Position numbers and translations under genes: made by a program. Shown here one piece after another: positions 1 to 64,000 of a DNA stretch of 64,000 nucleotides. The notes under the pieces are model-generated. The model was not told the DNA's origin, did no database searches, and saw only the letters and a program-made list of their open reading frames with translations. Origin of the DNA: Halobaculum marinum. Its GTDB lineage: Archaea; Halobacteriota; Halobacteria; Halobacteriales; Haloferacaceae. Positions within the stretch are counted from its first letter, which is position 1, and the number at the start of each line of letters is the position of its first letter. Location of the stretch: the NCBI RefSeq assembly GCF_029338555.1, contig NZ_CP119989.1, forward strand, positions 992,001 through 1,056,000, read 5' to 3'.

Positions 1-517
1 GGGCACCGCCGCCAACGAGACGGCGGTGGCGATCCGCGCGGAGTTGAACGAGCGCGAACCGCGCGTCTCCGTGTTCGAGTTGTCGAGCATCGTCGACCAG
101 ATCACGTCGTTCCTCTCGGTGATCCGGACGTTCCTCGTCGCCATCGGCGGCATCTCGCTGGTCGTCGCGGGCGTCTCTATCCTGAACGTCATGCTGATGA
201 GCACCGTCGAACGGCGCGAGGAGATCGGCGTGTTCCGCGCCGTCGGCGTGTACAAGCGCGACGTGATGGCGATTATCCTCGTCGAGGCGGCGATGCTCGG
301 CCTCGTCGGGGGGCTCGTCGGCGCCGCCGTGTCGGCAGGGGTGGGTGTCGCGCTCGCGTCGTTCGCGCTCGGCGACCCGCTCGCTGCGTTCACGGTCACG
401 AACCTGCTGTACCTCGCGCTCGCGGTGGTCTTTGGTGTGGTGACGAGCCTGCTCAGCGGACTGTACCCCGCGTGGAAGGCCGCCAACGAGCGCCCGGTCG
501 AGGCGTTACGGGACTGA
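1..517 (+). CDS. ABC transporter permease, MacB/FtsX type (3' end only)
   Basis: The reading frame is open from base 2, so the gene begins before the window and only about 171 C-terminal residues are seen. They contain the FtsX-like permease core: a segment with an STVERREEIG loop between the first and second of three hydrophobic helices, and the closing YPAWKAANERPVEALR motif that ends many MacB/LolC-type permeases. Such proteins work with an ATPase partner, here presumably upstream and out of view, to move lipoproteins, peptides or drugs at the membrane. The substrate cannot be inferred. The next gene is convergent and starts 20 bp further on. Confidence 0.9.
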   Translation, partial: GTAANETAVAIRAELNEREPRVSVFELSSIVDQITSFLSVIRTFLVAIGGISLVVAGVSILNVMLMSTVERREEIGVFRAVGVYKRDVMAIILVEAAMLGLVGGLVGAAVSAGVGVALASFALGDPLAAFTVTNLLYLALAVVFGVVTSLLSGLYPAWKAANERPVEALRD

Positions 518-537
518 GAAGTCGGGGGCGCTCCGGT

Positions 538-1695
538 TCAGAGCAGGTCCGCGTCGAACAGGCGCTGCATCCCCTCTTTCAGGCGCTCTTCGCTGGCGGC
601 GTAGCTGATCCGGACGAACCCGTCCGCGCCGAACGCCGAGCCCGGGACCGTCGCGACGTGCGCCTCCTGGATCGCCTCCTCGGCCCAGGCGGCGTCGTCG
701 TCGGCGACGGGGATCATCATGTAGAACGCGCCGTCGGGGACGGTCACGTCGACGCCGTGGTCTGCGAACAGGTCGACGAGCATATCGCGGCGGGACTCGA
801 AGGCGGCGCGCATCTCCTCGACGGCCTCCTCGGTGTTGCGCAGCGCCTCGACGCCCGCACGCTGGACGAAGTTCGTCGCACACGAGACAGAGTGACTGTG
901 GAGCTTCCCCGCCTGCGAGATCAGGTCGCCCTTCGCGTGCAGGTAGCCGAGGCGCCACCCGGTCATCGAGTACGCCTTCGAGAAGCCGTTGATCGTGACC
1001 GTGCGCTCGGCCATCCCGTCGAGGCTGGCGAGGCTGGTCTGCTCGACGCCGTACACGATCTCGTCGTAGATTTCGTCGGAGATGACGGCGAAGTCGTGCT
1101 CGACGGCCAGGTCGCGCACCCCTTCCAGCGCGGCGTCGGAGTAGACGGCGCCCGTCGGGTTCGACGGGGAGTTCACCACGAGCAGTTCCGTCTCGTCGGA
1201 GACGGCGTCGGCGAGGTCGTCGAGGCCGTCTTCCAGCGAGAAGCCGTACGGAGAGATGTCGACGCGGGTGAGGTCGCCGCCGGCGAGCTTCACCATCGCC
1301 TCGTAGGACACCCACGCGGGGTCGAGCAGGACAACCTCGTCGCCGTCGTCGACGAGCGTCTGGACCGTCTCGTACAGCGCCTGCTTGGCGCCGGGCGTGA
1401 CGATGATCTCGTCGGCGTCGGCGTCGATGTCGTCGGCGCGGAGCTTCTCGGCGATGGCCTCCTTCAGTTCGGGGACGCCGTTCGAGGAGGTGTACCCCGT
1501 GTGGCCGGCGTCCATCGCGGCCTTGCCGGCCTCGGTGACGTTCTCCGGGGTGGGGAAGTCGGGCGCGCCGACCGACAGGTCGACCACGTCGTGTCCCTCC
1601 GCCTCCAACTCGCTGGCTGCGTTCGAGATGGCAAGGGTCGCCGACGGCTCAACGCGACCGACGCGCTCGGCGAAGTCGTAGGCGAAGTCGCTCAC
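538..1695 (-). CDS. Pyridoxal-phosphate-dependent aminotransferase, class I/II
   Basis: A 385-residue fold-type I aminotransferase. Visible family marks are the N-terminal LSVGAPDFPTP, the NSPSNPTGAVYS cofactor region, SDEIYDEIVY, and the Schiff-base lysine in NGFSKAYSMTGWRLGY, followed by the substrate-carboxylate arginine region FVRISYA. Length and motifs fit the aspartate/aromatic aminotransferase group (AspC/AraT-like); the exact amino-acid substrate is not readable. The GTG start at 1693-1695 shares bases with the TGA of ribH in a GTGA overlap, so the two are probably one transcript with coupled translation. A much longer open frame upstream of this start is only an arginine-rich shadow. 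Confidence 0.93.
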   Translation of the reverse strand: MSDFAYDFAERVGRVEPSATLAISNAASELEAEGHDVVDLSVGAPDFPTPENVTEAGKAAMDAGHTGYTSSNGVPELKEAIAEKLRADDIDADADEIIVTPGAKQALYETVQTLVDDGDEVVLLDPAWVSYEAMVKLAGGDLTRVDISPYGFSLEDGLDDLADAVSDETELLVVNSPSNPTGAVYSDAALEGVRDLAVEHDFAVISDEIYDEIVYGVEQTSLASLDGMAERTVTINGFSKAYSMTGWRLGYLHAKGDLISQAGKLHSHSVSCATNFVQRAGVEALRNTEEAVEEMRAAFESRRDMLVDLFADHGVDVTVPDGAFYMMIPVADDDAAWAEEAIQEAHVATVPGSAFGADGFVRISYAASEERLKEGMQRLFDADLL

Positions 1696-2120
1696 GCGGC
1701 CACCTCCGGCTCCGGGAGCCCCTCGGCCAAGTCCAGGGCCGCCCCCGCGGCCTCGGCGCCCTTCTCTGCACGCTCGCGAGCCTCCGCGCCCGACTGGCCG
1801 GGACCGGAGATGCCGAACGTGACCGGCGTGTCGCGGTCGAGGCTCACGTCGGCGAGTTTCGTCGCGACTGCCTGCCCGATCACCTGGTCGTGGTCGGTGT
1901 CCCCGCTGACGATGGTGCCGACGACGGCGACGGCGTCGATGTCCTCGCGGCGGGCGAGGCGGTCGGCCGCCAGCGGCGCGTCGTACGCGCCGGGTACGTC
2001 GACGGTCTCGGCGACGGTCGCGCCGCGGTCGGCGACGGTCGCGCGTGCAGACTCTTCCATGGCCTCGGCGATGGACGCGTAGTAGCGCGCGACCACCAGC
2101 CCGAGTGTCGTCTCGGTCAT
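1692..2120 (-). CDS. ribH: 6,7-dimethyl-8-ribityllumazine synthase
   Basis: A 142-residue lumazine synthase, which joins the pyrimidine intermediate and the four-carbon phosphate to make the direct precursor of riboflavin. The VPGAYDAP segment and the GTIVSGDTDHDQV segment match the active-site loops of the family, and the length is usual for archaeal RibH. The ATG at 2118-2120 is chosen because the protein then begins just before the first beta-strand (TTLGLVVARYY). It is first in a two-gene unit with the aminotransferase. A perfect 21-bp palindrome lies three bases before the start codon, a likely control site. Confidence 0.93.
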   Translation of the reverse strand: MTETTLGLVVARYYASIAEAMEESARATVADRGATVAETVDVPGAYDAPLAADRLARREDIDAVAVVGTIVSGDTDHDQVIGQAVATKLADVSLDRDTPVTFGISGPGQSGAEARERAEKGAEAAGAALDLAEGLPEPEVAA

Positions 2121-2123
2121 TAC

Positions 2124-2144
2124 GCGGGCCGACGGTCGGCCCGC
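2124..2144. promoter_or_regulatory. Perfect 21-bp palindrome just before ribH
   Basis: Arms GCGGGCCGAC and GTCGGCCCGC (10 bp each) pair perfectly around one central base. The site ends three bases before the ribH start codon on the minus strand. It therefore covers the expected transcription start of a leaderless ribH mRNA, or would form a hairpin in a short leader. This is where a repressor of a flavin gene would bind; RbkR is the known archaeal riboflavin-gene regulator, but its motif was not compared here. No strong TATA box was seen on this side. Confidence 0.55.
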
Positions 2145-2309
2145 CCAAATGCGTACCGTTCGGGGCCGATGTGTCCACCTCGGCTCGGGTCGTCGACGCA
2201 CCGAACTGTGCCGCCGCGGCGTCGCCGTGGGCGTGCCGCTGGCGCCTACCGACGCGCGACACACCAGGGATCACAAGAGTTGTTACCGGCGGCGTGCGAC
2301 CGCTCGCCA

Positions 2310-4445
2310 ATGAGTGACCCCGCCGGCGGGTCGGACCCCGCCCCCGACGGGCCCGCGGACGCGGACGACGCCGACTCCTCCTCGGCCGCCGAGCAGTCCG
2401 CCGCCTCCGCCGCGAGCGACGCCCCCGAGCCGTCGCCCGCGACCGACACGTCGACCGGCGCGGGCATCGTCGACCGACTGGAGGAGCGCGTCGGCGACCC
2501 GACGGTCGCCGCCGTCGTCGCCATCGTCGTCGGCTCCCTCCTCCTCCGCACGGTTCAACTGGGCGCACGGGTCTTCCACTGGGACGAGGGGCGCGTCGGC
2601 TACTGGATCCTCCGGTTCGACGCCAACGGGGAGTTCTTCTACCGCCCGATCATCCACGGACCGTTCCTCCCGGTCGTGAACAACGTGCTGTTCGACGTGC
2701 TCGGCGCCACCGACTTCTCGGCACGGCTCCCGGTCGCAATCGTGGGCGGCCTGCTCCCGCTGTCGGCGCTGCTGTTGCGACGCCACCTGCGCGACCGCGA
2801 AGTCGTCGCGCTCGCGCTGCTGCTGTCGGTCGACCCGTTGCTCGTCTACTACGGCCGGTTCATGCGCGGCGACGTGCTCGTCGGGTCGTTCTGCGTCGCC
2901 GCGTTCGCCTTCGCCGTGTACGCGGTCGACACCCGCCGGACGCTCCCGCTGTTCGGGTCGGCGGCGCTGCTCGGCCTCGGCTTCACCGCCAAGGAGAACG
3001 CGCTGGTGTACCTCGCCTGCTTCCTCGGCGCCGGCTTCCTCCTCCTCGACCATCGCGTGCTGCGGACGGCCCGCACCTCGGGGTCGCTGCTCGACGCGCT
3101 GGTCGGGGAGGTGGTCGCGCTGGGGCACTTCCTTGACGACTGGACCGACGGCTCGCGGACGCGCCGAACGATCGAGCGCCGCCTCCGCGAGCGCGACCCG
3201 GACGCGCCGTACGCGCCCGAGGTGGGCTACCTCGGCCACCTCGCCATCTGGATCCCACTCGGCGCCGTCGGCGTCGCGGCGACGTTCCTCGCGGTCACGT
3301 CGTTCTTCTACGCGCCCCGCCCGGACCTGTGGCAGGCGCTCGGCGTCGCCTCGGTGCCCGCGGGGTCGGGTCCCGCGCCGACGCTCGGCACGGTCTGGTA
3401 CGAGGCGACGTGGGGCGCCGGCGAGAAGTTCTGGGGGACGTGGGCGTCGGGCACCCACTCCGGGCACCCGTACGTCCCGTACCTGTGGGACATCGCCGAG
3501 TCGATGGCGTACGGGTCGGGCGTGCTCGTCGTCCTGGCGGTCGTCGGCTTCCTCGCCGACGGCTACGGCGAGTCCCGCGGCACGCGCGCGCTCGTCGCGT
3601 TCGCGACGTACTGGGGGCTGGCGTCGCTGGTCGGCTACCCCGTCGCGACCGACATCAAGGCGCCGTGGGCGGCGGTCCACATCGTGCTCCCGCTGTCGAT
3701 TCCGGCGGCGGTCGGACTGGGACACGTCGTCGACTCGCTTCGGGGGTCGCTGACGGTGGGCGACACGGCGACGGCGGCGCTCGCGGGGCTGGTCGTGTTC
3801 GCCGCCGTCGGTGGCGTCGTCGCCCCCAACGTGGACTACTGGAACTCCGCGTCCATCGAGGACAAGCAGGTGCTCCAGTGGGCCCAACCGGAGAACGCCT
3901 ACAAGGAGGCGCTCACCGACGCCGCGGCGGTCGCCCGCGACAACGAGGGCGTCGACGTGCTGTGGGTCGGCAGCGACACCGGCCGGGGGACGCGGCTGTA
4001 CGTCTCCGACGAGGCGAGTGTCGACCGGATGCCCCCCGGCGGGCCGAGTTGGCACTCGCGGCTCCCGACACCGTGGTACCTCGAACGCGCGAACGCGACC
4101 GTCACCTCGACGCCGCCGAGCGCTCGGTTCGACGGCCTCCCCGCACCCGATGAGATGCCGCCGATCGTGTTCGCCAAGCCGCAGGACGCCGACGAGGTCG
4201 GTGCCATGCTCGACGGCTACAGCGCCCGCGAGTACGACTTCCGGCTGTGGACCGAGCACATCGTCGTGTTCATCGACGAGGAGGCGCTCGCGGCAGCGAC
4301 CGACCCCGGGGCCGCGGAGGCGTCCGCGTCCTCATCTGCACCGGCGTCGGCGTCGGTTGACGCCGGCCAGTCAACTGCACCGGGCACCCGCCCATCGGTC
4401 GCCACCGACGGTTCGACCGGCCCGCTCGCACCGGCGCCGATCTGA
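2310..4445 (+). CDS. Flippase activity-associated protein of the Agl23 type
   Basis: A 711-residue polytopic membrane protein. The first 50 residues are a Ser/Ala/Asp-rich disordered tail, followed by a first helix and a conserved FHWDEGRVGYW motif. The acidic pair after helix 1 is the hallmark of GT-C type glycosyltransferase relatives, and the family name Agl23 comes from archaeal N-glycosylation clusters. About ten helices follow, then a roughly 200-residue extracytoplasmic C-terminal part containing VDVLWVGSDTGRGT. The last 50 residues are low-complexity Ala/Ser/Thr. The ATG at 2310 follows a GTTACC TATA-like site by about 28 bases. Its role in surface glycan handling is inferred from the family only. 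Confidence 0.8.
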   Translation: MSDPAGGSDPAPDGPADADDADSSSAAEQSAASAASDAPEPSPATDTSTGAGIVDRLEERVGDPTVAAVVAIVVGSLLLRTVQLGARVFHWDEGRVGYWILRFDANGEFFYRPIIHGPFLPVVNNVLFDVLGATDFSARLPVAIVGGLLPLSALLLRRHLRDREVVALALLLSVDPLLVYYGRFMRGDVLVGSFCVAAFAFAVYAVDTRRTLPLFGSAALLGLGFTAKENALVYLACFLGAGFLLLDHRVLRTARTSGSLLDALVGEVVALGHFLDDWTDGSRTRRTIERRLRERDPDAPYAPEVGYLGHLAIWIPLGAVGVAATFLAVTSFFYAPRPDLWQALGVASVPAGSGPAPTLGTVWYEATWGAGEKFWGTWASGTHSGHPYVPYLWDIAESMAYGSGVLVVLAVVGFLADGYGESRGTRALVAFATYWGLASLVGYPVATDIKAPWAAVHIVLPLSIPAAVGLGHVVDSLRGSLTVGDTATAALAGLVVFAAVGGVVAPNVDYWNSASIEDKQVLQWAQPENAYKEALTDAAAVARDNEGVDVLWVGSDTGRGTRLYVSDEASVDRMPPGGPSWHSRLPTPWYLERANATVTSTPPSARFDGLPAPDEMPPIVFAKPQDADEVGAMLDGYSAREYDFRLWTEHIVVFIDEEALAAATDPGAAEASASSSAPASASVDAGQSTAPGTRPSVATDGSTGPLAPAPI

Positions 4446-4493
4446 CTGCCGAATAGGCAGAGACGTGCATACTCTCGGCTCGTTCCACCAAGG

Positions 4494-4499
4494 TTTATG
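4494..4499 (+). promoter_or_regulatory. TATA-like element of purK
   Basis: TTTATG 25-30 bases before the GTG at 4524, the spacing of haloarchaeal leaderless promoters. It includes the ATG of the longer open frame, which argues that the longer frame is not the true start. Confidence 0.5.
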
Positions 4500-4523
4500 C
4501 GCGGACCTGCCGAAGCCGCGTCC

Positions 4524-5678
4524 GTGAACCCCACCTGTCCCGGCCCGACGCTGGGCGTCGTCGGCGGCGGGCAACTCGGTCGGATGCTCGCCGAGGCCGC
4601 CTCGCCCTTGGGTGTCGACGTGGTCGTCCTCGACCCGACCCCCGACTGCCCCGCCTCGCGCGTCGCCGAGCAGATCGAGGGGTCGTTCGACGACCCCGAC
4701 GGCGTCCGCGCGCTCGCCGAGCGGGCAGACGCCCTCACCCTCGAGATCGAACTCGCCGACCCGGACGTGCTGGAGGCGGTGAGCGAGGAGTTCGACGTCC
4801 CCGTGAACCCCTCGCCGACGGCACTGCGCACCATCCAGGACAAACTCGTCCAGAAGCGGACGTTCGCCGACGCGGGGGTCCCCGTCCCCGAGTTCGTCGC
4901 CGTCGACGACGCCGCGGACCTGGCCGACGCCGTCGACCAATTCGACGGCTGTATGCTGAAGGCTCGAACCGGCGGCTACGACGGGCGCGGCAACCTCCCG
5001 GTCGCGCAGGGCGACGACTACGAGGCGAAACTCGCCGAGGTCGGCGCGGGCGAGGGCGGCGCGATGGCCGAGGAACTGATCGACTTCGAGCGCGAGTTGT
5101 CCGTGGTCGCGGTCCGCGGCGACGACGAGCAGCGGGCGCTCCCCGTCGTCGAGAACGTCCACCGCGAGGAGATTCTCCGCGAGACGGTCGCGCCCGCGCG
5201 GTGTTCGACCGCCGTCACCGAGCGTGCACGCGAGGTCGCCTTCGACACGCTGGCGACGCTCGACGGGCGCGGCGTGTTCGCGATGGAACTGTTCGAGACG
5301 ACCGCGGGTGAGATCCTCGTCAACGAGGTCGCCCCGCGTCCCCACAACTCCGGGCACTGGAGCATCGAGGGGGCGACCACCTCGCAGTTCGAACAGCACG
5401 TCCGCGCGGCCCTCGGCTGGCCGCTCGGTACCGCCGAACTTCGCTCGCCCACCGTGATGGCCAACGTCCTCGGCGACGTGTCCGACCCGCGACCGGCGTC
5501 GCTGTCGGGCGTCGGCGACGTGCTCGCGGCGCCGAACGCGAACCTCCACTGGTACGGCAAACACGAGGCTCGCCCGCTCCGGAAGATGGGCCACCTCACG
5601 CTGACCGACGACGGCGCCGACCGCGACGACCTGCTCGCCCGCGCCCGCGACCTGCGCGACGGCCTCAGCTTCGAGTGA
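4524..5678 (+). CDS. purK: 5-(carboxyamino)imidazole ribonucleotide synthase
   Basis: A 384-residue ATP-grasp enzyme that carboxylates AIR to N5-CAIR in purine synthesis. The N-terminus carries the GVVGGGQLGRM motif. The ATP-grasp centre has KARTGGYDGRGN and the metal/phosphate end has NEVAPRPHNSGHW. An in-frame ATG at 4497 would add nine residues. I prefer the GTG at 4524 because the ATG sits inside a TATA-like element and the GTG start puts the first conserved strand near the N-terminus. purE follows 25 bases later, so the two consecutive enzymes of the pathway are co-transcribed. Confidence 0.93.
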   Translation: MNPTCPGPTLGVVGGGQLGRMLAEAASPLGVDVVVLDPTPDCPASRVAEQIEGSFDDPDGVRALAERADALTLEIELADPDVLEAVSEEFDVPVNPSPTALRTIQDKLVQKRTFADAGVPVPEFVAVDDAADLADAVDQFDGCMLKARTGGYDGRGNLPVAQGDDYEAKLAEVGAGEGGAMAEELIDFERELSVVAVRGDDEQRALPVVENVHREEILRETVAPARCSTAVTERAREVAFDTLATLDGRGVFAMELFETTAGEILVNEVAPRPHNSGHWSIEGATTSQFEQHVRAALGWPLGTAELRSPTVMANVLGDVSDPRPASLSGVGDVLAAPNANLHWYGKHEARPLRKMGHLTLTDDGADRDDLLARARDLRDGLSFE

Positions 5679-5703
5679 CGCGACGACCACCGACTCACCA
5701 CCC

Positions 5704-6327
5704 ATGACCACAGTCACCGACCTCATCGACCGCCTCGAATCCGAAGCGAACAGCGACGCCGACCCCGCGACGACGCCCGACGTGGGCGTGATCATGGGCT
5801 CGGACTCCGACCTCGACACGATGCAGGGCGCGTTCGACGCGCTCGACGAGTTGGGGTTCGCCGAGCAGACCGACTTCCACGACCCGCCCGAGGCGCGCTT
5901 CACCTACGAGGCGTACGTCGTCTCCGCCCACCGCACCCCCGACCTCATGTACGCCTACGGCGAGACCGCCGCCGACCGCGGCCTCGACGTGGTGATCGCC
6001 GGCGCCGGTGGCAAGTCCGCAGACCTCCCGAACATGACCGCGAGCATCGCGTACCCGATCCCGGTGATCGGGGTGCCCGTGCAGGAGAAGTCCGTCGACT
6101 CGGTGATCGGGATGCCGACGGGCGCACCAATCGTCGCCGTCGACGCGGGCAAGTCGTTCAACGCGGCGCTGTCGGCCGCCCAGATCCTCGCCCGCGAACA
6201 CGACGCCGTCGAGGAGGCGCTCGTCGACTACCACGAGGGACTCGTCGGCGACGTCGCCGAGGTGTCCGCCGACCTCCACGACCTCGGCGTCGCCGGGTTC
6301 CGCGAGGCGCACGGAGACGGGGCGTAA
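5704..6327 (+). CDS. purE: 5-(carboxyamino)imidazole ribonucleotide mutase
   Basis: A 207-residue class I PurE, which moves the carboxyl group of N5-CAIR to give CAIR, directly after PurK. Active-site motifs are present: GSDSD near residue 33, SAHRTP near residue 80, and a glycine-rich AGAGGKSADLPNM loop where many bacteria have AGGAAHLPG. A roughly 25-residue N-terminal extension and a 35-residue acidic C-terminal tail make it longer than bacterial PurE (about 165 residues). It is second in the purK-purE unit. Confidence 0.95.
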   Translation: MTTVTDLIDRLESEANSDADPATTPDVGVIMGSDSDLDTMQGAFDALDELGFAEQTDFHDPPEARFTYEAYVVSAHRTPDLMYAYGETAADRGLDVVIAGAGGKSADLPNMTASIAYPIPVIGVPVQEKSVDSVIGMPTGAPIVAVDAGKSFNAALSAAQILAREHDAVEEALVDYHEGLVGDVAEVSADLHDLGVAGFREAHGDGA

Positions 6328-6457
6328 GCGCCCGCTCGGGCCGGCAGTCGCCGACTGGAATCGCGACCTCCGCGAGAGGACGAGACGGGGCGGGCGGGGG
6401 ATACCCGAGCAGACCGCCCGAATCGGTCGAAAATCGCGGGCACGCGTAAGTGAAGCG

Positions 6458-6463
6458 CTTATG
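6458..6463 (+). promoter_or_regulatory. Promoter and ribosome site before nuoA
   Basis: The 177-base gap after purE holds no gene. CTTATG at 6458 is a TATA-like site, overlapping the palindrome AAGCGCTT at 6453-6460. It predicts transcription from near 6485, leaving a short leader that carries GGAG at 6493-6496, eight bases before the nuoA ATG. A leadered start with a Shine-Dalgarno motif is unusual in this window. Confidence 0.45.
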
Positions 6464-6504
6464 TGTGGTGGGTCCAAACCGACGTACGATACGGAGAACC
6501 CGGT

Positions 6505-6918
6505 ATGAATCCATGGATAGCGATCGGCGCGTTGGCGGTGATGGGCGTGGGCATCCCGCTCGGGATGATGGCGGTGTCCGCGATCCTCCGCCCGAGCGTG
6601 CCAGAACAGGGCAAGAGCGCCACCTACGAGTCCGGTGAGATCCCGACGGGGTCGGCGACGGGCATTCAGTTCAACATCCAGTACTACATGGTTGCGCTGC
6701 TGTTCGTCGTGTTCGACATCGAGACGGTTCTGATCTTCCCGTGGACTGTGATCTACCAGTCCGCGTTGGAGTCGGGCGTCGGCCTCGCGACGATTCTGCT
6801 CCCGATGTTGATCTTCATCGGGGTGCTGGTCGTCGGACTCGTGTGGGCGTGGCGACAGGGCGCCGTGAAGTGGGCCTCCAGCCCGCGTGCGGCGAGACAG
6901 AAGACGGAGCGTTCCTGA
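6505..6918 (+). CDS. nuoA: Complex I subunit A (NuoA-like)
   Basis: A 137-residue membrane subunit of the proton-pumping respiratory complex I. Three hydrophobic helices surround the conserved loop KSATYESGEIPTGSA and the acidic helix LLFVVFDIETVLIFPW, both signature regions of NuoA/ND3. The ATG at 6505 is preferred over an upstream in-frame GTG/ATG because the first helix starts right after it and a GGAG precedes it. It opens the nuo operon; nuoB follows after one base. Confidence 0.95.
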   Translation: MNPWIAIGALAVMGVGIPLGMMAVSAILRPSVPEQGKSATYESGEIPTGSATGIQFNIQYYMVALLFVVFDIETVLIFPWTVIYQSALESGVGLATILLPMLIFIGVLVVGLVWAWRQGAVKWASSPRAARQKTERS

Positions 6919-6919
6919 C

Positions 6920-7621
6920 ATGAGTAGCGACAATAGACCGTTCGTCACGGACGACAGCCAGGTACTGACCGACACCCGGGACGCCCGGATGACGGGCGAG
7001 GACAACCGCTTCAACTCGAAGCTTCGCGAGGCGTTCGGCTCCTCGCCGTTCATCCTCACCAAGTTCGACAAGTTCATGAACTGGGTGCGGGGCTCCTCGA
7101 TGTTCATGCTGCAGTTCGGGATCGCCTGCTGCAGTATCGAGATGATGCACACCTACGCCGTGAAGCACGACCTCGACCGCTTCGGGGCGGGTGTGCCGCG
7201 CGCGTCGCCGCGACAGGCCGACGTGATCATCGTCCCCGGGACCATCGTCTCGAAGTTCGCGCCGCGCATGAAGCGCGTGTACGACCAGATGCCCGAGCCG
7301 AAGTTCGTCATCGGCATGGGCTCGTGTACCATCTCCGGCGGTCCGTTCCAGGAGGGGTACAACGTGATCAAGGGTGCCGAGGAGGTCATCCCGGTGGACA
7401 TCCACGTCCCCGGCTGCCCGCCGCGCCCCGAGGCGCTGGTGTACGGCGTCGCGAAGCTCCAGGAGCGCATCGCCAACGGCGAGTCGTCGCCGGTGACGGT
7501 GAAGCCGTACGAACTGGAGCAGTTCGGCGACCTCTCGCGCGACGAGATCGTCCAGCAGTTGGCCGACGACATCGACGAGGACGACCTCGTCATGCGCTAC
7601 AACTGGGCGGACTCCCCATAA
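6920..7621 (+). CDS. nuoB: Complex I subunit B (NuoB-like), N2 cluster
   Basis: A 233-residue peripheral subunit that holds the terminal N2 [4Fe-4S] cluster, which passes electrons to quinone. The ligand motifs are all present: the double cysteine in IACCSIEMM, a third cysteine in GMGSCTISGG and a fourth in PGCPPRPEALVYG. There is an acidic, probably flexible 35-residue N-terminus and an acidic C-terminal tail, both typical of haloarchaea. The start ATG at 6920 lies one base after the nuoA stop. Confidence 0.96.
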   Translation: MSSDNRPFVTDDSQVLTDTRDARMTGEDNRFNSKLREAFGSSPFILTKFDKFMNWVRGSSMFMLQFGIACCSIEMMHTYAVKHDLDRFGAGVPRASPRQADVIIVPGTIVSKFAPRMKRVYDQMPEPKFVIGMGSCTISGGPFQEGYNVIKGAEEVIPVDIHVPGCPPRPEALVYGVAKLQERIANGESSPVTVKPYELEQFGDLSRDEIVQQLADDIDEDDLVMRYNWADSP

Positions 7622-7623
7622 CC

Positions 7624-9294
7624 ATGAGCCTGGAAGAACCAGAGCCGGACGTGCCGGCAACCGTCGAGGAACAGTCCGCCGACGAGCTCGCCGAGCTACT
7701 CGGCGACCACGTGATCGGCCGCGAGGAGCACCTGAACGCGCCGGGCTACGTCGTCCGGCCCGACGAGGTGCAGGCCGTCCTCTCCACGCTGAAAGAGGAG
7801 GCCGGCTACGACCACCTCTCGTGTGTCACCGCCCAGGAGTACGAGGACCGCTACGAGTCCATCTACCACCTGAAGAAGTACGACGACCCGACCCAGGAGG
7901 TCTCTATCGTCGTCCCCGCCGACCGCGAGAACCCCGTCTCGCAGTCCGGCGAAGCCGTGTTCCGCACCGCCGACTGGCACGAGCGCGAGGCGTACGACTT
8001 GGTCGGCATCGAGTACGACGACCACCCGGACCTGCGCCGCATCCTCCTGCCCGAGACGTGGCAGGGCCACCCGCTGGCCGCGGACTACGAGCAAGACCGC
8101 CCGCAGGTCGTCCCGCTGCGCGAGCACGCGAACCCGCTCCACCAGGACACCCGTGACGAGCAGGACACGGACACGATGTACCTCAACATCGGTCCGCACC
8201 ACCCCGCGACCCACGGTGTGCTCCACCTGAAGACGACGCTGGACGGCGAGCAGGTGGCGGACGTGGAGTCCGACATCGGCTACCTCCACCGCTGTGAGGA
8301 GCAGATCTGCCAGAACGGTACCTACCGCCACCAGATCATGCCGTACCCCGACCGCTGGGACTACATCTCGGCGGGCCTGCTCAACGAGTGGGCGTACGCG
8401 CGTGCGGCCGAGGACATGGCCGACATCGATGTGCCGGAGTACGCGCAGGTCATCCGGACCATGGGCGCGGAACTGTGCCGCATCGCGGCACACATGCTCG
8501 CGGTCGGGACGTTCGCGCTGGACGTGTACGGCGACTTCACCGCCATCTTCATGTACGCGATCCGGGACCGCGAGAAGGCCCAGAACATCCTCGAAGACCT
8601 CACCGGTCAGCGGCTGATGTTCAACTACTTCCGCCTCGGCGGGGTCGTCTGGGACCTGCCCGAGCCCCGCGAGGAGTTCTTCGAGAAGACCCGCGACTTC
8701 CTCGAGGACCTCCCGGAGGCGCTGGAGGAGTACCACGACCTCATCTCGTCGAACGAGATCCTCCAGATGCGCACCATCGACACCGGTGTGCTGCCGCCGG
8801 AGGTCGCCAAGTCGTACGGTGCCACCGGGCCGGTCGCCCGTGGCTCCGGCATCGACTTCGACCTGCGCCGCGACGACCCGTACGGTTACTACGACGAACT
8901 CGACTGGGACGTCGTCACCGAGGACGGCTGTGACAACTACAGCCGCCTCCTCGTGCGTCTCCGCGAGGTCGAGGAGTCCGCGAAGATCATCGAGCAGTGC
9001 ATCGACCTGCTCGAAGACTGGCCCGAGGAGGACCGCACCATCCAGTCGAACGTGCCGCGCACGCTGAAGCCGGACGACGACACCGAGATCTACCGCGCGG
9101 TCGAGGGCGCAAAGGGCGAACTCGGCATCTACATGCGCGCGGACGGGACGGACAAGCCCGCCCGCTTCAAGATCCGGTCACCGTGCTTCTCGAACCTCCA
9201 GACGCTGCCCGAGATGGCGGAGGGCGAGTACGTGCCCGACCTCATCGCCGCACTCGGCAGCCTGGACATCGTCCTCGGTGAGGTGGACAGATGA
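7624..9294 (+). CDS. nuoCD: Complex I fused subunit CD
   Basis: A 556-residue fusion of NuoC (about residues 1-175, with the FRTADWHEREAYDLVGI motif) and NuoD (from about residue 183, beginning TMYLNIGPHHPATHGV). NuoD forms the quinone pocket with NuoB; the GPHHPATHG loop that lines this pocket is intact, as is the C-terminal DIVLGEVDR. Fusion of C and D is also found in some bacteria and is the rule in haloarchaea. The stop overlaps the nuoH start in ATGA. Confidence 0.95.
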   Translation: MSLEEPEPDVPATVEEQSADELAELLGDHVIGREEHLNAPGYVVRPDEVQAVLSTLKEEAGYDHLSCVTAQEYEDRYESIYHLKKYDDPTQEVSIVVPADRENPVSQSGEAVFRTADWHEREAYDLVGIEYDDHPDLRRILLPETWQGHPLAADYEQDRPQVVPLREHANPLHQDTRDEQDTDTMYLNIGPHHPATHGVLHLKTTLDGEQVADVESDIGYLHRCEEQICQNGTYRHQIMPYPDRWDYISAGLLNEWAYARAAEDMADIDVPEYAQVIRTMGAELCRIAAHMLAVGTFALDVYGDFTAIFMYAIRDREKAQNILEDLTGQRLMFNYFRLGGVVWDLPEPREEFFEKTRDFLEDLPEALEEYHDLISSNEILQMRTIDTGVLPPEVAKSYGATGPVARGSGIDFDLRRDDPYGYYDELDWDVVTEDGCDNYSRLLVRLREVEESAKIIEQCIDLLEDWPEEDRTIQSNVPRTLKPDDDTEIYRAVEGAKGELGIYMRADGTDKPARFKIRSPCFSNLQTLPEMAEGEYVPDLIAALGSLDIVLGEVDR

Positions 9295-10382
9295 CCGGGG
9301 CGACGCTGCTGCAGGGCTCCGGCTCCTCGATGACGCCGCTGCCGGACATGATCGCGAACCTGCTGCCGTTCGGCGGCCTCGCGGCGGACGTGATCGCCGC
9401 GCTGCTGGGAGCGTTCCTCATCGCCAACTTCCTGCTCATCAACACGGCCTTCGCGGGCCCGTGGGCGAAACGGAAGATCACGGCGGCGTTCACCGACCGC
9501 ATCGCGGTCAACCGGATCGGCCCGTTCGGCCTGTTCGTCATCGTCGCTGACGCGGTCCGCCTCCTCTCGAAGGAGCTGATCGTGCCTGAGGGCGCCGACC
9601 GTCCCGCGTGGGACCTCGGCCCGCTCCTCATCCCGTTCTCGGCGCTGCTGGGCTTCGCCGTCATCCCGATGGGGAGCGGCATCCACCTGGCCGACCCCGA
9701 GACGGGGCTGGCGTTCGCGTTCGCCGCGTCGTCCATCGCGTCGCTGGGCCTGATCATGATGGGCTACGCGTCGAACAACAAGTACAGCCTGCTCGGCGGC
9801 CTGCGCGCCGTCGCGTCCAACATCGCCTACGAGATCCCGCTGGTCGTCACCGGCATCTCCGTCGTGCTGTTCACGGGGACGCTCCAGATGAGCCAGATCG
9901 TCGCCGCCCAGCAGGAGACGTTCATCAGCGTCGCCGGGATCGCGATCCCGCAGTGGTTCGCGTTCGTCAACCCGTTCGCGTTCGTGCTGTTCACCGTTGC
10001 GAACGTCGCGGAGGTCGGGCGCAACCCGTTCGACATCCCGGAGGCGCCGACCGAGATCGTCGCCGGGTACCAGACGGAGTACTCCTCCGTCTACTTCGTG
10101 CTCATCTACCTCGGTGAGTTCATCCACATCTTCCTCGGCGGCGCCATCGCGGCGACGCTGTTCCTCGGCGGCCCGGCCGGGCCCGGCCCGGCGGCGCTGG
10201 GAATCGTCTGGTTCACCGCGAAGATCTGGGCGTTCTTCCTGCTCACGCAGTGGCTCCGCTCTGCGGTGCCGCGCCTTCGCGTCGACCAGTTCATCGAGAT
10301 CGGCTGGAAGGGCATGCTGGTGCTCTCGTTCGCGAACCTCGTCCTCACCGCGGTGATCGTGGGGGTGCTCCAAACGCTATGA
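9291..10382 (+). CDS. nuoH: Complex I subunit H (NuoH-like)
   Basis: A 363-residue membrane subunit of about eight helices that contacts the quinone channel. Conserved landmarks are the NRIGPFGLFVIVADAVRLL helix, a GYASNNKYSLLGGLR loop and the acidic ERP-like segment around NPFDIPEAPTEIVAGYQTEY. The last is the long cytoplasmic loop facing NuoB/NuoD. Start and stop both overlap their neighbours by four bases, a sign of translational coupling. Confidence 0.96.
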   Translation: MTGATLLQGSGSSMTPLPDMIANLLPFGGLAADVIAALLGAFLIANFLLINTAFAGPWAKRKITAAFTDRIAVNRIGPFGLFVIVADAVRLLSKELIVPEGADRPAWDLGPLLIPFSALLGFAVIPMGSGIHLADPETGLAFAFAASSIASLGLIMMGYASNNKYSLLGGLRAVASNIAYEIPLVVTGISVVLFTGTLQMSQIVAAQQETFISVAGIAIPQWFAFVNPFAFVLFTVANVAEVGRNPFDIPEAPTEIVAGYQTEYSSVYFVLIYLGEFIHIFLGGAIAATLFLGGPAGPGPAALGIVWFTAKIWAFFLLTQWLRSAVPRLRVDQFIEIGWKGMLVLSFANLVLTAVIVGVLQTL

Positions 10383-10840
10383 TCGGACTACTCAAAGGAA
10401 TGGCGACGACGATGAAGCACGCGCTGGACGGCAAGACGTTCACGGTCGAGTACCCGGACGTCGCGCCCGAAGTGAGCCCGCGGTTCCGCGGGGTCCACAA
10501 GTTCTCCCAGGAGCGGTGCATCTGGTGCCGCCAGTGTGAGAACGTCTGTCCCAACGACACGATCCAGATCGTGCAGGACGACCAGCGCAACGGCGAACAG
10601 TACAACCTCCACATCGGGCAGTGCATCTACTGCCGGCTGTGTGAGGAGGTGTGTCCGGTGGACGCGATCCTGCTGACGCAGAACTTCGAGTTCACCGCCG
10701 ACACGAAAGACGAGTTCGTCTACAACAAAGAGCAGCTGAAGAACGTCCCCTGGTACAAGGGGATCGACCCGCTTGCCTCGCGCGAGCCGGACCGCGAGGC
10801 GTGGATCGGCGAGGGCGACGGCGAAGTCGACTACCAGTAA
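10379..10840 (+). CDS. nuoI: Complex I subunit I (NuoI-like ferredoxin subunit)
   Basis: A 153-residue subunit with two complete [4Fe-4S] motifs, CIWCRQCENVCP and CIYCRLCEEVCP (clusters N6a and N6b), which relay electrons to NuoB. The N-terminal KGMATTMKHAL helix is the membrane-surface helix of NuoI. Its ATG overlaps the nuoH stop. The operon is interrupted after this gene: nuoJ1 does not start until 11988, whereas the gap is normally a few bases. Confidence 0.96.
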   Translation: MIGLLKGMATTMKHALDGKTFTVEYPDVAPEVSPRFRGVHKFSQERCIWCRQCENVCPNDTIQIVQDDQRNGEQYNLHIGQCIYCRLCEEVCPVDAILLTQNFEFTADTKDEFVYNKEQLKNVPWYKGIDPLASREPDREAWIGEGDGEVDYQ

Positions 10841-10854
10841 CCGCGTTCTTCGGG

Positions 10855-10868
10855 TTCTCCACCCTTCG
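10855..10868 (+). repeat. Direct repeat, left copy
   Basis: TTCTCCACCCTTCG, identical to 11802-11815. Weaker similarity continues to about 10890 (TGACT...GCTGCTGGTG against TGACTCGCGAGCAGCGGGTG). Read on the minus strand, both copies encode TPAA....EGWR, so this copy is a fragment of the start of the ORF at 11623-11847. Confidence 0.7.
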
Positions 10869-10979
10869 CGCACTGATTGACTAGCTGCTGGTGTGGAATG
10901 CGTTGCTTACGTCCAGTGGCATCGTGAGCGGTAGTACCGGACTGATGGCCGAGCCAGCGGTGTCGTTGCCGGCACCACT

Positions 10980-11392
10980 TTAGTCGTTTGCCATCTGCCC
11001 AAGCTTCTCGGCGACCTTCTTCTTTGGTTCACACGTCTCTCCGAACAGAAATTCCGCTGCGTCGCCATGGGCGACTAGTCATCGTCTCGCTCGCGATCAG
11101 CCCAATGATAGTTGTCACGAGAAACGCGGCGGCATTATTACCCCCGAAGTTCAGCAGATGCCGACGACGTAGGCAAGGATCGTCAGGAACGCCCCCGAGA
11201 GCATCAGTGCCTCTCGGCGGTGCCAAGATGGGCTCCGAGGAGGAATGCGCCAGCGACAAGACAAACCGCGATCGTTACTAGTGCGAGTTGACTCGTCGCG
11301 GCGGCGCCGGTCACACCGAGCAGAAGGCTGCCGGCAAGGATAGTGATTGCTGCCCACCGAACCGCTCGCCGAGCTGTGTCGACGCCAATCAT
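10980..11392 (-). pseudogene. Frameshifted gene for a small four-helix membrane protein
   Basis: Read from an ATG at 11392, the first 62 codons give two hydrophobic helices (AITILAGSLLLGVTG and LVTIAVCLVAGAFLLG). The protein sense then continues in a second frame (ALMLSGAFLTILAYVVGI) and in a third (NNAAAFLVTTIIGLIAS). After another shift it ends with the soluble tail FLFGETCEPKKKVAEKLGQM and a TAA at 10980-10982. All pieces are collinear and together make about 137 residues, so this is one gene broken by three frameshifts near 11207, 11155 and 11075. I do not recognise the family. Sequencing errors would be an alternative cause, but three in 400 bases is unlikely. Confidence 0.6.
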
Positions 11393-11622
11393 ACACTGGG
11401 TACGTGGGTATCTGAGATATTACTCACGATCTGGGGTGTCTGGTTCCAGAAATGCTCTCCACGTCAGGTTCAGATTTCATATGCACACTGGTCGGCGAAG
11501 ATAAATGTAGCTGGGCCCGGGAAAACCGACGATGGTAGTCCGACGGCACCGCCCTCGGTCGCCGTCCCGTTCTTAGTTGTCACCCTCCGCACCGTATGCG
11601 TCATGGAGACGAGTGTTGCTCC

Positions 11623-11847
11623 CTACCAGGTCCTCGTTGAGGCGTAAGCCTCCTCGGAGTTGAGCAGCCCCGTCTCGTCGAGCTCATGCATGAGCGAACC
11701 GAGCGCATTATCGTGGTGGTTGATTTCAGTCATACAACATCCGCCATCTGTTGAGAATTCCTCTTCGACAGCAAGGTTGACCCAGTAACCCGCGCGTGAG
11801 ATTCTCCACCCTTCGATCGATGACTCGCGAGCAGCGGGTGTAGACAT
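11623..11847 (-). CDS. Short protein of unknown function in the nuo islet, possibly truncated
   Basis: A 74-residue frame starting MSTPAARESSIEGWRISRAG and ending in TGA-independent stop TAG after SEEAYASTRTW. It has an acidic, protein-like composition and includes CCMTEINHHDNALGSLMHEL. A TTTTTATA element on the minus strand (11882-11889) lies about 35-40 bases before its ATG, so it may be expressed. A +1 shift near 11640 would extend it to a TAA at 11573 with further sensible residues (RLNEDLVGSNTRLHDAYG), so the gene may itself be broken. No family is recognised. Confidence 0.4.
   Translation of the reverse strand: MSTPAARESSIEGWRISRAGYWVNLAVEEEFSTDGGCCMTEINHHDNALGSLMHELDETGLLNSEEAYASTRTW
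11802..11815 (+). repeat. Direct repeat, right copy
   Basis: TTCTCCACCCTTCG, identical to 10855-10868, lying within the first codons of the minus-strand ORF at 11623-11847. The two copies are 947 bases apart in the same orientation and frame most of the islet. Confidence 0.7.
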
Positions 11848-11881
11848 CGCGGGTGTCGCGAGGCCGCCGCTAGCACCACCC

Positions 11882-11889
11882 TATAAAAA
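11882..11889. promoter_or_regulatory. TATA-like element readable on both strands
   Basis: TATAAAAA on the plus strand is TTTTTATA on the minus strand, in an otherwise GC-rich context. On the minus strand it suits the ORF starting at 11847. On the plus strand it could provide a new internal promoter for nuoJ1-N, with a leader of about 75 bases to the ATG at 11988. Confidence 0.45.
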
Positions 11890-11987
11890 CTGTGCGGCCG
11901 AGATCACCCGTAGACTCGCCCACGCGCACCCACACGCGCAAACCGTTCTCGAAACCTTCAAACGGACTCCGCCGGGAGTGTCGGGTA

Positions 11988-12263
11988 ATGGTTGTAGAGA
12001 CTATCGCGTTCGCACTGTTCGCCCTCGTCACCGTGGGCAGCAGTCTGGGCGTGGTGCTCGTCGAGGACGTGTGGCACTCCGCACTCCTCCTCGGGGCCGC
12101 GCTCCTCAGCGTCGCGGTGCACTACGTGATGTTGCAGGCGGAGTTCCTGGCCGCCATGCAGATCCTCGTCTACGTGGGCGGGGTCCTGATCCTCATCACG
12201 TTCGCCGTGATGCTGGTGCGCAGGGAGGGTGAACCGGAGGCAATGGAGGTGTTCGACGCGTGA
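11988..12263 (+). CDS. nuoJ1: Complex I subunit J, N-terminal part (NuoJ1)
   Basis: A 91-residue membrane protein that corresponds to the first half of bacterial NuoJ, with three helices including YVMLQAEFLAAMQILVYVGG, the most conserved NuoJ stretch. In haloarchaea NuoJ is encoded by two genes, and the second half is the next gene. ATG at 11988 is chosen; an in-frame start at 11892 would add an unlike, arginine- and proline-rich tail. It is the first gene after the islet, so its expression depends on read-through or a local promoter. Confidence 0.92.
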   Translation: MVVETIAFALFALVTVGSSLGVVLVEDVWHSALLLGAALLSVAVHYVMLQAEFLAAMQILVYVGGVLILITFAVMLVRREGEPEAMEVFDA

Positions 12264-12625
12264 GCGACGCCGGGTCGCGGCCGCGCCTGAAGCTCGGGGG
12301 TCACCTCGTGCCGGGGCTGGCTGCGGTCGCGCTGTTCGTCGTCCTCGCGATCGTGTTCCTGCAGGCCTCCTTCGGCGAGGCGCAGGGCTTCCCCGAGGGG
12401 GCGTCGATCACCGCCGCCATCGGCTACGCGATGTTCAACATCGACGCCGGGAGCGTCCCGGGCGAGTCGATGCTCGTCGCGTTCGAGATCATCGACGTCG
12501 TGCTGGTGGCGGCGCTGGCGGGCGCGGTGATGCTCGCACGCACCGGCACCGGCGCCAGCGTCGTCACGGCGCTGACCGACGGCGGACGCGAGGTCCGCGA
12601 GAAGCTCCGCGGGGGTGACGACTGA
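12260..12625 (+). CDS. nuoJ2: Complex I subunit J, C-terminal part (NuoJ2)
   Basis: A 121-residue membrane protein with two helices, PGLAAVALFVVLAIVFLQ and SMLVAFEIIDVVLVAALAG. The latter has the acidic residue and the position of the last helix of NuoJ/ND6. It starts with GTG inside the stop of nuoJ1 (GTGA overlap) and ends overlapping the nuoK ATG, so J1, J2 and K are coupled. Confidence 0.9.
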   Translation: MSDAGSRPRLKLGGHLVPGLAAVALFVVLAIVFLQASFGEAQGFPEGASITAAIGYAMFNIDAGSVPGESMLVAFEIIDVVLVAALAGAVMLARTGTGASVVTALTDGGREVREKLRGGDD

Positions 12626-12927
12626 TGGTCCCGCCGCAGTACTATCTCGTCCTCTCGGCCGCCGTGTTCTGCATCGGCGTGTTCGGGCTGCTCACGCGCA
12701 AGAACGCGCTGCTGTTCTTGATGTCGGTCGAGCTGATGCTCAACGCCGCGAACGTCAACCTCGTCGCCTTCTCCTACTACTGGGGGAACGTGACGGGCCA
12801 GACGTTCGGCCTGTTCACGATGGCGCTGGCCGCCGCGGAGGTCGCCGTCGGCATCGGGATCATCCTCGTGCTGTACCGCAACTTCAAGGACATCGACGTG
12901 ACGGAAGCGACGACGATGAGGTGGTAA
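12625..12927 (+). CDS. nuoK: Complex I subunit K (NuoK-like)
   Basis: A 100-residue, three-helix subunit homologous to ND4L and to MrpC antiporter subunits. The two membrane glutamates needed for proton transfer are visible in SVELMLNAANVNL and in AAAEVAVGIGIIL. The length is standard. The ATG overlaps the nuoJ2 stop by one base. Confidence 0.95.
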   Translation: MVPPQYYLVLSAAVFCIGVFGLLTRKNALLFLMSVELMLNAANVNLVAFSYYWGNVTGQTFGLFTMALAAAEVAVGIGIILVLYRNFKDIDVTEATTMRW

Positions 12928-12930
12928 CTT

Positions 12931-14982
12931 ATGGCAGGAATCTTCGACTTCGCGCCGGCCATCGTACTGCTCCCGTTCCTCTCGTTCCTGATCGCGGTGG
13001 GGACGGCGCTCTCGGGGCGTGACCTGCTCCCGAAGGGCGGGGCGATTCCCGGCATCGCGGCGACCGCCGGTTCGCTCGTCCTCTCCATCGCCATGGCGGC
13101 GACTGTCGCCGGGGGCGAGGTGTACGACGCGACCGTGTACACGTGGGCCGCGGGCTCGGTCCCCGGCACCGAGGCGCTCGAACTGACGTTCGGCGTGCTC
13201 ATCGACCCGCTGTCGTCGATGATGCTCGTCATCGTGACGCTCGTCGCCTTGCTCGTGCACGTGTTCTCGCTGGGGTACATGAACGACGACGGCCAGACGG
13301 GCCTGCCGCGCTACTACGCCGGCCTCGGCCTGTTCACGGCCTCCATGCTCGGGTTCGTCGTCGCCGACAACCTGCTCATGGCGTTCATGTTCTTCGAACT
13401 GGTGGGGCTGTGCTCGTACCTCCTCATCGGCTTCCACTTCCGCGAGCCCGGCCCGCCGTCGGCCGCGAAGAAGGCGTTCCTCGTCACCCGCTTCGGTGAC
13501 TACTTCTTCCTCGTCGGCGTCGTCGCCGTGTTCGCGACGTTCGGCACCGCGCAGTTCGTCGGCACCGAGGCCGCGCCGGGCTTCCCGGCGCTGGCCGAGC
13601 AGGCGCTCCACGGCGAGTACACCGCGAACACGTTCCTCGGGTTCGGCCCGGAGGCGTGGTTCACGGTCGTCGGCCTGCTCGTGCTCGGCGGCGTGATCGG
13701 CAAGTCCGCGCAGTTCCCGCTGCACACGTGGCTCCCCGACGCGATGGAGGGCCCGACGCCGGTCTCCGCGCTCATCCACGCGGCGACGATGGTCGCCGCC
13801 GGTGTGTACCTCGTCGCCCGGATGTACGGCTTCTACGCGGTGTCGCCGACGGCGCTGGGCGTCATCGCCCTCGTCGGCGGCTTCACGGCGCTGTTCGCCG
13901 GCACGATGGGCATCGTCAAGCGCGAACTCAAGCAGGTGCTCGCGTACTCCACCATCTCGCAGTACGGCTACATGATGCTCGCGCTCGGCGCGGGCGGCTA
14001 CGTGGCCGCGACGTTCCACCTGCTCACCCACGCGTTCTTCAAGGCGCTGCTGTTCCTCGGCGCCGGGTCGGTCATCCTCGCGATGCACCACAACGAGAAC
14101 ATGTGGGACATGGGCGGGCTCAAGGACAAGATGCCCGTCACCTACTACTCGTTCCTCGCCGGGTCGCTGGCGCTCGCGGGCATCTTCCCGTTCGCCGGCT
14201 TCTGGTCGAAAGACGAGATTCTCTACGAGACGCTGATCCACGGCCTGGACGGCGCTCCGCTGCTGCTGCTCGGCTACGTCTTCGGGCTGCTCGCGGTGCC
14301 GGTCACCGCGTTCTACACGTTCCGGATGGTGTTCCTCACCTTCCACGGTGAGGCCCGGACGGAGGAAGCCGAAGACCCCGTTTCGGTCCGCTGGAACGTG
14401 AAGGGGCCGCTCGCGGTGCTGGGCGTCCTCGCGGCTGGTGCGGGCGTCGTCAACCTCGCGCCGGTGGCCGTCCTCACGGGCGCGCACGTGGACTTCCTCC
14501 ACTCGTGGCTCGACGGCGGCTTCACGAATCTCTCCGTCCACCACTACGCCGAGATCGACCCGTACTCGTCGGCGTACATCGGCGGCGAGGTGACGACGGT
14601 CCTGCTCGGCGCCGCGGTGTCGCTCGGCCTCGCGCTGCTGGGCCTCGCGCTCGCGTACCGCCTGTACGCGGTGCCGGAGCCCGTCGAGCACACGGACAAG
14701 CTCGGCTCCGTCAAGGGCCTGCTGTACGACAACTACTACCAGGACGAGTACCAGGTGTACCTCGCGAACCGGGTCGTCCTCCCGCTGGCCCGCGCCGCCG
14801 ACACCTTCGACCAGAGTGTCATCGACGGCGTCGTCAACGCCGTCTCCAGCGTCAGCCTGTTCTCGGGCCGGCGCATCCGGCGCATCCAGACCGGCGTGGT
14901 GAGTAACTACGCGGCGCTGGTGACGCTCGGGCTCACCGTCCTGCTTGTGCTGTTCGGGGTTCTCGGGGGGTGGTTACTGTGA
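12931..14982 (+). CDS. nuoL: Complex I subunit L (NuoL-like antiporter subunit)
   Basis: A 683-residue antiporter-like subunit, the most distal of the membrane arm. Core features are FFELVGLCSYLLIGFHF (the helix-5 glutamate), the HTWLPDAMEGPTPVSALIHA loop with key lysine just before (GKSAQFP), and FPFAGFWSKDEILYE. The C-terminal 120 residues include the amphipathic segment PVEHTDKLGSVKGLLYDNYY, matching the long lateral helix that clamps subunits M and N. It begins three bases after nuoK. Confidence 0.95.
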   Translation: MAGIFDFAPAIVLLPFLSFLIAVGTALSGRDLLPKGGAIPGIAATAGSLVLSIAMAATVAGGEVYDATVYTWAAGSVPGTEALELTFGVLIDPLSSMMLVIVTLVALLVHVFSLGYMNDDGQTGLPRYYAGLGLFTASMLGFVVADNLLMAFMFFELVGLCSYLLIGFHFREPGPPSAAKKAFLVTRFGDYFFLVGVVAVFATFGTAQFVGTEAAPGFPALAEQALHGEYTANTFLGFGPEAWFTVVGLLVLGGVIGKSAQFPLHTWLPDAMEGPTPVSALIHAATMVAAGVYLVARMYGFYAVSPTALGVIALVGGFTALFAGTMGIVKRELKQVLAYSTISQYGYMMLALGAGGYVAATFHLLTHAFFKALLFLGAGSVILAMHHNENMWDMGGLKDKMPVTYYSFLAGSLALAGIFPFAGFWSKDEILYETLIHGLDGAPLLLLGYVFGLLAVPVTAFYTFRMVFLTFHGEARTEEAEDPVSVRWNVKGPLAVLGVLAAGAGVVNLAPVAVLTGAHVDFLHSWLDGGFTNLSVHHYAEIDPYSSAYIGGEVTTVLLGAAVSLGLALLGLALAYRLYAVPEPVEHTDKLGSVKGLLYDNYYQDEYQVYLANRVVLPLARAADTFDQSVIDGVVNAVSSVSLFSGRRIRRIQTGVVSNYAALVTLGLTVLLVLFGVLGGWLL

Positions 14983-16511
14983 TTATCGAAGCACTCATCG
15001 GATTCACGTTCCTCGCCGCGCTGGTCGTCATGCTGGCGCCCGACGAGTACGCCGGGAAGCTCGCGTTCGCGCTGAGCCTCCTGCCGGTCGTCGGGTCGCT
15101 GTACATGTGGGCCGGCTTCGACGCCGGCGGGAACGCCCTCATGGCCGGGAGCATCGCCTACCAGACGCAACTCGAGTGGATGTCGGTCGCCGGCTACGAA
15201 CTCCAGTGGTTCGTCGGCGTCGACGGTATCAGCCTCCCGCTGGTCGTCCTCTCGACGGTGCTGTCCTCGCTGGCCATCGTCTCCGCGTGGACGCCCATCG
15301 ACACCCGTCAGTCGCAGTTCTACGGCCTCATGCTGTTCATGGAGGCGAACCTGCTGGGCGTGTTCACCGCGCTCGACTTCTTCCTGTGGTTCGTCTTCTG
15401 GGAGGCCGTCTTGGTCCCGATGTACTTCCTCATCGGCGTGTGGGGCGGCCCGCGCCGGAAGTACGCCGCGATCAAGTTCTTCGTGTACACGAACATCGCC
15501 AGCCTCGTCATGTTCATCGGGTTCATGGCGCTGGTGTTCAACCTCCCCGTCGGCTCGTTCGGGCTGCCGGAGATCACACAGGCGTTGCAGGCGGGCGAGC
15601 TGTCCGGCTTCGTCGGGCTCGACCCGGCGACGCTGAAGCTCGTCGCGTTCGTCTCCATGTTCGCGGGCTTCGCGGTGAAGGTGCCCGTCGTCCCGTTCCA
15701 CACGTGGCTGCCTGACGCCCACGTTCAGGCACCGACCCCGGTGTCGGTGATGCTGGCCGGCGTCCTCCTGAAGATGGGGACGTACGCGCTGCTGCGGTTC
15801 AACTTCACCATGCTGCCGGACGTGGGGACGCGTCCGCTGGTGGCTGCGGTCATCGCAGCCGTCGCCGTCATCTCGGTCATCTACGGCGCGATGCTCGCGC
15901 TCGCCCAACAGGACCTCAAGCGGATCGTCGCGTACTCCTCCGTCTCGTCGATGGGGTACGTCATCCTCGGCCTCGTGGCGTACACGGGGCTGGGCATCGG
16001 CGGCGCGACGTTCCAGATGGTCGCTCACGGCCTCATTTCGGGGCTGATGTTCATGGCGGTCGGCGTCATCTACAACGTCACCCACACGCGCATGGTGGGC
16101 GACATGTCGGGGATGGCCGACCGGATGCCCATCACGACGGGCATCCTCATCGCCGGCGCGTTCGGCTACATGGGCCTCCCGCTCATGGCCGGCTTCGCCG
16201 CCGAGTACTTCATCTTCCAGGGGGCGTTCGCCTCGACGGTGATTCCGTCGGCGCCGCTGTTCACTGCGGCGTCGATGTTCGGCATCGTCATCGTGGCGGG
16301 CTACCTCCTGTTCGCGATGCAGCGGACGCTGTTCGGGGAGTTCCGCCTCGACTCCGACTACGAGGTCCACCGGGCGGCCTTCCACGACGTGGCGCCGCTG
16401 GCGGTGCTGCTGCTGTGCACCATCGCGCTCGGTGTCGCACCCGACATCTTCTTCGACATGATCACTGACGCAATCGAACCGGTCGTCGCGGTCGTCGGGG
16501 GTGGTGCCTGA
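14979..16511 (+). CDS. nuoM: Complex I subunit M (NuoM-like antiporter subunit)
   Basis: A 510-residue antiporter-like subunit. Conserved parts are LWFVFWEAVLVPMYFLIG (the helix-5 glutamate), VPFHTWLPDAHVQAPTPVSV and the following lysine helix, and LPLMAGFAAEYFIF near the end. The GTG at 14979 overlaps the nuoL stop as GTGA. Another in-frame GTG three codons upstream at 14970 is possible but would overlap more. Confidence 0.94.
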   Translation: MIIEALIGFTFLAALVVMLAPDEYAGKLAFALSLLPVVGSLYMWAGFDAGGNALMAGSIAYQTQLEWMSVAGYELQWFVGVDGISLPLVVLSTVLSSLAIVSAWTPIDTRQSQFYGLMLFMEANLLGVFTALDFFLWFVFWEAVLVPMYFLIGVWGGPRRKYAAIKFFVYTNIASLVMFIGFMALVFNLPVGSFGLPEITQALQAGELSGFVGLDPATLKLVAFVSMFAGFAVKVPVVPFHTWLPDAHVQAPTPVSVMLAGVLLKMGTYALLRFNFTMLPDVGTRPLVAAVIAAVAVISVIYGAMLALAQQDLKRIVAYSSVSSMGYVILGLVAYTGLGIGGATFQMVAHGLISGLMFMAVGVIYNVTHTRMVGDMSGMADRMPITTGILIAGAFGYMGLPLMAGFAAEYFIFQGAFASTVIPSAPLFTAASMFGIVIVAGYLLFAMQRTLFGEFRLDSDYEVHRAAFHDVAPLAVLLLCTIALGVAPDIFFDMITDAIEPVVAVVGGGA

Positions 16512-18019
16512 TGGACCCCGTGCTCCTGCAGGCCGACCAACTCCCCGAGTGGACCGCGCTCGCACCGGCGCTGGCGCTGGGACTGACGGGCCTGCTGCTG
16601 CTCGTCCTCGACAGTATCGACCCGAACGACACGCGCCCGGCACTGCTGGCGGGCGTCGCCACCGTCGGCTCGCTGGCCGCGCTCGGCCTCGCGGGCTGGT
16701 TCCTCTCGGCCGGCACCGGTCAGCCGAGCACGAACGGCGCCATCGTCCTCTACGGCGACGCACTCGTCGTGGACGGCATGGCGCTGTTCTTCCAGGCGCT
16801 GTTCGCCTCCGTCACCGCGCTCGTCGTGGTGGCGAGCTTCGATTACCTCCGCCAGCGGGCGTACCAGGCGGAGTTCTACGCGCTCGTCATGTTCGCGGCG
16901 ACCGGGATGGCGCTGATGGCGGCGGCCAACTCGCTGGCCGTCGCGTTCGTCGCGCTCGAACTCGCCTCGCTGCCGTCGTACGCGCTCGTCGCGTTCCTCA
17001 AGCGCGACTCCGGTAGCGTCGAGGCGGGGCTGAAGTACTTCCTCATCGGCGCGCTGTCGTCGGCGGTGTTCGCCTTCGGCATCTCGCTGGTGTACGCCGC
17101 GACCGGGAGCCTCCTGCTGCCGGACGTGTACGAGGCGCTCTCGGGCGACCTCTCTGGGCTGTCGGGCGTCGCGGCTGTCGGCATCCTGATGGTCGCCGGC
17201 GGCTTCGCGTTCAAGACCGCCTCCGTCCCGTTCCACTTCTGGGCGCCGGAGGCGTACGAGGGCGCACCCGCGCCCATCTCCGGGTTCCTCTCGTCGGCCT
17301 CGAAGGCCGCCGGGTTCGCCGTGGCGTTCCGCGTGTTCGTCACCGGCTTCCCGGTCGACATCGGCATCGACTGGGTGCTCCTGTTCCAGGTGCTCGCAGT
17401 CGTCACCATGACGCTCGGGAACTTCGCCGCCGCCACGCAAGAGGAGGTCAAGCGCATGCTGGCGTACTCCTCCATCGGTCACGCGGGCTACGCGCTCATC
17501 GGCCTCGCCGCCTTCACCGGCGGCGCCGGCGGCAACGTCCTCGGCGCGTCGATGGCGCACCTGCTCGTGTACGGCTTCATGAACACGGGTGCGTTCCTGT
17601 TCGTCGCCCTCGCCGAGCAGTGGGGCATCGGTCGCACGTTCGACGACTACGCCGGCCTCGCCTCGAAGGCGCCGCTGGCGTCCGTCGCGATGACCGTGTT
17701 CATGTTCTCGCTGGCGGGGCTGCCCCCGTTCGGCGGGTTCTTCTCGAAGTACTTCCTGTTCGCCGGCGCCGTCGAGGCCGGCTTCTGGTGGCTCGCCGCC
17801 GTCGGCGCGGTCAACAGCGCGCTGTCGCTGTTCTACTACAGCCGCGTCGTGAAGGCGCTGTGGCTCGACGACGCCACCAGCGAGTTCGAACTGAGCGGCA
17901 CGCCGACGGCGCTGTACGCCGCGGTCGTGTTCGCCGCCGTCGCGACGGTGCTGCTGCTGCCCGGCTTCCCGCCCGTCATCGAGACGGCGCAGTCGGCCGC
18001 CGCCGCCATCCTGCCGTAG
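16511..18019 (+). CDS. nuoN: Complex I subunit N (NuoN-like antiporter subunit)
   Basis: A 502-residue antiporter-like subunit and the last gene of the operon. The helix-5 glutamate region is FVALELASLPSYALVAF, the lysine loop is VPFHFWAPEAYEGAPAPISG, and LAGLPPFGGFFSKYFLFAG closes the core. It starts in a TGATGG overlap with nuoM. After the stop, CCCCGTTTTG around 18046 is the only T-rich terminator-like run. Confidence 0.94.
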   Translation: MDPVLLQADQLPEWTALAPALALGLTGLLLLVLDSIDPNDTRPALLAGVATVGSLAALGLAGWFLSAGTGQPSTNGAIVLYGDALVVDGMALFFQALFASVTALVVVASFDYLRQRAYQAEFYALVMFAATGMALMAAANSLAVAFVALELASLPSYALVAFLKRDSGSVEAGLKYFLIGALSSAVFAFGISLVYAATGSLLLPDVYEALSGDLSGLSGVAAVGILMVAGGFAFKTASVPFHFWAPEAYEGAPAPISGFLSSASKAAGFAVAFRVFVTGFPVDIGIDWVLLFQVLAVVTMTLGNFAAATQEEVKRMLAYSSIGHAGYALIGLAAFTGGAGGNVLGASMAHLLVYGFMNTGAFLFVALAEQWGIGRTFDDYAGLASKAPLASVAMTVFMFSLAGLPPFGGFFSKYFLFAGAVEAGFWWLAAVGAVNSALSLFYYSRVVKALWLDDATSEFELSGTPTALYAAVVFAAVATVLLLPGFPPVIETAQSAAAAILP

Positions 18020-18155
18020 CCGGCACGCGCCGCGCTCGGCACCCCGTTTTGCGGACTGGTTCCATCGCCGACCAGCGAGCGACCGCGCTCGTCGGACGGG
18101 CGCTGTGCCGGGATGACGGCAGGGTTTTCCCGGTCGGGACCGACCTCTGCGTGTA

Positions 18156-19613
18156 ATGCGTCGGCTGGTGCTGGGTTGTGGATCGGTCGGCAACGAGATG
18201 GTCGATGAGCTGACCGACCACCCCGGCGAACTCCACGTGATCACCGCCGACAGCGGTCGCGCCACCGCCCTCCGCGACGAGAACGTCTCCGCCGTCGAGG
18301 CGGACCCGCTCGACCCCACGAACTACCCAGACACTGCCGACCTCGTCGTCGTCGCGGGGCCGTCCACGACGGACAACCTCACCGCCGCCGACCGCGCTCG
18401 CGAGCGCTTCCCCGACGCCGTGATCGTCGCGTACGCCGGGGAGGACGCCACCGAGGCGGATCTGCGTGCGTTTCGCGAGCTCGCCGACCGGATCGTCGAC
18501 CCCATCGGAACGGTCGCCGAGCGAGTGCTCGACGTGGCGACGGGGGCGACCGCCGACCGCCTCCGCCGGATGGTCCGGGCGCTGCGGTCGGTCGACGGCA
18601 AACTCGCGGTGGTCGCCCACGACAACCCCGACCCCGACGCCATCGCCGCCGCGGTGGCGCTCGTCCGGATCGCCAACTTCGCCGGCACGGCAGCCGAAGC
18701 GGTGTACTACGGCGACATCTCCCACCAAGAGAACCGCGCGCTCGTCAACCTCCTCGACATCGGGATGCGCCGACTCGACCCGGCGGTGGACCCCCGCGAG
18801 GAGTTCGCGGCGTTCGCGCTCGTCGACCACTCCCGACCGGGCGTCAACGACAGCCTCCCGACGGACATCGAACCGGTCGTCGTCGTCGACCACCACCCGC
18901 CGCGCGAACCGATCGACGCGGGGTTCATCGACCTGCGCGACGGGGTGGGCGCCACCTCGACGCTGCTGGCGGAGTACATGGACCGCCTGGGGCTGACGCC
19001 GGACAGGCAGGTGGCGACGGCGCTGCTGTACGGCATCCGGATCGACACGAAGGACTTCACCCGCGAGGTGAGCGAGGCGGACTTCGACGCGGCGGCCTCG
19101 TTGTTCGAGTACGCCGACACGTCGGTGCTCGACCGGGTGGAGACGCCGAGCCTCAGCGCGTCGGTGCTGGACGTGCTCGCGGACGCCATCGAGAACCGCG
19201 AACAGCGTGGGACGGCGCTGGCCACTTGCGTCGGTGAGATCACCGACCGCGACGCGCTCGCGCAGGCGGCCGACAGCCTGCTCAACATGGAGGGGGTGAA
19301 CACGACGCTCGTGTACGGCTTCCGCGACGGCGTCGTGTACGCCTCCGGTCGCACGCGCGGCGCGGATCTGGACCTCGGAGAGACCCTGCGCGACGCGCTC
19401 GACCAGATTGGCTCGGCGGGTGGCCACGCCGACATGGCTGGCGCGCAGATCCCACTCGGCATCCTCGCGGACGTCGAGGAGGGGTCGACGGAGACGCTGA
19501 CGGAGGTCGTCCGCGACATCATCGCGGGGCGCTTCTTCGAGACGCTGGAGGACGCCCCCGCCGCGCCCGTCCGGTCGGCCGAGCGCCTCGTCACCTTCCC
19601 CGACGAGGACTGA
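18156..19613 (+). CDS. DHH-family phosphoesterase with N-terminal TrkA-N domain
   Basis: A 485-residue two-domain protein. Residues 1-115 form a Rossmann-like TrkA-N module starting RLVLGCGSVGNEMVDEL. Residues 145-330 carry the DHH catalytic motifs: HDNPDPDAIAAA, LVDHSRPG, VVVVDHHPP and GATSTLLAEY. The DHHA1 end has GSAGGHADMAGAQIP. DHH enzymes hydrolyse phosphoesters such as short oligonucleotides or cyclic dinucleotides, and the TrkA-N part suggests control by a nucleotide. This architecture is common in haloarchaea, but the substrate is not settled by sequence. Confidence 0.88.
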   Translation: MRRLVLGCGSVGNEMVDELTDHPGELHVITADSGRATALRDENVSAVEADPLDPTNYPDTADLVVVAGPSTTDNLTAADRARERFPDAVIVAYAGEDATEADLRAFRELADRIVDPIGTVAERVLDVATGATADRLRRMVRALRSVDGKLAVVAHDNPDPDAIAAAVALVRIANFAGTAAEAVYYGDISHQENRALVNLLDIGMRRLDPAVDPREEFAAFALVDHSRPGVNDSLPTDIEPVVVVDHHPPREPIDAGFIDLRDGVGATSTLLAEYMDRLGLTPDRQVATALLYGIRIDTKDFTREVSEADFDAAASLFEYADTSVLDRVETPSLSASVLDVLADAIENREQRGTALATCVGEITDRDALAQAADSLLNMEGVNTTLVYGFRDGVVYASGRTRGADLDLGETLRDALDQIGSAGGHADMAGAQIPLGILADVEEGSTETLTEVVRDIIAGRFFETLEDAPAAPVRSAERLVTFPDED

Positions 19614-19663
19614 CGCCGGTTCAGGAGGAACTCTTACCCTCACGCCGGTCGAACGACCGACGA

Positions 19664-20503
19664 ATGAGCGACGCTCGGAGCGAGCGAACGAAGCCGCGGG
19701 TGAAGGCGTACATGACCCGTGACGTGGCGACGGTGTCGCCCGACGACACGGTTCGCGAGGCCGTCGAGCGCATCCTCGACAGCAACCACAACGGGTTCCC
19801 GGTGACGGACGGTCGCACCGTCGTCGGCTTCGTCTCCGCGCGCGACCTACTGTCTGCGGACGCGGACGCCCCGCTGTTCACCGTGATGAGCGACGACATC
19901 ATCGTCGCTCACCCGGAGATGAACGTCACCGACGCCGCGCGGGTGATCCTCCGGTCGGGCATCCAGAAACTCCCGGTCGTCGACGACGCGGGCAACCTCG
20001 TCGGCATCATCTCCAACACCGACGTGATCCGCTCGCAGATCGAACGCGCCACCCCCGAGAAGGTGGGGAAGTTGATGCGGACGCTCGAGGAGATCCACGG
20101 CGTCTCGACCACCGAGGAGCGCCGGCAGGTGTCGCTGTCGACGCTCATGCCGACGCAGGCGCGGGTGTACGCCGACGAGTTGGAGGGTCGCCGCTACGAA
20201 CTGGAGCGAGGGCTCGCCGAACCGCTCGTCGTCATCGACAACCCGAGCGCGAGCGGCGAGTACGAAGACGACGGGACGCTGGTGCTCGCAGACGGCCACC
20301 ACCGCGTGATGGCGGCCCACCGCCTCGGCATCGAGGAGATGGACGCGTACGTCATCGTCATCGCCGACCACGTCGAACTCGGGATGGCCAAGACCGCGCG
20401 CAAGGAGGGGCTCCGGTCGATCACAGACATCGAGGTGGTCGACTACGCGCGCCACCCGCTCGTGGAGACGACCAAGCGGTTCCAGGACGGCGACGGCGAC
20501 TGA
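19664..20503 (+). CDS. CBS-domain protein with ParB-like domain
   Basis: A 279-residue cytoplasmic protein. Two CBS repeats occupy residues 15-125 (MTRDVATVSPDDTVREA and VMSDDIIVAHPEMNVTDAA), a pair that usually binds adenine nucleotides. Residues 145-270 resemble the ParB/sulfiredoxin-type fold, with the core VLADGHHRVMAAHRLG. The combination suggests a nucleotide-gated enzyme or DNA-related factor, but no function can be named. It starts 51 bases after the DHH gene on the same strand and may be in the same transcript. Confidence 0.82.
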   Translation: MSDARSERTKPRVKAYMTRDVATVSPDDTVREAVERILDSNHNGFPVTDGRTVVGFVSARDLLSADADAPLFTVMSDDIIVAHPEMNVTDAARVILRSGIQKLPVVDDAGNLVGIISNTDVIRSQIERATPEKVGKLMRTLEEIHGVSTTEERRQVSLSTLMPTQARVYADELEGRRYELERGLAEPLVVIDNPSASGEYEDDGTLVLADGHHRVMAAHRLGIEEMDAYVIVIADHVELGMAKTARKEGLRSITDIEVVDYARHPLVETTKRFQDGDGD

Positions 20504-20549
20504 GCCTCGGCGGCACGTCACCAGGTCGCCATCACCCGCCGCCCGAAGC

Positions 20550-20786
20550 TCACTCGGCGTCGGACAGGTCGAACTCGCGTTTCCACTCCGCCACCAGCGC
20601 GTCGGCGGCCTCGCGGTCGGCGACGCGTTCGCGTCGGTACGCCCGCCCGTCGGGCGCCTGCTCCATCCGGTCGAGACGGACGACGTAGCTCCCGTCGCGA
20701 CGCTCGCGGACGCGCAGCGTCGCGAAGCCGTCCGCGCGTGTCCACTCGTCGTACCGCTCGGCCGTGTCGACCGGGCTCCAGGGCAT
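20550..20786 (-). CDS. Small conserved-looking haloarchaeal protein
   Basis: A 78-residue soluble protein with a compact beta-rich middle (FATLRVRERRDGSYVVRLDR) and an acidic helix at the end (ADREAADALVAEWKREFD). I recognise it as a type of short haloarchaeal protein but cannot give a function. The ATG at 20786 is preceded by AAGGAG at a normal Shine-Dalgarno distance, which decides the start over the much longer open frame upstream. It lies 26 bases after the zinc-ribbon gene, probably in one operon. Confidence 0.75.
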   Translation of the reverse strand: MPWSPVDTAERYDEWTRADGFATLRVRERRDGSYVVRLDRMEQAPDGRAYRRERVADREAADALVAEWKREFDLSDAE

Positions 20787-20812
20787 ACGCTCTCCTTCGG
20801 GTTCCCCGGTAC

Positions 20813-21079
20813 TCAACGCGACGGTTCCATCGACCGAGTGGTGTTCGTCCCCACGTCCGCGGCGCTCGCAGCCGTCTCGCTGGCGGGTGCGTCCGTCTCG
20901 ACGACGACGCGACCGAGCGCGCCCGGCGTGGCGCCGAACGGTCGCACCGGGAACGGTCGGTCGACGCGGCCACACTCGGGACACACCGGGTAGCCGAGTC
21001 GGTCGTAGTCGATCCACGTCGAGGGGGACCGTCGCCCACAGCCGCCGCATTCGAACGTCGCGGTTTCCACGAACTCCAT
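20813..21079 (-). CDS. Small zinc-ribbon protein
   Basis: An 88-residue protein. Residues 8-40 form a zinc ribbon with two CxxC pairs (FECGGCGRRSP and YPVCPECGRVD); the rest is low-complexity and probably disordered. Such proteins bind nucleic acids or partner proteins in haloarchaea, but no target can be inferred. The ATG at 21079 is preferred to the GTG three codons upstream. TTATGC around 21115 is a possible promoter. Confidence 0.7.
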   Translation of the reverse strand: MEFVETATFECGGCGRRSPSTWIDYDRLGYPVCPECGRVDRPFPVRPFGATPGALGRVVVETDAPASETAASAADVGTNTTRSMEPSR

Positions 21080-21279
21080 GCGTGTCACTTACTGGCACGT
21101 AACTTAGGTACTCATTGCATAACCCGTTCACAGGGGGTTCCTGCCGCCGATCTCGGATCGCGGCTCAGTCGCTCGGTTCCGGGGGGTCGACGGTCGAGGA
21201 CCGGTCACTCAGGGGGGTCGATCGGCGGTCGTGAGAGAATGGGTCGCGGTGTGGGTGTCGCTCGCGGCGCCGCGTCGGC

Positions 21280-22605
21280 TTACAGCGCGTCGACGACGTT
21301 CAGGAAGCCGGCGCCGTAGTACGCCTTGTCGTACCCCTCGGGCACCGCGGCGGCCCGCTTGAGGGCGCTCTCGACCTGATTCGCGTTGTAGTCGGGGTTC
21401 GCGCTCTTGACGAGCGCCGCCGCGCCCGCGACGTTGGGGGCGGCCATCGAGGTGCCGGCCTTCCAGCCGTAGCCTGGTTCGGTGGCGACGGTGCCGTCCT
21501 CCCCGATGTCGGTGACGACGCTGACCGTGCTGAGCACGAGGTCGTAGTACCACCCGGGGACCTCCTCCGCCGCCGCGGCGAGGTCGGCGTCGCCGCCGGG
21601 GGCCGCGAGGTCGACGGCGTTGGTGCCGTAGTTGGTGTAGAAGGCGGGACTCTCCGGCGGTGCGGTGACTCCGTCGTCACCCCAGCCGAACCCGATGGGG
21701 CCGGTCGCCGCCACCGACAGCGCCTGTGCGCCCTCGTTCGGGAGGCTGATGAGGCTCCCGTCGTGCTGGAGGTCGGCGGAGTCGTTGCCCGCGGAGATGA
21801 CGAGGAGCGTCCCCTCTTTGTTCGCGTACGTCATCGCGGCGTTGATGAAGTTGCCGTAGAACCCCTCGGTGACGCCCTGTCGCGGGATGGGGTACGCGCC
21901 AAGCGAGAGGTTCGCCACGTCACAGTCGTCGCGTGCGGCCTGCACGACCGCGCCGATGACGATGGAGAACGCGCCGCTGACCCCGCCGAAGTTGGAGAAC
22001 ACGCGGTAGTCGACGAGGTCCGTCGCGGGCGCGGTGCCGGCGACGCCGGTCTCGCCGGTCGTCTGTGCGGCCACGGTGCCCGCGACGTGGGTGCCGTGGT
22101 CGCCGCCGCCGGGGACGCCCGCGCCGAGGCCGTCGCCGGTCAGGTTCTTCGAGACCGCCGTGTTCACCTCGAGGTCGGGGTGACTCGCGTCGACGCCGGA
22201 GTCGATGACGGCGACGCGGGTGCCCTCGCCCTTCGTCGTCTCGTGGGCGGTGGGGACGTCGAGCGCCTGCTTGTCCCACTGGAAGGGGTACAGCGCGTCG
22301 TCAGTCGCCTCACCCTCGTAGTCGTGCGTCTCGACCGACGGGTCCGCGCCGTCGAGTTCGACGTCTGGCGCGTACGACGTCACCGCGCTGGACGCCTCGA
22401 CTGCCGACTCGCTGCCGCGAACGACGGCGTACCCGATCTCTGGGAGGTCGAACACCACGTCGAGATCCGAGGGCGCACCGTTGCCTCGGGTCTTCACGAT
22501 GAACCGGTCGGTCCGCTCGGCCGCCGTCACCGTGGACCCCGCCAGTACGCCGCCGAGCACGCCGCCGCTCAGCTTCAAGAACGTCCGTCGACCTTGGTTG
22601 GCCAT
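21280..22605 (-). CDS. Secreted subtilisin-like serine protease (S8 family)
   Basis: A 441-residue protease made as a precursor. The N-terminus RRTFLKLSGGVLGG is a twin-arginine signal, so the protein is exported folded, as is usual for haloarchaea. Residues 32-95 look like a propeptide. The catalytic triad is Asp135 (VAVIDSG), His173 (HGTHVAG) and Ser386 (GTSMAAP), with the oxyanion Asn in SAGNDSAD. It resembles halolysins but lacks their C-terminal extension. Unusually large insertions with FSNFGGVSGAFS lie between His and Ser. AATAAA at 22629-22634 is its promoter. Confidence 0.92.
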   Translation of the reverse strand: MANQGRRTFLKLSGGVLGGVLAGSTVTAAERTDRFIVKTRGNGAPSDLDVVFDLPEIGYAVVRGSESAVEASSAVTSYAPDVELDGADPSVETHDYEGEATDDALYPFQWDKQALDVPTAHETTKGEGTRVAVIDSGVDASHPDLEVNTAVSKNLTGDGLGAGVPGGGDHGTHVAGTVAAQTTGETGVAGTAPATDLVDYRVFSNFGGVSGAFSIVIGAVVQAARDDCDVANLSLGAYPIPRQGVTEGFYGNFINAAMTYANKEGTLLVISAGNDSADLQHDGSLISLPNEGAQALSVAATGPIGFGWGDDGVTAPPESPAFYTNYGTNAVDLAAPGGDADLAAAAEEVPGWYYDLVLSTVSVVTDIGEDGTVATEPGYGWKAGTSMAAPNVAGAAALVKSANPDYNANQVESALKRAAAVPEGYDKAYYGAGFLNVVDAL

Positions 22606-22628
22606 ACCATGACGCGGGATTTGTTCGC

Positions 22629-22634
22629 AATAAA
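22629..22634 (-). promoter_or_regulatory. TATA-like element of the subtilase gene, flanked by repeats
   Basis: TTTATT on the minus strand, 24-30 bases before the ATG at 22605. It is flanked by two direct copies of CGAACA (22622-22627 and 22635-22640), 13 bases apart, a possible binding site for a regulator. Confidence 0.45.
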
Positions 22635-22828
22635 TGTTCGTAAACGATACAGAATACTAATCTGATTTATCCTGTAGGTGATCGGATGCCCTCCCGACAC
22701 ACCGATCCCGGTTTGACGCCGCGCCGTCGCCGCTCCACAACGGGGCCGTCGGTCGTCGCACGGCGGCGTCGCTCACCGTGTGCAGGCACAGCCAGCACGC
22801 GAAAGGTCGGGGACGGGTCGTCGTGTCG

Positions 22829-23806
22829 TTACTCGTGGCCGGAGACGCGCACCGGTACGTACGGCTCTTCGAGGTACTCCATCTCCGAGGACGACAGTGA
22901 GATGTCGAGCGCCTCCACCGCGTCTTCGAGGTGCTCGACGCTCGTGGTGCCGACGATGGGCGCGTCGACGGAGTCCTGCTCGAACAGCCACGCCAACGCG
23001 ATCTGTGCCATCTTCACGCCCTTGTCCTCGGCGAGTTCGGCGACGCGGGCGTTGATCTCCTCGCCGCCGCCCTCCAGGTACGGGTGGCGACGGGCGTGCT
23101 CCTCACTCTCGCCGCGTTTCGTCGTGTCGAGTTCGTCCACCGGTCGAGTGAGCCACCCCCGCGCCAGCGGCGACCACGGGATGACGCCGACGCCCTCGTT
23201 GTCACACAGCGGGAGCATCTCGCGCTCCTCCTCGCGGTACAGGAGGTTGTAGTGGTTCTGCATCGTCACGTACCGCTCCAGCCCCAGCGAGTCTGCGGTG
23301 TGGAGCGCGTCGGCGAACTGGTGGGCCCACATCGAGGAGGCGCCGACGTACCGCGCGTTGCCGTCGCGGACGGCCTCGTCGAGCGCCCGCACGGTCTGCT
23401 CGATGGGCGTGTCGTAGTCGTAGCGGTGGGTCTGGTACAGGTCGACCGTGTCCATCCCGAGGCGGTCGAGGGAGTTGTCGAGTTCCTGCTGGATCGCCTT
23501 GCGCGAGAGGCCGCCGGAGTTGGGGTCGTCCTCGCGCATCTGGAAGTACCCCTTCGTCGCGACGACGAACTCGTCGCGGTCGTACTCGCCGAGCGCGTCG
23601 CCGAGCACGCGCTCGGAGGCGCCGTCGGAGTACATGTTCGCGGTGTCGAAGAAGTTCACACCCAACTCGACCGCGCGGTCGACGAGTTCGCGCCCGGCGT
23701 CCTCGCCGAGCACCCAGTCGCGCCAGTCGGGGTCGCCGAAGCTCATGCAGCCGAGACAGATCCGGGAGACGGTCATTCCGGTGTCGCCGAGTGTCGTGTA
23801 CTCCAT
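22829..23806 (-). CDS. Aldo/keto reductase
   Basis: A 325-residue NADPH-dependent reductase of the AKR barrel fold. The catalytic set is visible: Asp and Tyr in NFFDTANMYSDGASE, Lys in VVATKGYF, and His in LYQTHRYDYDTP. The C-terminal APIVGTTSVEHLEDAV binds the cofactor phosphate. It groups with YajO/YccK-like members; the physiological carbonyl substrate is unknown. It is divergent from the acyl-CoA synthetase gene. Confidence 0.9.
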   Translation of the reverse strand: MEYTTLGDTGMTVSRICLGCMSFGDPDWRDWVLGEDAGRELVDRAVELGVNFFDTANMYSDGASERVLGDALGEYDRDEFVVATKGYFQMREDDPNSGGLSRKAIQQELDNSLDRLGMDTVDLYQTHRYDYDTPIEQTVRALDEAVRDGNARYVGASSMWAHQFADALHTADSLGLERYVTMQNHYNLLYREEEREMLPLCDNEGVGVIPWSPLARGWLTRPVDELDTTKRGESEEHARRHPYLEGGGEEINARVAELAEDKGVKMAQIALAWLFEQDSVDAPIVGTTSVEHLEDAVEALDISLSSSEMEYLEEPYVPVRVSGHE

Positions 23807-23962
23807 GATTTCCGCTCACGCCCATAGAACAAAAATACCGGTGTCGGTGCCGAACGTGGCCGTTCTCGGTCGATCAACCGCCATCGGGGATGCGCTCCCC
23901 CGTCCCCGGAACGTGGCAACGGTACCCAAACGATTATTCCCGATACTGACCACGGTCAGCGT

Positions 23963-25618
23963 ATGCCGGTCGACTACGACGCCGCCGTCGCCGACTTCGA
24001 GTGGGACATCCCGGACGACTACACCCTCCCGGCGGTGATCGAGGGCCACGCGGAGGCGTACGGCGACCGCGTCGCCGTCACGTTCCTCGACGACGAGGGG
24101 GCGCGCGACGAACGGACGTACGCGGACATCCACAACGACACGAACCGCTTCGCCAACGCCCTCGAGGAACTGGGCGTCGGTCAGGGCGACCGCGTCATGC
24201 ACCTGTTCCCGCGCCATCCGGACGCGTTCGCCGTCCAACTGGGGGTGTTGAAGCGGGGCGCGCTGGTCGTGCCGTGCTCGGAGATGCTGAAGCCGAAGGA
24301 CCTGGCGTTCCGCGCGAACGACTGTGAGGCGACCACTGTCGTCGCCCACGAGTCGCTCGTCGACATGGTCGATCCCATCGTCGACGAGACGCCGCTGGAG
24401 ACGCTGATCTGTCTGGACGGGAGCCCCGAAGGCTGGCACGCGTTCGACGACCTGCTCGACGGGCAGGCGACGGAACACGACGGCCCGGAGGTGGGCGCAC
24501 AGGACCCGATGAGCATCAACTACACCTCCGGCACGACGGGACAGCCCAAGCCCGTGCTCCACAAGCACCGCTGGATGCGCGCGTTCGAGTTGGTGAACGC
24601 GCCGTACTGGTGGGGCGTCACCGCCGAAGGGACGACCGCACCCGGCGTCGTCGACGACGACGTGGACCTCGACGAGGAACTGCTGTGGGCGACGACGGGC
24701 ACCGGGTGGGCGAAGTGGTTCTGGTCGCCCGTCGGCGTCGGCATCACGACGGGCGCCCGGCAACTGCTGTACGAGGGCGACTTCGACGCCGACGAGTTCC
24801 TCTCGGTGATGGAGCGCGAGGGCGTCACGCGCCTGTGCGCCGTCCCGACGCAGTACCGGATGTTCACGCAGACGGACCTGTCGGCGTACGATCTGGACCT
24901 GCAAGAGGCGCTGTCGGCGGGCGAACCGCTCAACCGCGAGCCCATCGAGGCGCTCCAGGACGCCTACGGCATCACGCCGCGCGACGGCTACGGCCAGACG
25001 GAGACGGTGTGCATGGTGTCCAACTACCCCGGCATCGACGTGAAGGAGGGGTCGATGGGCAAGCCGACGCCCGGGCTCGGCACCACCATCATCGACACCC
25101 AAGAGGAAGAGGAAGTCGAGCCCGGTGAGATCGGTGAAGTGGCGGTGCCGGTGGGCTGTCCGGGCATCTTCGAGCAGTACTACGAGAAGCCCGACCTCGA
25201 CGCGAAGACGTTCTCCGGCGACTACTACCGCACCGGCGACCTCGCGCGCGAGGACGAGGACGGCTACTTCTTCTTCGAGGGACGCGCCGACGACATCATC
25301 CTCTCGGCGGGCTACCGTATCGGCCCGTTCGAGGTCGAGGACGCGCTCGTCTCCCACGAGGCCGTCGCCGAGGCCGCCGCGGTCGGCTCCCCCCACGAGG
25401 AGCGCGGCAACGTCGTGAAGGCGTACGTCGTCCTCGCGGCGGGGCACGAGGGGAGCGACGAGTTGACCGAGGAACTGCAGAACTACATGAAGGAGGAGAC
25501 GGCGCCGTACAAGTACCCGCGCCGGATCGAGTACGTCGACGAGTTGCCGAAGACCTCTTCGGGCAAGACACGGCGGATCGAGTTGCGCCAGCGCGAAGAG
25601 GAGATGTTCGGGCAGTAA
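23963..25618 (+). CDS. Acyl-CoA synthetase (AMP-forming), medium-chain type
   Basis: A 551-residue enzyme that activates a carboxylic acid with ATP and CoA. Adenylation motifs appear in order: YTSGTTGQPKPV near residue 193, GYGQTET near 340, the YYRTGDLAREDEDGYFFF hinge near 420, and KTSSGKTRRIELR with the catalytic lysine near 538. The LWATTGTGWAKWFWSP segment is like that of the ACSM medium-chain group. CGATTATT about 25-30 bases before the ATG is its promoter. Confidence 0.9.
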   Translation: MPVDYDAAVADFEWDIPDDYTLPAVIEGHAEAYGDRVAVTFLDDEGARDERTYADIHNDTNRFANALEELGVGQGDRVMHLFPRHPDAFAVQLGVLKRGALVVPCSEMLKPKDLAFRANDCEATTVVAHESLVDMVDPIVDETPLETLICLDGSPEGWHAFDDLLDGQATEHDGPEVGAQDPMSINYTSGTTGQPKPVLHKHRWMRAFELVNAPYWWGVTAEGTTAPGVVDDDVDLDEELLWATTGTGWAKWFWSPVGVGITTGARQLLYEGDFDADEFLSVMEREGVTRLCAVPTQYRMFTQTDLSAYDLDLQEALSAGEPLNREPIEALQDAYGITPRDGYGQTETVCMVSNYPGIDVKEGSMGKPTPGLGTTIIDTQEEEEVEPGEIGEVAVPVGCPGIFEQYYEKPDLDAKTFSGDYYRTGDLAREDEDGYFFFEGRADDIILSAGYRIGPFEVEDALVSHEAVAEAAAVGSPHEERGNVVKAYVVLAAGHEGSDELTEELQNYMKEETAPYKYPRRIEYVDELPKTSSGKTRRIELRQREEEMFGQ

Positions 25619-25764
25619 CCCGCGACACCCGACCACTCCCTGTCTCCGCCGACCCGCCACAACGACCTTACTCACGCCGACCGTGGGATCACCATCCACC
25701 CAGCCGCCGGCACCGCCTTCTCACACCGACCAGGACCCGACACCACCCGACCCACTCACACCCC

Positions 25765-27285
25765 ATGACCGTCTGGCTCCTCGGCGACCAGTTGAACCCG
25801 ACCGCGACACCGCTCCACTCTGCCGACCACGTCCTCATGATCGAGGCGCACGGCTTCGCCGAGCGGATGCCGTACCACCCGCAGAAGCTCACGCTCGTGT
25901 TCTCGGCGATGCGCCACGCCCGCGACGCGCTCCGTGACGACGGGTACGAGGTGACGTACGTCGAGGCGGAGTCGTTCGGCGCGGGCCTGGATCGGTACTT
26001 CGAGGCGAACCCCGGCGACGCGCTCGTCCTCCAGCGCCCGGCGAGTCACGGCGCCGGCGAGCGCCTCCGGGAGATGGTCGAGGAACGCGGCGGCGACTGC
26101 ACCCTCGTCGACAACGACGGCTTCCTCACCACTCCGGCGGAGTGGGACGAGTGGGCCGACGCCGACGGCAGGTCGGGTTCGACGTACCGACAGGAGCACT
26201 GGTACCGCCACGTCCGCCGCGAGACGGGCATCCTCATGGATGGGAACGACCCCGTGGGCGGCGAGTGGAACTACGACGACGAGAACCGGGAGACGCCGCC
26301 CGACGACTGGTCGCCGCCCGGTATCCCGGAGTTCGAGCCGGACGAGATCACTCGGGAAGTCCACGCGTTCGTCGCCGAGCGCTACGACGACCACTGGGGC
26401 AGTTTCGACCTCGACGACTTCGTGTGGCCCGTCACCCGCGAGCAGGCGCTGCACGCGCTGGAGCACTTCGTCGAGACCCGTCTTCCCGAGTTCGGGCCGT
26501 ACCAAGACGCGATGGTCGAGGGGGAGTGGGCGCTCGACCACTCGCTGCTGTCGCCCGCCATCAACCTCGGCCTGCTCGGCCCGCGCGAGGTCGTCGACGC
26601 CGTCGTCGACGCGTACTACGACGACGAGACGGCGGCGCCGCTCAACTCCGTCGAGGGGTTCGTCAGGCAAGTGATCGGCTGGCGGGAGTTCATGCGCCAC
26701 GCGTACCGCGAGTCGATGCCGGCGATGGGCGAGGCGAACCAGTTGGACCAGACGCGCGACCTCCCCGAGGCGTACTGGACGGGCGAGACGAACATGGTGT
26801 GTCTCTCGGAGGCGGTGGGACACGTCCGCGACCACGGCTACGCCCACCACATCGAGCGCCTGATGGTGCTCGCCAACTTCGCGCTCGTCTACGGCGCCGA
26901 CCCACACGAACTGAACCGCTGGTTCCACCTCGGCTTCGTCGACGCGTTCCACTGGGTGACGACGCCGAACGTCGTCGGGATGGGGACCTTCGCGACGGAC
27001 GCGCTCTCCTCGAAGCCGTACGCCGCCTCTGGGAACTACGTGAACAAGATGAGCGACTACTGCTCGGGGTGTCGGTACTACCACACCAAGACCACCGGCG
27101 AGGGTGCCTGCCCGTTCAACGCGCTGTACTGGGACTTCCTGAAGGAGAACGAGGAGACGCTCCGCGGCACGGGACGGATGGGGCTGATGTACTCCCACGT
27201 CGACGGCAAGGACGACGAGGAGTGGGCCGCCATCCAAGAGCGCGCCGCCGAGGTGCGGGAGATGGGCGCCGACGGGACGCTGTGA
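25765..27285 (+). CDS. Iron-sulfur photolyase-related protein (FeS-BCP/CryPro type)
   Basis: A 506-residue flavoprotein of the deoxyribodipyrimidine photolyase-related family, whose studied members repair (6-4) photoproducts with light. The N-terminal Rossmann part begins TVWLLGDQLNP. The FAD domain includes GVATFATDALSSKPYAASGNYVN-like core residues around 415-430. Four cysteines at about 346, 433, 436 and 449 (in MVCLSEAV, YCSGCRYY and GACPFN) match the spacing of the [4Fe-4S] ligands in characterised PhrB proteins. It suits a sunlight-exposed halophile. Confidence 0.9.
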   Translation: MTVWLLGDQLNPTATPLHSADHVLMIEAHGFAERMPYHPQKLTLVFSAMRHARDALRDDGYEVTYVEAESFGAGLDRYFEANPGDALVLQRPASHGAGERLREMVEERGGDCTLVDNDGFLTTPAEWDEWADADGRSGSTYRQEHWYRHVRRETGILMDGNDPVGGEWNYDDENRETPPDDWSPPGIPEFEPDEITREVHAFVAERYDDHWGSFDLDDFVWPVTREQALHALEHFVETRLPEFGPYQDAMVEGEWALDHSLLSPAINLGLLGPREVVDAVVDAYYDDETAAPLNSVEGFVRQVIGWREFMRHAYRESMPAMGEANQLDQTRDLPEAYWTGETNMVCLSEAVGHVRDHGYAHHIERLMVLANFALVYGADPHELNRWFHLGFVDAFHWVTTPNVVGMGTFATDALSSKPYAASGNYVNKMSDYCSGCRYYHTKTTGEGACPFNALYWDFLKENEETLRGTGRMGLMYSHVDGKDDEEWAAIQERAAEVREMGADGTL

Positions 27286-27324
27286 ATCGGGCGTGTTATC
27301 ACCGATAGCCGACTCGCCCCGACC

Positions 27325-27816
27325 GTGCCAGACGACATCGCCCCCGACCCGGACGCCCTCCCGGCCGAGGCGCTCCGGTACCCAGAACTCGACACCGACG
27401 ACGGCGTCGCCGCCGACGGCACGCTGGACGCGGACGTGGAGTTGGACGCCGAGTCCGCCGCCGCGTGGCTGCGCGACCTGGCCGACGCCGTGGAGAGCCA
27501 CGACCTCGGCGTCGCGGGCGACGACTACCGCGGCGTGTACGGCATCGGCCCGCGCGGCGCGACGGTGTCGTTCGACCCCGACGCGGACCACCGCGGCGAG
27601 TTGACCGTCTCCTTCCGGTTCGCCGCGAAGACGATGACCGTCGAGGCCGCCGACGCCCCGCAGGTCGGCGCGCGCGGCGGGCGCGGGTTCATCCCGCTGG
27701 CGATGCTCGACGACGACCGCGACGCCGACGAGTTCCGCTGTTACAACTGGGTCGACGAACCGACGCCGGTGCCACCGGGCGGGTCAGAGGAAGACGGGTC
27801 CGAGTCAGACCCGTAG
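27325..27816 (+). CDS. Acidic protein, possibly amphi-Trp-like
   Basis: A 163-residue acidic cytoplasmic protein starting with GTG. The middle (WLRDLADAVESHDLGV followed by alternating strands such as ATVSFDP and ELTVSFRFAAKTM) resembles the amphi-Trp module found in haloarchaea, but the match is by eye only. The C-terminus ends in a highly acidic tail. It starts 39 bases after the photolyase and may be co-transcribed. GTTATC at 27295-27300 is an alternative promoter. Confidence 0.6.
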   Translation: MPDDIAPDPDALPAEALRYPELDTDDGVAADGTLDADVELDAESAAAWLRDLADAVESHDLGVAGDDYRGVYGIGPRGATVSFDPDADHRGELTVSFRFAAKTMTVEAADAPQVGARGGRGFIPLAMLDDDRDADEFRCYNWVDEPTPVPPGGSEEDGSESDP

Positions 27817-27825
27817 CCGAGCGGC

Positions 27826-30408
<2,583 letters not shown>

Positions 30409-30456
30409 GTACACTCTAGTACGGGCCCCCTATTCATGCGGTTTGTGCCTTCGATC

Positions 30457-30476
30457 TATCGGCTCTGACGCCGATA
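30457..30476. promoter_or_regulatory. Palindrome in the copA / chaperone intergenic region
   Basis: TATCGGC and GCCGATA form a perfect 7-bp inverted repeat with a 6-base spacer. It sits about 50 bases before the copA start, just upstream of the likely copA TATA site near 30433. Its position fits an activator or repressor of copper genes. No regulator gene is next door. Confidence 0.55.
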
Positions 30477-30587
30477 CGATCTTCGGTTCAAAAGTGATCG
30501 GGGAGATCGGTATTCGAGACGAAAGTGGAGCCAAGCGTGGCGTCCGAGATCGAAATTCCCATGACCCCAGATCGGTAACTGGCAAGT

Positions 30588-30788
30588 ATGACGACGACGA
30601 TGCGGATCAGCGGCATGACCTGCGGCGGGTGCGAGACGAGCGTCGTGGAGGCGCTGAAAGGTGTCGAGGGCGTCACCGACGTGAGCGCCGACCACGAGGC
30701 CGACGAGGCGGTCGTCGAGGGAGACGCCGACGCGCTCGACCTGATCGCGGCGGTGCCCGAGGCGTACGAGGTCGAGTCGACCGCCTGA
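30588..30788 (+). CDS. Small copper chaperone (HMA domain)
   Basis: A 66-residue single heavy-metal-associated domain with the copper-binding motif GMTCGGC and the usual beta-alpha-beta pattern. Such proteins carry Cu(+) in the cytoplasm and hand it to the HMA domains of CopA. The gene is divergent from copA across a shared regulatory region, so the two are probably induced together. Confidence 0.93.
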   Translation: MTTTMRISGMTCGGCETSVVEALKGVEGVTDVSADHEADEAVVEGDADALDLIAAVPEAYEVESTA

Positions 30789-30824
30789 GGACGCTTCGCT
30801 CCCGGTTCCCGCGCGTCTCGCCGG

Positions 30825-31418
30825 CTACCGCCCCATCGTGTAGAACTCCTCGTTGGGGCGCCAGTCGGCGAACGTCGCCATCCGGTTGGAGAAGTTGAAG
30901 AACGCGGCGACCATCCCGATGTCCCACACTTCCTCCTGCGAGTAGCCCGCCTCCAGCAGCAGGTCGAGGTCGTCGGTCGTCACCGCGTCGGGGTCGTCGG
31001 TCAGCTTCACGGCCACCTCCAGCATGGCCATGCGCTGGTCGCTCACGTCGGCGGTGCGGTGGTTGCTCGTCAACTGGTCGGCGAGGTGGGGGTCCTTCGC
31101 GTAGATGCGCACGAGCGCGCCGTGGGCGACGTTGCAGTACAGGCAGTTGTTCTGTCCGGAGACGGCGACGATGATCATCTCCACCTCCTCGCGGTCGAGC
31201 GTCGAGTCCTCGACGAACGCGTCGTGGAAGTCGAGGAACGCCCGGAAGTGGCTCGGCTTGTACGCCAGCGCGCTCATCACGTTCGGGGTGAACCCCGCGC
31301 GCTCGGTCTCTTCGGCCAGTCGCTCGTAGATGTCCTCGGGCACCTCCTCGGCGTCGGGGACGGGGAAGCGGCGCTGGGCGTCGTCGAGCAACTCGGGGGT
31401 GGCGGTCTCCTCGCTCAT
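30825..31418 (-). CDS. Peroxidase-related protein, AhpD-like (carboxymuconolactone decarboxylase fold)
   Basis: A 197-residue all-helical protein with the redox motif CLYCNVAHG following EVEMIIVAVSGQNN, the signature of AhpD-like peroxidase-related enzymes. The C-terminal FFNFSNRMATFADWRPN stretch is also typical. These act as thiol reductases or peroxidases, often in trimers. The ATG at 31418 is chosen since six further upstream codons lack family likeness; ATTTATCC near 31440 is the promoter. It is convergent with the copper chaperone. Confidence 0.88.
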   Translation of the reverse strand: MSEETATPELLDDAQRRFPVPDAEEVPEDIYERLAEETERAGFTPNVMSALAYKPSHFRAFLDFHDAFVEDSTLDREEVEMIIVAVSGQNNCLYCNVAHGALVRIYAKDPHLADQLTSNHRTADVSDQRMAMLEVAVKLTDDPDAVTTDDLDLLLEAGYSQEEVWDIGMVAAFFNFSNRMATFADWRPNEEFYTMGR

Positions 31419-31524
31419 ACGTCGGCGTTCGGCCACCCAGGATAAATCCCTACCCCCGCCCGGCGGGGCGTTCCGGGCGGCCCGCGGCGACGGTCACACG
31501 CGCCCGTCGCGGGTCGTCCGTGGG

Positions 31525-31725
31525 TCAGTTCCGGCCAAGGAGGACGTACAACACGAGGCCCAGCAGCGGGGCGAGGAACACCACGATGGCCCACAGGAAC
31601 GCCGGGTGGTCGCTGTTTCGCTGGGCGTCCGTGTACGTCCAGTACACCATGTAGATGAACAGCGCCGTGAACAACAGCCAGATGACGAACGCGAGGGCGC
31701 CGCCAGCGCTCTGGAGGGGGAGCAT
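31525..31725 (-). CDS. Two-helix membrane protein, phospholipase D N-terminal-like
   Basis: A 66-residue protein with two membrane helices (FVIWLLFTALFIYMVYW and WAIVVFLAPLLGLVLYVLLG) joined by a short polar loop with a DAQRNSDHPA turn. This resembles the PLDc_N module, found alone as a short protein or fused to nucleases. Its role is unknown. Start ATG at 31725. Confidence 0.75.
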   Translation of the reverse strand: MLPLQSAGGALAFVIWLLFTALFIYMVYWTYTDAQRNSDHPAFLWAIVVFLAPLLGLVLYVLLGRN

Positions 31726-31785
31726 ACGTGCACCGCCGCGGGCGGCGAGAATATGTCTTGTGGTGGCCACGCGACCGCCGGTCGG

Positions 31786-32289
31786 CTACGGGAGTGCCAC
31801 TCCCTGCACCGCCAGCACGACCGACCCGGCCATCGCGAACACGCCGAGGCCGAACAGCCCCCAGTTCCACAGCATCGAGTCGGCGCTCGTCAGGTACAGC
31901 GACCACTCCTTCGGGTACGGCCACAGGAAGTTGACCCCCGCGGGCGTGATTACGTCGCCCAGTAGGTGGGTGAACACCGCTCCGAAGCCGAGTAAGAAGC
32001 CGAACGCGACCATCGAGACGCCGCCCGGCACCGCGACCGACAACACCGGTTCGACGAACGAGGCGGCGCCGGCGAACGCCGCGCCGACGATGCCCGCGAA
32101 CAGCAGCGAGTGGGTCGGCCCACGGTGGGAGACGCCCGGGATCCGGTGGTCGACGTCGGGGAGCATCGCGAGGTACAGCACGGTCCCCGCGACGAGTGTC
32201 GCGAACACCGGGTAGCCCGTCGTCAACAGCCAGAACGTGATCGGCGCGAGCGTCAGCATGGCGACGCCGAGGTGGCCCCGTCTGAACAC
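31786..32289 (-). CDS. Membrane-bound metal-dependent hydrolase (YdjM/DUF457 family)
   Basis: A 167-residue protein with four or five membrane helices. Family marks are the N-terminal RRGHLGVAM, a metal-binding LPDVDHR, HRGPTHSLLF and HLLGDVITPAGVNFLWP. The GTG at 32289 is chosen because the GHL motif, normally near the N-terminus, would otherwise be lost; the next internal ATG falls after it. Members are thought to be metal-dependent hydrolases; the YdjM relative responds to DNA damage in E. coli. It is divergent from the MscS gene. Confidence 0.82.
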   Translation of the reverse strand: MFRRGHLGVAMLTLAPITFWLLTTGYPVFATLVAGTVLYLAMLPDVDHRIPGVSHRGPTHSLLFAGIVGAAFAGAASFVEPVLSVAVPGGVSMVAFGFLLGFGAVFTHLLGDVITPAGVNFLWPYPKEWSLYLTSADSMLWNWGLFGLGVFAMAGSVVLAVQGVALP

Positions 32290-32413
32290 GTCCGGGCGTC
32301 GGGGCGGCGACGGTATGAACGCTCGGGCCGCGGGCGGCGACGGGGCCCGGGAAGTGGGAGCGGGCGACTGGTAGGCGGCGAAGGTATAAGACCCGTCACC
32401 GCCCCCGACGTGC

Positions 32414-33637
32414 ATGGACGTTCTCGCCCCGCTGGAAGCGATCCCGCCGTGGCAAGCGGCGCTGGTCGTGGTCGCCCTCTCGCTCGGCGCGGCGGTCGTC
32501 GCCGAGTTCGTCGTGATCCGGGCCGCGCGCCGATTCGTCACCCGCACGGAGACCGGCCTCGACGAAATCGTGCTCGCCGAGGTTCGCGTGCCGCTGGTCA
32601 CGTCGTTCGCGCTCGCGGGTGTGTTCCTCATCACGAGTCTCCAGAGCGTCGTCGACGCGGTGCCGTTCTCCGAGGCGCAACTGGAGAGCTTCTTCGGCGA
32701 CCCCGCGCTCACCATCGTCGTCCTCCTGTGGGCGTGGGCGCTCAACGAGACGGTGAACCGCGGCGTCGACTACCTCCAAGAGCAGGGCGCTCGCTACGAC
32801 TTCGCGCCCGTCTTCTCGAACGTCTGGACGATCCTCGTCGCCACCGGCACGGTCGGGACGATCCTGTACGTCTGGAACATCGACGTGACGCCGCTGTTGG
32901 CGGGGGCGGGCATCGCCGGCATCGCGGTCGGCTTCGCCGCCAAGGACACCGTCGCCAACTTCTTCGGCGGCGTCGCGCTGTACTTCGACGACACCTACCG
33001 CGTCGGCGACTTCATCGAGTTGGACACCGGCGAGACCGGCACCGTCGTCAAGGTGGGCGTGCGGTCGACCACCCTCCTCACTCGCGACGAGGTGCTGGTC
33101 ACCGTCCCCAACTCCGTGCTCAACGCGACGAAGGTGATCAACCAGTCGGCGCCGTCTCGCCGCCGCCGCATCCGCGTCCCGGTCGGCGTCGCCTACGGCA
33201 CCGACCTCGACGCGCTGGAGGAACTGCTCGTCGACATCGCGATGGACGAGAAGCTGGTACTCGACTCCCCGAAGCCGCGGTGTCGCTTCCGGCGGTTCGG
33301 CGACTCGGCGCTGGAGTACGAACTCCTCTGTTGGGTGGCGTCGCCGACGCGCCGGGCGAAGGGGGCCCACCGCCTCAACCGCGCGATCCACGACCGCTTC
33401 GCGGAGGCGGGCGTCGAGATTCCGTACCCCCACCGCGACGTGACGGTCCGCCGCGACGCCGGCGTGACCGCGGACACGATGTCCGGCGTCCCGGCGGACA
33501 CAACGGGCAACGGCGCCGGGTCTGCGGCGACGGATGGCGGGGACGACTCGGACGGCGACCCGGACGGCGAAGCTGCCGGCGACGCTGACGGCGGCGGCGA
33601 CGTCTCCGGGAGTCTCGCGGACGAGCGAGGCCGTTAA
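32414..33637 (+). CDS. Mechanosensitive ion channel, MscS family
   Basis: A 407-residue channel that opens under membrane tension to release solutes on osmotic down-shock. About five helices lead to the pore helix GIAGIAVGFAAKDTVANFFGG, followed by the MscS beta domain DTYRVGDFIELDTGETGTVV and the alpha-beta domain ending YPHRDVTVRR. The last 55 residues are a low-complexity acidic tail rich in Asp and Gly. A GGTATAAG site near 32385 fits a leaderless start. Confidence 0.93.
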   Translation: MDVLAPLEAIPPWQAALVVVALSLGAAVVAEFVVIRAARRFVTRTETGLDEIVLAEVRVPLVTSFALAGVFLITSLQSVVDAVPFSEAQLESFFGDPALTIVVLLWAWALNETVNRGVDYLQEQGARYDFAPVFSNVWTILVATGTVGTILYVWNIDVTPLLAGAGIAGIAVGFAAKDTVANFFGGVALYFDDTYRVGDFIELDTGETGTVVKVGVRSTTLLTRDEVLVTVPNSVLNATKVINQSAPSRRRRIRVPVGVAYGTDLDALEELLVDIAMDEKLVLDSPKPRCRFRRFGDSALEYELLCWVASPTRRAKGAHRLNRAIHDRFAEAGVEIPYPHRDVTVRRDAGVTADTMSGVPADTTGNGAGSAATDGGDDSDGDPDGEAAGDADGGGDVSGSLADERGR

Positions 33638-33662
33638 CCCGTCCGCGCGCCACGGCTCGGCC

Positions 33663-33794
33663 GTGCAACTCGGGGCAATCGACGCGCTGGTGTCGGTGTT
33701 CGGACCGTTCGTCTTCCCTGTGCTCCTGTTCGCCCTCGGGGGCGTCGGCTACCTGTTCTTGCTGGCGCTCGGGCGACTGGGCGTCGAGTTGTGA
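33663..33794 (+). CDS. Small single-helix membrane protein
   Basis: A 43-residue protein with a long hydrophobic stretch (FVFPVLLFALGGVGYLFLLAL) and GTG start. GTTAAC at 33633-33638, overlapping the MscS stop, lies 25-30 bases before the start, which supports a separate leaderless transcript. I do not know its function. Confidence 0.6.
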   Translation: MQLGAIDALVSVFGPFVFPVLLFALGGVGYLFLLALGRLGVEL

Positions 33795-33809
33795 GTCGGG
33801 CGCTGGCGC

Positions 33810-34613
33810 CTACTGGTTCCACGCCGCGCTGTCGGGGTCGATCAGCCGCTCGGTGACGTCGTACTCGGCGATCCGGTCGAGGTCCTCGTCGTCCAGTTCT
33901 AGGCGCTGCGCCTCGAAGTTGGCGCGGACGTGGTCGCCGGTCGCCTTCGGGATCGGCACGAGCGCCTCCTGTGCGAACGCCCACGCGAGACACACCGCGG
34001 CGGTGCTCGTGTCGTGTTTCTCAGCGATCTCTGTCAACAGCGGGTCGTCCAGTGCCTCGCCGCGCCCGAGCGGGGAGTAGCCGACGAGCGTGTGGTCGTG
34101 CTCGACGGCGTACTCGCGCAGTTCCCGCTGCGGGAACAGCGGGTGACACTCGACTTGGTGGGCGACGACGGGGGACTCCAGTAACTCGCGCGCCTCGTCG
34201 AGCAGGTCGGGCGTGAAGTTCGACAGCCCCACGTGGTCGCACACCCCCTCCTCGCGCAGTTCGTCCATCGCGCGGAGCGTCTCTTCGGGGTCGTACGCGG
34301 AGGTGGGCCAGTGGACGTACAGCAGGTCGACCGACTCCAGGCCGAGTCGGTCGAGCGACTCGCGCGCGGTCCGCTTGGCGTCGTCGTACGCGAGGTTGTC
34401 CGGGTGGACCTTCGTCGCGACGACGACGTCCTCGCGGTCGACGTCGGCACGGCGGATGCCCTCCCCGACGGCCGCCTCGTTGTCGTACATCTGTGCGGTG
34501 TCGACGTGGCGGTAGCCGAGGTCGAGCGCCGTCTGTACCGTCTCGGCGCACTCCTCGGGGTCGTCGTTCTGGGAGGTGCCGAGGCCGAGCGCCGGGAGGT
34601 CGAGGTCGGTCAT
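33810..34613 (-). CDS. Aldo/keto reductase
   Basis: A 267-residue NADPH-dependent reductase, shorter than the one at 22829 and of the 2,5-diketo-gluconate reductase/DkgA-like group. Catalytic residues lie in YRHVDTAQMYDNEAAVG (Asp, Tyr), VVATKVHP (Lys) and LLYVHWPTSAYD (His). VPIPKATGDHVRANF binds the cofactor. Start ATG at 34613; a much longer open frame upstream is a shadow. Confidence 0.92.
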   Translation of the reverse strand: MTDLDLPALGLGTSQNDDPEECAETVQTALDLGYRHVDTAQMYDNEAAVGEGIRRADVDREDVVVATKVHPDNLAYDDAKRTARESLDRLGLESVDLLYVHWPTSAYDPEETLRAMDELREEGVCDHVGLSNFTPDLLDEARELLESPVVAHQVECHPLFPQRELREYAVEHDHTLVGYSPLGRGEALDDPLLTEIAEKHDTSTAAVCLAWAFAQEALVPIPKATGDHVRANFEAQRLELDDEDLDRIAEYDVTERLIDPDSAAWNQ

Positions 34614-34719
34614 GCGCAGAGGTGGGCGCGTCGCCGGGGAAAGCGTTCGGGAGGCGGAACCTCGCCGGCGCTCGCGGGCGGGAGAAACGCCCAACACCTC
34701 CGCGTCCGAGGTGGCGACG

Positions 34720-35304
34720 ATGACCGAGTTCCGTCGCCGCGTGGCCGCCGCCTCCGGTGCGGGCGCGTCCGTCGTCTCGCTCGGCGGCATCGCCGTCGCC
34801 GTCGCGCTCGCGCCGTGGTTCTCCCTCGCCGACACCGCCCTCTCGGACCTGGGCGTCGCCGACGCCGCCGCGGTGGCCGCCGCGTTCAACTGGGGGCTGA
34901 TCCTCGCCGGCCTCGTCGGCCTCCCGTACGCGTGGGCGATGTGGACCGCGACCGACGGCCTCGCGGCCCGCCTCGTCGCCGCCGAATTCGTCGTCGCGAT
35001 GCTCCTCATGGCCGGCGTCGGGGTGTTCCCCTCGGACTCGCCGCTCCACTTCCCAGTCGCACTCGGCTTCTACCTCGCGATCACCGTCGTCTTCGCGACC
35101 GACGGCCTCCGCCGTCGGGCGACGACCGCCGGTCGCGTCGCGCTCGCGTTCGCGGCGCTCCACCTCGCGCAGTGGTGGCTGTACGTCGCGGGCGTCCGCC
35201 TTGGGCCGGGGCTCGCGATCCCCGAACTCGTCGGGGCGGGGCTGCTGATCGTGTGGGTGCTCCTCGTGTCGCCGGTCGCGCCGCTCGACGTGGTCGACGG
35301 CTGA
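34720..35304 (+). CDS. DUF998 family membrane protein
   Basis: A 194-residue protein with six predicted helices. The first helices are followed by FSLADTALSDLGVADAA, typical of DUF998, and GVFPSDSPLHFPVALGF in the middle of the protein. No enzymatic motif is seen and the role is unknown. It is followed after 44 bases by the GH13-type hydrolase. Confidence 0.8.
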   Translation: MTEFRRRVAAASGAGASVVSLGGIAVAVALAPWFSLADTALSDLGVADAAAVAAAFNWGLILAGLVGLPYAWAMWTATDGLAARLVAAEFVVAMLLMAGVGVFPSDSPLHFPVALGFYLAITVVFATDGLRRRATTAGRVALAFAALHLAQWWLYVAGVRLGPGLAIPELVGAGLLIVWVLLVSPVAPLDVVDG

Positions 35305-35348
35305 CCGATCCCCGAGCAATCAAGCAGTTCGCGCCACAGGGACCGACA

Positions 35349-37874
35349 ATGAGTTTGGAGTCGACGGAAGAGGCGACGCTCCTCCCCGACGAGACGGCGG
35401 CGCTGGTGGAGCGACACGAGTCGATCCACGAGGAACACGACGACGCGTTCGCGGCGGCGAAGGCACTCGCCCCCGAGTTGGGCGCGCACGTCCGCGACGG
35501 GCACGCCACGATCGGGATCTGGACGCCCGGGCTGGTCGAACACGGCGTCTCACCCGACGCCGTGAAACTGGAGGTGCTCACCCCGCCCGCGGCTGTCGAC
35601 CCGAGCGACGCCGACCCGCGCGAGGTCACGTTCGAACGCTCCGTCGTCGAGACGCGGCGCGCGGGCGAGGTGACGTACGCCGCCGTCGAGGGGATGGTCG
35701 CCGGCACGCGCGAGCGACTCGGCTCGCTGTACCAGATAGTGTACGACCCCGAAGACGCCGACAGCGACGCCGACCCGGCGGACCTCCCGGGCGAGGTCGG
35801 CGACGACGGCCTCGCGACGGTGCAGGACCCGCTGGCGGACTCGGTGCCGTTCGGCGCGTTCGCACCCGCCGAGTTGTACGACCGCGCGCGCCTCGACGAC
35901 GAGCGCGACGACCACGACTACTTCGCGTCGCTCGGCACCGACGCCGAGCGCGTCGCCACCAGGGAGGACGACGGGCTCCCGCGCGTCGACCCGGCGACGA
36001 GCATGGTCGAGGTTCACCCCGGCACCGCGACCGAACGCGGGTCGCTCGGCGGCCTCGCCGACTTTGTCGGGGGAATCGGCGAGAAGGAGCGCGCGGGCGA
36101 GGACCTCACCGCCTTCGAGGAGACGTTCGCCGGCTACGACGCCGTCCAGTTGATGCCGGTCGAACCGCTCACCGAGCGCTCGGACGCGTCGGGCGACTGG
36201 CGCGGCCTCGCGCGCGACGGCGACACGGCGACGGCCACGGTCGCCCGCCCGGACAAGGTGAACTGGGGGTACGACATCGTCGTCGGCGCGTTCGGCGCGC
36301 CCTGCCCGTCGATCCTCGAGTCGGGCCGCCCCGACGAACTCGTGGACTTCATCTCCGCCTGCCACACCCTCCCCGACCCCGTGAAGGTCGTGTTCGACGT
36401 GGCGCTTGGCCACGCCGACGACGGCGGCCTGCGGATCCTCCCGGACCGGTTCTTCCACGGCCCGGGGATGTACGGCCAACACCTCGACTACCTCGACCCG
36501 ATGGTCCGTGCCCACGTGCTCGACCTCCAGCGCCGCAAGATGGACTGGGGCGCCGACGGCATCCGCGTCGACGGCGCGCAGGACTTCCGCAACTGGAACC
36601 CAGAGACCGAGGAGATGGAGCACGACGACGCGTTCCTCGCCGAGATGGACGCCGTCACCCAGGAGGTCGCCGGCACCGAGTACCGCCCGTGGATGATCTA
36701 CGAGGACGGGCGCCCGTGGCCGCGCCACGACTGGGAACTGGCCTCCACCTACCGCACGCTCATCGAGCAGCACCCCCACTCGTTCCAGTGGTCGCCGATC
36801 ACGTTCGCGCACAACAAGCCCGCGATGCTCACCTTCTGGGCGAGCAAGTGGTGGCGCGTCCGCGAAGTCGCGGACATGGGCGGCAACTGGATCACCGGCG
36901 TCGCCAACCACGACACCGTGCGCCGTGGGACGCAGGTCGACGTGCCAGAGTCGTGGGAGGGTGACCCGATCAACCGGTACCTCGGCGACTCCGCGCCGGA
37001 GATCATCGACCGCGCGTACGACAACCCCGCGACGAACGCCCTGCTGCACTGCCTGTTGCCGGGCGTGCCGATGGACTTCCTCAACGCCAACGCCCGCGGG
37101 CCGTGGGGCTTCGTCCGCGACACCGACGCCGAGTGGAACGTGAAGGTCGTCGCCGACGAGCACAACCTCCTCGACTGGCAAGTGCGCGAGGATGACTACG
37201 CGGACGACCGCTTCTTCACCCGGCTGAAGGAGTTGGGCTTCGAGACGCGCGAGCAACTCGACGCCTTCGTGAAGGCGCTCGCGGCGACGGTCGAACCGAC
37301 CGACTACGACTTGGAGGCGATGTGTGCGATGCTGGCGCCGCTGGACCCGCCGATGGACCTGACGCCCGCGAACCTGGACGCGTTCGCCGACGCGTGGATG
37401 CGAGACGTAGCCGACTTCGCCAACCTCGGGCACTGGCGCGACGCGCAGGACCCCGAGCGCACCGGGTTCGCGCGTCGCGTCCGTGAGTTCCGGCAGGACC
37501 GCCCGTGGCTGCGCGAGTCGATGCGCCTGCCCGACGCCCCCGACGACGAGGGACCGGTGACCGCCGACGCCGACGAGGGGACCGACCGCTTCGGCTACCG
37601 CAACCCCGCGAACGGGTCGGTCGTCTACTACGGCCTCCGCGAGTCGCCCGACGGCGACGAGCGCGTCCTGTTCGTCGGCAACATGGAGGGGGCGGCGACG
37701 AGCGTCGTCCCGGCGGACCTGTTCGACGAGATCGCCCTCGACGCTGCGGCGTTCGACGCCGAACTCGTCGCGCCGAGCGTCGCCGCCGAGCGGGATGTGC
37801 CGCCGGTGGTCGACGAGACGGTGGAACTGGCGAACGGCGAGGCCGTCGTGTTCGTGGGCGGGGCCGAGCGGTAG
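35349..37874 (+). CDS. GH13-type glycoside hydrolase, probably glucosylglycerol hydrolase-like
   Basis: An 841-residue cytoplasmic enzyme (no signal peptide). Residues 1-180 are an N-terminal domain. The barrel contains candidates for the three GH13 catalytic acids in the right order: Asp near 406 (IRVDGAQDF), Glu near 452 (MIYEDGRPW) and Asp near 522 (ANHDTVRRG). The C-terminal 100 residues look like a beta domain (SVVYYGLRESPDGDERVLF). Similar haloarchaeal proteins are named after GghA, which breaks down the compatible solute glucosylglycerol. That substrate is an inference. The start ATG at 35349 rejects a long arginine-rich upstream frame. Confidence 0.8.
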   Translation: MSLESTEEATLLPDETAALVERHESIHEEHDDAFAAAKALAPELGAHVRDGHATIGIWTPGLVEHGVSPDAVKLEVLTPPAAVDPSDADPREVTFERSVVETRRAGEVTYAAVEGMVAGTRERLGSLYQIVYDPEDADSDADPADLPGEVGDDGLATVQDPLADSVPFGAFAPAELYDRARLDDERDDHDYFASLGTDAERVATREDDGLPRVDPATSMVEVHPGTATERGSLGGLADFVGGIGEKERAGEDLTAFEETFAGYDAVQLMPVEPLTERSDASGDWRGLARDGDTATATVARPDKVNWGYDIVVGAFGAPCPSILESGRPDELVDFISACHTLPDPVKVVFDVALGHADDGGLRILPDRFFHGPGMYGQHLDYLDPMVRAHVLDLQRRKMDWGADGIRVDGAQDFRNWNPETEEMEHDDAFLAEMDAVTQEVAGTEYRPWMIYEDGRPWPRHDWELASTYRTLIEQHPHSFQWSPITFAHNKPAMLTFWASKWWRVREVADMGGNWITGVANHDTVRRGTQVDVPESWEGDPINRYLGDSAPEIIDRAYDNPATNALLHCLLPGVPMDFLNANARGPWGFVRDTDAEWNVKVVADEHNLLDWQVREDDYADDRFFTRLKELGFETREQLDAFVKALAATVEPTDYDLEAMCAMLAPLDPPMDLTPANLDAFADAWMRDVADFANLGHWRDAQDPERTGFARRVREFRQDRPWLRESMRLPDAPDDEGPVTADADEGTDRFGYRNPANGSVVYYGLRESPDGDERVLFVGNMEGAATSVVPADLFDEIALDAAAFDAELVAPSVAAERDVPPVVDETVELANGEAVVFVGGAER

Positions 37875-37890
37875 CGCGGCCCCGAAGCGA

Positions 37891-37911
37891 ACGGCGAGCG
37901 AAGCGAGCCGT
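37891..37911 (+). terminator. Hairpin after the GH13 gene with GAGCGAAGCGA loop
   Basis: ACGGC and GCCGT pair around the 11-base loop GAGCGAAGCGA, 17 bases after the stop codon. The same loop occurs in the hairpin after trxB at 60252. Confidence 0.45.
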
Positions 37912-37940
37912 GAGCGGTAGTCGCCGCGCCCCCGGCGTCG

Positions 37941-39563
37941 TCAACAGAACAGTTCGTTGAAGTGGTTGACGGCGTCGTCGGTGCCGGCGACGACGAGCGT
38001 GTCGTCGGGAACGATCCGCGTGTCCGGCCCGATGTTGGTGATGAGGTCGCCGTCGCGCTCGATGGCGACGACGGTGACGCCGGTGCGCGCGCGCACGTCC
38101 GCGTCGGCGAGCCCTTCGCCCTCCAACTTGGGTGCGTGCGTCCGCACGAGGTCGACCTGCGTCTCCGGGCGGAGCACCTCCTCGTCGAGCAGGTGCGAGG
38201 CCAGCAGGCGCCCGGAGACGGTCGACAGCGCGAGCACGTACTCCGCACCCGCGCGGTACAGTTTCGGCACGGAGTCGGCGTCGTTCGCGCGGACGATCAC
38301 CTCCGTGTTGGGCGCCACCTGTTTCACCGCCAACGTCGCGAAGATGGTCGTCGTGTCGGAGTCGAGCGCCAGCACGACCGCGCGGGCGTCGCCGATTCCC
38401 GCGCGCTCCAGCGTCTCGCGGTCGGTGGCGTCGCCGACCACGTCGATGGGCTCGTCGTCCACGAGGTCGACGACGACCACGTCGTCGGTCGGTCGGAGTT
38501 CCTCGGCGGCGCTGTGGCCGACCATGCCGTAGCCGGCGACGATCACCCGCCCGCGCCGCTGTCGCCGCGTCTCCGAGAGGGTCAACTCCTTCAGCGCCTC
38601 CAGTTCGGTCTCGTTGCCGACGACCAGCAACACGGTGTGTTGGTCGATGACACGCTCGGGGCGCGGCGGCGACTCGAACTCGCCGTCGTCCCACGCGCCG
38701 AGCACGTTCGCGCCGGTTCGCTCGCCGATGCCGGACTCGGCAATCGTCTCGCCGACGAGCGGGCTGCCGTGGTGGACGAGCAGTTCCGCGATCTGGAAGT
38801 CCTCGCCGATCTCGACGCCGCCACCCAGTTCGTCGGAGACGCTGACGGTCGCCTTCGCGCCGAGGCTCTCGCCGAGCAGGCGCCGCGGCGAGATGACGCG
38901 GTCGGCGCCGGCGTAGCGGTGGTAGTCGGCGACCTCCTCGTCCTCGACGAGACTGACGACGCGGAGTTCCTCCGAAATCTCTCGCGCCGAGAGGACGATA
39001 CTCGCGTTCGTCTCGTCGTCGCCGTCGGCGACGAGCGCGCGCGCCGCGCCGACGTTGGCTCGCTCCAGCGTCTTGACCTCCTCGGGGTCGCCGTGGACTA
39101 CGTCGTGCTCGTTTGCGAGGTCGACGGCGCGGTCCTCGTCCGGTTCGACGACGACGTACGACTGGTCGCGCGAGCGCAACTCCTTCACCAGCGTCTCCCC
39201 GCGCGGGGTGAACTCGCAGATGACGACGTGCCCGGTGGCGGTCGTCGTCCGCGGGGCCGAACTGGTGAGCGCCTCGTTGATCAGCGGGATGATCACCGCC
39301 GGCAGCGCGAGGAAGATGAGGCCGACCCCCACGAGTTGCATCCCCGCCATCAACACGAGCATCCGGGGGTCGTCCCACTGGTTCACGTCGATGCCGAACC
39401 CCGTGGTGGTGAACGTCTCGACGACGACGTACAGCGAGTGGACGTAACTGACCGTCCGCCCCTCGAACGTTCCGTACCCCCACTGGTAGACGAACGCGAG
39501 GAGCAGCATCACGCCGAACGCGCCGAGGAGGTACTCGGTCGCCCGACGGGTCGCCGATGGCAT
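37941..39563 (-). CDS. Potassium channel with two TrkA-N (RCK) modules
   Basis: A 540-residue membrane protein. The first 100 residues hold two or three helices and the selectivity filter TTTGFGID. Two cytoplasmic RCK modules follow: the first (from GHVVICEF, near residue 112) has a degraded nucleotide motif, while the second (VIVAGYGMVGHSAAEEL, near 340) has an intact GxGxxG. A TrkA-C domain ends the protein (VVAIERDGDLITNIGPD). Haloarchaea keep molar potassium inside, so such channels matter for ion balance. The gene converges on the GH13 gene. Confidence 0.9.
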   Translation of the reverse strand: MPSATRRATEYLLGAFGVMLLLAFVYQWGYGTFEGRTVSYVHSLYVVVETFTTTGFGIDVNQWDDPRMLVLMAGMQLVGVGLIFLALPAVIIPLINEALTSSAPRTTTATGHVVICEFTPRGETLVKELRSRDQSYVVVEPDEDRAVDLANEHDVVHGDPEEVKTLERANVGAARALVADGDDETNASIVLSAREISEELRVVSLVEDEEVADYHRYAGADRVISPRRLLGESLGAKATVSVSDELGGGVEIGEDFQIAELLVHHGSPLVGETIAESGIGERTGANVLGAWDDGEFESPPRPERVIDQHTVLLVVGNETELEALKELTLSETRRQRRGRVIVAGYGMVGHSAAEELRPTDDVVVVDLVDDEPIDVVGDATDRETLERAGIGDARAVVLALDSDTTTIFATLAVKQVAPNTEVIVRANDADSVPKLYRAGAEYVLALSTVSGRLLASHLLDEEVLRPETQVDLVRTHAPKLEGEGLADADVRARTGVTVVAIERDGDLITNIGPDTRIVPDDTLVVAGTDDAVNHFNELFC

Positions 39564-39586
39564 ACCCGGCCTACCGGGGCGGACGG

Positions 39587-39592
39587 ATTAAA
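39587..39592 (+). promoter_or_regulatory. TATA-like element before the gene at 39617
   Basis: ATTAAA 25-30 bases before GTG 39617, deciding that start over an in-frame ATG at 39557. Confidence 0.45.
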
Positions 39593-39616
39593 CGCCACGC
39601 ACCCGGATCGACTGTC

Positions 39617-40054
39617 GTGGCGCATCCCGACGGGCGCGACGGCCACGCCGACTCGACCGACCGCCGCCGCGACGCCCTCCTCGCAGTCGCCGCCGGACTC
39701 GGCCTCCTCTGGGGTGCGACTGTGCTCGGCGTCCCTCTCGCGCGCCTGCTCGCTCCCGACGCCGTCGTCGCGGCGGTCGCGGGCGTCGCCGGCGCGGTCG
39801 CGCTCGAACTCGCGATGGCGGCCCGCCCCGACGCATCCCGGCGTCTGTGGGCCGACCGCCGGATCCGGTGGGGCGGCACCCTGTTGGTCGCTGTCGGCGG
39901 GGCCGCGGCGGCGCTCGCCGGCGGGCCGGGCGTCGGTGCACTCGCCGTCGCGACGCTGGTGGGCGGTCTCGTGGGCTACTTCCTCCTGCTCGCGGGCGTC
40001 GTCTCGGGCGTCCTCCCCGAGCCGGCGACGTGGTTCACCGACCGGGAGGACTGA
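39617..40054 (+). CDS. Four-helix membrane protein of unknown function
   Basis: A 145-residue protein with an acidic, arginine-rich N-terminus of 20 residues and four hydrophobic helices (ALLAVAAGLGLLWGATVLG, AVVAAVAGVAGAVALELAM, GGTLLVAVGGAAAALAGG and LVGGLVGYFLLLAGVV). No known motif is seen. It is divergent from the potassium channel and 26 bases before the CDGSH gene. Confidence 0.65.
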   Translation: MAHPDGRDGHADSTDRRRDALLAVAAGLGLLWGATVLGVPLARLLAPDAVVAAVAGVAGAVALELAMAARPDASRRLWADRRIRWGGTLLVAVGGAAAALAGGPGVGALAVATLVGGLVGYFLLLAGVVSGVLPEPATWFTDRED

Positions 40055-40080
40055 TACGTCGCGGGCGTGTGGCCCTCGAC

Positions 40081-40344
40081 ATGCGCGAGGTCACGCTCAC
40101 CGACACCGGGCCGCTCAAACTCACCGAAGACGACATCAGCGAGACGCACGGCGACGTCGCGGTGTGTCGCTGCGGCTTGAGCGACGAGTTCCCCTTCTGC
40201 GACGGCTCTCACCGCGCCACCGAGGACGAGGATGCGGACGTCCGCTACAAGTACGTCGACGGGGAGCGCAAGGTGGTCGCGGAGCTACGGCTCACCGACG
40301 AAGAGTCGATCGAAAACGGTGACGGCGGGTCGGCGCCCGAGTAG
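40081..40344 (+). CDS. CDGSH iron-sulfur protein
   Basis: An 87-residue protein with one CDGSH motif, CRCGLSDEFPFCDGSH, which ligates a [2Fe-2S] cluster by three cysteines and one histidine. Single-motif microbial members are thought to be redox or cluster-transfer proteins. The C-terminus is acidic. It probably shares a transcript with the membrane protein before it. Confidence 0.93.
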   Translation: MREVTLTDTGPLKLTEDDISETHGDVAVCRCGLSDEFPFCDGSHRATEDEDADVRYKYVDGERKVVAELRLTDEESIENGDGGSAPE

Positions 40345-40354
40345 GGAGTCGGGC

Positions 40355-41221
40355 TTACGCGCCGACCTCGGCGCCGACGTACAGCGCGACGACGAGGAAG
40401 ATCCAGACGGCGTCGACGAAGTGCCAGTACATCGAGGCGGTCGTCACGGAGACGTGACGGTCGGCGGAGTACTGCCCGAGCAGGCCGCGGACGAACACGA
40501 TGCCGAGCAGGACTGCGCCCATCGAGACGTGGAGCCCGTGCAGGCCCGTGAGGCCGTAGAACGCCGAGCCGAACAGCCCGGACGTGAGGGTGAACTCCTC
40601 GTGGATGATGAACTCGTAGTACTCGTACACCTGCCCGCCGATGAACACGACGCCGAGCAGGAGCGTGACGGCGAGCCACCCGAGGAACTTCCCGCGGTCG
40701 TCGTTGCGGATCGCGCCGTGGGCGAAGTGCAGCGTCACCGACGAGAGGATCAACAGCGTCGTGTTGATGATCACCAGCGAGCCGAGCAGGTGCGGCAGGT
40801 CGGCGGCGATCTCCGCCCACGCGTTCTGCGAGCGGATGAAGAAGAAGTACGTGAAGCCGGCGCTGAACGTCGCGATCTCGGAGCCGAGGAACGCGATCAT
40901 CCCCCACCGGAGTTTGTTGGCGGAGTGTTCGTCTGCGCCGCGGTCCCAGAAGTGGACGACGAACGCGTGGTACAGCCAGCCGTAGATGCCGACGAGGAAC
41001 AGGCCGATGCTGCCGACGAGCACGGCCGGGCCGACCAGCGGGCTGACTAGGTTGCGACCGCCGATCGCCATGAGGTACAGCGCCGCGCCGACGTAGATGC
41101 CGGCGCCCCCGAGCGCCGTGACGAACGGCCACCACGAGGCCTCCCCGAACCCGCGCGGCCAGTCCTCGACCGCCGGGAGGTGGTGCCCGTCGTCGTGGGC
41201 GTCTTCCGTTTCAGTAGCCAT
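40355..41221 (-). CDS. Haem-copper oxidase subunit III
   Basis: A 288-residue membrane protein with seven helices. Typical subunit III marks are KLRWGMIAFLGSEIATFSAG (the membrane glutamate), GSAFYGLTGLHGLHVSMG and the ending ASMYWHFVDAVWIFLV. It supports proton uptake and stability of the terminal oxidase. Subunits I and II are not in this window, so it stands alone here. Start ATG at 41221; GATTTTTG near 41245 is the promoter. Confidence 0.92.
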   Translation of the reverse strand: MATETEDAHDDGHHLPAVEDWPRGFGEASWWPFVTALGGAGIYVGAALYLMAIGGRNLVSPLVGPAVLVGSIGLFLVGIYGWLYHAFVVHFWDRGADEHSANKLRWGMIAFLGSEIATFSAGFTYFFFIRSQNAWAEIAADLPHLLGSLVIINTTLLILSSVTLHFAHGAIRNDDRGKFLGWLAVTLLLGVVFIGGQVYEYYEFIIHEEFTLTSGLFGSAFYGLTGLHGLHVSMGAVLLGIVFVRGLLGQYSADRHVSVTTASMYWHFVDAVWIFLVVALYVGAEVGA

Positions 41222-41331
41222 GAGCGCGGGTAGCCGACGCGGAGACAAAAATCCTCCCACCTGCGTCGGCCAGTGCCCCGCCGCCGCCCCCGACCCTCCG
41301 GGGTCGGCCTCAGACGGATCCGCCGGCGGTT

Positions 41332-41343
41332 GTTTCCGGAAAC
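41332..41343. promoter_or_regulatory. 12-bp palindrome before the small zinc-finger gene
   Basis: GTTTCCGGAAAC is a perfect palindrome, 43 bases before the ATG at 41386 and just before the TATA-like ATACACATAC near 41349. This is a possible operator site. Confidence 0.35.
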
Positions 41344-41385
41344 GGCCGATACACATACTACGGTACACCTCCTCACGGAGACTGC

Positions 41386-41541
41386 ATGCCGGAGTGTAGG
41401 AACTGCAGTTCATTCGTCACCGAGCGGTACGTTCGAGTGTTCGCCCCGGAAGGGATGAGCAACGTCCGTGTCTGTCCCTCTTGTGAGGACATGGTCCGAG
41501 AGGGCGCCGACGTCCGGAAGGCTCGATCGAAGCGCGTCTGA
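41386..41541 (+). CDS. 51-residue zinc-finger protein
   Basis: A very small protein with two CxxC-type knuckles, ECRNCSS at the start and VCPSCED in the middle, separated by FVTERYVRVFAPEG. The basic C-terminus KARSKRV could touch nucleic acid. The pattern fits the one- or two-knuckle small zinc-finger proteins that are numerous in haloarchaea. It is too short to appear in common ORF lists. A palindrome and a TATA-like site precede it. Confidence 0.8.
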   Translation: MPECRNCSSFVTERYVRVFAPEGMSNVRVCPSCEDMVREGADVRKARSKRV

Positions 41542-41612
41542 CCACGGCGGTCGACCGCGGTTCCCGTCTCCTCGCCCGAGCGTTTTTCACCGCGTAGCGT
41601 GCCGTCTGCGTC

Positions 41613-42077
41613 GTGGCGCTGTTCGACACGTACGTCGCCGCGCTCCAGCGCGACCGCGCCGACCTCCCGGAGGGAACTCGCCTCGTCGGCGTCGTCCGTC
41701 GCCCGACGCGGTGGTTCCACGCCGCCGTCGACGAGAACCGACCGGCGTTGGCGCCGCCGTCAGCCCTGCTCGACGACCACGCCGACGCCGCCGAGTCCTT
41801 CCGAATTGATGGGCTGTGCGAGGAGGGGGCGCACAACGCGGCGTGGGACGCTGTCGACTTCGAGCGACGCTACCGCGACTACCTCGCGACCGACCCCGAC
41901 GCACGGGCGGCCGTCGAGGCGCTCCGGGCGGCGGTCGATGCGGGACACGACGTCGCGCTCGTCTGCTTCGAGAACACCGACAAGAAACGCTGTCACCGGA
42001 CGGTGCTGCGGCAGGTGACCGAACAGGGGACGGGCGACGAGACGGACGACGACGTGGGCGGGGGCGACGCCCGCTGA
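41613..42077 (+). CDS. DUF488-like protein
   Basis: A 154-residue soluble protein starting with GTG, 25-30 bases after a TTTTTCAC site. The C-terminal LVCFENTDKKRCHR contains the cysteine and the CHR motif that are the most conserved part of DUF488. Otherwise the N-terminal LVGVVRRPTRWFHAAV strand-loop fits. The tail is acidic. No activity has been assigned to the family with confidence. Confidence 0.75.
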   Translation: MALFDTYVAALQRDRADLPEGTRLVGVVRRPTRWFHAAVDENRPALAPPSALLDDHADAAESFRIDGLCEEGAHNAAWDAVDFERRYRDYLATDPDARAAVEALRAAVDAGHDVALVCFENTDKKRCHRTVLRQVTEQGTGDETDDDVGGGDAR

Positions 42078-42129
42078 TTGACGGCGGCGTTCCGCAAGCT
42101 ACTCGGCGACCCGTCCCCGACTTCGAGTG

Positions 42130-43524
42130 ATGCGTCGGCCCCTCCGCTCCACCGAGGTCGCCCGCCGTGCCCTCCCTGCGGTCGCCGCCGTCGTGCTCGT
42201 GCTGGCGACCGCAGACCGCGCCGCCGCACACGCCGGGGGGATCCGAAGCGCCGCGCGCGAGACGGTGACGGTGCCGACGTGGTTGTTCCTCGCCACCGGC
42301 GGCGCCGTCGTCGGCGCCTCCTTCCTCCTCGCGTCGGCGGTCACCGACCGAACGTACATCCGCCGGATCGACACGTGGGGGCGCTCGCTCCCCGCGCTGG
42401 GGCCGCTCGTCCGACTGGTCGCTCGCGGCGTCGGCCTCGCGGCGCTGGCGGTGACAGTCGCCGCGGGCCTGTTCGGCCCGCCGGACCCCCTCCGCAACGC
42501 CGCCGTCCTGATCGTGTGGGTCGGCTGGTGGGGGCTGTTCGCCCTCTCGGCGTACCTCGTCGGGAACGCGTGGCCCGCCGTCGACCCGTTCCGCGCGGTC
42601 GCCGGCGCCGCCCCCTCGCTGGATCGGGAGTACCCCGCCCGCCTCGGCTCGTGGCCCGCGGTCGTCGGCTTGCTCGCGCTGGTGTACCTCGAAGTGGTGA
42701 CGCCGCTGGCCGACGATCCGTTCTTGCTCACGCTGCTGGTGCTCGGCTACCTCGCCATCTCGGTCGCCGGGAGCGTCGTCTTCGGCGTCGACGACTGGTT
42801 CGGCAACGCCGACCCAGTCTCGCGGCTGTTGGCGGCGTACGGTCGCGTCGCTCCGGTCGCTCGAACCGCCGACGGCCTCCGCCTCCGCCTTCCGGGGATG
42901 GGCCTCACCGAGGCTGGCTGGGTCGACGGTCGCGACGACGTGGGGTTCGTCGTCGCCGTCGTGTTCGTCACGACGTACGACGGCTTCGTCGGGACCGCGC
43001 TGTGGGCCGACCTCGCGGGCCCGCTCGTCGGCGTCGGCGTGCCCGCGCTCGTCGTCTACCTGCTGGCGATGCTCGCGGGGTACGGCCTGTTCCTCGGCCT
43101 GTACCTCGCGGCGGCGCGGACGGCCCGCCGGACGGCAGACACGTACGTCGCGCCCGCCGAGTTGGCTCGCCGGTTCGCACCGTCGCTGTTGGCAATCGCC
43201 GCCGGCTACCACCTCGCGCACAACCTCGCGACGGCGCTGTCGCTGTCGCCCGCACTCGCGACCGTGCTGACGGCGCCGCTGTCGCCGCCGGCGCCCGTTC
43301 CGGTGCTAGTCGTCCCCGGCTGGGTCGGCGCCGTCGGGGTCGCCGCGGTGTTGGGCGGGCATCTGCTAGCCGTCTGGGTCGCGCACGCGACCGCCTACGA
43401 CCTGTTCCCCGACCGCCTGCAGGCGATTCGGAGCCAGTACGGCGTCACCGTCGCGATGGTGGCGTACACGATGGCGAGCCTGTGGATCATCTCGCGCCCC
43501 GGAGGTGCGCCCCCGTTCGTATGA
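42130..43524 (+). CDS. Polytopic membrane protein with N-terminal signal-like helix
   Basis: A 464-residue protein with about eleven hydrophobic helices. The N-terminus looks like a signal or anchor ending at AAAHAGG, and histidines recur at helix ends (AAGYHLAHNLAT, GGHLLAVWVAHATAYD), which could bind haem or metal. The family is not recognised beyond its presence in haloarchaea. It overlaps the next gene by four bases (ATGA), which strongly links the two. ATG at 42130 follows directly after an alternative GTG. Confidence 0.75.
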   Translation: MRRPLRSTEVARRALPAVAAVVLVLATADRAAAHAGGIRSAARETVTVPTWLFLATGGAVVGASFLLASAVTDRTYIRRIDTWGRSLPALGPLVRLVARGVGLAALAVTVAAGLFGPPDPLRNAAVLIVWVGWWGLFALSAYLVGNAWPAVDPFRAVAGAAPSLDREYPARLGSWPAVVGLLALVYLEVVTPLADDPFLLTLLVLGYLAISVAGSVVFGVDDWFGNADPVSRLLAAYGRVAPVARTADGLRLRLPGMGLTEAGWVDGRDDVGFVVAVVFVTTYDGFVGTALWADLAGPLVGVGVPALVVYLLAMLAGYGLFLGLYLAAARTARRTADTYVAPAELARRFAPSLLAIAAGYHLAHNLATALSLSPALATVLTAPLSPPAPVPVLVVPGWVGAVGVAAVLGGHLLAVWVAHATAYDLFPDRLQAIRSQYGVTVAMVAYTMASLWIISRPGGAPPFV

Positions 43525-43859
43525 CCCGCGCCGACCCCACCACCAACGAACACGAACGCAACGGCCGCGAAAGCGACGCCGTCGACGCCGTCGACGCCGC
43601 CGCCGTCGAGCGATACGCGGTCCCGCCTGGCGCGACCGCCTACGAGTGCCCGCGCTGTGGCCGCCCGTTCGCCCACGAGCGCCACCGCGACCTCCACCTC
43701 GGACAGTCGCACGGCGACCTCACCGACGACGAGCGCGACGCGTACGCGGCGGCACGCGACGACGAGACCGACGACCTCCGGCACTTCCGCATCGTCTCGC
43801 TGGGGCTGCTCGTCCTGTTCTACTTCGGGTTCCTGTTCCTGTTCGCGATCTTCGGGTGA
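43521..43859 (+). CDS. C2H2 zinc finger with C-terminal membrane anchor
   Basis: A 112-residue protein. An acidic N-terminus is followed by one classical C2H2 finger, YECPRCGRPFAHERHRDLHL with QSH at the end, then an acidic linker and a C-terminal membrane helix (IVSLGLLVLFYFGFLFLFAIF). The finger would face the cytoplasm if the helix is inserted tail-first. Coupling to the polytopic protein upstream suggests a complex. A function cannot be named. Confidence 0.8.
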   Translation: MTRADPTTNEHERNGRESDAVDAVDAAAVERYAVPPGATAYECPRCGRPFAHERHRDLHLGQSHGDLTDDERDAYAAARDDETDDLRHFRIVSLGLLVLFYFGFLFLFAIFG

Positions 43860-43957
43860 CCGGCGGGACCACCGACGCCGACGCGAACGCTCGCCGACGC
43901 CGTCGGTTTTGAGTCTGACACAGGTTTATCACCCCCGTCGCGAAACGGACCCAAGCA

Positions 43958-44653
43958 ATGCTCGAAGACGGACTCAGTTACCCACTCGCGGGTGATTCGG
44001 CGCTCGGACGCATCGTGATCGGCGGACTCCTCGGCCTGCTCAGTTTCCTGGTGATCCCTGGAATTCTCCTGTTCGGGTACCTCGTGCGCGTCCTCGAAGG
44101 GACCGCCCGGGGCGAGGAGACACCACCCGCGTTCGACGACTGGGGCGAGATGCTGGTCGACGGTCTCAAAGGGCTCGCCGTCACGCTCGCGTACGCGTTC
44201 ATCCCGATGGTGCTGTTGAGCGTCACCATCGGGACGGCGATTCTCGGGGCGGGCAGTGGCTCCAACGCGGGGTCGGTCCTCGGCGGGATCGGACTCCTGG
44301 GCGCGTTCGTCAGCCTGTTGGTGATGGTCGTGATCTACTACCTCGTCCCGGCGGCGCTCACGAACATGGCCGTGGAGGACTCGTTGGCCGCGGCGTTCGA
44401 CTTCGAGACGCTGAAAGTCTCGCTGCTCAGTGCCGACTACCTCGTCGCCTGGCTGATTCCGTTCGCCATCGGCCTGGTGTTGAACGTCGTGACGGTGTTC
44501 CTCGTGACGATCACGTTCGGGATCGGTGGGCTGGTCGTCCCGTTCATCCAGTTCTACGCGCAGGTCGCCATCTTCTACATGTTCGGTCGGGCGTACTGGA
44601 ACGTGCAGCAGGCCGCCGCCGGCGCCACCACGGAGCACGCCAGGGTGGCGTGA
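43958..44653 (+). CDS. DUF4013 membrane protein
   Basis: A 231-residue protein with five or six helices. The pattern GYLVRVLEGTARGEETPPAFDDWGEMLVDGLK between helices 1 and 2 is typical of DUF4013 in haloarchaea and methanogens (positions about 45-75). No function is known. CAGGTTTATC near 43922 is a likely promoter. Confidence 0.85.
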   Translation: MLEDGLSYPLAGDSALGRIVIGGLLGLLSFLVIPGILLFGYLVRVLEGTARGEETPPAFDDWGEMLVDGLKGLAVTLAYAFIPMVLLSVTIGTAILGAGSGSNAGSVLGGIGLLGAFVSLLVMVVIYYLVPAALTNMAVEDSLAAAFDFETLKVSLLSADYLVAWLIPFAIGLVLNVVTVFLVTITFGIGGLVVPFIQFYAQVAIFYMFGRAYWNVQQAAAGATTEHARVA

Positions 44654-44687
44654 CTGTGGCTGACGTGTCAGTGAGATAGCCAGACCG

Positions 44688-44734
44688 CCGTCCGACGGCC
44701 GTCCGACGGGGCGGAAGGTATTTGCGTCGGACGG
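44688..44734. promoter_or_regulatory. Promoter with three CCGTC-n-GACGG palindromes
   Basis: CCGTCCGACGG occurs twice in perfect tandem (44688-44698 and 44699-44709). A third copy, GCGTCGGACGG with one mismatch, lies at 44724-44734. The TATA-like GGTATTTG (44717-44724) lies between the second and third copies, 25-30 bases before the ATG at 44750. The copies therefore flank the site of initiation, the layout of a repressor or autoregulator site. Confidence 0.6.
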
Positions 44735-44749
44735 AGCGATGTACCGGCG

Positions 44750-47008
44750 ATGGACGGCGAAACAATCGACACGGTGACCGGGTGGGAGTCCGAGCCGCTC
44801 TCGGGGGGGATCGACGGGCTCCGTACCCTGCAGTCCCGCGAGTTCACGGGGGCGGTCACCGAGGGACACGCGTGGCTGTTCATGTTGAACGGCCGGATCG
44901 TCGGCGTCTTCGAGGGGTCGATCGACTCCTTCGCCGACGCAGATGGGACAGCCTACGCGGCGCCCGACCCCTCGTTCCCGCTGTTGTACGCGATGCGGGA
45001 GACGGGCGGCGAGACGAAGGCGCGCTACTACACGAACGACACGGCCCTCTCGGCGGCCGACGCGAAGCTCTCCTCCGGGAAGTTCACCGGCTACATCGAG
45101 CTGTCGGAGAACGTGCTCTCGGGCGACTACTACGCCGTCTACTACGGCGGCAGGCGCCTCGCGTGCGCGTTCGTCGGCACGGGCCAGCAGAAACAGGTGC
45201 TCACCGGCGACGACGCGTTCGCGGCCGCCGACGACGAGGTCGGCATCTACGAGGTCGTCGACGTCGACATCGACGTGGTCGAACTCCCGGGGGCGGACGC
45301 CCCCGACGCAGCCGACGAGGCGGCGTCGGCAGCCGCCGCCGACGCGGCTATCGCGGACGCGGAGCCAGCGTCGGTCGACGACGACGCGACCGACGACGAC
45401 GCGACCGACGGCGACGCCACCGAGGGCGGTGCCGAGGCGATCACCTTCGGCGGGGCAGCCGCCGACGACGGTGGCTCGACCGACGCCACGGATCCGGTCG
45501 ACGCGACCGACGACGCCGACGCGGCGGTCGCCGGCGCCGAGGCCGACGCGAGCGACGCGACGCCGGATCCCGACCCGGAGACGCACGCCGCGAGCGACAC
45601 GAGCGACGCGACCCCGTCGCCCGACGAATCGCCTGCCTCGACTGAGCCGACGCCGGGTGCGTCCGCCGCCCAACGCGCCGCCTCGGAGTCGTCGACGCCG
45701 ACGCCCGAGTCGACCGACGACGGCGACGACGGCGACGACCCGAAGACGGACGCCAACGGCGACCCGTTCTCGGCGGAGGAACAGTGGCGCGAGACGCGCG
45801 CCATCCCGTCGTTGGACCCCGGACGGTCCGCCACGCCCGACCGACAGGGAGCCGCGAACAACGGCACCGCGGGTGCACGAGCGCGGCGACGCTCGCGAGA
45901 GGACGCCACCGACAGTACGCAACGCGGCGGGACAGCGGACACGACCCCCGCTCGGTCGGACGCCGGACGGGCCGACGCGCGTCGCTCGGCTGGGGCGGCG
46001 ACCCGCGAGGGAGCCGGCGACGGAGCGGCGAACACCGGCGCCACCGCCGAGGAGGTGGCGACCGTCCGCGCAGAGCGCGACCGGGCCGTAGAGGCGTTGC
46101 GCGACGCCCGCGAGCGGCTCGACGCCGGCGAGGACGAACTCAACCGACTCCGGGAAGAGAACGACCGGCTCACCGCTCGCGTAGACGAACTGGAGTCGGA
46201 GCTCGCCGACGCCCGGACGGAACTGGAGGCGGCCCGCTCGCGCGCCGAGGCGGCGGAGGCGTCCGGCGACGGCTCGACCGGGTCGCCGAGCCAGACGGTG
46301 CCGGCCGACCGCGCGCTCGCCGGGACGAACCTGTTCGTCCGGTACGACTCGAAGGGCGGCGCGACGCTTGAGAAGGCCCACGCCGGCGGCGCCACCCGCT
46401 CGGACGTGAACGACAACCTCCGGCTGGAGGTCCACACCGACTTCGAGAGCGAGGACGCCGCCGTCGACGGCCAGCCCTTCCGAGAGTACCTCGGCGACAC
46501 CATCGAGTACGGCTTCGTCGAGTGGGTCGTCAGAGAGCTACTGTACGAGATCCAGAGCACGAACAACGAGTCGGCGCTCCGTGACCTGTTCGACGCCATC
46601 CCAGAAGTCGACCGCGCGGAGCTGAACGGCGCGGTGACGCTGGACGACGATGAGGGCGCCAGCGAACACAGTTTCGACGTCGTGTTGCGCGACCGCATGG
46701 GCAACCCGCTGTTGGTGGCGGACGTGACCGAGGGTCGCGACGCCACGACGGAGTCGATGCTCGACGGACTCGTGGGCGACGCCAGCGCCGTCGCCGACGC
46801 CGACGAGCACCTCGCGGCGGGGTTCTACGTCACCGCGTCGTTCTTCGACCCCGGCGCCTTGGAGGCGGCCGCCGACGCCACCGGCGGCGGCCTCCTCTCG
46901 CGCGGCAAGCGCAAGAGCTTCGTGAAGCTCTCGCGCAAGCAGGGGTTCCACCTCTGTCTGGTCGAGTCGCGCGACGGGGAGTTCCACGTGAACGTCCCGG
47001 AACTGTAG
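44750..47008 (+). CDS. Large acidic coiled-coil protein of unknown function
   Basis: A 752-residue soluble protein in four parts. Residues 1-165 are a compact domain (WLFMLNGRIVGVFEG, GDYYAVYYGGRRLACAFVG). Residues 170-430 are a very acidic linker with repeats such as DDDATDDDATDGDAT. Residues 432-504 form a coiled coil (LREENDRLTARVDELESEL). Residues 526-752 form a second domain with FVRYDSKGGATLEKAHAGG and SFDVVLRDRMGNPLLVADV, which recalls a nuclease-like fold with altered catalytic residues. I recognise it as a haloarchaeal type but not its function. Its promoter has three palindromes. Confidence 0.75.
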   Translation: MDGETIDTVTGWESEPLSGGIDGLRTLQSREFTGAVTEGHAWLFMLNGRIVGVFEGSIDSFADADGTAYAAPDPSFPLLYAMRETGGETKARYYTNDTALSAADAKLSSGKFTGYIELSENVLSGDYYAVYYGGRRLACAFVGTGQQKQVLTGDDAFAAADDEVGIYEVVDVDIDVVELPGADAPDAADEAASAAAADAAIADAEPASVDDDATDDDATDGDATEGGAEAITFGGAAADDGGSTDATDPVDATDDADAAVAGAEADASDATPDPDPETHAASDTSDATPSPDESPASTEPTPGASAAQRAASESSTPTPESTDDGDDGDDPKTDANGDPFSAEEQWRETRAIPSLDPGRSATPDRQGAANNGTAGARARRRSREDATDSTQRGGTADTTPARSDAGRADARRSAGAATREGAGDGAANTGATAEEVATVRAERDRAVEALRDARERLDAGEDELNRLREENDRLTARVDELESELADARTELEAARSRAEAAEASGDGSTGSPSQTVPADRALAGTNLFVRYDSKGGATLEKAHAGGATRSDVNDNLRLEVHTDFESEDAAVDGQPFREYLGDTIEYGFVEWVVRELLYEIQSTNNESALRDLFDAIPEVDRAELNGAVTLDDDEGASEHSFDVVLRDRMGNPLLVADVTEGRDATTESMLDGLVGDASAVADADEHLAAGFYVTASFFDPGALEAAADATGGGLLSRGKRKSFVKLSRKQGFHLCLVESRDGEFHVNVPEL

Positions 47009-47230
47009 CGACGCGACCGTCGTTCTTCTTCGACGCTGGCCGAGGAGTCGGCGACCGCCGTGTCCTCCTGACGCTCGACGCGCCGTGAGCGACGGCGTGG
47101 CTCACACACAACGCCGTCGGCGTCGCTCGATGCTACCGAACGGCAGAGAAGAGCGGCGCCCGGCCGCACTGCTGGAGGCGCCGCGAGAGTCGGACGCGGA
47201 GACGTGTCGAGTCGAGTCGGTCGGGTCGGC

Positions 47231-47536
47231 TCAGTTCTCGAGTTCCGGCGCGTCTTCGATCCGCATCCCGCCGATCTTGTCAACGATCTCGTCGAGTTTG
47301 TCGTCGAGTTCGCCGACGAACTCCGAGGTCCGCTCGGTCGTGATCGCACCCTGGCTGGACGGCTCGATGAGGTTCTCCTCCTCGAGCACGCGCAGCGAGT
47401 AACGGACTTTGTGGTGTGGGTAGCCGGTCTCGTTGGACATCTTCACGATCCCGATTGGTTCGTTCTCGATGACCATTCGGAGGACTTGGAGGTGCCGCTC
47501 CAGCATATCGACCTCCTTCTCCAGTCTGTCTATCAT
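47231..47536 (-). CDS. Small winged-helix transcription regulator
   Basis: A 101-residue protein. An N-terminal helix (RLEKEVDMLERHLQVLRMVI) leads into a winged helix (VKMSNETGYPHHKVRYSLRVLEEENLI), followed by a strand and a C-terminal acidic helix that may dimerise. It is convergent with the coiled-coil gene and divergent from purA. A TTTTAAAA box 27-34 bases before the ATG and tandem GCACGT repeats suggest a leaderless, possibly self-regulated gene. Confidence 0.82.
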   Translation of the reverse strand: MIDRLEKEVDMLERHLQVLRMVIENEPIGIVKMSNETGYPHHKVRYSLRVLEEENLIEPSSQGAITTERTSEFVGELDDKLDEIVDKIGGMRIEDAPELEN

Positions 47537-47537
47537 G

Positions 47538-47570
47538 GCACGTGTTAACTCGTCCGTGCACGTTTTAAAA
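47538..47570 (-). promoter_or_regulatory. Tandem repeats and TATA box of the HTH gene
   Basis: GCACGTGTTAAC (47538) and GCACGTTTTAAA (47558) are similar direct repeats exactly 20 bases apart, two helical turns. The second includes the TATA box TTTTAAAA (47563-47570) and the first abuts the start codon. This is a likely operator, perhaps for the HTH protein itself. Confidence 0.55.
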
Positions 47571-47797
47571 GTTCTCCTCCCGGACGGGTACGGGTAACAC
47601 CACCGTCACGTTGTCGTGCGGTTAGGTATCGAACGTGCGGCGTGGGTGTGGTTAACGCTTACGCACGCGACTGACGCGAGTAATGCGCAGATGCGAACAG
47701 GAGTCGTGCAGACGCTCCGTCGATACACACGAACGTGGATACTCGCCGACGGCGGACCGTAATCTGTTTACCCGGGGCGGCGGAACCGCCAGTCGGT

Positions 47798-49126
47798 ATG
47801 ACAGTCACAATCGTCGGATCCCAGCTCGGGGACGAGGGCAAGGGTGCCCTCGTCGACCTTTGGGGCGGGGACGCCGACGTCGTCGTGCGGTATCAGGGCG
47901 GTGACAACGCCGGCCACACCGTCGTCGAGGGCGGCGAAGAGTACGCCCTCTCGTTGGTTCCCTCCGGCGCCGTCCGCGGCAAGGTCGGCGTCCTCGGTAA
48001 CGGCTGCGTCGTGAACCCGCGGACGCTGTTCGACGAGATCGGGAAACTCCGCGAGCGGGGCCTCGAACCGGACGTGCGCGTCGCCAAGCGCGCGCACGTC
48101 ATCCTCCCGTACCACCGTCGCCTCGACAACATCGAGGAGGAGGCGAAAGAAGACTCCGACGTGAAGGTCGGCACCACCGGACGCGGCATCGGGCCGACGT
48201 ACGAGGACAAGGCGGGCCGCCGCGGCGTCCGCGTCGGCGACCTCCTGGACCCCGAGGTGCTGCGCGACCGACTGGAGTACGTCGTCCCGCAGAAGCGCAC
48301 CGTCATCGAGGACATCTACGGCCTCGAAGCCGGTGAGGAGTGCGACGTCGACGCGCTCCACGAGGAGTACGCCGAGTTCGGCCGTCGCCTCCGCGAGGAG
48401 GGGATGACGGTCAACTGCTCGGACTTCCTGTACGAGCGCCGCCAGGCGGGCGAGAACGTCATGTTCGAGGGCGCACAGGGCACGCTCATCGACATCGACC
48501 ACGGGAGCTACCCGTACGTCACCTCCTCGAACCCGACCGCCGGCGGCGCCGCCACCGGCTCGGGTGTCGGCCCGACCGTCACCGGCCGCGGCGAGGTCGT
48601 CGGCGTCGTGAAGGGGTACCTCTCGCGCGTCGGCGAGGGGCCGATGCCGACGGAACTCGACTGCGACGAGGCCGAGGAGGCGCTCGCCTCGGACATCCGT
48701 GAGAAGGGCGGCGAGTTCGGCACCGTCACCGGGCGCCCGCGCCGCATCGGCTGGCTCGACGTGCCGATGCTGCGCCACGCCGCACGCGTCAACGGCTACA
48801 CCGGCATCGCCGTGAACCACCTCGACGTGCTCGCGGGCCTCGACGAACTCCACGTCGGCCACGCCTACGAGTTGGAGGGCGAGGAGCGACTCTCACTGCC
48901 GGCGACGACCGAGCGGTGGGCCGAGTGCGAACCCGTGCTCAAGGAGTTCGAGCCGTGGCCCGAGGTCGACTGGGACGCCGTCGCCGACGAGGGGTACGAC
49001 GCCCTGCCCGACGCCGCCCTCGACTACCTGGCGTACCTGGAGGAACAACTCGACACGCCCGTCTACGCCGTCGGACTCGGCCCCGACCGCGAGCAGACGG
49101 TCGTCCGAACGAACCCCTGGGAGTAA
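47798..49126 (+). CDS. purA: Adenylosuccinate synthase
   Basis: A 442-residue enzyme that joins IMP and aspartate with GTP, the first step to AMP. The GTP/phosphate loop GSQLGDEGKGALVD is at the N-terminus. It is followed by RYQGGDNAGHT, VGTTGRGIGPTYEDKAGR, EGAQGTLIDIDHGSYPYVTS and GRPRRIGWLD, all in the family order. The ATG at 47798 is chosen because the conserved first strand starts there. It complements purK and purE earlier in the window. Confidence 0.96.
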   Translation: MTVTIVGSQLGDEGKGALVDLWGGDADVVVRYQGGDNAGHTVVEGGEEYALSLVPSGAVRGKVGVLGNGCVVNPRTLFDEIGKLRERGLEPDVRVAKRAHVILPYHRRLDNIEEEAKEDSDVKVGTTGRGIGPTYEDKAGRRGVRVGDLLDPEVLRDRLEYVVPQKRTVIEDIYGLEAGEECDVDALHEEYAEFGRRLREEGMTVNCSDFLYERRQAGENVMFEGAQGTLIDIDHGSYPYVTSSNPTAGGAATGSGVGPTVTGRGEVVGVVKGYLSRVGEGPMPTELDCDEAEEALASDIREKGGEFGTVTGRPRRIGWLDVPMLRHAARVNGYTGIAVNHLDVLAGLDELHVGHAYELEGEERLSLPATTERWAECEPVLKEFEPWPEVDWDAVADEGYDALPDAALDYLAYLEEQLDTPVYAVGLGPDREQTVVRTNPWE

Positions 49127-49184
49127 CGCTCCCGTCAACGGGGAACCCGTACCCTTTTGGCCGGCCCGCGCCACCGCTGACGTA

Positions 49185-49379
49185 ATGAAGGAGTCCCTGT
49201 TGGACATCGTCTGCTGCCCGCTCGACAAGCACGACCTCGAACTCGAGGTCACCGAGCGCGAGGAGGGCGAGGACGGCGAAATCGTCGAGGGAACGCTCAC
49301 CTGCACGGACTGCGGCGAGACGTACCCTATCGAGGACGGCATCCCGAACCTCCTGCCGCCGGACATGCGCGACGAGTAA
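49185..49379 (+). CDS. Trm112-like methyltransferase activator
   Basis: A 64-residue zinc-ribbon protein beginning KESLLDIVCCPLDKHDLEL and ending YPIEDGIPNLLPPDMR, both diagnostic of Trm112. Cysteines in VCCP and LTCTDCG bind zinc. Archaeal Trm112 proteins bind and activate several SAM-dependent methyltransferases acting on tRNA, rRNA or translation factors. It lies 58 bases after purA. Confidence 0.92.
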   Translation: MKESLLDIVCCPLDKHDLELEVTEREEGEDGEIVEGTLTCTDCGETYPIEDGIPNLLPPDMRDE

Positions 49380-49433
49380 GTCGGCGGTCACGTACGGCGA
49401 ATCTTTTTACCTCGACCGTCTGGAGAGAAGGAC

Positions 49434-50051
49434 GTGTCGACAGAGGCAGCCACCCTGGGGGTGACGCTGAACCGCGACCGCCTGAACCAGGCGCTCGCGG
49501 GGGAGTCGTTCGCGAGCGACGGCGAGTTCGTCGTCGACCTCCACAACGAGGGGGCACCCGTCCACGTCCACCTCCGGTTCACGGGGCCGCTCGCGGACGT
49601 GGCGACCGTGGAGACGTCGAACCACTACGTCGACGCCGGCGCGACGCTCCCCGTCCCGGTGTCGGTCGGCCCCATCGACGAGTCGGTCGAGGGAACCCTC
49701 CGAGTCGTCACCGGCCACGGAGCCGAGGGGACGGAGGTCGCGGTCACCGTCGACCCGCCGCCCGCGCCGGTCGACGTCGACGAGTCGCTCGGCTCACCGA
49801 AGCGAGCGGCGGTCGCAGACGAGGAGGCCGACGGTGAGGCGGAGGCGGACGGCTCGGGGTCCGGTGATCGCATCGAGAACCTCCTCGGGCAGTTGCCGCC
49901 GCCGGGCACGCTCGCGGTCGCGGCGGTCGCAGTCGTGGCGCTCGTCGGTGCGGGCGTCGTCGCGGCGACGCTGAACAGCGTCGTCGTCACACTGGGATCG
50001 ATTGCCGTCCTCGTCGCCGTCGCCGTCGCGCTGTTCCTGTTGACCCGATAG
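49434..50051 (+). CDS. Membrane-anchored protein with N-terminal beta domain
   Basis: A 205-residue protein. Residues 1-105 form an immunoglobulin-like beta domain (GEFVVDLHNEGAPVHVHLRF). An acidic linker follows, then two C-terminal helices (TLAVAAVAVVALVGAGVVAA and ITVLVAVAVALFLL-like). It lacks a signal peptide, so the beta domain may be cytoplasmic. The GTG at 49434 follows TTTTTAC (49404-49410) by about 25 bases. The function is unknown; it is likely conserved in haloarchaea. Confidence 0.7.
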   Translation: MSTEAATLGVTLNRDRLNQALAGESFASDGEFVVDLHNEGAPVHVHLRFTGPLADVATVETSNHYVDAGATLPVPVSVGPIDESVEGTLRVVTGHGAEGTEVAVTVDPPPAPVDVDESLGSPKRAAVADEEADGEAEADGSGSGDRIENLLGQLPPPGTLAVAAVAVVALVGAGVVAATLNSVVVTLGSIAVLVAVAVALFLLTR

Positions 50052-50101
50052 CCGCGCCGTCGACGGCGCGACCCGCCGAACGAGCGATCCACCGGGGGTG
50101 G

Positions 50102-51199
50102 TTACTCGTCGTGGTCGTGGTCGTCCTGCTCCGTCGGGACGCCGCCGAGGTTGCCGTGGTCGTCGAACAACTTCGCACGGAGGTAGCGCGTCCGGTAGCG
50201 GTTGGCGTCCTCGTACACGTCGGCCTCGCGAATCTCGTCGACCCGGTCGTCGGCGACCGCCTCGATGATCCCTTCGACTTGCTCCTTCTCGCTGGGCGTC
50301 ATGCGGAAGGTGTACTCGCGAGGCTCCTCCTCCTCCAACTTCGTCCACTTGCGCCCGGCGGCGACGACGAGCGAACACGGCTCGCGACACGGGTAGACGC
50401 CGGCGCCGCCGTCGGCGGCGAGTTCGTCGTCGGCGCTGTACTGCCACTCGCGACGCTTCGTGCACTGGGAGTCGTCACACGCGGCCTCGGCGACCCACTC
50501 GACGGCCTCGCGGGGCAGTTCCTCGACGACGCCGTAGATGCCCGTCTGGCGCTCCATCGTGTCCGCCCAGTGGTCGACGTCCAACTCGCCCCGCTGCTCG
50601 CGGTACCAGTTGGCGACCGTCGCCGGGAGGAACAACTCCACCGTCTCGACGGCGTCGCGCCAGTCGAGGTCGGGGAACACCCAGCCGGTGGGCGCGTTCG
50701 TCGCGGACTTGAGCGGTCGGTACATCCCGTCGTCGTCGTGTTTGGCGACCTCGCGGGCGTCGAGCGGGTCGTCGTGGGCAGTCAGGTCCGCGACTGCGTG
50801 CTCGGCGTCGTCGACGTGGCGCACGTCGTATCGCCGGTCGCCGGTGTCGGGGTCGACGGTCGCCTCGATGCGCAGTTGGCCCCACTCGGTGACCATCCCG
50901 TCGCGGAGTGCGTCGTAGCGCTCACCGACCGTGTGCTCGGCGGCGGCCTCGGCCCGCCGGAGGAACGCCCGGCGCGGGGAGTCGTGGCGCTGCACCTCGC
51001 GCTCCCAGAAGTACCAGTTCGTCACGTACGGGTTGTCGTCGGCGTGGGCGTGGAGTTCGCCCTCAGAGAGGCCCGTCGCCTCGTGGTCGGGCGTACGGAA
51101 GTCGTAGCCCCCGTCGGCCGCGCGTGCGACCTGCAGGCCGTCGAAGTCGACGCCCGACTCGGCCTCGTGAACGAGCGCGTCGAACTGTCGGGCCAGCAT
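50102..51199 (-). CDS. DR2241 family protein
   Basis: A 365-residue soluble protein. An N-terminal domain has SGVDFDGLQVARAADGGYDFR. The C-terminal half has a cysteine set suited to an iron-sulfur cluster, CDDSQC and YPCREPCSLV, followed by the EYTFRMTPSEKEQVEGI stretch. DR2241 proteins are usually found next to or fused with CbiX, as here: its ATG directly follows the cbiX stop codon. A role in cobalamin or sirohaem-type tetrapyrrole metabolism is inferred from that link. Confidence 0.85.
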   Translation of the reverse strand: MLARQFDALVHEAESGVDFDGLQVARAADGGYDFRTPDHEATGLSEGELHAHADDNPYVTNWYFWEREVQRHDSPRRAFLRRAEAAAEHTVGERYDALRDGMVTEWGQLRIEATVDPDTGDRRYDVRHVDDAEHAVADLTAHDDPLDAREVAKHDDDGMYRPLKSATNAPTGWVFPDLDWRDAVETVELFLPATVANWYREQRGELDVDHWADTMERQTGIYGVVEELPREAVEWVAEAACDDSQCTKRREWQYSADDELAADGGAGVYPCREPCSLVVAAGRKWTKLEEEEPREYTFRMTPSEKEQVEGIIEAVADDRVDEIREADVYEDANRYRTRYLRAKLFDDHGNLGGVPTEQDDHDHDE

Positions 51200-52078
51200 T
51201 CAGTCGTCCGCCCCCGGAGCGACGCGGGTCGTCTCGCGCACGGTCTCGATGGCGCTCGACACGTCGGCGCCGGCGTCGGCGGCGCGCTCCAGCACCACGT
51301 CGGCCATCAGCGCCTCCGTGCCGACGGCGCCGGCGTACCAGATGCGGTGGCCGTCTACCTCCGCCGGCACGTCGTAGCCGGTGCGGTAGTCGTCGGTCAG
51401 CCCCATGTCTTCGGGGATGTCCTCCTGCGTGTGGAAGCCGTCGGAGATGAACAGCGGGACGACGACGACGTCCTCGGACTCGAAGAAGTCGGTCACGTCG
51501 TCGACCTCCGGTTCCTCGTCCATGTACAGCGCCTGCACCTCGTCGAAGCGCCCCGTCTCGCGGACGCGCTCGGCGTGGTACTCGATGGCCTTCGCGGAGT
51601 TCTCGTTGCGCTCGGTGCCGTGGCCGACGACGGCGAAGCCGAACCCCTCGCCGACGGCCGGGTCCTCGGTGACGCTCTCGGCGCGACGGATCAACACGTC
51701 CGTCATCGACGAGTGCGTGCCGACCGGCCCGCAGTAGTGGACCGTCTGGCCGGTGTCCGCGGCGGTGTACGTCGCCACGTCCGCCGAGAGGCCGTCGGAG
51801 TCCCAGTCGGCCACGTCCCAGCCGTCGAGGCGGAGTTCGCGTGGGATCACCTGCTCGGTGAAGTACCCCTCCGAGATGAACATCGGGACGACGTACACCT
51901 CGTCGGCTTCCACCGTCCGGAGCACCTCCCGGAGACTCGGCTCTTCCTTCCAGTAGCCGGTGCGAACCTCGTCGAACGCGCCGGCCGCGCGGATGGTGTC
52001 CGCGTGGTCGTAGGTGGGCGCGCTCGACCCGGGGTTGAGGTGTGACCCGTGGGCGACGATGACCAGCGCCTGACTCAT
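51200..52078 (-). CDS. cbiX: Sirohydrochlorin chelatase-like protein, two-domain CbiX
   Basis: A 292-residue protein with two CbiX repeats: VIVAHGSHLNPGSSAPTYDH with VYVVPMFISEGYFTEQVIP, then FAVVGHGTERNENS with VVVPLFISDGFHTQEDIP. His10 is the metal-binding histidine of the first repeat; a second lies in the GHGT motif. CbiX inserts cobalt into sirohydrochlorin early in anaerobic cobalamin synthesis. No other cob/cbi gene is nearby. The downstream DR2241 gene begins at the next base. Confidence 0.9.
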   Translation of the reverse strand: MSQALVIVAHGSHLNPGSSAPTYDHADTIRAAGAFDEVRTGYWKEEPSLREVLRTVEADEVYVVPMFISEGYFTEQVIPRELRLDGWDVADWDSDGLSADVATYTAADTGQTVHYCGPVGTHSSMTDVLIRRAESVTEDPAVGEGFGFAVVGHGTERNENSAKAIEYHAERVRETGRFDEVQALYMDEEPEVDDVTDFFESEDVVVVPLFISDGFHTQEDIPEDMGLTDDYRTGYDVPAEVDGHRIWYAGAVGTEALMADVVLERAADAGADVSSAIETVRETTRVAPGADD

Positions 52079-52148
52079 GGTCGAATCACGGGGCGGCGCG
52101 ACCTTATCGCCTTCGGCAGGGGCGAGCGGGCCGGCGTGGAGGGTGGCG

Positions 52149-52394
52149 TCAGCGGGGTGCGGTGCGTCGCTGTGCCGGCGTCTGGAGGGGTCGCGCCCCC
52201 CGCGTGCGCTCGCGCAGCGCACGCCGGAGCGACCACCCGACGGTCGCGACGAGGGCGCCACCGACCGCGGCGGCGACGAGGGGGGACAGCGTCGACAGCA
52301 GCGCCGCGAGGACGAGCGCCGCGGCGAGGAACGTCGGGGCCAGTGGGGCGTCTGTCTCGGGGACACCGTGTCCGAGGCGGGTCGGTTGGCTCAT
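52149..52394 (-). CDS. Small membrane protein
   Basis: An 81-residue protein with a hydrophilic start, a long hydrophobic region of one or two helices (FLAAALVLAALLSTL and LVAAAVGGALVATVG) and a basic C-terminal tail. The ATG at 52394 is preferred because a CCCTTATCG TATA-like site lies near 52425. It may be transcribed with cbiX. The function is unknown. Confidence 0.6.
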   Translation of the reverse strand: MSQPTRLGHGVPETDAPLAPTFLAAALVLAALLSTLSPLVAAAVGGALVATVGWSLRRALRERTRGARPLQTPAQRRTAPR

Positions 52395-52581
52395 TGCAGT
52401 TGGACGGTGGCTCCCCGCGACGATAAGGGTAATCTGAATGATACTTCTGTCCGGTGGCTTACTGAAACGCGCTTCTGTGACCGGACCGGGTGTCGGTCGA
52501 TGGTCGCGGGGCGCCTCTGTCGTGCGGTCGCGGGCGGACGGATCCGTCGGCGTTATGCTCGCCGGCGCGCGCCGAACACGC

Positions 52582-53073
52582 ATGACCGTCGCCGAGGAGA
52601 CCCGTGCCGCCGTCCGCGAGCGCCCGTTCCTGTTCGACGCCCTCCGCGCAGGCGTGGTGAACTACGCCGCCGCCGCCGCGACGCTCGACGTCGACGCCGA
52701 CCCCGACGCGGTCGCGACCGCCTTGCGCCGCTTCGCGGCCGAACTCGAAGACGGCACGACGCCCCCTGTGGGTGCGGGCCGCGTGACGATGGAGCGACGG
52801 GTCGGCGCCGTCGACGACGAGGCCGCGGAGTCGTCAGCGGCGCTGATCACGGTCGCCGGGACGGCGTACGCGGTCGGCGCCGGCGACGCGACCGCGGTGG
52901 TCGCCCGCGGCGAGGTCGGTCCCGACGTGCTCGAACGGGTGCTCGGTCGCCTGCGTGCCGTCGACACGATCGTCGAGGCCGCCGCCGTCACGTCGAGCGC
53001 GCTCGTCGTCGTGGTGGGGCGGCGTGCGGGTGCGGACGCGCTCCGGGTCGTCGAGGCGGCGCTGGAGGAGTGA
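52582..53073 (+). CDS. Conserved-looking haloarchaeal protein of unknown function
   Basis: A 163-residue soluble protein. A helical N-terminus (MTVAEETRAAVRERPFLFDALRAG, positions 1-24) suggests a helix-turn-helix-like unit: VVNYAAAAATLDVDADPDAVATALRRF. The C-terminal half alternates strands and helices like an ACT-type ligand-binding domain (AVDTIVEAAAVTSSALVVVVG). It could be a ligand-sensing regulator, but this is a guess. GTTATG at 52552-52557 is the promoter. Confidence 0.7.
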   Translation: MTVAEETRAAVRERPFLFDALRAGVVNYAAAAATLDVDADPDAVATALRRFAAELEDGTTPPVGAGRVTMERRVGAVDDEAAESSAALITVAGTAYAVGAGDATAVVARGEVGPDVLERVLGRLRAVDTIVEAAAVTSSALVVVVGRRAGADALRVVEAALEE

Positions 53074-53163
53074 GCGGGATCAGCCGCACCCGGCCACGGG
53101 TGGTCGCACTCGCGGGACGATGTTCGACCGTTTAACACGGAGCGTCGCGTACCGCCGTCCGAC

Positions 53164-54663
53164 ATGGGTCTGTCCGTGACCAACACCCTGACGGGCGAGC
53201 GTGAAGCGTTCGAGCCGGCGAGCGACGACGAGGTCCTGCTGTACGTCTGTGGGCTGACGGTCTCGGACGACGCGCACCTCGGGCACGCCCGCCTGTGGTT
53301 CCACGCCGACGTGCTCCACCGGTGGCTCGACTACCTCGGCTACGACGTGCGCCACGTCGAGAACGTCACCGACGTGAACGAGAAGATCGCCGCCCGCGTC
53401 GGCGAGCGCGAGGGCTGGGACACCGAGGCCGACGTGGCCCGCCACTTCACGCGTGAGGTGATCGAGGACATGCGCGGCCTCAACCTCAAGCGCGCGGCGG
53501 TGTACCCCCGCGTCTCCGAGCACGTCCCCGAAATCGTCTCGCTCATCGAACGCCTGATCGAGTCAGGCCACGCCTACGAGACGAACGGCTCCGTCTACTT
53601 CGACGTGACCAGCTTCGACGACTACGGCCACCTCTCGAACCAGCGGCCCGAGGAGTTGGAGGCCGACGCCGACGCCGACGAACTCGCGGAGAAGCGCCAC
53701 CCCGCCGACTTCGCGCTGTGGAAGGCCGACGGCGTGAGCGAGGAGGCGGTTCGCGAGCACCGGAAACACGAGCACGACGGTGACCTCCCGTCGGGGGAGA
53801 CGTGGGACTCGCCGTGGGGCGAGGGGCGCCCTGGCTGGCACATCGAGTGCTCGGCGATGTCGACGAGCCACCTCGGCGACACCCTCGACGTGCACATGGG
53901 CGGGCGCGACCTCGTGTTCCCCCACCACGAGAACGAGATCGCACAGAGCGAGGCCGCCACGGGCCACCGGTTCGCGCGCTACTGGCTCCACAACGGCCTG
54001 CTGGAGACGACCGAGGACAAGATGTCCTCCAGCCTCGGCAACTTCTTCACTGTCGCGGACGCCCTCGACGAGTTCGGTGTGAACGTCCTGCGTACGTTCT
54101 ACCTCGGCGCGCAGTACCGCGGCGACCAGGTGTTCTCCGAGGACGCGATGGTCGAAGCCGAAGAGCGGTGGGAGCGACTCGAACGCGCCTACGAGACCGC
54201 CGTCGAGGCGTGCGACTCCGTCGACGCTCGGGCGAAGGCGACCGACGACGACCTCCGCGCGGCCGTCGACGACGCGCGCGAGACGGTCGTCGCGGCAATG
54301 AACGACGACCTCAACGTCCGCGAGGCGTTCGGCGCCCTGCTCGACCTGGGGTCGGCGGTCAACCGCCACGTCGACACGGTCGACGAAGACTCCCCTGATG
54401 CAGCCTACGACTACCGCGGACTCCGCCGCGCCGTCGAGACGTTCGAGACGTTCGGCGGCGACGTGTTCGGCCTCGAACTCGGTCGGGAGGCCGGCGGCGA
54501 CGTGGAACTGGTCGGCGACCTCGCGGACCTCGTGCTCGACGTGCGCGAGGCCGAACGCGAGGCCGGCAACTACGAGCGCGCCGACCAACTCCGCGACGAC
54601 CTGGAGGCGCTCGGCCTCGCCGTCGAAGACGGCCCGAACGGCCCCGAAGTCCGGTTCGAGTAG
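53164..54663 (+). CDS. cysS: Cysteinyl-tRNA synthetase
   Basis: A 499-residue class I synthetase. The HIGH-type signature is HLGH (residues 38-41), with the zinc cysteine at 29. [13 protein letters not shown] and [13 protein letters not shown] complete the zinc and cysteine site, and KMSSSLGN near residue 286 is the second signature. The C-terminal anticodon region is acidic. GTTTAACA near 53133 is a promoter. Confidence 0.96.
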
Positions 54664-54669
54664 CGGTCG

Positions 54670-55638
54670 TTACTCCGGCTTCGACTCCGATTCGCCGTCT
54701 TCTGCTGCTTCTGGTGCGTCGTCGACGGTCTCCGCGAGCGACTCCGCAGCCGCCGGCACGACGAGCACCGGTCGGTCTGCGCCGCGGATGACGCGCTCGG
54801 CGACGCTGCCGAGCACCACCCGACGGATCCCCCCGCGCCCGTGGGTGCCGACGACGATCAAGTCGGCACCGATGTCGCTCGAGTAGTCGCGGACTGCGGC
54901 GCTCGGTTCTCCCATGAGCACCTCGCTGTCGGCGTCGACGCCCGCGTCGGTGGCCCGGGTCAGCACACCCTTGATTGCGTCGTCGGCGCGCTCGCCGAGC
55001 GACCGGCGCACCGCCGCGATGGTGTCCTGGCTGAGCGCGCCGCCGGCGACGGCCGAGAGGGCGGCGGCCTCGTCCACGGCGCTGACGGCGGTGAGGTGCG
55101 CGCCCAGCGCCGCCGCGAGGTCGACGCCGACGCGTTCGGCGGGGGCGGCGGCGTCGCTGCCGTCCGTGGCCACGAGGAGGCGACTGTCGCTGCCCCACGA
55201 CGGGGGCTCGGGGTCCGCACCGTGGGTGACGAGCACGGGACAGTCGGCGGTCCGGATCAGTTTCTCGGTGACGCTCCCGAGCAGCGCGCGGCGCGCTCCG
55301 CCGCGCCCGTGGGTGCCGACGACGATCAGGTCGGCGTCCGTCTCGGCGACGAGCGCGAGGAGTTCCTCGTGCGGGCGCCCCTCGCGGACGACCGGGTCGG
55401 CGTCGAGGCCCTCGCGCTTGGCGCGCGTGGCGAGGCGGTCGACGAGGTCGTTCGCCTCCGTCCGGTGTGAGCGGAGGTCGCTCACTCGCTGGCGTGTCGA
55501 GAACGGATCCACCACCGTGCACGGGTGCACTCGCGCGCCCAGCGCGGTGGAGAGGGCGAACGCCGTGTCGACGGCGCGGTCGCCGAGGTCGCTCCCGTCG
55601 GTCGCGACGACGATGTCGGTGATCGCAGTGTCGTCCAT
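54670..55638 (-). CDS. Tandem universal stress protein
   Basis: A 322-residue protein with two UspA domains. Each has the ATP-binding GTHGRGG motif: VVGTHGRGGARRALLGSVTEKLI near residue 110 and VVGTHGRGGIRRVVLGSVAERVI near 265. DIVVATDGSDLGDRAV and LLVATDGSDAAAPA begin the two halves. It is probably ATP-binding and a stress or energy sensor. It converges with cysS (six bases between stops). Confidence 0.92.
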   Translation of the reverse strand: MDDTAITDIVVATDGSDLGDRAVDTAFALSTALGARVHPCTVVDPFSTRQRVSDLRSHRTEANDLVDRLATRAKREGLDADPVVREGRPHEELLALVAETDADLIVVGTHGRGGARRALLGSVTEKLIRTADCPVLVTHGADPEPPSWGSDSRLLVATDGSDAAAPAERVGVDLAAALGAHLTAVSAVDEAAALSAVAGGALSQDTIAAVRRSLGERADDAIKGVLTRATDAGVDADSEVLMGEPSAAVRDYSSDIGADLIVVGTHGRGGIRRVVLGSVAERVIRGADRPVLVVPAAAESLAETVDDAPEAAEDGESESKPE

Positions 55639-55724
55639 GAGTGAGGGTTGTCAGGTTCGGTCGATAAAACTGATCGTCGGGTCCCGGCCCGTGGTGGTCG
55701 GTCAGATCGCCTCCGGCGGCCGGA

Positions 55725-56012
55725 TCACTCCGTCGTGAACAGGTGGGTGTCCTCGGGGATCGAGAACAGCCCCATGCGGACGCCGCAGTCGAGCCACCCG
55801 TAGCCGTACGAGTACGACGCGAGCGCGTTCACCGGGTCGTCGTTCGCGCGGAAGTGGCGCCCGTCGTCGAGGTACGAGACGGCCATCTCCTCACACTCGA
55901 GGGCCATCTCGTGCAGCGGCGTCCCCTCGGGGACGCACACCTCAGCCGCCGCGAGCGCGTCCGCCAGCATCTCGCCGTAGCGGGTCGTCTTCTCGTCGAG
56001 GTCGGCAGGCAT
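55725..56012 (-). CDS. DUF357 protein
   Basis: A 95-residue soluble, helical protein. KTTRYGEMLADALAAAEV, MALECEEMAVSYLDDGRHF and NALASYSYGYGWLDCGVRMG match DUF357, an archaeal family of unknown function. ATG at 56012 is chosen; a longer frame upstream is arginine-rich and unlike the family. It lies 65 bases after the Lrp/AsnC gene on the same strand. Confidence 0.88.
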   Translation of the reverse strand: MPADLDEKTTRYGEMLADALAAAEVCVPEGTPLHEMALECEEMAVSYLDDGRHFRANDDPVNALASYSYGYGWLDCGVRMGLFSIPEDTHLFTTE

Positions 56013-56077
56013 ACGTGGGGGTCGAGACGGGGTCCCGTGAGGCTGTCGCTGTCTGTTCGGGCGCGCCGTGCGGGCCG

Positions 56078-56572
56078 CTACGCCTCGTCGTCCAAGTCGG
56101 GGTCCTCGTCGGGGTCGAGGAATCCGTGGTACGGACACACGTGCTCGTCGCGGATGATCTGCTCGTCGATGACCTCGAACCCGAGCGCGGCGAGGTCCTT
56201 CGTGATCCGGTCGAGGTCGTCGTGGTCGCGGCCGATCGCGTTCACGTACACGTTCCGCTCGCCGGTCATGATCTCGCGGACTGCGGTGACGCCTTGGATC
56301 GTGCGCGCCCGGTTGGCGAGGTCGCCACGGTCCGGGATCGGAGCCGTGCAGATGATCTTGGTGTAGAGCGGGTAGCCCGCGAGGTCGTAGTCGATGTCGA
56401 TGTGGTACCCGCGGACCACGCCGCTCGACTCCAGTTTGTTGAGGCGGGTTCGGACGGTACTCGCCGAGAGGCCGAGCTTCTCGGCGATGTCGCTCGACGA
56501 CGTCGACCGAGCGTCCTGCTGGAGGTAGTAGAGGATGTGGCGGTCGGTCGAATCAAGCTCGCCGTTCTTCAT
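56078..56572 (-). CDS. Lrp/AsnC family transcription regulator
   Basis: A 164-residue regulator. The N-terminal helix-turn-helix is LDSTDRHILYYLQQDAR to SDIAEKLGLSASTVRTRLN. The remainder is the AsnC/RAM ligand-binding domain (AVREIMTGERNVYVNAIG). A C-terminal segment with DEHVCPYHGFLDPDEDPD could bind a metal. It is divergent from a transporter-UspA fusion across 344 bases that include an inverted repeat, so this transporter is its best target candidate. CTATAG near 56600 is its TATA-like site. Confidence 0.92.
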   Translation of the reverse strand: MKNGELDSTDRHILYYLQQDARSTSSSDIAEKLGLSASTVRTRLNKLESSGVVRGYHIDIDYDLAGYPLYTKIICTAPIPDRGDLANRARTIQGVTAVREIMTGERNVYVNAIGRDHDDLDRITKDLAALGFEVIDEQIIRDEHVCPYHGFLDPDEDPDLDDEA

Positions 56573-56649
56573 TGACGCCAGAGTCTCCCGGGGGTCCCTA
56601 TAGTCTTGTTCTGTCCGTTCGCCGCCGCCGGTCCCGTCGACGAAGGCGA

Positions 56650-56680
56650 TGGATAGTTCGTGACAGATACCGCCTATCCA
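56650..56680. promoter_or_regulatory. Inverted repeat between Lrp/AsnC gene and transporter gene
   Basis: TGGATAG and CTATCCA are perfect 7-bp arms with 17 bases between them. They lie upstream of both likely promoters: CTATAG for the regulator and AGTTTATG (56717-56724) for the transporter. The surrounding 344-base gap otherwise holds only the 44-codon ORF at 56786. Confidence 0.4.
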
Positions 56681-56785
56681 GCCCCTATTTTTGACGACCC
56701 GTCAGTAGAATGGGCTAGTTTATGCGCTTCCGTCACTGGGGTGTAGATAGACGTCCGCGGCTGACCGCCAGGACACCCACCGACC

Positions 56786-56920
56786 ATGACCAACGGATCA
56801 TTCGACGGAGCGCGACCACGAGCGGACGGTGCAGAACCGGCGATCGGACTGGACGGGGCCCACCTCGGCGTTCCGGTCGCCGAGAGACCCGGAGCGGCAG
56901 GCACCTTGGACTGCACATGA
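56786..56920 (+). CDS. Possible 44-codon leader ORF overlapping the transporter start
   Basis: Starts at ATG 56786 (MTNGSFDGARPRADGAEP) and ends with a TGA overlapping the transporter ATG as ATGA. Coupling of this kind is seen at other gene pairs in this window. Against it: third-position GC is only about 60 percent, below the neighbours. An AGTTTATG promoter at 56717 would leave a 170-base leader if the ORF were not used. Confidence 0.35.
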   Translation: MTNGSFDGARPRADGAEPAIGLDGAHLGVPVAERPGAAGTLDCT

Positions 56921-59100
56921 AGGAACTCGAACGCGACCTCGGCTTACCGTCGGTGCTGGCGATCAGCATCGGCGCGATGATCGGCAGCGGGATTTTCATC
57001 CTGCCGGCGCTGGCGCTGGAGATTGCCGGCCCGGCGGTGATCCTCGCGTACGCGATTGCGGGGCTGCTCGTGGTGCCGGCGGCGCTGTCGAAGTCGGAGA
57101 TGGCGACCGCGATGCCGGAGGCCGGCGGGACGTACATCTACATCGAGCGGGCGATGGGCCCGCTGTTCGGCACGATAGCCGGCATCGGGACGTGGTTCTC
57201 GCTGTCGTTCAAGGGCGCGCTCGCGCTCGTCGGCGGCGTGCCGTACCTGCTGCTCGTGTTCGACCTGCCGGTGAAGCCCGTCGCGCTCGGCCTCGCGGCG
57301 CTGCTCATCCTGATCAACGTCGTCGGCGCGAAGCAGACGGGCCGTCTGCAACTCGGCATCGTCGTCGTGATGCTGGCGGCGCTGGGCTGGTTCGCGGCGG
57401 GGAGCGCCCCGAGCGTCGAGGCCGCCAACTACGCGAACTTCCTCGGCGCGGGCGTTGAGGGGGTCCTCGCGGCGACCGGCCTCGTGTTCGTCTCCTACGC
57501 GGGCGTCACGAAGGTGGCGAGCGTCGCCGAGGAGGTCGAAGACCCGGGCCGGAACATCCCGCTGGGCATCCTCGGCTCTCTCGTGTTCACGACCGTCTTG
57601 TACGTCGCTATCGTCGCGGTGCTCGTCGGCATCACCGACCCGGGGAGCGTCGCCGGGTCGCTGACGCCGGTCGCCGTGGGCGCCGAGCAGACGCTCGGCC
57701 GAGCCGGCGTCGCGGCGGTGATCCTCGCGGCCGTCCTCGCGCTCATTTCGACGGCCAACGCGGGCATCCTCTCGTCGTCGCGCTACCCGTTCGCGATGAG
57801 TCGCGACAAGCTCGCGCCGCCGTCGCTGTCGTCGGTCAGCGAGCGGTTCGGCACCCCCGTGAAGTCGATCACGGTCACCGGCGTGGTGCTGTTGGTGCTG
57901 ATCGCGTTCGTCCCCATCCTCGACATCGCGAAGCTCGCGAGCGCCTTCCAGATCATGGTGTTCGCGATGATCAACGTCGCCGTCGTCGCCTTCCGCGAGG
58001 GGAGCGTCGAGTACGAGCCGGAGTTCACGTCGCCGCTGTACCCGTGGATCCAGGTGTTCGGCGCTATCTCCGGGCTGGCGCTGTTGACCCAGATGGGCAC
58101 CCTCGCGCTCGCGGGAGCCGTCGTCATCACCGTCGCCAGCGTCGCGTGGTACCTCGTGTACGTCCGTCCCCGCGTCGACCGCGAAGGTGCCGCGAGCGAC
58201 GCGATCCGCCGGCAGGTCGGTCGGGAGGCGCTCGCAGACATCGAGTCGGCGGTCGCCGCCCGTCCCGACACTCGTGAGGTGCTGGTCGCGCTCACGAAGA
58301 ACGTCGACGAGGCGCGCGAACGCGCGCTGGTCGCGCTGGCGGCCGACCTCGTCCGCGGCGACGACGGCCGCGTGGTCGCCGTCCGCTTCGAGGAGGTGCC
58401 CGACCAGGCGCCGCTCACCGACGACGTAACGACCCAGTCGGCGGCGGACCTGTCGTTCGAGACGCGCGTGGCGGCGCTCGGCGAGGAGTTGGGCGTGGCG
58501 GTCGAGGCCGACGAAATCGTGAGCCACGACACGAAACACGCCGTGGTCAACTTCGCGGCCCACCGCGACGTGGACACGATCGTGGCCGAGCACGAGCCAC
58601 TGCGACTGCGCTCGCGGCTGCTCGGCGACCCCATCGACTGGGTCGTCCGCCACGCCCACTGCGACGTGCTGCTCGTCGACAACCTCGGCTACGACGAGCC
58701 GCGTGAGGTGGTGATCTCGGGCGACGTGGGGCCGTACCCGCCGCTGGCGGTCGACGTCGCCGAGGCGGTCGCACGGGCGAACGACGGCCACATCTCGCTG
58801 TGGTACCCCGGCGGCGCAGCCGACCCCGACGCCCGTCGCCGACTGGTCGAGGACTACCGGGAGGAACTCGCGGACTTGCTGTCGGTGCCGGTCGCCGCCG
58901 AGTCCGTTCGGACGGACGGCGGCCGACGCCGGACCCCCGACCTGCTGATCCGGCGCGGCGCGGACCATCGCCTCCGGACCGCGCTGTTCGACCGGCGCCC
59001 CGACCTCCCGAGTCCGGGGTGTACGACGGTCACGGTGTACCCACACGAGTCGCGGCGACCGGGCCTGGTGCGCCGGTTCCTCGAACGCCTCGCGTTCTGA
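56917..59100 (+). CDS. APC-family amino acid permease fused to UspA domains
   Basis: A 727-residue protein. Residues 1-430 form a 12-helix APC transporter with SIGAMIGSGIFILPALALE (the substrate loop) and GGTYIYIERAMGPLFG in helix 3. From about 480 to 727 there are two UspA-like cytoplasmic domains (TREVLVALTKNVDEAR, PREVVISGDVGPY). The fusion suggests transport gated by nucleotide or stress signals. ATG 56917 is preferred since the in-frame extension to 56722 is arginine-rich. The divergent Lrp/AsnC gene is a likely regulator. Confidence 0.9.
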   Translation: MKELERDLGLPSVLAISIGAMIGSGIFILPALALEIAGPAVILAYAIAGLLVVPAALSKSEMATAMPEAGGTYIYIERAMGPLFGTIAGIGTWFSLSFKGALALVGGVPYLLLVFDLPVKPVALGLAALLILINVVGAKQTGRLQLGIVVVMLAALGWFAAGSAPSVEAANYANFLGAGVEGVLAATGLVFVSYAGVTKVASVAEEVEDPGRNIPLGILGSLVFTTVLYVAIVAVLVGITDPGSVAGSLTPVAVGAEQTLGRAGVAAVILAAVLALISTANAGILSSSRYPFAMSRDKLAPPSLSSVSERFGTPVKSITVTGVVLLVLIAFVPILDIAKLASAFQIMVFAMINVAVVAFREGSVEYEPEFTSPLYPWIQVFGAISGLALLTQMGTLALAGAVVITVASVAWYLVYVRPRVDREGAASDAIRRQVGREALADIESAVAARPDTREVLVALTKNVDEARERALVALAADLVRGDDGRVVAVRFEEVPDQAPLTDDVTTQSAADLSFETRVAALGEELGVAVEADEIVSHDTKHAVVNFAAHRDVDTIVAEHEPLRLRSRLLGDPIDWVVRHAHCDVLLVDNLGYDEPREVVISGDVGPYPPLAVDVAEAVARANDGHISLWYPGGAADPDARRRLVEDYREELADLLSVPVAAESVRTDGGRRRTPDLLIRRGADHRLRTALFDRRPDLPSPGCTTVTVYPHESRRPGLVRRFLERLAF

Positions 59101-59196
59101 TCGGCCACTGGTGCCATCGGGCTCGGCGGAGCCGGTGTCCGCCAGCCGAGCACGACAGCACAACGTACAAACCCCGGAGTCGCATATCCAGAGCCA

Positions 59197-60249
59197 ATGA
59201 GTGACGCCGCCGACGTCGTCGAACACCGACCGCTGATCATCGCGGGGACGGGCTCCGCGGGGCTGACTGCGGCCATCTACGCCGCGCGCTCGAACAACGA
59301 CCCGCTCGTCTTCGAGGGCGACGAGCCGGGCGGACAGCTCACGCTCACCTCCGAAGTCGAGAACTTCCCCGGCTTCCCCGAGGGGATCAACGGCGCCGAG
59401 TTCATCAACAACGCGAAGGAGCAGGCGAAGCGCTTCGGCGCCGAGGTGAAGAACGGCATCGTCGCCTCCGTCGACGACTCCCAGCGCCCGTTCCGCGTCG
59501 AGATGGCCAACGGCGACGTGTACACCGCCGACGCCGTCATCGCCGCCTCCGGCGCCTCGGCCCGGACGCTCGGCATCCCCGGCGAGGACGAGTTGATGGG
59601 GTACGGGCTGTCGACGTGCGCCACCTGTGACGGCGCGTTCTTCCGCGGCGAGGACATGCTCGTCGTCGGTGGTGGCGACGCCGCGATGGAGGAGGCGAGC
59701 TTCCTCACGAAGTTCGCGGACACCGTCTACCTCGTCCACCGGCGCGAGGAGTTCCGCGCCGAGGACTACTGGATCGACCGCGTGCAAGAGCACGTCGACG
59801 AGGGGAACATCGAGATCATGCGGAACACGGAGGTGACGGAACTCCACGGCACCCGCGAGGACGGCGTCGAGTCGGTGACGCTCGTCTCTCACCCCGAGGG
59901 CCACCCGACCGACAAACTCGACGACCCCGAGACGGAGGAGCGCGACTTCCCCGTCGGCGCGGTGTTCTTCGCCATCGGCCACACGCCGAACACCGACTAC
60001 CTCGCGGACACGGGCGTCGAACTCGACGACGAGGGGTACATCAAGACGACGGGCGGCGACGGCGGCGGGCAGACCAGGACCGCGGTGCCGGGGCTGTTCG
60101 GCGCGGGCGACGTGGTCGACTACCACTACCAGCAGGCCGTCACCGCCGCGGGGATGGGCTGTAAGGCCGCCATCGACGCCGACGACTACCTCGAAGAGCA
60201 GAAGCGCGCCGAGGCGAAGGCGGGGGAGACCGCCGCCGCGGACGACTAA
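59197..60249 (+). CDS. trxB: Thioredoxin reductase-like NAD(P)/FAD oxidoreductase
   Basis: A 350-residue flavoenzyme that reduces thioredoxin or glutaredoxin-like proteins. An N-terminal FAD motif (GTGSAGLTAAIYAARSN), redox pair Cys141-Cys144 (STCATCDGAFF), a second nucleotide motif (VVGGGDAAMEEASFL) and HRREEFRAE are in the usual order. AGTGSAG replaces the common GxGPAG. The C-terminus has GLFGAGDVVDYHYQQAVTAA. The last 20 residues are an acidic tail. Confidence 0.92.
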   Translation: MSDAADVVEHRPLIIAGTGSAGLTAAIYAARSNNDPLVFEGDEPGGQLTLTSEVENFPGFPEGINGAEFINNAKEQAKRFGAEVKNGIVASVDDSQRPFRVEMANGDVYTADAVIAASGASARTLGIPGEDELMGYGLSTCATCDGAFFRGEDMLVVGGGDAAMEEASFLTKFADTVYLVHRREEFRAEDYWIDRVQEHVDEGNIEIMRNTEVTELHGTREDGVESVTLVSHPEGHPTDKLDDPETEERDFPVGAVFFAIGHTPNTDYLADTGVELDDEGYIKTTGGDGGGQTRTAVPGLFGAGDVVDYHYQQAVTAAGMGCKAAIDADDYLEEQKRAEAKAGETAAADD

Positions 60250-60251
60250 CG

Positions 60252-60276
60252 CGAGGCCGAGCGAAGCGAGGCCTCG
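60252..60276 (+). terminator. Hairpin after trxB with GAGCGAAGCGA loop
   Basis: CGAGGCC and GGCCTCG pair perfectly around GAGCGAAGCGA, starting two bases after the stop. A related GCGAGGCCTCGC palindrome follows near 60338. The loop is identical to that of the hairpin after the GH13 gene. Confidence 0.5.
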
Positions 60277-60430
60277 GCAGACGGCGGCGAGGTCCTCGGG
60301 CCGAGCCGCCCAAGAACGATAGACCGCAGAGCGCAGCGAGGCCTCGCCCCGGACGGCCGCGAGCGTCGTCACGCCCCCCGACGACGACCGAGACCCACGA
60401 ACCTTTACGTCCCCCTGACCACCCAGGAAC

Positions 60431-60715
60431 ATGGTCGGAACTGAAACCTACACAGTCACCGGACCGGACGGCGACGAGGACGAGGTCGACCTCCCCGCGG
60501 GGCTCGTCGACCTGCTCGCAGAGCAGGGCGAGAACCCCAGCGAGGTCATCAGCGACGTGGTGCTGCAGGCGTTCGCACAGCAGGCCCACGCCATCGCCCA
60601 CCACAGCCAGGGCGAGACGCCCGAGGACATCGCCGCCATCAACGAGAAGGCCGAGGAACTGTTCGAGGAGCGATTCGGCCAGAGCCTCTCTGAGGCGCTG
60701 GGCCACTCGCACTGA
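60431..60715 (+). CDS. Small acidic haloarchaeal protein
   Basis: A 94-residue protein with a beta N-terminus (TETYTVTGPDGDEDEVDLP) and helical remainder (EVISDVVLQAFAQQAHAIAHH). It resembles a short conserved haloarchaeal family; the function is unknown. CCTTTACG near 60402 lies about 25-30 bases before the ATG. Confidence 0.75.
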   Translation: MVGTETYTVTGPDGDEDEVDLPAGLVDLLAEQGENPSEVISDVVLQAFAQQAHAIAHHSQGETPEDIAAINEKAEELFEERFGQSLSEALGHSH

Positions 60716-60757
60716 CGACGGCGCTCACCACCGTTCTCCACCGCTTTCTCTCGCACC

Positions 60758-61570
60758 CTACAACGACGTGAGCGACAGCAGCGGCACCATCGCACCCACG
60801 CCCGTGGCCATCCCGCCGACGAGTTCGCGTTTGCCGTCGCCGGCGAGTTCCTCGCCCAGTTCGAGCGCCTCGGGGATGAACTCCGTGAGCACGAGGTAGG
60901 TCATCGCGCCGGCGGCGAAGCCGAAGCCGATGGGGAGGAACTGCCGGGCGACGGTGACGAAGTAGAACGCGATCACCGCGCCCAGCGGTTGCGGGAGGCT
61001 GGAGAACACCGCCCACCACACCATCTTCGGCGGCGACACGGCCAGGTTCCGGAGCGGGATGGACACCGCCACGCCCTCGGGGACGTTGTGGATGGAGATG
61101 GCGACGGTCATGAACACCGCCAGCAGCGGGACGGCGGTGCCGAACAGCACCAGTCCCCCGACCGTGTCGAACCCCAACTCCGCGAACGAGACGCCGACGG
61201 CGACGCCCTCGGGGAAGCTGTGGACCGTGAGCACGCCGAGGATGAGCAGGAGCTTCTTGAAGTCCGCCTCCTCGTACTTCTTCGGGCTCACCTCCGCGCC
61301 CTCGATCACCTCGTGGGCGACGACGACGAGCAACACGCCCGCGACGACGCCGATACCCAACTCCAGCGGTGTCCCGTACACCAACCCCTCGCCGACGAGG
61401 CCGAACAGCGACGCCCCGAGCATGATCCCCGACGCCAGCCCCCACAACACCACGTTCCAGCGGTCGGAGATGTCGTCGAGGAAGAAGAACGGGAGCGCGC
61501 CCAGCCCCGTCGCGAGCGTCGTGATCAACCCCGCGACGAACACGAACGTGTACGCACCGAGATCTGTCAT
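60758..61570 (-). CDS. ZIP family metal transporter
   Basis: A 270-residue membrane protein of eight helices. The metal-binding helices 4 and 5 are intact: HSFPEGVAVGVSF and HNVPEGVAVSIPL. The cytoplasmic loop between helices 3 and 4 (EGAEVSPKKYEEADFKK) is short and lacks the histidine run of many ZIPs. Substrate is probably zinc or a related divalent metal. ACTTATT near 61600 and an inverted repeat at 61618 lie upstream. Confidence 0.92.
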   Translation of the reverse strand: MTDLGAYTFVFVAGLITTLATGLGALPFFFLDDISDRWNVVLWGLASGIMLGASLFGLVGEGLVYGTPLELGIGVVAGVLLVVVAHEVIEGAEVSPKKYEEADFKKLLLILGVLTVHSFPEGVAVGVSFAELGFDTVGGLVLFGTAVPLLAVFMTVAISIHNVPEGVAVSIPLRNLAVSPPKMVWWAVFSSLPQPLGAVIAFYFVTVARQFLPIGFGFAAGAMTYLVLTEFIPEALELGEELAGDGKRELVGGMATGVGAMVPLLSLTSL

Positions 61571-61617
61571 CGAACCCCCTAGCAGGTGGCCGGCAATAAG
61601 TATCGCGCGACTGACTA

Positions 61618-61635
61618 TTTTTGGCCACCCGAAAA
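61618..61635. promoter_or_regulatory. Imperfect inverted repeat before the ZIP gene
   Basis: TTTTTGG and CCGAAAA (one mismatch) around four bases, about 50-65 bases before the ZIP start and just upstream of its TATA-like site. This is a possible metal-regulator operator. Confidence 0.35.
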
Positions 61636-61724
61636 CCCTGTCTGTCGTTTTGGAGCCCCGAAACTGCCGTCCACGGCGGCTCGTGGCGACGAGCTAATAT
61701 GTATGGATTGTGGTACGAGTGGCC

Positions 61725-62867
61725 TCAGTCGGTCCGCCAGCCGCGGTCGGTTCGGTTGAGTCGGACACAGCCGTCGTCGGTGACGACGACGAGGTCCTCG
61801 ATGCGGACGCCGAACTCGTCGGGGAGGTAGACGCCGGGTTCGACGCTGAACACCATCCCCGGTTCCACCTCGCGCTCGCCGTCGGCGACGACGTACGGCT
61901 CCTCGTGGACGTCGAGGCCGACGCCGTGGCCCGTCCGGTGGACGAACGCGTCGCCGTACCCCGCTTCCTCGATCACGTCGCGCGCGGCGGCGTCGATGGC
62001 GCCGACCGTGACGCCGGGTTCGACGACGTCGACGGCGGCCTCCTGCGCCTCGCGGACGACGCGGTGGACCTCGCGAAAGCCCTCGGGCGGCGAGTCGTCG
62101 CCGAACACGAGCGTCCGCGTCTGGTCGGAGGGGTAGCCGTCGACGCGGGTACCGAAGTCGAGGACGATCGGGTCGCCCGCCTCGACCACGCGGTCGCCGT
62201 GGGTGTGGTGGGGCATCGCGCCGTTCGGCCCGGAGCCGACGATGGTCTCGAAGGAGACGCCGGTGCCGCCGTGGGCTGCGAGGCGGTCTTCGACTTGGCG
62301 CGCCAACTCCGTCTCCGTCATCCCGACCACCTCGTCGCCCATCTCACGCAGGTCGCGCACGACGGCGTCGGCGGCCTCCCCGGCGTGGCGGAGCGCGGCG
62401 ATCTCAGCGTCGTCTTTGACCACGCGCAGGTCCGCGAGTACGTCGCTCGCGAGCCCCCACGTCGCGTCGGGGAGCACCGTTCGGAGGTCCTGCGTGAACC
62501 GGGCGTGCATCGTGTCGTCGACGAGGACGTGCGGCGCGTCGTTCGCGAGCGCGAGGTCTTCGGCGACCGCCTCGACGGCGGCGACGGGGTCCTCGTCGTC
62601 GCCCCACGTGCGCACGTCGGCGACGGGGGTCCCGGCGCGCACTTGCTCGCCCGATAGCTCGGGCACGAGGAAGACGGGGTCGGCGTCGTCGACGACGAAC
62701 AGCAGGAAGTGCCGCTCGCTCGGGTGTTCGCTGTGGCCGGTGAGGTACCGGAGGTTCGTGCTCGGGAACAGCACGAGCGCGTCCGCGTCGGCGTCGGGGA
62801 GTCGCTCGCGAGCGGCCTCGAGTCGGCGGGCGTACGGCGCGTCGCCGTCGGCGTCGGTGTCGGGCAT
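61725..62867 (-). CDS. M24 family aminopeptidase, Xaa-Pro dipeptidase type
   Basis: A 380-residue cytoplasmic peptidase. The N-terminal 150 residues are a creatinase-like domain (LVLFPSTNLRYLTGHSEHP). The M24 domain has all five metal ligands: Asp and Asp in VLDFGTRVDGYPSDQTRT, His in HRTGHGVGLDVHEEP, Glu in VFSVEPGVYLP and Glu in GVRIEDLVVV. ATG 62867 is chosen; 31 further codons upstream are low-complexity. Confidence 0.92.
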   Translation of the reverse strand: MPDTDADGDAPYARRLEAARERLPDADADALVLFPSTNLRYLTGHSEHPSERHFLLFVVDDADPVFLVPELSGEQVRAGTPVADVRTWGDDEDPVAAVEAVAEDLALANDAPHVLVDDTMHARFTQDLRTVLPDATWGLASDVLADLRVVKDDAEIAALRHAGEAADAVVRDLREMGDEVVGMTETELARQVEDRLAAHGGTGVSFETIVGSGPNGAMPHHTHGDRVVEAGDPIVLDFGTRVDGYPSDQTRTLVFGDDSPPEGFREVHRVVREAQEAAVDVVEPGVTVGAIDAAARDVIEEAGYGDAFVHRTGHGVGLDVHEEPYVVADGEREVEPGMVFSVEPGVYLPDEFGVRIEDLVVVTDDGCVRLNRTDRGWRTD

Positions 62868-63017
62868 ACACCCGGGTTCCGGCGCCGCCGAGTTGAACGC
62901 GTCGGAGGCGCCGGCGCTGGGCGACCCAGACGGCACCGCCGGCGCCGTCGGCGCCGCCACTGGCGAGCGGTGCGCACGGAGAGGGACACGAAGGGGGACC
63001 GACGACTCGCCCGAGGT

Positions 63018-64000
63018 TCAGTCGGCGCCGCCTGCGGCGTCGTCGCCGTCGCGGACGAACCGGTCGTACGCGGAGGCGAAGTCCTCGTCGGACTCGGCGG
63101 TCTCGGCCCAGTCGGCGAGACCGCGCTCCTCGTCGGTGCCGGGGATGGCGTTGTCGAGCGCGAACGCGACGATGCCGCCGACGCTGATGCCGGTCGACCC
63201 CACGACGAACACGGTGTTGGCGACGACCTCCGCGCCCAGCACCGCCCCGAGGACGGGCACCGCGGCCATGCTCTGTGCGAAGAACGTCGCCCCGCCCATT
63301 CCGTCGGGCGCGGCGGCGGCGACGTTACCGAAGTACTCGGGGACGAACAGCCCTGCGAACAGCGAGACGCCCAGGACGAACAGGTTACGCTGGGAGTCGA
63401 GGTCGACGTACTTCAGGTTCGAGAGACCGACGCCGACGATTTGGCCGAACATCGCGACGTAGAGGCCGCCCACCACGGGCGCGGGGATGCTCGCGATGAG
63501 CGCGCCGAACGGCCCGAAGAAGCCGACGACGAGCATCGCCGCGGCGCCGACCTGCACGACGTAGCGGGAGGCGACGCCAGTCAGCCCGATGGCGCCGATG
63601 TTCTCGGAGTAGGAGGTGGAGCCACCGGCGCCCATGAGGCCGGCGAACACGTTTGCGATCCCCTCCATCCCAATGCCGTGGGTGATGCGCTTCTCGGAGG
63701 GGGCGCCGACACCCGACAGGCGAGCGACGGCGTGGTAGTCGCCGAGCGACTCGATGATCGAGGCGATGACGCCCGCGAGCATCCCGACGACGAAACTGGT
63801 CGTCACCTGCGGGACGCCCCACTGGAGCGGGTAGATCGCGACGGCAAGCGGCGCCTCGAACACTGGCTGGAGGTCGACGTAGCCGGGCGTGCCCTGCGCG
63901 TACACGCCCGTCGCCGACAGCGCGAGCGCGACGCCGTAGGCGACGACGATACCGAGCAGGACCGGGAACAGTTGGAACGCGCGCGAGCGGTCGCCGAGGA
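63018..64000 (-). CDS. Uracil/xanthine permease family protein (5' end beyond the window)
   Basis: The frame is open to the window edge, so the N-terminus is missing; about 327 residues are seen. They include GMLAGVIASIIESLGDYHAV, the motif with the conserved glutamate of the NCS2/nucleobase-ascorbate family, and GIGMEGIANVFAGLMGAGGSTSYSEN-type helix 9 and 10 residues. Also present are FVLGVSLFAGLFVPEYF and a soluble acidic tail. Substrates of the family are uracil, xanthine or urate. Confidence 0.9.
   Translation of the reverse strand, partial: LGDRSRAFQLFPVLLGIVVAYGVALALSATGVYAQGTPGYVDLQPVFEAPLAVAIYPLQWGVPQVTTSFVVGMLAGVIASIIESLGDYHAVARLSGVGAPSEKRITHGIGMEGIANVFAGLMGAGGSTSYSENIGAIGLTGVASRYVVQVGAAAMLVVGFFGPFGALIASIPAPVVGGLYVAMFGQIVGVGLSNLKYVDLDSQRNLFVLGVSLFAGLFVPEYFGNVAAAAPDGMGGATFFAQSMAAVPVLGAVLGAEVVANTVFVVGSTGISVGGIVAFALDNAIPGTDEERGLADWAETAESDEDFASAYDRFVRDGDDAAGGAD

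Follow-up and report, generated by a model that had tools for sequence, protein, structure and literature searches.

What is the palindromic site and where does it lie?

What is a cluster of near-identical palindromes doing around a single promoter in a haloarchaeon, and which protein might read it? The question arises in our window, that is, the whole stretch of 64,000 nucleotides of Halobaculum marinum DNA that was analysed, in which CCGTCCGACGG stands twice in tandem (44688-44698 and 44699-44709), both copies free of mismatches as a sequence-only reading had claimed, and in which GCGTCGGACGG, with one mismatch, occupies 44724-44734. That reading took CCGTC-n-GACGG as the unit. The outer CC and GG are not retained in most orthologues, however, and the unit is therefore the smaller GTCNGAC, a 7-bp palindrome. 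The features of the locus are these.

44679..44685, no strand: weak upstream box GCCAGAC, in 11-bp register with box 1, with which it forms a one-mismatch pair
44690..44696, no strand: box 1, GTCCGAC, which opens the pair; all 11 genus genomes have either GTCCGAC or GTCGGAC here
44701..44707, no strand: box 2, GTCCGAC, spaced 11 bp from box 1; 10 of the 11 genomes of the genus have an exact GTCSGAC, and G008 has GTCCGAT
44712..44723, plus strand: promoter elements CGGAAGG (BRE-like) and TATTT (TATA-like), shared with minor differences by most orthologues, whether they belong to the genus or not
44726..44732, no strand: box 3, GTCGGAC, exact in 7 of 11 genus genomes
44750..47008, plus strand: the gene under the site, 752 aa, with a conserved N-terminal part, a low-complexity middle, a short coiled coil and a C-terminal DUF7527

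Boxes 1 and 2 make up the paired unit GTCNGAC-N4-GTCNGAC (44690-44707), and the TATA-like site follows 11 bp downstream. The weak fourth box extends the 11-bp register in the window and is not constant among orthologues, and in the genus genomes without an exact box 3 its place is taken by GTGGGAC (two genomes), ATCGGAC (one) or GTCGCAC (one).

By what is generally known of archaeal promoters, the TATTT at 44719-44723 leads one to expect a transcription start near 44747. With the start placed 26 nt after the TATA centre, the pair falls at about -48, which is an estimate, since the start is itself inferred from the TATA box. An expected start near 44747 also puts the third copy between the TATA box and the start, so that the near-copy claimed downstream of the TATA box is indeed there, with its one mismatch, but lies upstream of the expected start and not at it. 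A sigma-70 promoter or terminator reading of the site was dropped, as no such site was found.

Frequency alone does not set the 11-mer apart: the window holds two exact copies against a shuffle mean of 1.30, and 37 of 100 shuffles hold two or more, which is chance level, while copies with up to one mismatch are rarer than in shuffles (7 against 22.75). What is non-random is the arrangement of the palindromes. GTCNGAC as such occurs 21 times in the 64 kb of the window, which is rarer than in dinucleotide shuffles (76.7), and codon structure may explain this.

Is the site conserved before its gene?

A search for relatives of the whole protein, some of its query peptides being of low complexity, gave at least one, from Halobaculum saliterrae, and in the alignment with this locus conservation starts near the palindromes, the DNA farther upstream being unrelated. 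The N-terminal part of the DUF7527 gene was then sought in 30 genomes and found in 24, including all 11 of the genus Halobaculum. In 10 of these 11, GTCSGAC-N4-GTCSGAC is exact at -60 to -43 from the ATG, and G008 departs from it by one change. Across the 11, column identity averages 90-98% per 10-bp bin between -60 and -1 of the ATG, and 45-65% per bin between -140 and -61. The centre base of the boxes is C or G throughout the genus orthologues and the spacer varies (GGCC in five, six others once each). The earlier view of a promoter-linked site belonging to the gene at 44750 thus holds up, with the pair kept in all 11 genus genomes.

Most of the 13 loci from outside the genus retain the TATA core, and none of them carries an exact pair; scored by matches among the 12 fixed letters of the pair, with 10 or more counted, the best reaches 10/12, in L042 alone. 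By eye, a single GTCNGAC stands upstream of the TATA box in five of six other loci of the same family (L042, L043, L044, L048 and L051); it is absent from the sixth (L052) and from all seven loci of other families. As far as sequence comparison can establish it, then, the palindrome pair is a real, conserved promoter element before the DUF7527 gene.

What does the gene encode?

The C-terminus of the 752-aa product matches DUF7527 (E 2.8e-109), and residues ~428-506 bear a weak resemblance to a coiled coil. No PDB entry matched a profile of the N-terminal part with an E of 1 or less, structure predictions gave no usable fold (mean pLDDT 32 for the N-terminal 180 aa and 35 for the C-terminal 236 aa), and a literature search for DUF7527 returned no publication. 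A plasmid search for the gene matched solely a Natronorubrum copy, in whose promoter region no pair was seen by eye. In this plasmid record, from Natronorubrum bangense (L017/L018), the homologue lies beside purA, spans the record start and has an apparently frame-disrupted 5' part.

Nearer to hand, a 10/12 pair by hand count (GTCGGTT and GTCTGAC around TTGA) lies at 43902-43919 of the window, followed by a TTTATC site and the start of a DUF4013 gene at 43958, and this neighbouring gene may be under the same control.

Where else does the pair occur?

Across 18 haloarchaeal genomes, GTCNGAC-N4-GTCNGAC has 53 exact places (0 to 6 in each, with at least one in 17 genomes), whereas the reversed pattern has none; many of the 53 are mutually orthologous, so that they represent far fewer than 53 independent events. 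A loose promoter test, which asks for a TATA-like site plus an ORF start at promoter distance downstream, is passed by 41/53 pairs and by 178/7950 random positions, and a strict one, with the TATA 10-16 nt and the start codon 41-47 nt from the pair, by 37/53 and 28/7950, respectively. Some of the misses are, by inspection, still upstream of genes, namely sepF in L074, the PRC gene in L071 and a DUF7139 gene in L090; the pair in L077 lies within a coding region, and no promoter was read at L096, L097 and L099 of G019.

The recurrent targets of exact pairs are the DUF7527 gene (10), genes for a DUF87/HerA-like ATPase (10 loci), for DUF5779 proteins (9 loci in 8 genomes) and for a small lipoprotein (3), and those seen once or twice are genes for SepF, FtsZ1, the PRC-barrel protein, DUF7139 proteins, bactofilin and the HVO_0758 family. 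The sequence-only reading had inferred control specific to the gene at 44750. This we have to give up, because the same pair also stands before ftsZ1, the PRC-barrel gene, cdrL and the DUF5779 and HerA-like genes, and the control is therefore not peculiar to the DUF7527 gene.

The 3.5-Mb genome of H. marinum itself has four exact pairs and none of the reversed pattern, and with up to one mismatch the count is 31 against 5. Beyond the exact four, the one-mismatch pairs lie mostly, by inspection, in coding DNA; the promoter-like ones precede the PRC gene (L114), cdrL (L123) and a PAS-domain gene (L109), or belong to L104/L105 and L110. By eye, the same PAS-domain gene follows a pair in H. marinum (11/12) and in G008 (L085, exact). 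The exact 11-mer CCGTCNGACGG was dropped as a motif: in the genome-wide promoter search proposed for it, only 4 of 25 places are followed, by a loose test, by a TATA-like site plus an ORF start, and two of these 4 are the window pair, so that it does not behave as a promoter motif. The ends of the chromosome contig (G000:C1) duplicate each other at 99.8-99.9% identity, ~2.88 Mb apart (L001/L027, L002/L028 and L101/L124), which slightly inflates the genome counts, and the 25 places become 23 if the duplicate is counted once. A single CCGTCAGACGG (L022, near 1391, minus strand) also stands before a gene whose product, judged by eye, starts like a MinD/ParA ATPase, MPTIYAVASVKGGVG. In a literature search on the motif letters, none of the matches listed concerned Haloferax.

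Which regulator might read the pair?

The targets direct attention to CdrS. According to the accessible part of the Haloferax volcanii study (Liao et al. 2021, PMC8406309), ChIP-seq of CdrS gave 18 sites with a symmetric motif, which at 15 of the 18 lies 41-110 nt upstream of the transcription start; ftsZ1 (-50), dacZ (-47) and a PRC-domain protein (-72) are among the targets, and sepF is reported to go down after cdrS is repressed. The motif is symmetric, as in our window, where the estimated -48 would fall within that range, and orthologues of ftsZ1 and the PRC gene carry the pair; the likeness is one of symmetry, targets and estimated position. In so far as the target table of that report is available (PMC8406309), it does not name DUF7527, DUF5779 or HerA-like proteins, but it also contains hypothetical proteins, a few of which may be identical with them.

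When the promoters of division genes are scored in the same way (background of 10/12 or better, 0.31% of 2279 window stretches with 28 placements each), ftsZ1 reaches at least 10/12 in 20 of 24 genomes, always at -63 to -67 from the ATG, and falls short in L138 (9), L139 (8), L150 (7) and L148 (5, start uncertain). The PRC-barrel promoters do so in 13 of 24 genomes (11 of 11 in the genus and 2 of 13 outside it). G019, the source of both queries, was picked for having the motif there and is not independent; without it the counts are 19/23 for ftsZ1 and 12/23 for the PRC gene. For dacZ, 3 of the 22 promoters examined score 11/12 or better, and the 11 genus loci, including that of H. marinum, score 8-9.

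In H. marinum, cdrS lies between cdrL and ftsZ2, in the order cdrL, cdrS, ftsZ2. CdrS and CdrL alike have a match to RHH_1, to which CdrL adds CdrL_M and DZR. The cdrL promoter holds an 11/12 pair just before the TATA-like site at both loci found (G000 and G008). The cdrS promoters examined carry a different, though related, inverted pair, GTAAGAC-N4/5-GTCTTAC, in six of seven loci (among L123 and L153-L157) and no GTCNGAC pairs; the GTCCGAC-N4-GTCCGAC of the window differs from it, so that the window site is not of the cdrS-ftsZ2 promoter type. What is accessible of the ChIP-seq study of CdrL in Halobacterium salinarum (Darnell et al. 2020, PMC7439475) gives the cdrS-ftsZ2 promoter as the only site, and the GTAAGAC/GTCTTAC boxes are possibly the CdrL site, an assignment that fits this result. 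Between that promoter (PMC7439475) and ours the likeness, judged on the same partial source, lies in ribbon-helix-helix division regulators and in paired palindromic boxes before the TATA box.

The same pair standing before cell-division genes means that the DUF7527 gene is probably controlled jointly with them, and we consider it likely that the window pair is the operator of a ribbon-helix-helix cell-division regulator, with the DUF7527 gene coexpressed with division genes. CdrS is the most likely candidate for the binder.

There are, of course, other ways to read the site. A GC-rich genome might hold such palindromes by chance, or they might form a hairpin or serve the gene upstream as a terminator; a reading of this kind, without regulatory role, would suit the chance frequency of the 11-mer in the window. 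Yet all 11 genus genomes have the pair where the upstream DNA differs, its distance to the TATA box is fixed (37/53 against 28/7950) and no terminator-like site was found, so that we give this explanation almost no credence. A regulator unrelated to CdrS and not yet described might instead read GTCNGAC pairs and share several promoters with CdrS by coincidence, an idea left room by a likeness to the CdrS motif that is one of symmetry, targets and estimated position rather than of letters, and by dacZ, which fits poorly in the genus; the coincidence would have to extend to both ftsZ1 and the PRC gene, at positions resembling the published ones, and we think it very improbable.

A binder of the same fold seems unlikely as well, though it deserves a hearing. 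CdrL is likewise a ribbon-helix-helix protein with the pair in its own promoter at both loci found, and small ribbon-helix-helix-like proteins adjoin exact pairs in L069 and L091 (the L091 product has no Pfam match), so that one of these, and not CdrS, might act at the DUF7527 promoter. Against CdrL stands the single site at the cdrS-ftsZ2 promoter in the available part of the Hbt. salinarum data (PMC7439475), where the boxes in six of seven loci are GTAAGAC/GTCTTAC, and the GTCNGAC pair tracks the published targets of CdrS and not the CdrL site.

How might it work?

For ribbon-helix-helix dimers, tandem boxes at a spacing of one turn are the favoured arrangement. The operators of bacterial proteins of this fold such as Arc and MetJ, made of short palindromic or near-palindromic tandem boxes about one helical turn apart and bound cooperatively by dimers, resemble the window pair; such sites are mostly those of bacterial or phage repressors, whereas the window pair sits upstream of an archaeal BRE/TATA promoter. 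A literature search on tandem ribbon-helix-helix operators found nothing.

With CdrS as the candidate, its dimers would sit next to each other on boxes 1 and 2, which are 11 bp or one helical turn apart. Bound there, immediately upstream of the BRE and the TATA box, they may help the transcription machinery to assemble, and the DUF7527 gene would then be expressed jointly with ftsZ1, cdrL and the division gene for the PRC-barrel protein. Box 3, where polymerase would load, could either add occupancy or limit expression at high levels of the regulator. The effect on the DUF7527 gene is probably activation, by analogy with ftsZ1 of H. volcanii, whose level falls after cdrS repression, from which the authors, in the text available, argue that CdrS may activate it (PMC8406309).

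What does this mean for haloarchaeal biology?

The site is most likely an operator of the CdrS type and would then add one more member to a kind of regulation already known. What is gained is that the motif is made explicit, its geometry being fixed, and that a DUF7527 coiled-coil gene is assigned to a probable division regulon. It is a tentative thought, and on balance a rather doubtful one, that the DUF7527, DUF5779 and HerA-like proteins are unrecognised parts of cell division or chromosome handling that the Halobaculum lineage has brought under the control of CdrS, as it has ftsZ1 and the PRC-barrel division protein. A readable operator, GTCNGAC-N4-GTCNGAC some 11-15 bp before the TATA box, is now at hand for this probable haloarchaeal cell-division regulon, and since it can be read, the sequence by itself suffices to draw up a list of candidate members of the regulon. 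Uncharacterised conserved proteins, the DUF7527 protein among them, thereby become candidates for roles in division or chromosome handling.
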